A DNA stretch of 35,762 bases. Source: Desulfurellales bacterium (GTDB taxonomy: Bacteria > Campylobacterota_A > Desulfurellia > Desulfurellales > Hippeaceae). Under the pieces are notes generated by a model that saw nothing but the letters and a program-made list of their open reading frames with translations, had not been told where the DNA came from and did not search any database. Made by a program: the position numbers and the translations under genes. The number at the start of each line of letters is the position of its first letter. Position 1 is the stretch's first letter. Location: positions 1 through 35,762 of the forward strand of contig JALWEJ010000054.1 in NCBI GenBank assembly GCA_027014115.1, given 5' to 3'. Positions 1-35,762 of this stretch are shown one piece after another.

Positions 1-7
1 AAACCTG

Positions 8-15
8 CCTCCTTT
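8..15 (-). promoter_or_regulatory. Ribosome binding site of a gene lying just outside the left edge
   Basis: Read on the minus strand this is AAAGGAGG, a near-perfect Shine-Dalgarno sequence. Seven bases follow before the window ends, so the start codon should lie immediately beyond position 1. The product cannot be seen. The 180 bases between here and folE2 separate this gene from the folE2 operon. Confidence 0.65.
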
Positions 16-16
16 A

Positions 17-39
17 GTTAGTTTAGCATATGCACTAAC
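17..39 (-). promoter_or_regulatory. Dyad in the leader of the off-window gene
   Basis: A perfect 6-base inverted repeat, GTTAGT (17-22) and ACTAAC (34-39), flanks 11 bases that contain the palindrome GCATATGC (26-33). It sits directly upstream of the Shine-Dalgarno at 8-15. It could be an operator or a small RNA hairpin; the sequence alone does not decide. Confidence 0.3.
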
Positions 40-41
40 TT

Positions 42-69
42 GGTGTATACAGGATTGTAGCAGGGTCAA
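42..69 (-). promoter_or_regulatory. Weak candidate promoter for the off-window gene
   Basis: On the minus strand TTGACC (69-64) is followed after 16 bases by TACACC (47-42), or after 14 bases by TATACA (49-44). Neither combination is close to consensus, but this is the best candidate between folE2 and the left-edge RBS. The rest of 70-195 is AT-rich; I saw only a short AAGA/TCTT dyad near 153-165 and no gene. Confidence 0.25.
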
Positions 70-195
70 GTGACACAATTTATTTTACACTATCAGATTG
101 ATGTTTTAAGTTCAAAAGAATTTTTGAGAATATAAACTAATAGAACAAAATAAGAGAACTCTTCTTACCCATATACTCATTTTCCAACTACCTAT

Positions 196-969
196 TCACC
201 TTTCTATATACGAATATGCATTGTGGTTGTGTATGCTTTCGAAGTTTTCGACCGATATTGAAAAGTGTCTGATTCTTTTATCGTCCTGCAGTTTTACGGC
301 TATGTTTCTTGCAATATCCTCAACAAAAGCGGGGTTGTTGTAGGCTTTTTCCGTTACATATTTTTCATCGGGTCTTTTTAGGAGTGAATATATTTCGCAG
401 CTTGCTGACTCTTCGGCAATATCTATAAGCTCCTCTATCCAGACCATATCTTTAAGCTCAACCGATATTGTGGCTAAACCTCTTTGATTGTGTGCTCCGT
501 AGTCGCTTATTTCCTTTGAGCATGGGCAGAGGCTTGTTATCGGAACGGATATACCTATGATTGTTGTCTGTGTTTTTTCGTCGCCTATTGCTTCAACTGT
601 GCAGTCATAGCTCATCAATGACTTAATTTTGCTTATCGGTGCCTCTTTTTCTATGAAATAGGGGAAGCCAAGCTCAATGTATGCCTTCTGCGCATTTAAT
701 TTTTTTCTCATTTGTGCAACAATTTCTTCAATGTTGTTGATGTCTATACAGTCTCTGTTTTCATTTAGTATTTCGATAAAACGGCTCATGTGTGTGCCTT
801 TAAATCTGCTGGGCAGAAGGACATACATATTTATATTGGCTATGGTATGCTGCCTTTTTTTTGCCTTATCCAGAAGGTATATCGGATATCTGACATTTTT
901 TATGCCCACCTTGTCTATAGCTATGTTTCTTGTATCCTTTTGAGACTGAACATCAACAAGTTTATTCAT
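196..969 (-). CDS. folE2: GTP cyclohydrolase FolE2 (type IB)
   Basis: This is a 257-residue member of the FolE2/COG1469 family, which converts GTP to 7,8-dihydroneopterin triphosphate, the first step of tetrahydrofolate (and in some bacteria queuosine) synthesis in the cytoplasm. Family signatures are visible: GTHMSRFIE near residue 58, and the CPCSKEISDYGAHNQRG block near residues 148-164 that carries the conserved catalytic/metal-site cysteine. Full length for the family. It is the third gene of a minus-strand group, starting 41 bases after waaF. The ATG has only a weak upstream purine stretch. No classical FolE is visible in the window. FolE2 is known to work with a wider range of metals than zinc-dependent FolE; that is family knowledge. 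Confidence 0.93.
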   Translation of the reverse strand: MNKLVDVQSQKDTRNIAIDKVGIKNVRYPIYLLDKAKKRQHTIANINMYVLLPSRFKGTHMSRFIEILNENRDCIDINNIEEIVAQMRKKLNAQKAYIELGFPYFIEKEAPISKIKSLMSYDCTVEAIGDEKTQTTIIGISVPITSLCPCSKEISDYGAHNQRGLATISVELKDMVWIEELIDIAEESASCEIYSLLKRPDEKYVTEKAYNNPAFVEDIARNIAVKLQDDKRIRHFSISVENFESIHNHNAYSYIER

Positions 970-1010
970 AACGGGCTTTATTGTATTAAAAAATTGAACC
1001 TTTGCAATAA

Positions 1011-1940
1011 CTATTGATTTTTTAACAACTTTTTTGACAATTCTATAATCTCATCCGGCTTTATGAGCTTCATACAGTCGTGGGTTTTTATCGGGCATAC
1101 CCTCTTCATGCAGGGTGCGCACTGTAAATCTTTTTTTACGACTATGCCGTTTGGGTTTTGCCACTGGTTTGTTTCTTTTGGGTTTGTGGGACCGAATATT
1201 GAAATTGTGGGAATTTGATATGCTGTTGCTATGTGCATAGGTCCTGAGTCGTTTGTTATAAAAAGCGAAAGTCCCGCAATATTTTTAATCAGTGATGGGA
1301 TGTCTGTTTTGCCAGCCAGATTTTTGTAATTTTTTATTGTCAGCATTTTTTCAATATCATCTGCTATGTCTGTTTCTTTGGGTCCTCCGAATATGACTAT
1401 GTCACCGTACTGCCCAAGCTTATTTGCAGTTTCTGCGAAATATTCCGGATACCACCTTTTGGCACTTCCGTATGTCGCCCCGGGGTTTATGCCTATTGTT
1501 ATTTTTTCAAAGCGTTTCGGTTTGTAATAGAGCTTGAGTCTGTCTGGTGTTAAGTCTGTTTTGAATATGCTGTTGATAAATTCATTGTACTTTTCAACCT
1601 GGTGTCCTTTGAAAGTATTTTTGTAGATAAAGCGTTTTTTTGTGCCTGTTAAAAAGGTGAGAAGTTTTGAGAAAAAATGGCTTCTAAACGATACTGCCAA
1701 ATTGTGTTTTCCTATCTGTTTTGCAAGTCTGTATGCTGCCAATAATCTGTTTTTTTGGCTTTTTGTGTTATCAAGAAACACCTGTGTGATTTTCGGATGA
1801 TTTTTTAAAGCTTCAGTCGATACATAGCTGCCTACGATTGTCACGGATTGTGCATTTGTGATTTTTATTAGGTTTTCTATGGCGCTTGTTGCCATAACTG
1901 TATCACCAAGCCACGTTGGAAGTTCGATAAGGATTTTCAT
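1011..1940 (-). CDS. waaF: ADP-heptose:LPS heptosyltransferase (WaaF-like, GT9)
   Basis: The 309-residue protein adds heptose from ADP-heptose to the inner core of lipopolysaccharide on the cytoplasmic face of the inner membrane. The N-terminus MKILIELPTWLGDTVMATSA is the typical GT9 donor/acceptor loop. The C-terminal half carries NPGATYGSAKRWYPEYFAE (~residue 183) and TNDSGPMHIATAYQIPTIS (~residue 229), then FGPTNPKETNQW. A cysteine-rich tail CAPCMKRVCPIKTHDC is common in heptosyltransferase II. The ATG directly abuts the stop of the upstream MaoC-like gene (TAG then ATG), so translation is probably coupled. WaaF (heptosyltransferase II) is favoured over WaaC by the tail and the N-terminal motif; the exact linkage is inferred. 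Confidence 0.88.
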   Translation of the reverse strand: MKILIELPTWLGDTVMATSAIENLIKITNAQSVTIVGSYVSTEALKNHPKITQVFLDNTKSQKNRLLAAYRLAKQIGKHNLAVSFRSHFFSKLLTFLTGTKKRFIYKNTFKGHQVEKYNEFINSIFKTDLTPDRLKLYYKPKRFEKITIGINPGATYGSAKRWYPEYFAETANKLGQYGDIVIFGGPKETDIADDIEKMLTIKNYKNLAGKTDIPSLIKNIAGLSLFITNDSGPMHIATAYQIPTISIFGPTNPKETNQWQNPNGIVVKKDLQCAPCMKRVCPIKTHDCMKLIKPDEIIELSKKLLKNQ

Positions 1941-2417
1941 CTATTTATACAGTCTGACAATAGATTCTGCAGTACAAGCAGGCTTTTTGTCGTTTTTTAT
2001 CTCAACTGTGATTTTGTAGATTATTTCAACGCAGTCTGTGAGTTTTCTTACGGATATCGGGGTTGTTTTTGCTCTTATTTGTGAATTTACCTTGACGGGA
2101 GCAGGAAATCGTACTCTGTTTAGTCCGTAATTTATGCGTAGCCTCATGCTGGGGTAGTTCTTTTGAAAATAGTCGGGGTGGTTGGATTCTGTTAAAAACG
2201 GTATCATGGAAAGGGTCAAAAAGCCGTGAGCTATCGTTGTTTTGTAGGGCGATTCTCTTTCTGCTCTTTTTGGATCTACATGAATCCACTGAATATCGCC
2301 TGTAGATTTGGCAAAATTATCGATTCTTTCTTGCGTTATCTCTATCCATCTACCTGTATGTATGGTTGTATTCAGCTTTTTTTCATACATTTGAACCAAT
2401 TTATCATAACTATCCAT
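1941..2417 (-). CDS. MaoC-like (R)-specific enoyl-CoA hydratase
   Basis: This 158-residue hot-dog-fold protein resembles the MaoC/NodN dehydratases that hydrate trans-2-enoyl-CoA to (R)-3-hydroxyacyl-CoA. The family hydratase motif is present as STGDIQWIHVDPKRAERESP (catalytic Asp and His) followed by TIAHGFLTLSMIPFL. I start it at the ATG at 2417 because GGGAGG lies seven bases upstream. A GTG 15 bases further upstream would place that Shine-Dalgarno inside the coding sequence. It heads the waaF-folE2 group. The substrate is unknown; a role in fatty-acid or polyhydroxyalkanoate metabolism is only a family-level suggestion. Confidence 0.85.
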   Translation of the reverse strand: MDSYDKLVQMYEKKLNTTIHTGRWIEITQERIDNFAKSTGDIQWIHVDPKRAERESPYKTTIAHGFLTLSMIPFLTESNHPDYFQKNYPSMRLRINYGLNRVRFPAPVKVNSQIRAKTTPISVRKLTDCVEIIYKITVEIKNDKKPACTAESIVRLYK

Positions 2418-2438
2418 AAAACCTCCCAGCACTTGATT

Positions 2439-2466
2439 AGTGTATATATTTTTTGCTTATTTTCAA
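2439..2466 (-). promoter_or_regulatory. Candidate promoter of the MaoC-waaF-folE2 group
   Basis: On the minus strand TTGAAA (2466-2461) and TACACT (2444-2439) are 16 bases apart; TATACA (2446-2441) is an alternative -10. It lies about 20 bases upstream of the MaoC ATG at 2417 and is back to back with a plus-strand promoter. Confidence 0.35.
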
Positions 2467-2484
2467 TCTTTGGCAACTGTTTTG

Positions 2485-2513
2485 TTGACACGGCAATTTA
2501 CACAGTGTAAAAA
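2485..2513 (+). promoter_or_regulatory. Promoter for the WecA-like gene, near-leaderless
   Basis: TTGACA (2485-2490), a 17-base spacer and TAAAAA (2508-2513) form a good sigma-70-type promoter. Only nine bases separate the -10 hexamer from the ATG at 2523, so a transcript starting 6-7 bases after the -10 would have only about 2-4 bases of leader and no Shine-Dalgarno. Confidence 0.6.
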
Positions 2514-2522
2514 TAACTCACT

Positions 2523-3188
2523 ATGAGCCCGTTTGTCAGTGTTCCGATATTTGTTTTTTATATGACGATTGTTTTGTGCCTCTTTTTGTCCTATCTGTCA
2601 AAAACAAAGGGTGTTTTTTTAAAAGATGAAAAACAAAAACCGTGTGTATGCGGAGCGGGACTTTTTTTCTCTTTTTTGATTGGTTCCTGCTTGTTTGCAA
2701 ATATTACTGCCGTAAAAATTTTTACTGCAGCCCTACCTCTTTTTGCTGCGGGCTTTCTTGAAGATATAAAATTTAAACTAAACAGTATAGTGAGATATTC
2801 TCTGCCTGTTTTTTCTTTTATGCTTTTGGCTTTTTTTGTAGGGTTTGATTTTAAGCATTTTTCTTTTGTTGAGTTTCATGCCATATTTATCGTTTTGGTA
2901 TCCCTGCTTTTTGCAGTGACTACTGCTTTGGGTTTTAAATTTATTCGCACAAGGGCGGTTTTAAGCAGTTTTTTCCTTGCTGTATTTAGTTTATTTGCGT
3001 TTTTGTTTTACAGATATGGCTGTATCGAACTGTTTGAAAGTGCTCTGATTACTGCTTCTTCTGTTCTTGGTTATTTTACACTCGATGTGCCGTTTCATAA
3101 AACATCTTTTGGAAGAAGCGGTCTCTATCTTGCGGGTTTCTTTTTTGCGGTGATGTGTGTTGAATTATTGAAAAAGGTTAATTTTTAA
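2523..3188 (+). CDS. WecA/MraY-family (GT4 transferase-like) membrane protein, probable pseudoenzyme
   Basis: This 221-residue, almost wholly hydrophobic protein follows the block order of polyprenyl-phosphate N-acetylhexosamine-1-phosphate transferases (WecA/TagO/MraY). Residues 35-46 (DEKQKPCVCGAG) sit where the family has KPHxxPxPxxGG. GFLEDIKFKLNSIVRY near residue 79 matches GFLDDxxxLxxxxR. LGYFTLDVPFHKTSFGRSG near residues 184-202 matches the block LGFLxFNxPPAKIFMGDxGS. The expected catalytic residues are changed: the DD pair is ED, the NxxDGxDG loop is not recognisable, and MGDxGS reads FGRSG. Length is about two-thirds of a normal WecA. It has no visible frameshift, so it looks like an intact but probably catalytically dead relative. 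Adenine deaminase follows after 17 bases. Confidence 0.55.
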   Translation: MSPFVSVPIFVFYMTIVLCLFLSYLSKTKGVFLKDEKQKPCVCGAGLFFSFLIGSCLFANITAVKIFTAALPLFAAGFLEDIKFKLNSIVRYSLPVFSFMLLAFFVGFDFKHFSFVEFHAIFIVLVSLLFAVTTALGFKFIRTRAVLSSFFLAVFSLFAFLFYRYGCIELFESALITASSVLGYFTLDVPFHKTSFGRSGLYLAGFFFAVMCVELLKKVNF

Positions 3189-3205
3189 TAGATTGGAGTG
3201 TGAAT

Positions 3206-4819
3206 ATGGAGCTTGGAATCAATAATGTTTTGATACCCGATTTTGAGAATCTGACATTTAAAAAAGCAAATGTAGGTATAGATAACGGTCTGGTAAAAAC
3301 AGTATCTGATATGCCAATAGAGGCTGAAAAAATATTGGATGCTGAAGGGCGCTATCTCTCTTTGGGGCTTATTGACTGTCACTGTCATATTGAAAGCTCC
3401 CATCTTCTGCCTGCGAGTTTCGGAAATGAGATAGCCAAAAACGGAACGCTCTTTGCCGTCTGTGACTGTCATGAGATTGCAAATGTAAAGGGGCGTGCTG
3501 GTGTTGAGATGTTTATGGAGGATGCAAAACAGAGTGTGTGTAATCTTAAATTTGCTGTTCCATCATGTGTTCCTGCAACCGATTTTGCAACAAGCGGTGG
3601 CAAAATTGAACCTGAGGATGTGAAATATTTTATGGGATTTGATGATGTTGTTGCTTTGGGTGAGCTTATGAATGCACCGGGTGTTGTAAATGGTGATGAA
3701 AAATTTCTCAAAATGATAGATATAACAAAACAGCATAAAAAAAGAATAAACGGACATGCACCGCATCTTGGAAGCGATATGCTGAAAAAATATGTACAAG
3801 CCGGCGTTGAGGATGACCATGAAAGCGAAACATACGAAGAATTGAAAGAAAAAATAGAACTGGGTCTGCATGTTTTTCTGAGAGAGGGAAGCGCAGAAAA
3901 AACCGATAATGAAGCATACAAAATAATAAATGAATACCCCGACAGGGTGATGTTCTGCACAGATGATAAAACAATAGGCGACATCAGAAGGGAAGGCCAC
4001 ATAAACCACAACCTAAAAAAAGCCGTTTCTCTCGGGGTTGAGCCTATTTTGGCTTTAAAGGCTGCAGCATACAACGGTTTGAAATATTACGGTCTTGATG
4101 AATACAGTGATGTGGCAGTAGGCAAAAAAGCCTATTTTGTTATTTTTGATAAGAACTTTGATGTAAAACATGTTATTGCAAATGGTAAGATTTTTGAATA
4201 CACAAATCCGCAGCACAACATACCCGATAATTTTTTAAATACAATTGCGGTCAACGATACAAAAGATGTGCCGAAGATTAAAAATAAAAATATCTGCATG
4301 GTCGCCAAAAGCGGCAGCCTAATAACTCAAAAGCTTGAGGTTGATAACAATACGCCTGAGTTTGACTTGGAAAACGATATGCTGAAAATGTGTGTTTTTG
4401 AACGATACGGACATGGAAATAAAAGTGCATGCAGGATAAAGGGTTTTGGACTAAAGAAAGGGGCAATAGCATCGTCTCTTGCACATGACTGCCACAATAT
4501 TGTAGCTGTAGGGACATCAGATGAAGCAATAGCAAAAGTGTTGGATGAAATTGTAAAGAATCAAGGCGGAATGGCTTTGTTTGACGGCAGCGATATCTAT
4601 TTTATGCCTTTACGGGTCGGCGGTGTTGTATCGTTTGAGGATGCAGACAGTGTTGCAGATGATGTTGAAAAGTTAAGAAGCAGGGTTTCTTATTTGGGCT
4701 GTGAGCTTGAGGATGCTTTTTCAACACTATCTTTTATGGCGCTTGAGGTTATACCTCACATAAAACTTACAGATAAAGGACTTTTTGATGTCGATAGGTT
4801 CTGTTATGTACAGGATTAA
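3206..4819 (+). CDS. ade: Adenine deaminase
   Basis: This 537-residue cytoplasmic amidohydrolase (COG1001 family) deaminates adenine to hypoxanthine and ammonia for purine salvage. The N-terminal metal site is visible as DCHCHIESSHLLPASF (~residues 51-66). GHAPHLGSDM near residue 182 and FCTDDKTIGDIRREGHINHN near 251 supply further metal ligands and the catalytic aspartate. The C-terminal ade-specific domain has YGHGNKSACRIKGFGLKKGA (~400) and SSLAHDCHNIVAVG (~420). I take the ATG at 3206, seven bases after TTGGAG; the GTG at 3200 is almost touching that Shine-Dalgarno. The tail overlaps the next gene by 32 bases. Full length for the family. Confidence 0.93.
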   Translation: MELGINNVLIPDFENLTFKKANVGIDNGLVKTVSDMPIEAEKILDAEGRYLSLGLIDCHCHIESSHLLPASFGNEIAKNGTLFAVCDCHEIANVKGRAGVEMFMEDAKQSVCNLKFAVPSCVPATDFATSGGKIEPEDVKYFMGFDDVVALGELMNAPGVVNGDEKFLKMIDITKQHKKRINGHAPHLGSDMLKKYVQAGVEDDHESETYEELKEKIELGLHVFLREGSAEKTDNEAYKIINEYPDRVMFCTDDKTIGDIRREGHINHNLKKAVSLGVEPILALKAAAYNGLKYYGLDEYSDVAVGKKAYFVIFDKNFDVKHVIANGKIFEYTNPQHNIPDNFLNTIAVNDTKDVPKIKNKNICMVAKSGSLITQKLEVDNNTPEFDLENDMLKMCVFERYGHGNKSACRIKGFGLKKGAIASSLAHDCHNIVAVGTSDEAIAKVLDEIVKNQGGMALFDGSDIYFMPLRVGGVVSFEDADSVADDVEKLRSRVSYLGCELEDAFSTLSFMALEVIPHIKLTDKGLFDVDRFCYVQD

Positions 4820-5579
4820 AGAAGACGATACAATTATACTCTACGATAATGAGAGCCAAAAGAAACGCATAATAAGCCTCAAATTCTCTAAGGGCAGGCT
4901 CAATACTGATAAAGGATTTATAGTGCTTTCTGATATTGTTGGAATGAAGTATGGCGATACGATAAGCACGCAGCTTGGCTTTGAGTATACTGTTTTACCC
5001 ATAAATCTGTTTGATTTTATAATGAAAAAACTAAACAGACTGACACAGATTGTTTATCCTAAAGATGCAGCATACATTGCTTTCAAACTTGATGTGAAGC
5101 CAGGTGATACCGTTATAGAAAGCGGAATAGGAAGCGGTGCAATGAGCTGTGTGTTTGCGCACTATATTGGTAAAAACGGCAGACTGATAAGCTATGAAAT
5201 TAGAGATGAATTCATAGAAAATGCTTATTCCAACATAAAAAAGGTGGGTTTTGAGGATAGAGTTGAAATAAAACACAGGGATATTGCGGAAGGTTTTGAT
5301 GAGACGGATGCAGACAGCATATTTCTTGATGTGAAAGAACCGTGGCTTTATCTAAGGCATGCCTATAATGCGCTGAAGGCCGGCGGTATGCTCGGTATTC
5401 TCATACCAACCGTAAATCAGGCTGAGGAGACATTGAGAGAGCTTAATCTGTTTTCGTTTATTGACTTGGAGGTAAGCGAGCTTTTGCTTAGGAAGTATAA
5501 ACCGACTCCAGGAAGATTTAGACCTCAGGATAGGATGGGTGCTCATACGGCTTTTATGATTTTTGCAAGAAAGATTTAA
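4788..5579 (+). CDS. trmI: tRNA (adenine-N1)-methyltransferase TrmI
   Basis: The product is about 263 residues and belongs to the TrmI/Gcd14 class I methyltransferases, which make N1-methyladenosine (typically A58) in the T-loop of tRNA using S-adenosylmethionine. A small N-terminal beta domain precedes the Rossmann fold. The SAM motif is ESGIGSGAMS (~residue 111), with SYEIRDEF as the acidic loop, LDVKEPW in place of the common LDxPxPW, and PTPGRFRPQDRMGAHTAF near the end. I choose the ATG at 4788 because AAAGGA lies seven bases upstream; the ATG at 4806 is the alternative. It overlaps ade by 32 bases, so translation may be coupled. m1A58 is important for tRNA stability in thermophiles (established knowledge). 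Confidence 0.88.
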   Translation: MSIGSVMYRIKEDDTIILYDNESQKKRIISLKFSKGRLNTDKGFIVLSDIVGMKYGDTISTQLGFEYTVLPINLFDFIMKKLNRLTQIVYPKDAAYIAFKLDVKPGDTVIESGIGSGAMSCVFAHYIGKNGRLISYEIRDEFIENAYSNIKKVGFEDRVEIKHRDIAEGFDETDADSIFLDVKEPWLYLRHAYNALKAGGMLGILIPTVNQAEETLRELNLFSFIDLEVSELLLRKYKPTPGRFRPQDRMGAHTAFMIFARKI

Positions 5580-5623
5580 GCAAATCTTGAAAATAACAGT
5601 GTTATGCACTATAAATAGTTATC

Positions 5624-6886
5624 ATGAATATATCCAAGCTGTTTCCAAAATGGATTATACTTCTGTTTTTTGCTTTGCTAGTAGGTGCTTCTTGTAGGAC
5701 TTGAGCAGGAATCTTACCACAAAAGCGAAGAAAAAAACATTTCGGCGGAATAAGAACATTTCCTCTAATATCTCTTCTTGGCTTTTCTGTCTTTTATTTT
5801 ATAGACAATACTGCATTTCAGACAGCCGCTTTTGTTAGTTTTGCAGCACTGATTGTAAGCGGCTATATTTATGAAGCGGTTAAGTTTCAAAGAAAGGGTA
5901 TAACAATCGAGGTTGCTGGTATTTTAACCTTTATACTCGGTGTTCTTGTTGCAAAAGGATACACAACCAAAGCTATAACAATAGTCATAACCATAACACT
6001 TATTCTGTCTCTGTGTGAGCATATACACAGTTTTGTCTACCGCTATATCAACGAAAATGATATAGCTGCTGTCTTAAAATTTTTGATCGTTAGTGCGGTG
6101 TTATATCCTCTTTTATCCAACGAGCCCTACACAGCACTGAAGATAAACCCAAAATCCATCTGGCTAATGGTTATTCTCATATCGTCAATATCGTTTACTG
6201 TGTATTTTGCAACAAAGATATTCGGCTCAAAAAAGGGTATTTTAATGACATCTCTGCTTGGCGGACTAATAAGTTCAACAGCCGTAACACTTGCCTTTGC
6301 AAAACGCTCAAAAGATATGCCTGAGCTATCCGGAGAACTTTCATTCTGTATAGTGCTTGTTTCAACAATTATGTTTTTAAGGCAGTTTTTTGTTCTTATT
6401 TTTATTAATCCAAAGATTTCTTTACATTTTTCTATTTTTGCATTTTTGTTGTTTTTGGCAGGAATTTTTATTATATTCAGGCAGATTGGCCTATCAAAAA
6501 GTGATGTGCCAATAAACTTTACAAACCCATATGAGCTGAATTATGCTTTGATGTTTGGATTACTTTATACATTTATATTAATAACATCAAGTCTTGCGTA
6601 CTATTATTTCGGTTCTTTTGGTGTCTACTTTGTGGGTTTTATATCAGGTGCTGCTGATGTTGATCCTATCACAATCTCTATGGCTCAACTTGCAAAAAAC
6701 GGACTATCTGCATCAACGGTACTTGCCACAATCATGATAGCAAGTATAACAAATACGGCAACAAAGGGTATTTTTGCATCTATATTCGGCACAAAGGAAT
6801 TGTCTTGGGGTGTTTGGCGTTAGTTTTGGATAATCATAGCGTTGGGAATTATTATTTTGCTGCTTTTTATGTTTTACTTGAAATAG
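5624..6886 (+). pseudogene. Decayed MgtC/DUF4010-type membrane protein gene
   Basis: Conceptual translation in pieces gives one COG3174-like protein of about 420 residues: an MgtC-type N-terminal helix region, then a DUF4010 multi-helix domain. The first frame (from ATG 5624) stops at 5702. LLVGLEQESYHKS continues in the +1 frame from about 5688. HFGGIRTFPLISLLG then continues in the original frame after the A7 run at 5731-5737. The long remainder is open to an in-frame TAG at 6821-6823, after which a clearly hydrophobic helix (FWIIIALGIIILLLFMFYLK) runs on to 6886. So there are two compensating frameshifts about 50 bases apart plus a premature stop. No Shine-Dalgarno is evident. An internal fragment (6083-6823) is open but is unlikely to work alone. 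Confidence 0.8.
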
Positions 6887-7724
6887 TATCTAAAACCTGC
6901 AAAAAACCGTAATTTCTTGTAAAATTGGACGGTACACTGGCTATTAAACCCTCTATTGTTGTATCTTTCCAATCTGTTTTGTCAGCATGCCAATATTCGT
7001 AAAAAGGTTCAAATTCAAAAGAGATTGTATTTGAAATTTTGTATATTGTGGGCAGCTTTACTCTGAATCCGTCGGTACTGCCGAAGCTTAGGTTTATATT
7101 TTTTAAATCCGGGTCAAGTTTTGATAACTCTACATATACACTTCTAAAGTATTTGGATTTTATAGGTGCATACATGCCCTCTAATCTTACACCTGTTTGC
7201 AGTTTGTAGGATAAACAAAAATCAAAACCCAAGCCAAGACCAAGGTAACCCCAGTGATAGTATTCGCCGTATCCGCCCTCACCCTTCATATCTCGTTTTG
7301 CAAACCTATAGCTCAAAAGCCCATATCCCAGAATGTCCGCTCGGTTTGATACTGCTTTTTTAATACCTGCTTTTGCCGAGATATTGAAGACGGACAGTTT
7401 AGATGTTGTTTCTGCCGGTTCATAACTTATATCCCCGTTTAAATCAACATATTGATTAGCGCCTTTATATGAGATATTGGAAGATTGGTAGGATGTATCA
7501 ATACCTATAAACATGTCTTGAGATAATTATTTGTGGGTTATGTAGAAAACATTGAGATACCCGCCGTTTATTTCCCTTGCATCTGTTACATATGGTGTTA
7601 CGTGTTCTTCGAAATGCATATGGTTTGTCATAAGCCCAAAAGAAATATAGGATGAATTGGTATTTTTTGCATTGGCAGAAATACCAAACAAAATAATAAA
7701 AATGATTAGAGAAATTTTTTTCAT
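6867..7724 (-). pseudogene. Outer-membrane beta-barrel protein gene, interrupted
   Basis: The 5' part encodes a clear Sec signal peptide (MKKISLIIFIILFGISANA) and a first beta strand, then reaches an in-frame TAA at 7527-7529. The same frame reopens at once (LSQD, then MFIGIDTSYQSSN) and encodes about 215 residues of alternating aromatic/polar strands typical of small outer-membrane barrels. The C-terminus in the current frame ends LQVLDTISSKT. One frame over, the same bases read FRYYFK followed by a stop at 6874-6876, a normal barrel ending, so a 1-base loss near 6893-6896 is likely too. GGAAG eight bases before the ATG at 7724 is a good RBS, and a TATAAT box lies at 7766-7761 on the minus strand. 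Ligand or function is unknown. Confidence 0.75.
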
Positions 7725-7857
7725 AACTGCACTTCCAATTTTAATGTAGTCTTGTTTCTTATTATATAGTATATTTATTGAAATTTATACATTTTTGCGT
7801 AAAAAGATCTTATAAGGCAACTTAAGATTAATAATTAACAGAATAAAGTGAGGTTGT

Positions 7858-8937
7858 ATGCATTTTTTAATGGGGAGATAGGCTATACTTGATAAAAAAG
7901 GAAAAACATTTGGATATGAGCTTCTCTATAGAGAGCAGACCAAAAAATGCATCGGATATGAGTGTAGACGAAAATACATCCACAAGCAGGATGATAGCAA
8001 ATGCATTTATGAATTTGGGTATAAAAATAGCAAAAACAGGCAGGGTTTTATCAACTTTACAAAGGATTTGATAGTCGAGCGTATATATGAAGCCCTCCCG
8101 AGAGAAAAGATTATTGTAGAGGTTCTTGAAGATGTAATGGCAGAGCCTGAAGTTGTAAAATCCATTGCGCATGCCAAAAAACTCGGTTATACAATTGCTT
8201 TGGACGATTTTATTTTTTAGACCACTTGAACAACTGGTTGCTCTTGCAGATATAATAAAGGTTGATTTTTTGTAATTAGACCATATTGAAATTGAACAGC
8301 AGGTGTTAAGCTATAAACTCTACGAGCTTAAGCTTCTGGCAGAAAAGGTTGAAAACAGGGAAGAATTTCAATTTGCGCTGGATTTGGGGTTTGATTATTT
8401 TCAAGGATATTTTTTTCAAAAACCAACAATCGAGGTAAAAACGGATATTGCACCCTATCAAACCACTATTATAAAGCGCTTAATATAATTAGTGATCCAA
8501 ATAGTGATATGAATGATTTTATAGAGCTTGTGCAGGGAGATCTTTATCTTCATACAAAATGCTTGCATATATAAATTCTCCACACTTTGGGCTTAAATGT
8601 CAAACGACTTCAATAGAATCCGCCGTCGCCATGCTTGGGTTTGAAAAGACCAAAGAGTGGCTTAACATTATGTATGTTTCAAAATTGGCAGAAGATAAGC
8701 TTGAGGAGCTTGTTATAATCTCTACAAGTAGAGCAAAGTTTTCATCTTTGCTGTCTGAAAATTTGGTATTGATAAGATAGTACCTACATTGTGGGCATGT
8801 TTTCTTTGATGGATTCCATACTTAATTTACCTATGCAGATTATTTTGGATGATTTTTCCTACATTAATAATTATGTTGAAGTAAATAAATTTTATATAGA
8901 ATCAATAGAGTTTGCAGATAGTATATACAGAACTTAG
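7858..8937 (+). pseudogene. Heavily decayed EAL-HDOD signalling protein gene
   Basis: Pieces in different frames assemble into a YuxH-like c-di-GMP-family protein with a degenerate N-terminal EAL domain and a C-terminal HDOD domain. Recognisable blocks in order: AILDKKGKTFGYELLYRE, NASDMSVDENTSTSRMIANA, GFINFTKDLIVERI, IIVEVLEDV, LGYTIALDDFIF, ADIIKVDFL, LLAEKVENREEFQFALDLGF, DYFQGYFFQKP, YINSPHFGLKCQTTSIESAV, MLGFEKTKEWLNIM, VGMFSLMDSILNLPMQIIL. Lesions: TAG at 7879; frame change near the A6 run 7942-7947; change back near 8030-8045; a frame change at the T6 run before 8218; TAA at 8273; further frame changes near 8470, 8550 and 8778. GAGG precedes the ATG at 7858. It ends one base short of the convergent gene at 8939. 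Confidence 0.85.
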
Positions 8938-8938
8938 A

Positions 8939-9565
8939 CTATAAAGCTGTCTTTAAAAACCCTACAGCTTTTTTTAATGAGTTTTCAAGTTCGGTGTAAT
9001 TCATTTTGTAGAATAACAGATTGACATAAACTATACTATTGTCTTTGGTAATTGCCAAATGGTTGAATTGTTTTTCATTAAACATTTTAACAAAATCTAT
9101 AAATTTGTCATATTCGTTTGAATCCTTTAGCGCTTCATATTTTTTGCCGTCAATTGTTATGTTTTCGCTTTTTAGTTTTTCCCTGTTGTAAATTTTTGGT
9201 TTTGTGAGTTTTAGAGGACTTTCTTTTATTATGTGAAATTCGCTGACTATCGGTTTTTTTGTATAAAACATTATCTGAAGACTATCTTTTCCGCTTGTGA
9301 CGAACATAAACGGCAGATAAAGAGCGCTTTGGCGCGGGATTAGCCTTAAGGTTACAGAGATTTTTTCAAAACCGTCTGCTTGGTATTCTGCAATGAAGCC
9401 CAAAACACCCCCAAGGTATGTGTAGAGTTTGTCTTTTGGTGAGAAGGCCGCTTCTAGTGTTTCCGCCATTTCTTTCATTATTTTTATATTTTTCTTGTAT
9501 CCTGCAATATAGACAAGACTTATGACAACGCTTATCCCCACAAACAGTGTTATGTATTTAGTCAT
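8939..9565 (-). CDS. Unrecognised single-TM protein of the cstA-ArsA-like operon
   Basis: The 208-residue protein has one N-terminal hydrophobic segment (residues 3-21, KYITLFVGISVVISLVYIA) followed by a mostly soluble, basic and aromatic domain, so it is probably anchored in the inner membrane. I do not recognise the family. It overlaps the ArsA-like gene by eight bases and has AAAGG eight bases before its ATG, so it is the last gene of the cstA operon. Its 3' end lies one base from the end of the decayed EAL-HDOD gene on the other strand. Co-transcription with a Get3/ArsA-type ATPase makes it a candidate partner of that ATPase; this is inference. Confidence 0.7.
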   Translation of the reverse strand: MTKYITLFVGISVVISLVYIAGYKKNIKIMKEMAETLEAAFSPKDKLYTYLGGVLGFIAEYQADGFEKISVTLRLIPRQSALYLPFMFVTSGKDSLQIMFYTKKPIVSEFHIIKESPLKLTKPKIYNREKLKSENITIDGKKYEALKDSNEYDKFIDFVKMFNEKQFNHLAITKDNSIVYVNLLFYKMNYTELENSLKKAVGFLKTAL

Positions 9566-10469
9566 CTATCAACCTTTCTGCCCACTCTTTGCATATTTCT
9601 GCTATATGTTCCGTGCTTGAGGTATCTTTTACAAACGGTGCGTAAGCTTTTTCAATACCAGAAAAACTATTTTCAATATTGACTTTGTTTTCAATCATAC
9701 CTTTTTTGTTTATGATTATCAGATTGAGCGGAATATTCATATAATCAAGTCCTTCTTTTATTCTTTTGCTTTCGTTAAGGGATAATTCATCCTCGTTCAT
9801 AACAATAGCTGTCTTGGTTTTGTTTCTATCCTGCAGTAGTTCAACCAAAAATTCAACAGTAGAAGACTGTAAACCCAACTCCTTTAGAACTTTGTCGTCT
9901 TCTTCTTTTATGGCAAGTTCTTTGTCTATGGCGTCAGGATTTATGTTTGCTACTGCTCCCCGTGCGTTTATTATCTTTTTGCGCCATAAAATAAGTTTTT
10001 CTATCCACATTCTTGATGTAAACGGCAGGGCAAATATTTTTAGTATAAGTCCTGTGGGCGGTGTATCTATTATTATATAATCTTTATCGATATTGTTTTC
10101 TATTTTATCTTTCAACGCATACATTATGGCATACTCTTCCATGCCGGGTGAATATTTCATAACATCAAGCATACTGTCTAAGTTGATAATCTGAAGATAC
10201 TTATATGTATTTTTCATACTTCTTGTTGTGTTTTTGACAAATTTTTTCAAATATTCCTCAACATCTACCTCTTCTGCAAAAAGGTTTTGATAGATATTCT
10301 TAACACCGTTAAACGGTTTTTCAGAGACTATATCGCATATATTATGTGCTGGATCTATAGATGCAAGATAGACACTTTTGCCTTTGTCTGCAAGGTGGTA
10401 GGATAGTGATACAGAAGATGTCGTTTTACCCACTCCGCCTTTGCCCAGAAAAAATATAATGTTTTTCAT
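9558..10469 (-). CDS. ArsA/Get3-like ATPase
   Basis: A 303-residue SIMIBI-class ATPase. The deviant Walker A is FFLGKGGVGKTTSSVSLSYH (residues 6-25), including the signature lysine of the ArsA/MinD group. The switch region is SIDPAHNICD (~37-46) and the DTPPTG motif follows at ~138, as in Get3/ArsA. Only two cysteines are seen (in HNICD and EICKEW) and no triad like that of arsenite-binding ArsA, so arsenite export is unlikely; no arsB, arsC or arsR is nearby. The length is that of a single-domain protein. It starts in an ATGA overlap with the upstream 88-residue gene and ends overlapping the TM-protein gene. Membrane-protein targeting or assembly of a complex is possible; the role is unknown. 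Confidence 0.8.
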   Translation of the reverse strand: MKNIIFFLGKGGVGKTTSSVSLSYHLADKGKSVYLASIDPAHNICDIVSEKPFNGVKNIYQNLFAEEVDVEEYLKKFVKNTTRSMKNTYKYLQIINLDSMLDVMKYSPGMEEYAIMYALKDKIENNIDKDYIIIDTPPTGLILKIFALPFTSRMWIEKLILWRKKIINARGAVANINPDAIDKELAIKEEDDKVLKELGLQSSTVEFLVELLQDRNKTKTAIVMNEDELSLNESKRIKEGLDYMNIPLNLIIINKKGMIENKVNIENSFSGIEKAYAPFVKDTSSTEHIAEICKEWAERLIDD

Positions 10470-10732
10470 ATATCGCTCAAATCAAAAAATTCCGCAAGCC
10501 TGTCATCAAGCCTTTCGGATTTGAATATCATAACCTTGATTTCTTGCTCTATATAGGGCAAAAGGGCCATCCCCAGATAGTTTGGTGGGGACGGCATGCC
10601 CATTAAAGAACCAAAGCAGACAAGGGCAAAGCTGTTTTCCATCTCATGAAGCTGAAGCTCTATTGCCGATGTGCTTTGGTTTTTAAAGCCTTCAACAAAA
10701 GCCTTAATATTATCTAAAAAATTCTCAAGCAT
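10466..10732 (-). CDS. Unrecognised 88-residue protein between cstA and the ArsA-like ATPase
   Basis: The start is taken as the ATG at 10732, inside the end of cstA (8-base overlap), with GAGG just upstream; a longer reading from 10771 would overlap cstA more. The protein has a charged N-terminal helix, a central hydrophobic stretch rich in G, P and M (VCFGSLMGMPSPPNYLGMAL) and a charged C-terminus ending FFDLSDI. It does not look like YbdD/YjiX, the small protein that accompanies cstA in E. coli. It is linked by ATGA to the ATPase gene. Overlaps on both sides argue that it is real. Function unknown. Confidence 0.65.
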   Translation of the reverse strand: MLENFLDNIKAFVEGFKNQSTSAIELQLHEMENSFALVCFGSLMGMPSPPNYLGMALLPYIEQEIKVMIFKSERLDDRLAEFFDLSDI

Positions 10733-12452
10733 TGTCCTCAACAAAGCTCTGATCTTTATCAGGTTTTGCAAAATCGTAGACGAGTATGAAGTTTAAAAGA
10801 AGCATAATAACCATCATTGCGCCAAGCACATATGCCTGAACAGGGCTTTTATGCATAAATATAGGAATAATCTTAATAACATACCAGATCATGGCTACTG
10901 TAACCGTTACCCACAAGAACATAGCCGGTATAAATACAGGCCAAGACGGTTTCTTTTGAACCCTCATAACCCAAGCAGATGCTGTCATTAATGCAATGGA
11001 TGCAAGCATCTGGTTTGCAGCGCCGAATGCCGGCCATATAACCTTCCATTCGCCTGTCCAGGCAAGCCCTATACCTATTGCTGCAGGTATGAATGATGCA
11101 ACCCATTTATTTGTAAACAGGTCATACATTCCCTTTGATGTTTCTTTTAGAGGCTCAAATATTTCTGCAAATGTGTATCTTGCAAGTCTGTTTGTTGTAT
11201 CCAGTGTTGTCATAGCAAAGGATGCAACCCACATAGCGGCAAGAATAACCATAAATGCTTTTGGTATTCCCAACACATTATTTACAACAGTTGCATATGA
11301 TTTGGCAAATATGCCAACAGGTCCGCCTGCTGATTTCATTGCAGGTATGTAGTGGTTTCCGAAGGCTGCAGCATTTGCCGTAAGTGTCTGAGCCTTGTCT
11401 GCACCTACTATACCCATTCCGGCTATACCTATTGAAAGTATAACGAGTGTTGATAAAAAGCCTTCTGTAAGCATTGAGCCGTAACCAATAAAGAGTCCTT
11501 CAACCTCGCTTGAGAGCTGTTTTGATGTTGTTCCGCTTGCAACAAGTGCATGGAATCCGCTCAAAGAGCCGCATGCTATAATAAGCGGTATTGCAGGCCA
11601 AAATGGTGTTGACTGTCCTGCGATAATCGGAGCTGAGAACATTGTTGTTGCAGGTATGCCCATTGGTTTAAACGCAAATATGACAGCTACACCGCCGATA
11701 GCAAGACCAAAAACCAAAAGCCATGCATTCATATAATCTCTCGGCTGTAGGAGTATGTTTACAGGTATTGCTGCTGCTATAATTATATAAGCCAAAAATA
11801 CAATCATCCATGTTTGATATGATGCGTGAAATGGATAAAATTTTGCAACTATTATCGATGTTGCAAGCAGTATTATGGCTATTATTGTAGATATACCGAA
11901 ATTTGCTTTCATTTTATACATTATGTAGCCAAGAATCAAAGCAAATGCAATCTGTAAAAAGTATGCTGTAGGTACTGCCGGCTGTTTAACGAATATGCCG
12001 CCCAAAACTGCACCGAATGCAGCGACAACAAGTATCAAAACAAAGAGTATAAACCATGCAAAGATGTAGGACGTTCTTTTTTTGATAACTTTTCCTGCAA
12101 CCCATTGAACGGAGTGTCCGTCATATCTTACAGAACTCATCAATGATAGATAATCATGTACTGCGCCGATAAACACATTACCAAACCAGACCCACAAAAT
12201 AGCTGGTAGCCAACCCCATGCTAAAGCTATTGCAGGACCTATAATGGGAGCAGCTCCTGCAATAGATGCAAAATGGTGCCCGAAGAGTACATATTTGTTT
12301 GCAGGAACATAGTCTACATTGTCAAAGAGTCTCTTTGAAGGAACCTCTTTTTCCGATGTGCCTACTATGGAGTTTTTTAAAAAACCGCCATAGGCTTTGT
12401 AGAATACTACATATATGACGAGACCTATGATAACTAAAACGGTAGAGCTCAT
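10725..12452 (-). CDS. cstA: CstA-family transporter (peptide/pyruvate uptake)
   Basis: This 575-residue inner-membrane protein is a CstA/BtsT-type carrier with about 15 hydrophobic segments. Family blocks are clear: residues 50-70 include VPANKYVLFGHHFASIAGAA and IIGPAIALAWGW, then WVWFGNVFIGAVHDY (~88), CGSLSGFHALVASGTTSKQ (~292) and GYGSMLTEG (~322). CstA was described as a carbon-starvation-induced peptide transporter, and the BtsT/YjiY branch imports pyruvate with protons; which substrate applies here is not visible. GGAGG seven bases upstream sets the ATG at 12452. It is the first gene of a four-gene overlapping operon and is divergent from the V4R-ald-miaA group. It lacks the long C-terminal extension of E. 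coli CstA. Confidence 0.9.
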   Translation of the reverse strand: MSSTVLVIIGLVIYVVFYKAYGGFLKNSIVGTSEKEVPSKRLFDNVDYVPANKYVLFGHHFASIAGAAPIIGPAIALAWGWLPAILWVWFGNVFIGAVHDYLSLMSSVRYDGHSVQWVAGKVIKKRTSYIFAWFILFVLILVVAAFGAVLGGIFVKQPAVPTAYFLQIAFALILGYIMYKMKANFGISTIIAIILLATSIIVAKFYPFHASYQTWMIVFLAYIIIAAAIPVNILLQPRDYMNAWLLVFGLAIGGVAVIFAFKPMGIPATTMFSAPIIAGQSTPFWPAIPLIIACGSLSGFHALVASGTTSKQLSSEVEGLFIGYGSMLTEGFLSTLVILSIGIAGMGIVGADKAQTLTANAAAFGNHYIPAMKSAGGPVGIFAKSYATVVNNVLGIPKAFMVILAAMWVASFAMTTLDTTNRLARYTFAEIFEPLKETSKGMYDLFTNKWVASFIPAAIGIGLAWTGEWKVIWPAFGAANQMLASIALMTASAWVMRVQKKPSWPVFIPAMFLWVTVTVAMIWYVIKIIPIFMHKSPVQAYVLGAMMVIMLLLNFILVYDFAKPDKDQSFVEDNA

Positions 12453-12480
12453 AAAACACCTCCACTTAAAAAATTAGTTT

Positions 12481-12509
12481 ATGCTATACCTACAATATTT
12501 GTTTGTCAA
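12481..12509 (-). promoter_or_regulatory. Candidate cstA promoter
   Basis: On the minus strand a perfect TTGACA (12509-12504) is followed after 17 bases by TAGCAT (12486-12481), or after 15 by TATAGC (12488-12483). It lies about 30 bases before the cstA start. The remaining AT-rich DNA up to 12627 shows no gene and no clear riboswitch fold. Confidence 0.5.
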
Positions 12510-12627
12510 TAGATAATTTTATATAGATATTAAAGATAGATTGTTAAGTTTAAATAAACATTTTTTAAAAATTTATTCTACAATTACTGTTTTATTTTAA
12601 AAAGCTTGTCCCTCCCTGTCTATTTGT

Positions 12628-12656
12628 TTGACAATGAATCTTTTTTTTGATAACCC
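12628..12656 (+). promoter_or_regulatory. Candidate promoter of the V4R-ald-miaA group
   Basis: A perfect TTGACA (12628-12633) is followed by a T-rich spacer and GATAACCC. A -10 can be read as TAACCC (17-base spacer) or ATAACC (16). The -10 is weak, so an activator may be needed. It points away from the cstA promoter in the same 237-base intergenic region. Confidence 0.4.
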
Positions 12657-12689
12657 TAGGTAAGTTTGTTTTCAATAAAAGGGGGCGTT

Positions 12690-13292
12690 ATGGTTGAAGA
12701 ATTAAAAAGAAATACTGACGAAAATAACAAGAAAAATAATGAGATTGAAAATCACGAATCAGAGAACGAGTATACAGAAGATGACATGAATGAAGAAATG
12801 GAAATGTTTTGTGAGGATGTAGACTCTAAGTGTGTTTTATCTCATATTTGTTATAAATATTCATCAATGGTTGTATCGGGACTTATTGAAGCATTGGATT
12901 ATTTTGCCGGCAACCAGGGGTCTAAGGTTTTAAGAAGAATTCTTGCAAAAAGCATACCTTTGCAAATGATGGATGCGTTGGGTATCAATGCTCAACATTT
13001 AAAGGATGTAGATGAGGAGGGTATAATAAAACTTTTGCCGGAGCTAATAAATAAAAAAGGTGGTCCCAATATAAAAATAGAAAAACTCGATAACGGTGAA
13101 TATAGGTTTATGCTCAATGAGTGCCATTTTTTGCCATATTCCAAGACGAAGGGTTTTTGCAACGTCACGGCAGGACTTATGCTTGGATTAGCACAGCTTT
13201 TGTCCAAAAAATCCATGGATATAGAAGAAATTCAGACAATTGCCCACGGCGGTGTGCAGTGTGAATTTATAGCAAGACCGAAAAATTTTTAA
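12690..13292 (+). CDS. V4R-like (hydrocarbon/ligand-binding) domain protein
   Basis: A 200-residue cytoplasmic protein. Residues 1-40 are acidic and Asn/Glu-rich, probably disordered. The rest resembles the V4R (4-vinyl reductase) sensor fold related to BchJ and heme-NO-binding domains: a helical part (SSMVVSGLIEALDYFAGNQG), then NGEYRFMLNECHFLPYSKTK, then CNVTAGLMLGLAQLLSKKSM ending in GGVQCEFIARP, the typical position of the closing strand. Six cysteines occur (MFCED, SKC, HIC, NEC, GFC, VQC), which may bind metal or sense redox. Start: AAGGGGG five bases before the ATG at 12690; the longer in-frame reading is not needed. It precedes alanine dehydrogenase by 21 bases, so it may regulate or sense for that operon. 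The family call is moderately sure. Confidence 0.6.
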   Translation: MVEELKRNTDENNKKNNEIENHESENEYTEDDMNEEMEMFCEDVDSKCVLSHICYKYSSMVVSGLIEALDYFAGNQGSKVLRRILAKSIPLQMMDALGINAQHLKDVDEEGIIKLLPELINKKGGPNIKIEKLDNGEYRFMLNECHFLPYSKTKGFCNVTAGLMLGLAQLLSKKSMDIEEIQTIAHGGVQCEFIARPKNF

Positions 13293-13313
13293 TTACAAAA
13301 AAGGGAGTTGATT

Positions 13314-14426
13314 ATGATTATTGGTGTACCAAAAGAAATTAAACCAAATGAAAACAGAGTTGGTTTAATACCTGCATCTGTTCATGAATTTATAAAAAAT
13401 GGTCATGAGGTTGTTGTTGAAAATAATGCGGGCGTTGGAAGTGGAATAGAGAATAAAGAATATGAAAAAGAGGGAGCGAAAATAATCGAAACAGCAAAGG
13501 ATGTTTTTGATAATGCGGATATGATAGTAAAGGTTAAGGAGCCACAAGCCCAAGAGATAGAGATGTTGAAAAATGGCCAAATACTTTACACCTATCTACA
13601 TCTTGCACCTGACGAAAAACAGACAAAAGGACTTATTAAACAAGGTGTTGTAGCAATTGCTTATGAGACTATAGAGGTTGATGGCAAGCTCCCACTACTT
13701 GAGCCCATGAGTGAGGTTGCAGGAAAGATGTCCTCCATTATGGCAGCCTACCATCTTGCCAAGCCCTACGGTGGAAAGGGTGTTCTATCCGGTGGTGTAA
13801 CAGGTGTGCATAGTGCAAAATTTGTTATTTTGGGTGGTGGAACAGCAGGGTTAAATGCTGCCAAAGTTGCAAGCGGCATGGGTGCAAGCGTTTTTATTTT
13901 TGATATAAATATTGAAAGGTTGAGATATCTTGAGGATGTTTTACCGAAAAACTGCCAAATGATTATGTCAAACAGGGTTAATGTAGAGCAAGAAATACAG
14001 GATGCCGATGCCGTTATTGGAACTGTGCTTATACCCGGAGCAAGAGCTCCGCATCTAATCACAAAAGATATGCTCAAATTAATGAAAAAAGGTACTGTAT
14101 TGGTTGATGTATCCATTGATCAGGGCGGATGTTTTGAAACATCGTATCCGACAACCCATAAAGATCCGGTCTTTGAGGTTGACGGTATTTTACACTACTG
14201 CGTTGCAAATATGCCGGGAGCCTATGCCAGAACTTCAACATATGCTTTGAATAATGCAACACTGCCTTTTGGTCTTAAGATAGCAAATCTTGGCTGGAGG
14301 GAAGCTGCAAAGCAGTATGAGTGTATAGCAAAAGGTGTTAATGTTTTTGACGGCAAAATAACATGCAAACCTGTTGCTGAAGCTCACGGTATTGAATATA
14401 CGCCGATAGAAGAGTTCTTGAAATAG
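13314..14426 (+). CDS. ald: Alanine dehydrogenase
   Basis: A 370-residue NAD-dependent enzyme that interconverts L-alanine with pyruvate, ammonia and NADH; it normally forms cytoplasmic hexamers. The start IIGVPKEIKPNENRVGLIP is diagnostic. Catalytic Lys75 (IVKVKEP) and His96 (TYLHLAPDE) are both present at the positions known from characterised enzymes. The nucleotide-binding glycine motif is VILGGGTAGLNAAKVASGMG (~residues 170-189). Near the end MPGAYARTSTYALNNATLP is typical. I start at the ATG at 13314 because GGGAG lies six bases before it; the TTG at 13308 is not needed. Full length. It sits in an operon with the V4R-like gene and miaA. Confidence 0.95.
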   Translation: MIIGVPKEIKPNENRVGLIPASVHEFIKNGHEVVVENNAGVGSGIENKEYEKEGAKIIETAKDVFDNADMIVKVKEPQAQEIEMLKNGQILYTYLHLAPDEKQTKGLIKQGVVAIAYETIEVDGKLPLLEPMSEVAGKMSSIMAAYHLAKPYGGKGVLSGGVTGVHSAKFVILGGGTAGLNAAKVASGMGASVFIFDINIERLRYLEDVLPKNCQMIMSNRVNVEQEIQDADAVIGTVLIPGARAPHLITKDMLKLMKKGTVLVDVSIDQGGCFETSYPTTHKDPVFEVDGILHYCVANMPGAYARTSTYALNNATLPFGLKIANLGWREAAKQYECIAKGVNVFDGKITCKPVAEAHGIEYTPIEEFLK

Positions 14427-14428
14427 CG

Positions 14429-15346
14429 TTGAAGCCCATAATTATTTTGGGACCTACAGCCATAGGAAAAACCGACCTATCAATAAAACTTGCTCAAAAA
14501 ATCAGCGCTGAAATTATATCCTCAGATACCGTTCAGATACACAGATATATGGATATTGGCAGTGCGAAGCCATCCAAAAAAGAGCGTGCTTTAATAAAGC
14601 ATCACCTTATTGATATTAAAAATCCGGATGAAATATTTTCAAGTGGGGAATTTGTAAGAACTGCAAATTCCCTGATTGAGAAGTTAAGTCAAAAAGGGAA
14701 AAATGTCATTATTGTTGGTGGCGGAGGATTCTACATAGATTCACTCGTGTTTGGCATAGATGAGATAGACAGCGTGGATAAAAAGATTAAAGGTTTTTTT
14801 GATGATATATGTGATGAATTTTCACCAGCATATCTCTATGAATTTTTAAAGATTGTAGATTTCAGGTGGGCATCTGCGATAAAGCCTCAGGACTGCCAAA
14901 GAATAAAGCGGGGTTTAAGTGTTTTTGTAGATAAAGGTGTATCTATAAGCAGTTTTTTTTCAAAAACAAAAAAAGCTGATGATAGATTTTTGATTTTTGT
15001 TTTGTATGCAAATAGGGATTTTTTGAATAAAAGGATAGAAAAAAGGGTTAATTTAATGATTGAATCAGGACTTATAGATGAGGTCAAAAGACTTGTGTTA
15101 ATGGGCTATGCAGAAACAAATGCCCTAAAATCTATAGGGTATAAAGAAACAATTCAATATTTGGAAGGAAAGATAAACTTAGAGGAGCTTTCTAAGCTTA
15201 TCAAAAAAAATACAAAACTCTACGCTAAAAGACAGCTTACATTCCTAAGAAGCAGGTTTTCAGATGCTGTCTGGATTGATGTTGAGAAAGAAGATGGGCT
15301 GCAGATTATGCTTGATGCTTGTAAGCCATATCATGCAGCCTCTTAA
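14429..15346 (+). CDS. miaA: tRNA dimethylallyltransferase MiaA
   Basis: A 305-residue cytoplasmic enzyme that transfers a dimethylallyl group from DMAPP to N6 of A37 in tRNAs reading UNN codons. Walker A is GPTAIGKT (residues 8-15). SSDTVQIHRYMDIGSAKP (~33-50) is the catalytic Asp and substrate loop, followed by HHLIDI and GGGGFYIDSLVFG (~97-109). SIGYKETIQYLEGK and YAKRQLTFLRSRF close the protein in the expected order. It starts with TTG two bases after the ald stop and has only a weak RBS, so it probably relies on coupling. The last 41 bases overlap the 3' end of htpX on the other strand. Confidence 0.93.
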   Translation: MKPIIILGPTAIGKTDLSIKLAQKISAEIISSDTVQIHRYMDIGSAKPSKKERALIKHHLIDIKNPDEIFSSGEFVRTANSLIEKLSQKGKNVIIVGGGGFYIDSLVFGIDEIDSVDKKIKGFFDDICDEFSPAYLYEFLKIVDFRWASAIKPQDCQRIKRGLSVFVDKGVSISSFFSKTKKADDRFLIFVLYANRDFLNKRIEKRVNLMIESGLIDEVKRLVLMGYAETNALKSIGYKETIQYLEGKINLEELSKLIKKNTKLYAKRQLTFLRSRFSDAVWIDVEKEDGLQIMLDACKPYHAAS

Positions 15347-16157
15347 TCCTTTCCTCAATAGGCGGGTGCGTAGAAAACAGATTTATAAAGCTTTTGTTTT
15401 TGAAAGGATTTATAATAAATAGGTTTTCGGTTGCAGGTGAGCCTCTAAAAGGTATATTTCCTGCGTAGGCTTCTAGCTTTTCCAAAGCATTTGCCAAAAA
15501 AAGCGGATTGCCAGAATATTCCGCACCGGCTTTGTCTGCGTCATACTCTCTTGAGCGAGATATTGCAAGCTGTATCAACATTGCGGCAAATGGAGCAATA
15601 ACTGCCATAGCTATCAAAACCACAGGACTTGCATCCTCGTCATCTCTTGATAGTCCACCGAAAATTGCAGCCCACTTAATCATATCGGCAACAAACATAA
15701 TTGTTCCGGCGATTGTTGATGCTATGGTTGAAATCAAGATATCCCTGTGTTTTATGTGCCCTATCTCATGCCCTAAAACACCCATTAATTCCTCTTTGGT
15801 AAGGATTCTCAAAGCCCCTTCTGTCACCGCAACAGCTGCGTGGTGAGGGTTTCTTCCGGTTGCAAAGGCATTTGGTGCCTCCTGAGGTATTATATACAAC
15901 CTCGGCATTGGCAGATTTGCTCTTTGTGTTAAAAACTCAACGATTTCATAAAGTTCCGGTGATTCCTCTTTGCTGACCGGTTTTGCCCTATACATCGATA
16001 AAGCGATTTTATCTGAAAAAAAATAGCTTCCGAAGTTCATAATAATTGCAAAAAAGAATGCTATCATAAGCCCGCTTCGTCCGCCGAGCATTTCACCTAT
16101 TATTAAAAACAGTCCCGTTAGAAGGGTTAAAAGAAAGGCTGTTTTTAGTGTATTCAT
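15306..16157 (-). CDS. htpX: HtpX-family membrane zinc protease
   Basis: A 283-residue M48 metalloprotease involved in membrane protein quality control. Two N-terminal TM segments (about residues 6-24 and 28-46) precede the catalytic domain. HEIGH at residues 130-134 is the HExxH zinc motif, and SREYDADKAGAEYSG near 205 supplies the third ligand. Two more hydrophobic segments lie between them, as in HtpX. GGAGG seven bases before the ATG fixes the start. Its end overlaps the convergent miaA by 41 bases. It has its own promoter and seems to be transcribed alone. In other bacteria htpX is induced by heat or envelope stress; no such signal is visible here. Confidence 0.93.
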   Translation of the reverse strand: MNTLKTAFLLTLLTGLFLIIGEMLGGRSGLMIAFFFAIIMNFGSYFFSDKIALSMYRAKPVSKEESPELYEIVEFLTQRANLPMPRLYIIPQEAPNAFATGRNPHHAAVAVTEGALRILTKEELMGVLGHEIGHIKHRDILISTIASTIAGTIMFVADMIKWAAIFGGLSRDDEDASPVVLIAMAVIAPFAAMLIQLAISRSREYDADKAGAEYSGNPLFLANALEKLEAYAGNIPFRGSPATENLFIINPFKNKSFINLFSTHPPIEERIKRLHDMAYKHQA

Positions 16158-16186
16158 TAATTCACCTCCAAAATTTCTAAGCTTTT

Positions 16187-16214
16187 AAAATAGTCTAAAA
16201 GACAGAAGTGTCAA
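16187..16214 (-). promoter_or_regulatory. htpX promoter
   Basis: On the minus strand TTGACA (16214-16209), a 16-base spacer and TATTTT (16192-16187) precede the htpX ATG by about 30 bases. The 66 bases between htpX and the end of dusB hold nothing else. Confidence 0.55.
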
Positions 16215-16223
16215 GTTTTAGTT

Positions 16224-17168
16224 TTACTGAGTATTGTTTATGCTTTCTATTATCTCTATTACCTCTTTTTCGGTCTTTGCCGAATTGATTTGTGTATTTA
16301 GCTGTTTTGAGAATTTTATTCCTTTTGTATAGTGATGAAAAAATTTTCTAAAGTTTCTGACTGCAAGGTATTCACCGTAGTATTCAATCATGAGCGTAAA
16401 ATGTTTTTTAATTAATTCCTTTAAAAAATCTACAGAGCGTATGCTGTCTTTTTTATTTATCAAATCCTCGAAAATGTAGGGTTTATCAATGGCAGATTGT
16501 CCTATCATAAAAAAATTGCATCTGGTTAGCTGTTTTACCTCCTCGATCTTTTTATATGAATTTAGCCCGCCGTTTACTATGACATCGATATTCAGGGCAT
16601 CTTTTGCTATCGCAATATGCTCATAGTCCAAATGACCCTTGAAAAACTGACTTCTAAGTCTTGGATGTATAACAATAAAATCAATCCCTCTTTTCTCTAA
16701 TTCTTTGTAGAAATCCATTGTGTTTATGCTGTTTTCGTCAAATCCTTTGCGCAATTTGATGCTTACGGGTTTTTTTATGTGTTTTTTTAATTTATCCACT
16801 ATCTCGAAAAGCCTGTTTTTTTCTTTCAAAAGATATGAGCCCGAATGGGCTTTGACAACCTTATTGGCTGGGCATCCGGCATTTATATTTATGCAGTCGC
16901 ATATATGTTCTATTTTTTGAGCTGCATACAGAAAAGTATCAGGGTTGCCTCCAAACAACTGTATAGAGAAAGGCTTTTCAATATCGCTTTTCTCTATCAG
17001 TTTCATTGTTTTTTTATTGCCGTAGTAAACTGCATTGACAGAAATGAGTTCGCTGACAGTTAAACCTGCACCGAATGTTTTGCATATAGACCTGAATGGT
17101 TTATCGGTATAGCCTGCCATAGGAGCAAGTAGATAGGGTGAGTCTACATCAAGAGAGCCGAGTTTCAT
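16224..17168 (-). CDS. dusB: tRNA-dihydrouridine synthase (DusB-like)
   Basis: A 314-residue FMN enzyme that reduces uridines in tRNA to dihydrouridine with [25 protein letters not shown] (~13-32) is the typical start of the TIM barrel, QLFGGNPD follows near 70, and [18 protein letters not shown] (~93-110) contains the active-site cysteine. VIVNGGLNS and [17 protein letters not shown] bind FMN phosphate. The usual HxRTRxQxY block reads [11 protein letters not shown], a mild divergence. It begins in an ATGA overlap with the stop of rho, so the two are translationally coupled. The B subgroup is inferred from overall pattern; the exact target uridine is unknown. Confidence 0.88.
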
Positions 17169-18487
17169 CCTCTATTCATGGATTCCAGAAATTCATCATT
17201 GCTTTTTGTTTTTGATAATTTGTCAAGCAGAAAGAGCATAGCATCTATATCGTTCATTTCTATTAAGATTTTTCTCAAAATCCATATTCTGTTAAGCTGA
17301 ACTTTTGAAACAAGCAGTTCTTCTTTTCTTGTACCTGAGCGTGTTATGTCTATTGCTGGGAATATTCTTCTGTCTGATAAACCTCTGTCGAGGTGCAACT
17401 CCATATTACCTGTTCCTTTAAATTCTTCAAAAATAACATCGTCCATTCTTGAGCCTGTCTCTATTAGGGCTGTAGCCATAATTGTCAAGCTGCCGCCGTC
17501 TTCAACATTTCTTGCAGCACCGAAGAATCTTTTGGGCTTTTGAAGTGCGTTTGAATCAAGTCCACCTGATAAAACTTTGCCACTTGGCGGAATTACAGCG
17601 TTGTATGCCCTTGCAAGCCTTGTTATGGAATCAAGAAGTATCAAGACATCCAGACCCTGCTCAACAAGCCTTTTTGCTCTCTCAAGCACAATTTCTGCAA
17701 CCTGTATATGTCTTTCGGGTGGTTCATCGAATGTTGAGCTGATAACTTCGGCTTTAACGGAGCGTTTCATGTCTGTAACCTCTTCGGGACGTTCATCAAT
17801 CAAAAGCACTATAACAACAACTTCAGGATGGTTATAGGTTGCACTGTTTGCTATATTTTGCAAAAGAACGGTTTTACCTGTTCGTGGCGGTGCAACAATC
17901 AAACCCCTTTGTCCTTTGCCTATTGGCGCTATCAAATCCATAACCCTGACAGCATAATTGTTTGATGTTGTTTCAAGTTTTATCCTTTCCATTGGATAAA
18001 GCGGTGTTAAATCATCAAAATGCTTTCTGCGTTTGGATTCTTCCGGGTCTTTGTAGTTGATCTGTTCTATTTTTAATAGTGCGTAGTATTTTTCGTTGTC
18101 CTTTGGCTGTCTCACTTGTCCGTATATGAAATCTCCAGTTCTTAAGCCAAATCTTTTTATTTGACTTGGCGATACATAAATGTCGTGTGAGCCGGCAAGA
18201 TAGTTGTTATCTGAGGATCTTAAAAACCCAAACCCTTCAGGCAATATTTCCAAAACACCTTCCCCTTTAAGAAGGCTGACGCCGTTGGGTATTTTCTTGC
18301 TCTCTTTTTGCATGTAGGATTTTTTCTCTTCTTTGTATTCTGCACTTCGTTCGTTAGAATTTCTTTTTAATATTTCATCGATTAAATCACTTTTTCTTTT
18401 GATTGTGGTAGGTATACCCAAACTCCTTCCAATCTCCATCAACTCGGCAAGCTTCTTTTTACTAAGCTCTTCCCTGTTTTCATACAT
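17165..18487 (-). CDS. rho: Transcription termination factor Rho
   Basis: A 440-residue hexameric RNA-dependent helicase/ATPase that ends transcription at C-rich sites. The N-terminal helical domain is followed by the cold-shock-like primary RNA site, including [20 protein letters not shown]. Walker A is APPRTGKT, Walker [17 protein letters not shown], and the Q-loop/R-loop region [20 protein letters not shown] is nearly canonical. The length lacks the large insertions seen in some bacteria. The ATG at 18487 is chosen because AGGAG lies 10 bases upstream; a TTG three codons earlier almost touches it. It follows the phospholipase-like gene by 48 bases and may share its transcript. A candidate Rho site occurs at the right edge of the window. 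Confidence 0.96.
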
Positions 18488-18535
18488 ACACAACAATCTC
18501 CTTATTTTTATTTTGGTTATAGAAAAACTTTAATC

Positions 18536-19270
18536 TTATATACTTATAGCGTTAAGGTTAGTCACTTTGGAATTTTCTCTTTTTTTAAGAATATCTATAG
18601 AAAACTCTTTCGATAGCTCTATGTAGTTTTGCACAGCTCTTATTTGAACATCAAAATAGTTTGTTAAATATTCTTTCATTATGATACTCGATATGTTTTT
18701 ATTAAAAGATAGCTTTGTCATCTCCTTAAAAAGCACCTTACTGAAAGAGAAACTAAAAAGAACACTATCTACTCTTTCTTTAAATTGATTATCTAATTCC
18801 TTATTGTACTTTGTAAGAATTTTTTTTGCAAGTACTTTGTAGCTTTTATCACAGAAAGCATCTGCAAGCATTTCTATGTATATGTGTTTTGCACCCTTAG
18901 ATCTGTCGTTGTTTGTCATTTTCGGCATCATCATGCCATGAGCAGAGGCGTCACTTGCAAGATGGGTCAGATAGCCGTAAGCAAAAACCGTTTCCCTGTC
19001 GGATTTTGCAGAATGCAGAAGGTTAAAGCCTATATCCCAGTTATGCGAGTGTTTGCTCTCCGATGAATATTTTTTGCCTATTATGAAATCGGGAGCCAAA
19101 GAACCGTATAGATATTCGTTTATGTTCGACAATATGATACTCGCAGTATTTGCATCAAGATGGTCAATAATTGTTAATGAAACGCCCATATGGACGCCAG
19201 CACCCCACGCATAGGCGTTATGTGGAATAAGCAGAAAGAAGATAAAGCCAAAAAAGACAAAATAAAACAT
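18536..19270 (-). CDS. Secreted zinc-dependent phospholipase C-like protein
   Basis: A 244-residue protein resembling the zinc-dependent phospholipase C/S1-P1 nuclease fold (PF00882-like). A signal peptide (MFYFVFFGFIFFLLIPHNAY, then A) ends in front of WGAGVHMGVSLTIIDHL; a Trp at the mature N-terminus with a nearby His is the zinc-ligand arrangement of Bacillus PLC. Further His/Asp clusters follow: YGSLAPDFIIG, KHSHNWDIGF and GYLTHLASDASAHG (~residues 98-111). The ATG at 19270 is chosen because the promoter leaves no room for the TTG at 19279. Substrate could be phospholipid or another phosphoester. It precedes rho on the same strand. Export makes it a possible client of the T2SS encoded downstream. 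Confidence 0.75.
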   Translation of the reverse strand: MFYFVFFGFIFFLLIPHNAYAWGAGVHMGVSLTIIDHLDANTASIILSNINEYLYGSLAPDFIIGKKYSSESKHSHNWDIGFNLLHSAKSDRETVFAYGYLTHLASDASAHGMMMPKMTNNDRSKGAKHIYIEMLADAFCDKSYKVLAKKILTKYNKELDNQFKERVDSVLFSFSFSKVLFKEMTKLSFNKNISSIIMKEYLTNYFDVQIRAVQNYIELSKEFSIDILKKRENSKVTNLNAISI

Positions 19271-19279
19271 AGATGCCAA

Positions 19280-19308
19280 ATTCTAATGCATTATATAGGT
19301 TGTGTCAA
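19280..19308 (-). promoter_or_regulatory. Promoter of the phospholipase-like gene, near-leaderless
   Basis: On the minus strand TTGACA (19308-19303), a 17-base spacer and TAGAAT (19285-19280) form a good promoter. Nine bases separate the -10 from the ATG at 19270, the same distance as at the WecA-like gene (2523). No Shine-Dalgarno fits in the predicted leader. Confidence 0.6.
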
Positions 19309-19328
19309 TACAAAAAATGTATAAAAAT

Positions 19329-19357
19329 TTGACAAAGATTAAAAAATTATGAATATA
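19329..19357 (+). promoter_or_regulatory. Candidate promoter of the glycosyltransferase cluster
   Basis: TTGACA (19329-19334) is perfect. The -10 may be AATATA (19352-19357, 17-base spacer) or TATAGT (19354-19359, 19-base spacer). It is divergent from the phospholipase promoter and rules out the earliest ATG (19349) as a start for the first glycosyltransferase. Confidence 0.45.
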
Positions 19358-19375
19358 GTGAGCATGTTAGAGGAA

Positions 19376-20116
19376 ATGAGTGTGGTTATTATTGCCTCAA
19401 ATTCCGAAAAAACAATAAAAGAGTGTCTGGACTCTTTAAAAGACTTCAAAGAGGTTATAGTCTATCTAAACAATAGTTTTGATAATACAGAGAAAATAGT
19501 ATCCAAATATGACAATGTGAAAATAGTAAAAGGTGAATTTACGGGGTTTGGAGATACAAAAAACAGGGCTGTGGAGTTTGCCTCAAATGATTGGGTATTT
19601 GTGCTTGATTCGGATGAATATATGGAACAAGAATTGGTTGATGAGTTGAAGAATGTTGTTTTGAGCAGTGATGTTGTTGTTTATAGAGTCAATAGAAAAA
19701 ATCTTTTTTTGGGTAAACATATAAAACACAGCGGATGGAATCCTGATTATGTTGTAAGACTTTTTAATAAAAGAACAACAAGATTCAATAATGCACAGGT
19801 TCATGAGAGCGTTGTAACAAAATATTTAAAGGTTAAAACCCTTAAAAATTCTATTGTGCACAATGCGGTAGGTGATATAAACGATTTTTTAAAAAAAGTT
19901 GATAGGTATTCAAGGCTAAAAAGGGCAGATGAGTTAAAAATTTATCCACCGTTAGTTATTTTTTTTAAGGCTTGTTTTGGTTTTTTTAAAACCTATTTTT
20001 TTAAACTCGGCATACTAGATGGGTACACCGGACTTGTTATTGCCGTTTCTGATTTTAACGGTATTTTCTTTAAATATATGAGGCGATATTTAGAACATAA
20101 TGATTTGTCATGTTAA
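19376..20116 (+). CDS. Family 2 glycosyltransferase (WaaE/KdtX-like)
   Basis: About 246 residues. The N-terminus MSVVIIASNSEKTIKECLDS is a GT-A nucleotide-sugar-binding start. FGDTKNRAVEFASNDWVFVL and DSDEYM (~residues 59-85) give the DxD metal/UDP-sugar motif as DSD. The arrangement resembles WaaE/KdtX beta-1,4-glucosyltransferases of LPS inner core. HKxGW-like HSGWNPDYVVRLFNK, then VHESV, and a C-terminal amphipathic region FKTYFFKLGILDGYTGLV are also shared with this group. Start uncertain: 19376 fits homology, with GAGG very close; the ATG at 19364 is the alternative. It overlaps the next gene by 17 bases. It heads the sugar-transfer cluster. Confidence 0.82.
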   Translation: MSVVIIASNSEKTIKECLDSLKDFKEVIVYLNNSFDNTEKIVSKYDNVKIVKGEFTGFGDTKNRAVEFASNDWVFVLDSDEYMEQELVDELKNVVLSSDVVVYRVNRKNLFLGKHIKHSGWNPDYVVRLFNKRTTRFNNAQVHESVVTKYLKVKTLKNSIVHNAVGDINDFLKKVDRYSRLKRADELKIYPPLVIFFKACFGFFKTYFFKLGILDGYTGLVIAVSDFNGIFFKYMRRYLEHNDLSC

Positions 20117-21140
20117 TTTTGCCAAAGGCTTCAGAGGTGGAGAAAGACAGACAGAGCTTCTCATAAATGAGCTTGCCGAAAAAGGTATAAAACAGAGGGT
20201 AATTGTAAGAGACGATTCTCCGTTGAAAGAAAGGCTTAAAAATACACAAAATCTTAATATAGTAACAATTTCCAAACCATACAGTTTAAATTTAGGAAAG
20301 GTAAAGGGTTGCAGTATTGTTCATGCCCATGAGACAAAGGCCGCGCAGTTTGCCTATCTATCTTGGGTGGTATACAAAATTCCATACTTTATAACAAGGA
20401 GGGTGAATTTTGTTCCAAAAGACAATTTTTTTAACAGACAGATGTATTCAAAAGCTCAAAAAGTATTTGCAATTTCAACATCGGTTAAAAAAAATTTAAA
20501 AACCGTATTTCAAAATATGGAAATAGAGATAATTCCAAGTGTTCATTCAAACCTTAAGACAACAGAAAGTCTTGAATTGCTAAAACAGAAATATAAAGAC
20601 TGTTTTGTTGTAGGCCATATAGGGGCTTTGGTTGCTAAGGATAAAGGTCAAAATTATATAATTGATGTGGCAGAAAAACTCAAAAACAACAAAAAGCTGA
20701 AATTTGTATTTGTTGGAGATGGAAAAGACGCAGTTTTTTTAAAATTAAAAACAAAAAAATATAGCTTGGAGAATGTAGTTTTTGAGGGTTTTAGGGATAA
20801 TATAGGGGACTATCTGAGTTTGTTTGATATATTTTTATTTCCTTCTTTAAATGAAGGACTGGGTTCCGTTTTGCTTGATGCTATGTATTTTAAAAGACCC
20901 ATTATAGCAACAAAAGTTGGTGGAATACCCGATATAATAAAAGACGGTTACAACGGCATTTTAATCAACCCTTATAATAGCAATGAAATATCTGATGCTG
21001 TTATGAAGTTGTATAACGACCCTATTTTACGCAAAAAGCTTTCCGAAAATGCAAAAATGGAATCGAGAAAATTTTCTATGCAGAATATGGTAGATGAATA
21101 TATAAAAAATTATGGCACATGCATTAAAACGCAAAAATAA
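20100..21140 (+). CDS. Family 4 glycosyltransferase
   Basis: A 346-residue GT-B fold enzyme. The N-terminal domain begins MICHVNFAKGFRGGERQTEL, with the glycine-rich acceptor loop GGERQ, and includes IVHAHETKAAQFA. The C-terminal donor domain has VGHIGALVAKDKGQNYIIDV (~residue 171), FVFVGDGKD and PSLNEGLGSVLLDAMYFKRP (~250-269). The canonical E-x7-E pair is present as E-x7-D. Typical of retaining transferases in LPS core or O-antigen synthesis; sugar and linkage cannot be read. It starts inside the upstream GT2 gene and its end overlaps nothing, but the RBS of the next (broken) gene lies across its stop codon. Confidence 0.85.
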   Translation: MICHVNFAKGFRGGERQTELLINELAEKGIKQRVIVRDDSPLKERLKNTQNLNIVTISKPYSLNLGKVKGCSIVHAHETKAAQFAYLSWVVYKIPYFITRRVNFVPKDNFFNRQMYSKAQKVFAISTSVKKNLKTVFQNMEIEIIPSVHSNLKTTESLELLKQKYKDCFVVGHIGALVAKDKGQNYIIDVAEKLKNNKKLKFVFVGDGKDAVFLKLKTKKYSLENVVFEGFRDNIGDYLSLFDIFLFPSLNEGLGSVLLDAMYFKRPIIATKVGGIPDIIKDGYNGILINPYNSNEISDAVMKLYNDPILRKKLSENAKMESRKFSMQNMVDEYIKNYGTCIKTQK

Positions 21141-21150
21141 GGAGAAGCAG

Positions 21151-21903
21151 TTGAAGGTTAGCGGTTTTACTTTTATAAGAAATGTACAGATGTTCGGATA
21201 TCCTTTTAGGGAGTCTATTTTATCTGTTTTGACAATAGTGGATGAGTTTGTTGTGACCTTAGGCCTATGTGAGGATGATACTCCACAAATTTTGGAATCC
21301 ATGCAGAAAGAACATAAAAAGATTAAAATAATAAATACGGTTTGGAATGAGAATATAAGAAAAGACTACAAAGCTATAAACGAAACGGTTTTGTCTATGG
21401 TCAACAAAAATCGATAGCTTTATTTAACTGTATGGGCGATTGGGTGTTTTACCTTGATGCGGATGAGCTTGTACATGAGGATGACTTGGAGAAAATTAGA
21501 AACACAATGGAGAGATACGAGGATGACGACGATGTTGAAGCGCTTGTTTTCGATACATTTCTATGGAAACAAAAATATATATGTTTGTGGTCATGGTTGG
21601 GTCAGAAGCAAGAATCAGATGAACAAAAAAATTGAAAAAACCAGAAGTGCATGGGGTGGTCAATCACAAACAGTAAAAGTCAAAACAATCAAGTACGGTG
21701 ATATAAATCAGTGTCTGTTAAGGGAGTTTAAGGGTGAACATCCGGCTATCATAAAACAGTGGCTAAATGATGAAAAAGGAGTATTTAAAGCTGATGCGAA
21801 ATACAAAATGAACAAAAAAGAAAAAAGAAGATATCTGGTCAGCAAACTTGAAAATCTATTGAATATAGATTTTAGCAAGAAATATTTTAAGCTGGTAAAA
21901 TAA
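21151..21903 (+). pseudogene. Broken family 2 glycosyltransferase gene
   Basis: AAGGAG six bases before TTG at 21151 gives a start KVSGFTFIRNVQMFGYPFRE, the hallmark of a GT2 subfamily whose members run about 300 residues. The frame (SILSVLTIVDEFVVTLG, NTVWNENIRKD) stops at 21417. The next block (QQKSIALFNCMGDWVFYLDA, DELVHEDDLEKIRNTMERY) is in another frame. The third block (HFYGNKNIY then VCGHGWVRSKNQMNKKIEK, GEHPAIIKQWL) is in a third. Between HFYGNKNIY and HGWVR the family normally has some 70-80 residues, including a WYRxExR-type segment; here they abut, so there is an internal deletion near 21575-21590 as well as two frameshifts. It is flanked by intact genes of the same cluster. Confidence 0.8.
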
Positions 21904-21905
21904 AA

Positions 21906-22976
21906 GTGAATATACTTCATACAGAATGGATGTGTTCCAAAGGTGGACAGCCTAAAAGGGTGCTTGAGGATTTAAAGATAATTAAGGAGCTTGGTTACAA
22001 AGCCTATGTTGCTTGTAACACAAAATCGTGGCTGTATCGGGCTGCTATGGCTAACGGTATAACCGTATTTGATGTTCCATTTGACCACATAGCAGGCCCG
22101 AGAAGTTTTTTTAAGTTGGTAAAAATCATAAAACAAAACAACATAAATATTGTCCACACACACAGCAGCAAGGATAGCTATGTTGCAGCTTTCTCCGCAA
22201 AATTGTGCGGGAAAAAAGTGGTGCGCACAAGGCATATGGATTTTGAAAACCCCCCCGGCTTGTTGTATAAGATGGCAGATGCGATAGTAACTACGGGTAA
22301 AAAAATAAGACTTGAGCTTATTGATGCAGGTATAGATGAAAAAAAAGTTTTTTCTATTCCCTCGTATCCCGATGAGACAATTTTTAATCGCAATGAAGAT
22401 ATAAGAAATATAAAGAGAAATGAGTATGGAGCAGAAAAAGATGATATTGTTATTGGGACATTGACAGGCCTAAAAAGAGACAAAAGACCGCACTTGCTTC
22501 TTGATATTTTGACAAATATCTCAAAAAACATAAAAAATGTTAAGTTGTTTGTGGCAGGTGTTGACAATGATGTGGTTTTTAAACAGGAATTTTTCAAAAA
22601 AACAGACAAGCTGAATCTGAACGAGCGTGTCAAATTTTTGGGATATGTAGATTCTTATGAGTTTCTTAACGCAATAGATATATATGTATGTCCTTCAAAA
22701 AAGGAAGGCATACCCCAATCTTTAATGCAGGCCATGATGGTCGGAAGAGCGTGTGTGTCATCGGATGTCGGAAGTATTAAGGAACTTAATGCTGATAACA
22801 ATATGATTTTGGTTAAAAAAGACGATTTGAAAGGTTTTGAAAAACATATAACTAGACTCATTTTGGATAGCGGTTTGAGAAAAACCCTTGCCAATAAAAA
22901 CTATTTTTTAAGCAGAAGATATTTTTGCAGAACAAAGGTAAAACAAATGCTGAAGGATATGTACGAAAAATTATAG
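21906..22976 (+). CDS. Family 4 glycosyltransferase
   Basis: A 356-residue GT-B enzyme starting with GTG two bases after the pseudogene stop. The N-terminus has NILHTEWMCSKGGQPKRVLE, and NIVHTHSSKDSYVAAFSAKL carries the conserved HTH(S) acceptor-site motif (~residue 80). The donor domain has IGTLTGLKRDKRPHLLLDIL (~178), RVKFLGYVDSYEFLNAIDIY and PSKKEGIPQSLMQAMMVGRA (~262-281), where the second Glu of E-x7-E is Gln, as in several bacterial surface-glycan GT4 enzymes. It is the last gene of the glycosyltransferase cluster. LPS core or capsule synthesis is likely from the neighbours; the precise sugar is unknown. Confidence 0.83.
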   Translation: MNILHTEWMCSKGGQPKRVLEDLKIIKELGYKAYVACNTKSWLYRAAMANGITVFDVPFDHIAGPRSFFKLVKIIKQNNINIVHTHSSKDSYVAAFSAKLCGKKVVRTRHMDFENPPGLLYKMADAIVTTGKKIRLELIDAGIDEKKVFSIPSYPDETIFNRNEDIRNIKRNEYGAEKDDIVIGTLTGLKRDKRPHLLLDILTNISKNIKNVKLFVAGVDNDVVFKQEFFKKTDKLNLNERVKFLGYVDSYEFLNAIDIYVCPSKKEGIPQSLMQAMMVGRACVSSDVGSIKELNADNNMILVKKDDLKGFEKHITRLILDSGLRKTLANKNYFLSRRYFCRTKVKQMLKDMYEKL

Positions 22977-23033
22977 CCTACTTTTTGGTGAGTGTGTACA
23001 TGTAGTTTATAGCTGTTTTTGCCTATGCTTATC

Positions 23034-23062
23034 TTGACATGAAAAAATATTTATACTACCAT
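23034..23062 (+). promoter_or_regulatory. Promoter of the T2SS operon
   Basis: TTGACA (23034-23039), a 17-base spacer and TACCAT (23057-23062) precede the TPR lipoprotein gene by about 33 bases. No other promoter was evident between consecutive gsp genes, which are mostly overlapping. The bases 22977-23033 hold no gene and no clear terminator hairpin. Confidence 0.55.
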
Positions 23063-23095
23063 AGAAAAGCAATATGTTAGAAAGTGGAGTATATG

Positions 23096-23947
23096 ATGAA
23101 GCGTATAGCTGTTTTGTTTTTGGCACTATTTTTATTTGGGTGTGCAGCAAATAATAAAAGCCTTATAAAAAGCCCTAAGTATAAGGAATTTGCAAACAAC
23201 CTTGAGCTTATCAACTCAAATATTGAACAAGGAAAATATAAAAAAGCCATTGAGATTATTGATTTTTTAATTGGAGCAGGTCTTAAAGATGTGAGACTCT
23301 TTTATAATCGTGGTATATGTCTGAGCAATACCGGATTGTACAGTAAGGCTGTAGATGATTTTAAATATGTTATTAAAAATGCCGAGAATAAACAACTAAA
23401 AGCCAAAGCATATACTGCGATAGGTTACTGCAAATACAAGCTTGACGATGAAGATGCTGCTGTTTTGAATTTTCAAAAGGCCATTCAGATAGACAAAGAT
23501 TATCTTGCTTTTTACAGCCTTGGGTATCTTTATATGAACAAACAAGAATACATAAAGGCAAAAATAAGATTTTATCGTTCGATAGAAGAGAATCCTCAAT
23601 TTGTTCCTGCTTATATAAATCTTGGCAAATGCTACATAAAGCTTGGGGAGTTTGAGAGGGCAAAAGACACCCTTTTGGCCGCAGCGAACTTTGACAACAG
23701 CAACCCTGAAGTGTTTTATGATTTGGGGTATGTATACGACACATTAAACGACTACAATATGAGTATTCTATATTATACAAAAGCTTTGGATTTGACCCCT
23801 ATGTTTGCACCCGCCTACATAAACAGAGGGCTTGTGTATCTGTATATAAACAAGAAAGACAAAGCCTGCAGAGATTTCAAGCAGGCCTGCAATTTGTCTT
23901 TTTGTGACAAGTATAAGAACTTAAAACAAATTGGCATATGTCAATAG
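23096..23947 (+). CDS. TPR lipoprotein heading the T2SS operon (candidate pilotin)
   Basis: A 283-residue lipoprotein. MKRIAVLFLALFLFGCAANN has a lipobox LFGC; the residue after the cysteine is Ala, so outer-membrane sorting would be expected by the E. coli rule. The mature part is built of tandem TPR units of about 34 residues: VRLFYNRGICLSNTGLYSKA, AKAYTAIGYCKYKLDDEDAA, AFYSLGYLYMNKQEYIKAKI, VPAYINLGKCYIKLGEFERA, EVFYDLGYVYDTLNDYNMSI, PAYINRGLVYLYINKKDKAC. GTGGAG six bases upstream favours the ATG at 23096. It overlaps gspC by 10 bases. PilF/PilW TPR lipoproteins pilot type IV pilus secretins, so a pilotin role for GspD is a reasonable inference. Confidence 0.8.
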   Translation: MKRIAVLFLALFLFGCAANNKSLIKSPKYKEFANNLELINSNIEQGKYKKAIEIIDFLIGAGLKDVRLFYNRGICLSNTGLYSKAVDDFKYVIKNAENKQLKAKAYTAIGYCKYKLDDEDAAVLNFQKAIQIDKDYLAFYSLGYLYMNKQEYIKAKIRFYRSIEENPQFVPAYINLGKCYIKLGEFERAKDTLLAAANFDNSNPEVFYDLGYVYDTLNDYNMSILYYTKALDLTPMFAPAYINRGLVYLYINKKDKACRDFKQACNLSFCDKYKNLKQIGICQ

Positions 23948-24858
23948 CAATAAATGGTATTGTAGATTTTTTTAAAAACAAAAGATGGATTTTTGATATA
24001 ATTGTTATATCTATCTGTGTATATTTTTTGGCATTGACTTTTGTTTTAATAATCAGCAGCAAGATTCCTTCTTTTGAAGCAAGAAAGGACAGCATAAAGC
24101 AAAAAATTATTAAAAAAAATACACAAAAACCACAAAAGGCTTTGTTTTTTTCTTATTTTTCACCAATAATACAGAGGGATTTGTTTAATTCGAAAGTGAT
24201 AAGAACGGTCCAAAAAAAGCCAAAAGCTGTTATTGTTGAAAATATACCCGTATCTCAAAGACTGGGCTTAAAGCTTGTGGGCACCATAGTTGGAGACCCG
24301 ACAAATCTAAGCAGAGCGATAGTCTATAGCTCGAAAAACGGAAAGTATGTCCTCTGGAAAATAAACGAAAAACTAAACGGTGCAACGCTTGAGAGGGTTT
24401 TGAGAGACCAGGTAATTGTTGATGTTAACGGCAAAAAAGAGCGCCTTGTAACAAAGGCAGAACCACACTCAAAAGAGTTTCAAAAAAGACTGAGTATAAC
24501 AAATACGCACGGAGAAAGCATTGTAAAATCAAAAAGCGGTGATTCTGTTTATACACTATCAAGGGATGAAATAAATAAGGCTTTTAATGATTTGCCGTCT
24601 TTGTTGTCTGGCGCAACAGCTGTTCCCTACAGAAGAAACGGCATTTCAGGTTTTATCTTAAGAGATGTTAGGCCAAACAGCATTTATTCAAAAGTGGGAC
24701 TGAAAAGAGGCGATGTTATAGTTAGTGTTAACGGCCATGCTTTGAGAAATACTTCACAGCTTATGCAGCTTTATAATGATATAAGGAATCAGTCGGAAGT
24801 AAAAATGAATATAGTCAGACATAATCAAAAAAAGGTTCTTACTTACTATTTAGAATGA
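23938..24858 (+). CDS. gspC: T2SS inner-membrane coupling protein GspC
   Basis: A 306-residue bitopic inner-membrane protein that links the inner-membrane platform to the GspD secretin. A short cytoplasmic start is followed by a TM segment (about residues 18-40). The periplasmic homology region begins around FFSYFSPIIQRDLFNSK (~67) and includes RLGLKLVGTIVGDPTNLSRA (~105). A C-terminal PDZ domain has SGFILRDVRPNSIYSKVGL and KRGDVIVSVNGHALRN (~238-275). This matches the PDZ form of GspC rather than the coiled-coil PulC variant. It starts within the end of the TPR lipoprotein gene and precedes gspD by 12 bases. Confidence 0.9.
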   Translation: MSIAINGIVDFFKNKRWIFDIIVISICVYFLALTFVLIISSKIPSFEARKDSIKQKIIKKNTQKPQKALFFSYFSPIIQRDLFNSKVIRTVQKKPKAVIVENIPVSQRLGLKLVGTIVGDPTNLSRAIVYSSKNGKYVLWKINEKLNGATLERVLRDQVIVDVNGKKERLVTKAEPHSKEFQKRLSITNTHGESIVKSKSGDSVYTLSRDEINKAFNDLPSLLSGATAVPYRRNGISGFILRDVRPNSIYSKVGLKRGDVIVSVNGHALRNTSQLMQLYNDIRNQSEVKMNIVRHNQKKVLTYYLE

Positions 24859-24870
24859 TGGAGATGTATT

Positions 24871-26928
24871 ATGAAAAGTATTTATAAAGTATCCGCAGGA
24901 GTTTTTTTTCTGTTGATTGTTTTTTTGTTTAACTCTTATGCTGTAGACAACAAAACTGCCAATATTAAGCAGTCTAAAAAAAATGTTCAAACAAAAGTGT
25001 CTCAGGAAAAAAAGGTGCTCAAATTTAAAACGGTAAATAAACATGAGCCTACAATAGCCATAGATTTTAACGATGTGGATTTGAGAACATTTATAAAATT
25101 TATGAGTGAGATGACCGGTAAAAATTTTATAGTAAGCAGCAGTGTCAGACCAAAAAAAATCACAATTATTTCACCGAAACCTGTTAGTCTTGACGAAGCA
25201 TATAAGGTTTTTGAGTCCACGCTTGAAGCATACGGATATACGCTTATTCCTGTTAACCATGTTATAAAAATAGTGCCGTCTGTGGAAGCAAAGAGAAAAC
25301 CTTTGTTTGTTTATAAAGGTCACAAAAAAAACAGTGAAGATAAGTTTATGGTTCAGATAATCAAACTAAAATGGGCAAAAGAGGCTGATGTTAGAAGGGC
25401 TGTTGCTTCATTTGTTTCAAGGGAAGGTATGATTACTGGATATGCTCCAACAAACATTATTATAATAGCCGATTTTAAATCAAATATAGATAAGCTGTAC
25501 GATATAATACAAAGCATTGATGTGCCTTCGCAGCAAAACAAGATAAAGGTTATAAAGCTCAATAATGCAAATGCAGAAGATGTCTCAAGGGATCTAAAAA
25601 CAATTTTTTCTGCACTTATAAAAGAAAAAATAAAAGAGGGTAAACATGTAACATTTGTTGTTGTCCCGTATAAAAGGCTGAATTCCATAATGATTTTAAC
25701 CAACAATGAGCTTTTAAACAAAGTGGAGGGGATTATATCAAAAATAGACCAACCTATTAGCTCTGATAAGGGCAACATACATGTTGTAAAACTAAACAAT
25801 GCAAATGCCGCTGAACTTGCGGGCGTTTTGGATAAGCTTGTCGGTGCGAAGATTTCCACGGTTAAAGGAAAAACGGGCAAAGCTATAATATCCAAAGAGA
25901 CAAAAATTGTTGCCGATAAATCTACAAATTCACTTATTATAACTGCATCCAAACAAGAGTTTGATAAGATTGAAAGCATTATAAAAAAATTGGATGTGCC
26001 GAGAAAAGAGGTGTTTGTAGAGGCTGTTATAATGGAGGTGAGCAACGACAATACTCTGAACTTTGGCATAAATTGGCAGGGCGGTGGAAGCCCCGGCAGC
26101 GGAAGCAGTAAAAGCGTTATGTTTGGTGCTGCAAACGGAGTTGTCGGAAGCACATTTGCAGAGATTAAAAAGAGACTACTTTTGTCTAGTTCTGGTTTGG
26201 CTTTTGGGGTTTTGGCATTTCCTTTTACCTACGATGCAAATGGAAACGGCATTATAGACCCAAGTGAACATTATTTTAGTCTTGGCTCTTTTATAGATGC
26301 TGCAAAGAACAGCAACAGTGTAAATATAGTCTCAACACCCCAATTAACTGTTATGGAGAATGAAGAGGCAAGTGTTGTTGTTGCTGAAAACAGACCTTTC
26401 CAGACAAAAGTTGAGATTGGTGATAAAAACGATTATGCAAACTATGAATACAAAAACATAGGTGTTACGCTTAAAATAACACCCCAAATCAATGAAGACG
26501 GATATGTAAAACTCAAACTCTACCAAGAAGTCAGTAGGGTTGACGAAACAACAGTGGGTAATACCATATATGCGCTAAGGCCTATCACAAAACAGAGAAC
26601 AGTCGAAACAACCGTTAGCGTAAAAGACGGAGATACAGCTGTTATTGCAGGATTGATAGAGGATAAAACAGCTCAGCACAACAGTAAGGTGCCTGTGCTC
26701 GGCGATATCCCTGTTGCTGGTAATCTGTTTAAAAATAGAAGAAAAGTCTCGAGCAAAAAGAATCTTATTATTTTTGTGACGCCTCATATAATTAAAACAG
26801 CCGAAGATATGAGAAAGCTGTACTTTAAAAAAGCCAAATATATGTATAGGTTGAAATATGATATAAAGGGTAATGCAGAGCCTGTGGGTAAGGGATTGTA
26901 CATACCCCCTGCTGAATTTTTTAATTAG
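24871..26928 (+). CDS. gspD: T2SS secretin GspD
   Basis: A 685-residue outer-membrane secretin that forms the exit channel. Signal peptide at residues 1-24 (MKSIYKVSAGVFFLLIVFLF then NSYA). N0 lies around 60-137 (IAIDFNDVDLRTFIKFMSEM). N1, N2 and N3 occupy roughly 150-380, each with an IKLNNANA- or KLKWAKE-type start. The secretin barrel begins near VEAVIMEVS and ends VPVLGDIPVAGNLFKNRRKV, SSKKNLIIFVTPHIIKTAED. A Gly/Ser-rich stretch (GGGSPGSGSSKS) is in the usual cap/gate-adjacent position. About 45 residues follow the barrel and could be a pilotin-binding tail. GGAG seven bases upstream fixes the ATG. Length is typical. Confidence 0.95.
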   Translation: MKSIYKVSAGVFFLLIVFLFNSYAVDNKTANIKQSKKNVQTKVSQEKKVLKFKTVNKHEPTIAIDFNDVDLRTFIKFMSEMTGKNFIVSSSVRPKKITIISPKPVSLDEAYKVFESTLEAYGYTLIPVNHVIKIVPSVEAKRKPLFVYKGHKKNSEDKFMVQIIKLKWAKEADVRRAVASFVSREGMITGYAPTNIIIIADFKSNIDKLYDIIQSIDVPSQQNKIKVIKLNNANAEDVSRDLKTIFSALIKEKIKEGKHVTFVVVPYKRLNSIMILTNNELLNKVEGIISKIDQPISSDKGNIHVVKLNNANAAELAGVLDKLVGAKISTVKGKTGKAIISKETKIVADKSTNSLIITASKQEFDKIESIIKKLDVPRKEVFVEAVIMEVSNDNTLNFGINWQGGGSPGSGSSKSVMFGAANGVVGSTFAEIKKRLLLSSSGLAFGVLAFPFTYDANGNGIIDPSEHYFSLGSFIDAAKNSNSVNIVSTPQLTVMENEEASVVVAENRPFQTKVEIGDKNDYANYEYKNIGVTLKITPQINEDGYVKLKLYQEVSRVDETTVGNTIYALRPITKQRTVETTVSVKDGDTAVIAGLIEDKTAQHNSKVPVLGDIPVAGNLFKNRRKVSSKKNLIIFVTPHIIKTAEDMRKLYFKKAKYMYRLKYDIKGNAEPVGKGLYIPPAEFFN

Positions 26929-26939
26929 ATTGGCATTTG

Positions 26940-28619
26940 ATGGATATATTAACTATTTTGATAAATGACGGAATTATAGATAAAGTTGATATAAAAGCGG
27001 AATGTTTGGATAAAGAGTGTTCGTGGGAAGATATAAAAGCCCTAATGCGCAAAAAAAATATAAGCGAAAACAAGCTTTTAAAAACTGTTTCTAAATATAC
27101 AGGCTTTGAGTTTTACGAATCAATTTTAACAGAAGAAATTGATGTTGAACTTCTAAAAGACATATCCATTCATTATTTAAAAAAACACAAGGTTTTTCCC
27201 TTTGGTAAAAACGGTGAAATTAAGGTTGCAGTTAATGACCCATCGGTTGTTGAGCCTCTTGATGATTTGAGTATTATTTTTAAATGTGATGTTGTACCTG
27301 TTCTTGTGCCTGAAAACGAAATCAATGCTGCCATAAACAGGGCATATGGAGAGGTTCAGGAGGATACAGATGCAATAATACAGACCATAGAGGATGATAG
27401 CCAATACTCTCTTGATGAGATAGATGAGTCTGCTGACATATTATACGATACATCCGATGCGCCTGTGATAAAACTTGTAAACAGTATTTTAACTCAAGCT
27501 GTAAAGAGCAAAGCGAGTGATATACATATAGAGCCTTATTTGAAAGATGTTATAGTCAGATACAGAATAGACGGCATTTTATATCAGAAACTGACGCTCT
27601 CAAAGAGGCTACACTCTGCCATTGTTTCTAGAATTAAGATTATGTCCGAGCTTAACATAGCAGAAAAACGTGTGCCTCAAGATGGACGTATTGAGGTAAA
27701 AATTGGTGATAGAGATATAGATTTAAGGGTTTCAACAATCCCTACAGCCTTTGGCGAGCGTGTTGTGTTGAGACTGCTTGAAAAAGGTGGAAGGCTTTTA
27801 ACTCTTGAGGATATTATAAAAAACAACGAGCTGCTGACAGAGATAAAACAGCTCATAAAGATATCTCACGGCATGGTTTTGGTAACAGGTCCTACGGGTT
27901 CAGGCAAAACAACAACTCTGTATGCCGCTTTAAATGAAATTAATACACCCGATAAAAATATACTCACAATAGAAGATCCGATAGAATATCAATTGAACGG
28001 CATAGGTCAGATGCAGGTAAATACTAAAACCGGATTTACATTTGCAAACGGTTTGAGGGCTATGGTTAGACAAGATCCCGATGTTATTCTTGTCGGTGAA
28101 ATAAGAGATAGGGAGACAGCCGAAATTGCTATCCAGGCAGCTCTGACGGGGCATCTTGTTTTTTCTACACTACACACAAACGATGCGCCAAGCGCCATTA
28201 CCAGACTAGTCGATATGGGCATTGAACCTTTTTTGGTATCTTCTTCTGTTAGAGCCATTTTTGCGCAGCGGTTGATAAGACTGTTGTGCAGCAACTGTAA
28301 AGAACCGTATGCACCAAGCGGTGCTGATATAGAAAAAATGGGATTGGGTAGAGACTATTTTGCGAATAAAGTGATATATAAATCTATAGGCTGCAGTCAG
28401 TGTATATATACAGGTTTTAAAGGCAGAGCCGCCATATTTGAATTTATGAAAATGACAGACGGTATCCAATCGTTGATTTTGAAAACCTCAGATTCCAATG
28501 CAATCAAAAAACTTGCCGTATCTCAAGGCATGAAAACTCTGAAAGAATACGGTATGGAAAACTTTGTAGCAAACGGCCTCTCTTCTCTTGATGAGGTTTT
28601 AAGGGTAACAGAGGTTTGA
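26940..28619 (+). CDS. gspE: T2SS assembly ATPase GspE
   Basis: A 559-residue cytoplasmic hexameric ATPase that drives pseudopilus assembly. Residues 1-140 are the N-terminal GspL-binding domains (MshEN-like). APVIKLVNSILTQAVKSKAS and DIHIEP open the N2 domain. Walker A GPTGSGKT (about 317-324), Asp box LTIEDPIEYQ, Walker B ILVGEIRD (~383) and His box HLVFSTLHTNDAPSA (~405) are all present. The zinc tetracysteine is CSNC then CSQC (about C450, C453, C485, C488), with a normal spacing. ATG 26940 is preferred to the TTG before it. gspF starts four bases after its stop. Confidence 0.96.
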   Translation: MDILTILINDGIIDKVDIKAECLDKECSWEDIKALMRKKNISENKLLKTVSKYTGFEFYESILTEEIDVELLKDISIHYLKKHKVFPFGKNGEIKVAVNDPSVVEPLDDLSIIFKCDVVPVLVPENEINAAINRAYGEVQEDTDAIIQTIEDDSQYSLDEIDESADILYDTSDAPVIKLVNSILTQAVKSKASDIHIEPYLKDVIVRYRIDGILYQKLTLSKRLHSAIVSRIKIMSELNIAEKRVPQDGRIEVKIGDRDIDLRVSTIPTAFGERVVLRLLEKGGRLLTLEDIIKNNELLTEIKQLIKISHGMVLVTGPTGSGKTTTLYAALNEINTPDKNILTIEDPIEYQLNGIGQMQVNTKTGFTFANGLRAMVRQDPDVILVGEIRDRETAEIAIQAALTGHLVFSTLHTNDAPSAITRLVDMGIEPFLVSSSVRAIFAQRLIRLLCSNCKEPYAPSGADIEKMGLGRDYFANKVIYKSIGCSQCIYTGFKGRAAIFEFMKMTDGIQSLILKTSDSNAIKKLAVSQGMKTLKEYGMENFVANGLSSLDEVLRVTEV

Positions 28620-28623
28620 TTCT

Positions 28624-29847
28624 ATGCCGGTATACGAATATAAAGCCCTAACTCAAAAAGGAAAAACCAAAACAGGCATCATAGACGCCCAAAGCAAAAA
28701 AGAAGCAAAAGAAAAGATTAAGTCAATGGAATTATACCCTGTTGAGGTTGAAATTTCGAGCTCAGAAGATGTAGATGGTGTAAAAAAGGGATTTTCCTTG
28801 CCAACATTTGCTTCGGTTAATAAAACCGAATTTATATACACAATAAGACAGATTGCAACATTGATTTCTGCTGGTGTTACATTGGATGAAACGCTGTCAA
28901 CTGTTGTTCAGCAAACAAGAAATGCTCCGCTTAAGAGGGTTTTGACTCAGATTCTGGGAAGTGTGAGAGAGGGCTCTTCATTGTCTGATGCTCTAAAAAA
29001 ACATCCACGGGTATTTTCAAAAACCTTTTGTGCAATGGTTGTTGCTGGTGAATCATCTGGCACGCTTGAGTTTGTGCTTGAACAGCTTGCCACATTTTTG
29101 GAACAGCAAGAAGAGTACAGAAAAAAAATGAGGTCGGCTTTAGTCTATCCTATCTTTATCCTTGTTGTGGGTATAACCGTTTTATTTTTTCTGTTGAGCT
29201 TTGTTGTACCTAAGGTTGTTTCTCTGTTTTCTGATTTCAATACGGTTTTACCTCTGCCTACAAGAATATTGATTGCAGTAAGCGATTTCAGTAAAAGTTA
29301 TTGGTGGGTTGTTTTGGGATTTGTGATTGTAGGTGCTGCTGGGTTTAAGTTTTGGGTAAAAACCTCCAAGGGTAAAACGATTGTTCATTCGTTTTTGTTG
29401 AATGTGCCTCTTGTTGGAGAGTTAATTATAAAAAATACATTTGCCAAGTTCGCAAATACATTGGGAACACTTCTGAAAAACGGTGTGCCGCTTGTTGACA
29501 GTATAAATATAGTAAGCAACCTTATTTCCAATACAATTATCAAATCGGCCATAGACGATGTAAAAGAGCAGCTTACAGAGGGTGTTTCTTTATCGGATGC
29601 TATGAAAAAATATGATTTTATACCGGGCTCTTTAATTCAGATGATTTCTGCGGGAGAAAAATCCGGAGAAGTCGAGGAACTTTTGTTTAAAATAGGTTAT
29701 AGTTACGAAAGAGAGTTTGACTCAAAGCTGCAGGTTTTGACTTCAATGGTTGAGCCTATGCTTATACTTATTTTGGGCGGTGTTGTGGGTTTTGTTGTGA
29801 TGGCAACACTGCTGCCGATTTTTGAGATGAGTCAACTTGTAAAATAA
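28624..29847 (+). CDS. gspF: T2SS inner-membrane platform protein GspF
   Basis: A 407-residue polytopic protein at the centre of the inner-membrane platform. The N-terminal YEYKALTQKGKTKTGIIDAQ is standard for GspF/PilC. Two repeated cytoplasmic domains, RQIATLISAGVTLDETLSTV (~75) and FANTLGTLLKNGVPLVDSIN (~277), each end in a segment of the SGxLxxxL type (SSGTLEFVLEQLATFLEQQE and AGEKSGEVEELLFKIGYSYE). TM segments lie near residues 172-195, 221-243 and 376-399. Full length. It is followed after 18 bases by gspG, whose RBS is the strongest in the operon. Confidence 0.95.
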   Translation: MPVYEYKALTQKGKTKTGIIDAQSKKEAKEKIKSMELYPVEVEISSSEDVDGVKKGFSLPTFASVNKTEFIYTIRQIATLISAGVTLDETLSTVVQQTRNAPLKRVLTQILGSVREGSSLSDALKKHPRVFSKTFCAMVVAGESSGTLEFVLEQLATFLEQQEEYRKKMRSALVYPIFILVVGITVLFFLLSFVVPKVVSLFSDFNTVLPLPTRILIAVSDFSKSYWWVVLGFVIVGAAGFKFWVKTSKGKTIVHSFLLNVPLVGELIIKNTFAKFANTLGTLLKNGVPLVDSINIVSNLISNTIIKSAIDDVKEQLTEGVSLSDAMKKYDFIPGSLIQMISAGEKSGEVEELLFKIGYSYEREFDSKLQVLTSMVEPMLILILGGVVGFVVMATLLPIFEMSQLVK

Positions 29848-29865
29848 TAGTTTTTAGGGGGATTT

Positions 29866-30288
29866 ATGAAAAACAGAGGATTTACGCTCATTGAACTTAT
29901 GATAGTTATAGTTATTTTGGGTATCTTGGCTGGTATTGTTGTTCCAAGGCTTATGAGTGAACCCGATAAAGCAAGGGTGGTAAAGGCAAAGATGCAGATT
30001 CAAAACCTATCTGTTGCCGTTAAAAAGTTCAAGATGGACAACGGGTTTTATCCGACAACAGAACAGGGATTGGATGCGCTTGTAACAAAACCGTCTATAG
30101 GAAAAATACCAAGCCATTATCCACCGCACGGCTATATATCAAAGGTTCCAAAAGATCCGTGGGGCAATCCTTATATTTACATATCGCCAGGTGAACATGC
30201 AGATTTCGAAATTATTTCATTAGGAGCAGACGGAAAGGAAGGTGGAGAAGGCTACGACAAAGATATAAAGAGCTATGAGTTGGAATAA
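29866..30288 (+). CDS. gspG: T2SS major pseudopilin GspG
   Basis: A 140-residue major pseudopilin. The prepilin leader is MKNRG and cleavage before Phe gives [20 protein letters not shown] with Glu at +5. The globular part has [15 protein letters not shown], a [18 protein letters not shown] block and [17 protein letters not shown], the conserved calcium-binding loop. AGGGGG four bases before the ATG is the strongest Shine-Dalgarno in the operon, consistent with the need for more copies of this subunit. It overlaps gspH by 14 bases. A prepilin peptidase (GspO) must process it, but no gene for that enzyme is in the window. Confidence 0.97.
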
Positions 30289-30751
30289 AAAAGATAATAT
30301 CCTCGGTTTTACGCTTATAGAGGTTGTCATAGTTTTATTTATCATTTCTGTTTTTGTAAGTTTTGGTATGCCGAAGTTTATGGATATGCTTTTTGAGTCG
30401 GATATATCACAAACGGTTAGAAAAATTGCCATGATTGTAAAACAGGAGAGGCTAAATTCTATAACGGAAAAACAGGAATCTGTGGTAATTTTTGACAAAA
30501 AAGCAAATGTTGTAAAATACTCAAATATATCAAACAAACAAGACAAACTGAAAATTATGAAACTTGACAATATTAAATTTACTTGTTCTTCACTCGAAGA
30601 AAGTGATAAAGACTCAGACATATGTAAAATAAATATATCACAAAACGGTTTGGCAACGCCTTGCCGAATAACTTTTTTTGGAAAAGGCAAAAGCTACACA
30701 ATAACAATCAAGCCGTTTATTATAAATATGGACATAACAGAAAGTGGATAA
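30275..30751 (+). CDS. gspH: T2SS minor pseudopilin GspH
   Basis: A 158-residue protein with a type IV prepilin-like N-terminus: leader [11 protein letters not shown], then [20 protein letters not shown] with Glu at +5. The rest is a soluble pilin-type domain with little sequence conservation, containing [20 protein letters not shown], which resembles the conserved helix and first strand of GspH/FimT. It starts inside the end of gspG and ends inside the start of gspI. The letter H is assigned by position between G and I and by the FimT-like pattern. Confidence 0.85.
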
Positions 30752-31103
30752 ACAAGGTTTTAGCCTTATTGAAATTCTGGTTGCGGTTGTTGTTATAGGC
30801 ATAGGTTTTGGTATTATACTTTTGACGACATCAAATGTTGAACAGTCGGCAATAAACAACAGTCGCGACATAAAAGGTTATTTTTTGGCTGATAATACAC
30901 TTAATCGGTATATTCTTGAAAAGGCATACGGAATCAATCTCAATAACACAGATGATGAAGAGAGCGGTTTTGATTTTGAGCAAGACAAAAATGATACATT
31001 TTATGACAAACTTGCCCTGTACTCCGTAAGTTTCAAAAAAGAATCTTTTTCAGGCGACGATTTTGAAATAACTGTTAAAAGATATGCCATCTCTAATGAA
31101 TAA
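30744..31103 (+). CDS. gspI: T2SS minor pseudopilin GspI
   Basis: A 119-residue pseudopilin starting with GTG inside the end of gspH. The leader MDKQG is very short, and the mature start FSLIEILVAVVVIGIGFGII has Glu at +5 and the small residues common in GspI. SNVEQSAINNSRDIKGYFLA and DNTLNRYILEKAYG match the GspI pattern of an Asn/Ala-rich helix before a small beta domain. GspI normally forms the tip core with J and K. It overlaps gspJ by eight bases. Confidence 0.85.
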   Translation: MDKQGFSLIEILVAVVVIGIGFGIILLTTSNVEQSAINNSRDIKGYFLADNTLNRYILEKAYGINLNNTDDEESGFDFEQDKNDTFYDKLALYSVSFKKESFSGDDFEITVKRYAISNE

Positions 31104-31776
31104 TAAAGCCTTTACTCTTATAGAACTGCTTGTTTCTGTAACTATAACGGCTGTTATTGTCGGTATTGTGTATGCTACATTTTTTAATGTTATGGATGTT
31201 TCAGAAAAGCTCAATAATTCGGGGGATTTGAATTATCAGGCCGTTATGTTTTTTGGTTTGATGGAGAAGGATTTGGATTCTTTGTATGCAGAACAGTTTG
31301 CAAAAAACACAAAAAACAAGAAAAAGAACGATTCAAAAAAAAGCAATCAGCCCTATTTTGTTATAAGAAGTATAGATTTGGAAAATCTGGATGAAGAAAA
31401 TCCGTTTTTAGAATTTTTTTCAACCTTTTCTTTAAACCCCAATGGCCATCCGCAGTTTATCATTAACAAAATATCCTACTTTATCAAAAAACAAAACACA
31501 AAAGATAAAAATATTCAAAGATTTTCAATAATAAGAAAAGAGCTCCCCTTTTCTGATATAAAATCAAAATTTAATGCTCTTGGCGTTGAAGTTGCCTGCA
31601 GTGTTGTAAAGATTAAAATAAAAGTTATTGATAAAGATTCCAATGAACAAGATGAATACGATTCAAGAAAGAATAAAAACAGATATCCTATTGCTTTGGA
31701 TTTTTCTCTTGAATTTAGTGGAAAATCAAAAAAACAGAGTTTTGAAAAACTGTTTATAATAGGTGTAAATAAGTAG
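31096..31776 (+). CDS. gspJ: T2SS minor pseudopilin GspJ
   Basis: A 226-residue pseudopilin (230 if the in-frame ATG at 31084 is used). The hydrophobic start FTLIELLVSVTITAVIVGIV has Glu at +5, and YATFFNVMDVSEKLNNSGDL follows as in GspJ. The residue before the cleavage site is Ala (MNNKA) where prepilin peptidases normally require Gly; this is unusual. The start lies in the end of gspI. A basic, Lys/Asn-rich insert (AKNTKNKKKNDSKKSN) lies near residues 70-85. The rest is a beta-rich domain. Its role is tip complex formation with GspI and GspK. Confidence 0.85.
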   Translation: MNNKAFTLIELLVSVTITAVIVGIVYATFFNVMDVSEKLNNSGDLNYQAVMFFGLMEKDLDSLYAEQFAKNTKNKKKNDSKKSNQPYFVIRSIDLENLDEENPFLEFFSTFSLNPNGHPQFIINKISYFIKKQNTKDKNIQRFSIIRKELPFSDIKSKFNALGVEVACSVVKIKIKVIDKDSNEQDEYDSRKNKNRYPIALDFSLEFSGKSKKQSFEKLFIIGVNK

Positions 31777-31783
31777 GCTGCTT

Positions 31784-32806
31784 ATGATAAAAACAGATAA
31801 AAACGGCGTTGTGCTCATACTTGTTCTGTTTCTTATAGCCATCTTAAGTGTTGTTGATGTTGAAATGCTGAAGGTGTCAAATATGGAAAATTCCATCTCG
31901 TCAATTGAGAAAGGCTATATTTTTTCATATAACGCCATAAAGAATTCTGAAGCCTTTGAAAAAGCGCTGTTGATAAAGGATGCAAGAGAAAATAAATACG
32001 ATTCTTTTTTTGATATTTGGTCTTTTGGTGAGAATGTGCATACATTGAACGGCTACGATAGAGAGCTGTTTGAAGGTGTAGATATTGATGTTGAGGATGA
32101 GTGTTCAAAATTTCCTATAAATTATATTTCAGACAACAAAACCGGACAAACATACAGGGATATACTTTTTAGGCTTTTGGTTAATAAACCCTTTAAACTT
32201 AAAGAAAAAAAGGCTGCCGAGATTGTTTTGTCTTTGTGGTATTGGATAGATAAAGAGGGTGTTGAAAAAAAATATCTTTCAAAACTGCCTGAGGGTGTGG
32301 ATAATATAGATACAAGCAAATTTTTTGCATCGGCTGTAAAAAATGCCCCCATGGATAATCTCGGTGAGCTTTTTCTAATAAAAACAATCGACAGCAAGCT
32401 GCTTTATCCTACAAAAAAAAGGCCTGGTCTGTTTGATTTGTTAACTACGTACTGTAAAAGCGGAAAGATAAATATAAACACTGCAAACAGATATATTATT
32501 GCTGCAGTTGTGCCTGATAGTGTATCGCAAGATGAGGCAGTTGAGTTTGCCGATTCTGTTATAAAATTTAGAAGCGATGAATTTCACAAAGATTTATTAA
32601 AAAACAGCGACTGGTATCAGACAAAGATGCCGGGTTTTAGTGATATTGTTCTGCCATCAGGCATTATTTCAACAAAAAGTGATGTTTTTCGGATGAAAAT
32701 TTGTTATAAAAATGCAAAACTGTCTGTCTGCGCGGTTGAGATTTTGGAAAGAAAGAAAGAAAAAGGTGGATATAAAATAAAAACTGTGTATAAAGAATTG
32801 TATTAA
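31784..32806 (+). CDS. gspK: T2SS minor pseudopilin GspK
   Basis: A 340-residue pseudopilin, the large tip subunit. Leader MIKTDKNG, then VVLILVLFLIAILSVVDVEM; the position +5 Glu is absent, as is normal for GspK. A large alpha domain is inserted in the pilin fold: YRDILFRLLVNKPFKLKEKK, LSLWYWIDKEGVEKKYL and NAPMDNLGELFLIKTIDSKL, then GKININTANRYIIAAVVPDS, the family's recognisable NINTA block. It begins seven bases after gspJ and is followed by gspL after one base. Full length. Confidence 0.92.
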   Translation: MIKTDKNGVVLILVLFLIAILSVVDVEMLKVSNMENSISSIEKGYIFSYNAIKNSEAFEKALLIKDARENKYDSFFDIWSFGENVHTLNGYDRELFEGVDIDVEDECSKFPINYISDNKTGQTYRDILFRLLVNKPFKLKEKKAAEIVLSLWYWIDKEGVEKKYLSKLPEGVDNIDTSKFFASAVKNAPMDNLGELFLIKTIDSKLLYPTKKRPGLFDLLTTYCKSGKININTANRYIIAAVVPDSVSQDEAVEFADSVIKFRSDEFHKDLLKNSDWYQTKMPGFSDIVLPSGIISTKSDVFRMKICYKNAKLSVCAVEILERKKEKGGYKIKTVYKELY

Positions 32807-32807
32807 T

Positions 32808-34208
32808 ATGAGTATGAAAATTTTATGTATTGGATTTGGTAAGAATTATATAAAATTCGGACAGCTATATGTATCATACAAAAAAAAGGAACTTCTGCAT
32901 CTTTCTGTTTTGCCGATAGGGGATTTTTCTGAAGACAAGACTAAAGAGGCTATTTTATCACATATAGAAACAAACGGTTTGTTTAGTGAGCAGTATGTGG
33001 CTTTGTTTGATTCCAAAGACTGCTTTATACGGCATTTAAATTTTCCTTTTTCCAAAAAAGACAAAATAAAGCAGGTGATTAAAGAAGAAATGGAGCTGGA
33101 TTTACCTGTATCCTTCGATGATATGTCTGTTGATTTTATGGTTGGCGCAAAAACCAAAAAAGATACATATGGTGTTGTAGGATTTGCATACTACAATAAA
33201 GAGATAGAACGCATCCTGTCTGTTTTTGAAGGCTTATCCATTGATTTGGATTTTATTATGCCGGATGTTGCGGCTCTTAAAGGGCTGTCAGATATTTATG
33301 AATCAAACGGAGTAGTTTTTTTGGGAGTCAAAAACGAACACACAAATTATTACCAAAAATGTGCAAACAATGCTGTGTTTTTGCGCTCTATCCATTCTCC
33401 ATCCGATAAGGTATTATCCTCTGTTGTTTCGGCTTATTTTAAGGCTCAAACAATATATGCTGAATGCAGTGCCGATATGGTTGTTTTTGATGCGCCGGAA
33501 GGTGTTGTATCAAAGGATGCTCTGAAAGATATTTTTAATTGTGAGGTCTTGTCGTTTGAGGATTATATAAAACAGTTTGCCGATATGGAGCTGTATGTTG
33601 ACAGCCTTTTATCATATTCCGATATAGTGTCTTCACTTTTGCTTGCATCAAACAGAGGCGATGTTGTTAATTTTCGTCAAGGAAGGTATAAAAAAAGTTC
33701 ACGTATTGACTCTTTTAAAAAACCGGCAATGTATCTTCTTGTTTCTGTAAATTTAATATTTGCATCCTGTCTGTTTTATGAGCATACAAAAGCAGATATT
33801 GCAAATCATAAACTATATGAATATAAACAATCCGTTGAGCTTATCTTAGAACGCAATTTTAAAAATATACCAAAATCATTAACACCTATGCAGTATAAAT
33901 CACTTTTTCTCGGAAAGATAAAGGGTTTGCAGGGAAACAACACAACATACAAACTACCTGAGTATACATTTATAGAATCATTTAACTCAATAAGCAAATC
34001 AATCCCCAAAGATATAAAATTGACAGTCGATAGTGTTTCTTACGACGGACGGGGTATTCTAATAAGTGCAAAAGCTGAATCCTACGGCGTTGTGGATAGG
34101 ATAAAGAGTTCTTTGTCAAAGGTAAAGAATTTCAAGAGTATTGATATAAAAAAGGCAAAAACATTACCATCAGGCGGTGTTTTGTTTGATTTATACATTG
34201 AATTGTAA
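32808..34208 (+). CDS. gspL: T2SS platform protein GspL
   Basis: A 466-residue bitopic inner-membrane protein. The N-terminal 300 residues look like the actin-like cytoplasmic domain of GspL/PilM (SHIETNGLFSEQYVALFDSK; FPFSKKDKIKQVIKEEMELD; LPVSFDDMSVDFMV), which recruits GspE. Just before the membrane, SSLLLASNRGDVVNFRQGRY is the conserved NxRxGxF/Y-like element. A TM segment lies near 309-327 (PAMYLLVSVNLIFASCLFYE), followed by a periplasmic coiled region and a ferredoxin-like domain (~385-466). An alternative ATG two codons downstream exists. No good RBS, so coupling to gspK is likely. Confidence 0.88.
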   Translation: MSMKILCIGFGKNYIKFGQLYVSYKKKELLHLSVLPIGDFSEDKTKEAILSHIETNGLFSEQYVALFDSKDCFIRHLNFPFSKKDKIKQVIKEEMELDLPVSFDDMSVDFMVGAKTKKDTYGVVGFAYYNKEIERILSVFEGLSIDLDFIMPDVAALKGLSDIYESNGVVFLGVKNEHTNYYQKCANNAVFLRSIHSPSDKVLSSVVSAYFKAQTIYAECSADMVVFDAPEGVVSKDALKDIFNCEVLSFEDYIKQFADMELYVDSLLSYSDIVSSLLLASNRGDVVNFRQGRYKKSSRIDSFKKPAMYLLVSVNLIFASCLFYEHTKADIANHKLYEYKQSVELILERNFKNIPKSLTPMQYKSLFLGKIKGLQGNNTTYKLPEYTFIESFNSISKSIPKDIKLTVDSVSYDGRGILISAKAESYGVVDRIKSSLSKVKNFKSIDIKKAKTLPSGGVLFDLYIEL

Positions 34209-34219
34209 AAGGAGTAGGG

Positions 34220-34726
34220 TTGTTTAGACTTTCTTATAGAGAACATTTATGGCTTATAGTACTTGCTGCTTTGTTTTTTATAATTTCCATATTATGCATT
34301 TATGAAACGAAAAAATTAAATACAGCCAAAAGCAGTATGGAATATTATGCTGCTCTAAATAGAGATTTGTCTGTTTTGGAGCAAAAATACAATACGGCAA
34401 AAGCACAAAACAGGCAAAACGGCAGAATGTTAAAAGTAAGCCTGTTTTCACTTATAGACAGAATAACAAGAAAAAATCGGTTTGGCAGCAAGGTTGTTTT
34501 TATAAAGCCCTATGCAAGAAAGTTGGCAAACGGCACAAGCTTGGATATGGTTGAAATAAGACTTAACAATGTTTCCATGAAACAAATTGTTCATTTTTTA
34601 TACGATGTCGAGATTAGATATAAAAACAGGGTGTTTGTTAAGCGCCTAAAAATAAGAAAAAATCAAAATTCATCTTTGGGTGTGGATGCTGTATTTTTTA
34701 CGTATAAAAAAGGTGCTGCAAAATGA
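34220..34726 (+). CDS. gspM: T2SS platform protein GspM
   Basis: A 168-residue bitopic protein: a short cytoplasmic start (MFRLSYREH), a TM segment (about 10-27), a coiled-coil stretch (about 30-65) and a small periplasmic ferredoxin-like domain. It starts with TTG, supported by AAGGAG five bases upstream. Sequence conservation in GspM is low, so the assignment rests on size, topology and position between gspL and gspN. It pairs with GspL in known systems. Its stop overlaps gspN as ATGA. Confidence 0.82.
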   Translation: MFRLSYREHLWLIVLAALFFIISILCIYETKKLNTAKSSMEYYAALNRDLSVLEQKYNTAKAQNRQNGRMLKVSLFSLIDRITRKNRFGSKVVFIKPYARKLANGTSLDMVEIRLNNVSMKQIVHFLYDVEIRYKNRVFVKRLKIRKNQNSSLGVDAVFFTYKKGAAK

Positions 34727-35601
34727 AAAAGGATTTTTTGAGATATTTTACCTATTTTGTCTATGCAGTTGTTTTTTTTCTGTTTACAGCAGCCTACAAT
34801 TTTCCATACAATCGTTTAAAAGGTTATGTGGAATATACGGCAGAACACTCATACGGCATAGATATAAAAATGGATAAAATCTCATATCTGTTTCCTTTTG
34901 GTGTAAAACTAACAAATGTTAAAATAAAACCTAAACACAGCACTAAAAAATTTGATTGTTTATATGTATCGTGCTCTTTAAACCCTTTGAGCATTTTATC
35001 GAGTAATAAAAAATTAAAGTTTCTCATAGAAACAAAAAGGCAAAGTTTGTTAAAAGGAAATGTTTTTTTTGATGGAAAAACAAAATATATAAATAAGTTT
35101 AGATTGTCGGTAAAAAATTTTGATATGCGGGATTTAAAAGAATTTGCTTCTTTAAATATGATGTTTTTTGATTTAAGCGGAAGAGTTAAAGGTAGTATTG
35201 TATTCGAAAACAAAACTGATAAGCTTAAAGAATTTGGAGGCGATTTGTTATTTGATTTAAATGATATAAATTTTCTGCCGAGGATTCCCTTTGGAAAATT
35301 TAAGGATTTGAATGATATATCCCTCAAGGGCAAGATTGAGATTCAGAACTATCTTGTTAAAATTAAACAGATTGACATAAAGCAGCAATTTCTTCATATG
35401 GACATAAACGGTACATTTAAAATCAATACTGTGAATTTTGACAACAGTATTATTAGCATTGCCATGAAAATTAAAGCGGACCCATCGATAGTAGATAAAA
35501 GACTAATGCCGAAAAAAGTGCTAAATAAAATCATGCTGCACCAAAAATTCGATATAAAATTGAGAGGAAAACTGAAAAATCCGTCTGTTTTCCTCCCCTA
35601 A
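34723..35601 (+). CDS. gspN: T2SS protein GspN
   Basis: A 292-residue protein with an N-terminal TM segment (about 10-27) and a long periplasmic beta-rich region of AsmA/GspN type: GIDIKMDKISYLFPFGVKLT, NVKIKPK, then several repeated strands such as GRVKGSIVFENKTDKLKEFG and GGDLLFDLNDINFL. It closes the operon in an ATGA overlap with gspM. GspN is optional in T2SS and its function is not well defined; AsmA-like relatives bridge or transport lipids. The end is at the TAA before a C-rich tract. Length is slightly above typical GspN (about 250). Confidence 0.8.
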   Translation: MKKDFLRYFTYFVYAVVFFLFTAAYNFPYNRLKGYVEYTAEHSYGIDIKMDKISYLFPFGVKLTNVKIKPKHSTKKFDCLYVSCSLNPLSILSSNKKLKFLIETKRQSLLKGNVFFDGKTKYINKFRLSVKNFDMRDLKEFASLNMMFFDLSGRVKGSIVFENKTDKLKEFGGDLLFDLNDINFLPRIPFGKFKDLNDISLKGKIEIQNYLVKIKQIDIKQQFLHMDINGTFKINTVNFDNSIISIAMKIKADPSIVDKRLMPKKVLNKIMLHQKFDIKLRGKLKNPSVFLP

Positions 35602-35652
35602 CCCCTATACCCCCGCCATTTTCTCCCTATTTATCTTTTCTTTTATTTTCCC
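35587..35652 (+). terminator. Candidate Rho-dependent terminator (rut-like tract) after the T2SS operon
   Basis: Over about 65 bases from the last codons of gspN the transcript is very rich in C and U, with a single G (in CCCCGCC). Repeated CC and UC dinucleotides are what Rho's primary site binds. There is no hairpin with a U tract. The position, between a 12.5-kb operon and a very strong promoter, is where termination is expected. Rho itself is encoded at 17165-18487. Confidence 0.5.
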
Positions 35653-35681
35653 TTGACAAATGCTTTGATTTGTATTATATT
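35653..35681 (+). promoter_or_regulatory. Strong promoter at the right edge (probable rRNA operon promoter)
   Basis: TTGACA (35653-35658), exactly 17 bases, then TATATT (35676-35681) is the closest to consensus of all promoters in the window. Transcription would begin near 35688, where a small hairpin and then a boxA-like element follow. Confidence 0.8.
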
Positions 35682-35687
35682 CCCTTC

Positions 35688-35762
35688 TCGTCGCTTGACG
35701 ACATGTTCTTTCACAAAGCCAGATAGAAGAATAACAAAGCCCTTGAAATAAGAGTTTTAGCA
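35688..35762 (+). promoter_or_regulatory. Leader with start-site hairpin and boxA-like antitermination element
   Basis: TCGTC-GCTT-GACGA (35688-35701) is a 5-base-pair stem with a four-base loop at the predicted 5' end of the transcript. TGTTCTTTCACA at 35704-35715 matches the E. coli rrn boxA TGCTCTTTAACA at 10 of 12 positions. No open reading frame starts here. Together with the strong promoter this suggests the leader of a 16S-23S-5S operon that begins beyond the window; no rRNA sequence is itself visible. Confidence 0.5.

Follow-up and report, generated by a model that had tools for sequence, protein, structure and literature searches.

WecA-type sugar-phosphate transferases begin the assembly of surface polysaccharides on a lipid carrier. 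Among soluble enzymes, pseudo-enzymes are a familiar phenomenon, but we know of no described pseudo-transferase of the WecA/MraY superfamily with a non-enzymatic role in the membrane, and a literature search for inactive MraY or WecA homologues found no described case. The family used for comparison here is the WecA/WbpL-type polyprenyl-phosphate N-acetylhexosamine-1-phosphate transferases (PNPT superfamily, PF00953, TIGR02380). MraY (PDB 4J72 and others) is a distant homologue of the full-length relatives introduced below; its chemistry has been assigned to Asp117, Asp118, Asp265 and an HHH loop (PMC4790310, PMC5039524), and Asp265 is the metal-binding Asp of the A. aeolicus enzyme (PMC5039524).

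The window analyzed here is a stretch of 35,762 nucleotides from a Desulfurellales bacterium (contig JALWEJ010000054.1). The gene of interest lies at 2523..3188 on the forward strand, to which all coordinates below refer unless stated otherwise. It is an uninterrupted open reading frame of 221 codons whose start matches the starts of its homologues (MSPLV.., MPPLL.., MSPFV..). A first-pass annotation made from the sequence alone had called the frame intact and the product WecA/MraY-like, and both descriptions hold. Because Pfam and NCBIfam do not recognize the protein (direct scans returned no transferase family, and there was no PF00953 match at E<=1), its homology rests on intermediates. Its closest relatives are full-length WecA-type transferases of 339-349 amino acids (31-40% identity over its length, E down to 4e-28); in whole-genome searches the best of these came from the same bacterial family (G005, G006, G007, G009 and G012) and the same class (G020). 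As a group, the full-length relatives match PF00953 (down to 6e-31), weakly TIGR02380, and the MraY and DPAGT1 structures. Only six of the 12 members of the set examined (A3) match PF00953, presumably the six full-length proteins. The HMM-HMM comparison that had been proposed as a check gave a strong match between the short and the full-length profiles (hhalign 99.2%, E 3e-19). Reached through these intermediates, shared ancestry of the window protein with the PNPT/GT4 transferases is clear at the level of sequence.

In its ancestry, its TM1-TM8 layout, its GFLED motif and the position of its LGF..P..K block, the window protein resembles the WecA/WbpL-type enzymes. Eight helices are predicted. 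TM1 (about residues 4-29, 2532..2609; predicted helix 6-28) is among the stretches nearest to the full-length enzymes, residues 1-30 being 42-52% identical to those of the parent-type (type-A) enzymes. The resemblance ends in the catalytic elements, which were compared in an alignment with nine full-length relatives. The acidic pair is retained as E80-D81 (2760..2765); the corresponding E90 and D91 are invariant in all nine intact relatives, so reading the pair as a degenerate DD, as the first-pass annotation did, is mistaken. The cytoplasmic substrate loop, previously thought to be in order, has suffered a deletion of about ten residues at 2607..2654, the invariant P-Q-x-F-H among them (GVFLKDEKQKPCVCGA vs GLFLDKAKEDKPQRFHKDDTPRIGG). 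The catalytic loop NSINIIDGxNGL now reads LGFKFIRTRAV (2928..2960), and each of the six invariant polar or glycine residues of its NxxDGxxG motif (N149, N152, D155, G156, N158 and G159) is replaced or gapped. At 3108..3122, FGRSG stands where the relatives have LGDGG, with the metal-binding Asp changed to Arg198. We take this Asp to be the equivalent of Asp265 in A. aeolicus MraY. Finally, the protein stops after about TM8 with the end MCVELLKKVNF* (3153..3188), which is common to short homologues, and is without the last ~115 residues of the full-length enzymes, comprising TM9-10 and the HxH loop. Unlike MraY, it thus has no counterpart of Asp265 or of the HHH motif. Since two of MraY's catalytic elements are missing, sugar-phosphate transfer by the window protein is very unlikely, judging from the alignment. 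The first-pass annotation was therefore right about the intact frame, the homology, the unrecognizable NxxDGxDG loop and the FGRSG in place of MGDxGS; its broader statement that all catalytic residues were lost fails on the acidic pair, it misjudged the substrate loop, and it missed the truncation.

Truncated homologues of 192-203 amino acids are present in five other genomes, giving six carriers together with the window genome (G000). In the 25 genomes of the phylum that were searched, the short form was found in one family only, and it was not found in the same-genus relative G001. Four of the five other short homologues also occur in MAGs of Hippea, Desulfurellaceae and Desulfurellales. The short homologues of the Hippea-like MAGs (L104-L107 and G010:C1) share the truncation, the losses and the clade of the window protein, and all five are without the same loops. 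They differ from it in sequence (23-28% identity), in lying in other operons and in having lost the Glu of the E-D pair, with the Asp lost too in G010. Four of them end almost exactly where the window protein ends (...LLIELLKK, LLIDLLKNV or ILIELLKQM); this ELLKK-like tail occurs in five of the six short proteins, that of G010 ending differently, and in none of the full-length enzymes. Further derived traits that the short proteins have in common, and that most or all of the long ones do not have, are the PQxFH deletion, Ser6 and 'PL' instead of 'PV/PI' at 72-73.

The best explanation, and in our judgment a fairly probable one, is that the window gene is one member of a truncated, non-catalytic WecA-type lineage. 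In this account, an ancestor in the Hippea-like family duplicated or shortened a full-length polyprenyl-phosphate sugar-1-phosphate transferase, ending it after about TM8; the membrane bundle stayed, while the substrate loop, the metal Asp and the second catalytic loop went. The short form now sits in three different genomic settings. Its product, presumably unable to transfer sugar phosphate, would act as a small membrane protein of several helices in which part of the parent's lipid-facing or dimer-forming bundle survives.

Selection on the short gene could be measured in a four-species group, where dN/dS is about 0.15-0.36 and a codon model with free omega (lnL -1816.1) rejects omega=1 (lnL -1860.9 for the best fit). 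Because pN/pS in four related genomes is 0.26-0.38 for the short gene and 0.07-0.14 for its neighbours, the gene is constrained, but less so than they are. Its frame is intact in all six genomes, with none of the damage in relatives that would have spoken for frame decay. In at least one lineage, purifying selection maintains the short form as a protein. The dN/dS check suggested earlier thus came out in favor of conservation in the four-species group; from its own open frame, the window gene is probably maintained as well.

A less likely reading, though one that carries some weight, is that the copy in the window is decaying: selection would have lapsed for it while persisting in the Hippea-like group, and its frame would simply not be broken yet. 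The absence of the short gene from G001 and the long branch of the window protein in the tree (1.1 changes per column) fit such a history, as do a GC3 of 0.294, the lowest of seven genes compared, and a count of 18 charged residues in the predicted helices that is not significantly below the neutral expectation of 21.6 +/- 3.9, although such counts proved uninformative as a test of selection on the window gene. However, 221 codons have remained free of stops and frameshifts at 62-65% amino-acid divergence from intact relatives. When neutral drift to the divergence of the window gene was simulated, no stop arose in only 0-0.3% of cases, or in about 5-7% if half of the divergence was taken as neutral. 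The window protein has also departed less from the parent sequence than the other short proteins have: it keeps 18 of 53 invariant positions, including the E-D pair and Arg91, compared with 10-14 of 53.

In a mixture-model tree, the six short proteins form one clade (support 99/98), placed beside the type-A enzymes or inside their group. The tree program warned that long branches meet and that an artefact is possible, and the clade is therefore read with some caution. If it were an artefact, several full-length enzymes could have been truncated independently in different genomes. We consider this improbable: the three unrelated genomic locations of the short genes agree with it, as does the occurrence of a full-length copy close to dnaA in G009, where G010 has its short one, but a tree in which the window protein joined five of the six type-A long enzymes (all but that of G007) was rejected (p-AU 0.004), and repeated truncation sits poorly with the clade support, the common C-terminal end and the other shared derived residues. 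Given the clade and the rejection of omega=1, we infer a single origin, which for the short form is the most likely history on these alignments, together with selection in at least one lineage. The earlier description of a conserved inactive relative of polyprenyl-phosphate sugar transferases is borne out to the extent of one truncated clade in six genomes, with strong purifying selection in four. A still active split enzyme with its C-terminal half encoded elsewhere would agree with the retained N-terminal bundle and acidic pair but can practically be dismissed, since no free C-terminal half turned up when the whole genome was searched with a full-length profile, and since the NxxDG loop and the catalytic LGDGG Asp are lost although the protein extends over both sites.

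Under the favored reading of a single truncated lineage, the short protein has probably taken on a non-enzymatic job in the membrane, and a role as scaffold or lipid-carrier binder is possible. That it occupies polyprenyl phosphate, or pairs with the MraY or WecA-type enzyme of its host, is a guess that we regard as doubtful. Slightly less likely still is the complete proposal: a single-origin pseudo-transferase, now a conserved membrane protein without enzymatic function, that pairs with MraY or else controls or buffers the use of polyprenyl phosphate. Regulation of the active enzyme had been suggested by the first-pass annotation. Regulation of its own parent is not favored, because a type-A full-length enzyme was detected in one of the six carriers only (G012), three of the other five genomes being just 81-88% complete. 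Other partners are available, namely MraY and, in two carriers (G000 and G010), a second, type-B WecA-like enzyme. The full-length profile search of the window genome returned only three genes: this one, that of an intact WecA-type enzyme and that of a MraY-type enzyme (G000:C98). MraY-type matches were obtained for the other carriers too, with none for G010 at that threshold, where the enzyme is assumed to be present because it is essential. It would be unusual for selection to maintain a truncated protein of the WecA/MraY membrane superfamily that has lost catalysis. Should the protein bind MraY or the lipid carrier, this would point to an overlooked control step in envelope synthesis; if its role is unrelated, it would illustrate cleanly how an integral membrane enzyme can be turned into a plain membrane protein.

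Structure prediction for the window protein gave an AlphaFold model of low confidence (pLDDT 64.9, pTM 0.56), built on an alignment of five sequences from which the full-length relatives were left out, and a second model was worse. The AlphaFold model had no PDB match at E<=0.001, and structure-based comparison was set aside, the models being of low confidence and the hits being chance matches to helical bundles.

Downstream of the window gene is an adenine deaminase gene (3206..4819; PF13382, 4.5e-51). Its start is probably the ATG at 3206, 17 nt past the stop of the window gene, and the proteins of relatives align from residue 3; the two genes are possibly co-transcribed. Upstream, a MaoC-like dehydratase gene is divergently oriented (1941..2432, reverse strand; PF01575, 3.6e-20). 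Relatives have other genes upstream of adenine deaminase. In four related genomes the order aminotransferase-short gene-ppaC is conserved. In G010, the short homologue (L018:8273-8851) is flanked by dnaA on one side and by cobT-cobS on the other; G012-G015 have no short gene at this place, and there cobS and dnaA face each other directly. Neighbourhood was rejected as a clue to function, since MaoC/adenine deaminase, dnaA/cobT and aminotransferase/ppaC share no partner across the three lineages.

The good promoter that the first-pass annotation credited to the gene corresponds to a promoter-like TTGACA-18-AAAAAT upstream of the ATG (2485..2514; 10/12 matches). The region holds 12 such sites compared with 9.0 +/- 3.1 in shuffles, and this one would place the transcription start nearly on the ATG; for both reasons it is not evidence of function. 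Overlapping it, between the two divergent genes, is a perfect 7-1-7 palindrome, TTTACACAGTGTAAA (2497..2511), which is a possible operator. Deriving a regulon from it was abandoned, as there was no exact second copy in the window genome or 16 relatives; one copy with a single mismatch occurs elsewhere in the genome (G000:C97). Elsewhere in the window, ORF translations show an alanine dehydrogenase-like gene with a miaA-like gene immediately after it (13308-15346), and likewise a type II secretion-like operon (23084-34208) with genes for a TPR protein, a GspC/PDZ-like protein, a GspD secretin, a GspE ATPase, GspF and pseudopilin-like proteins.
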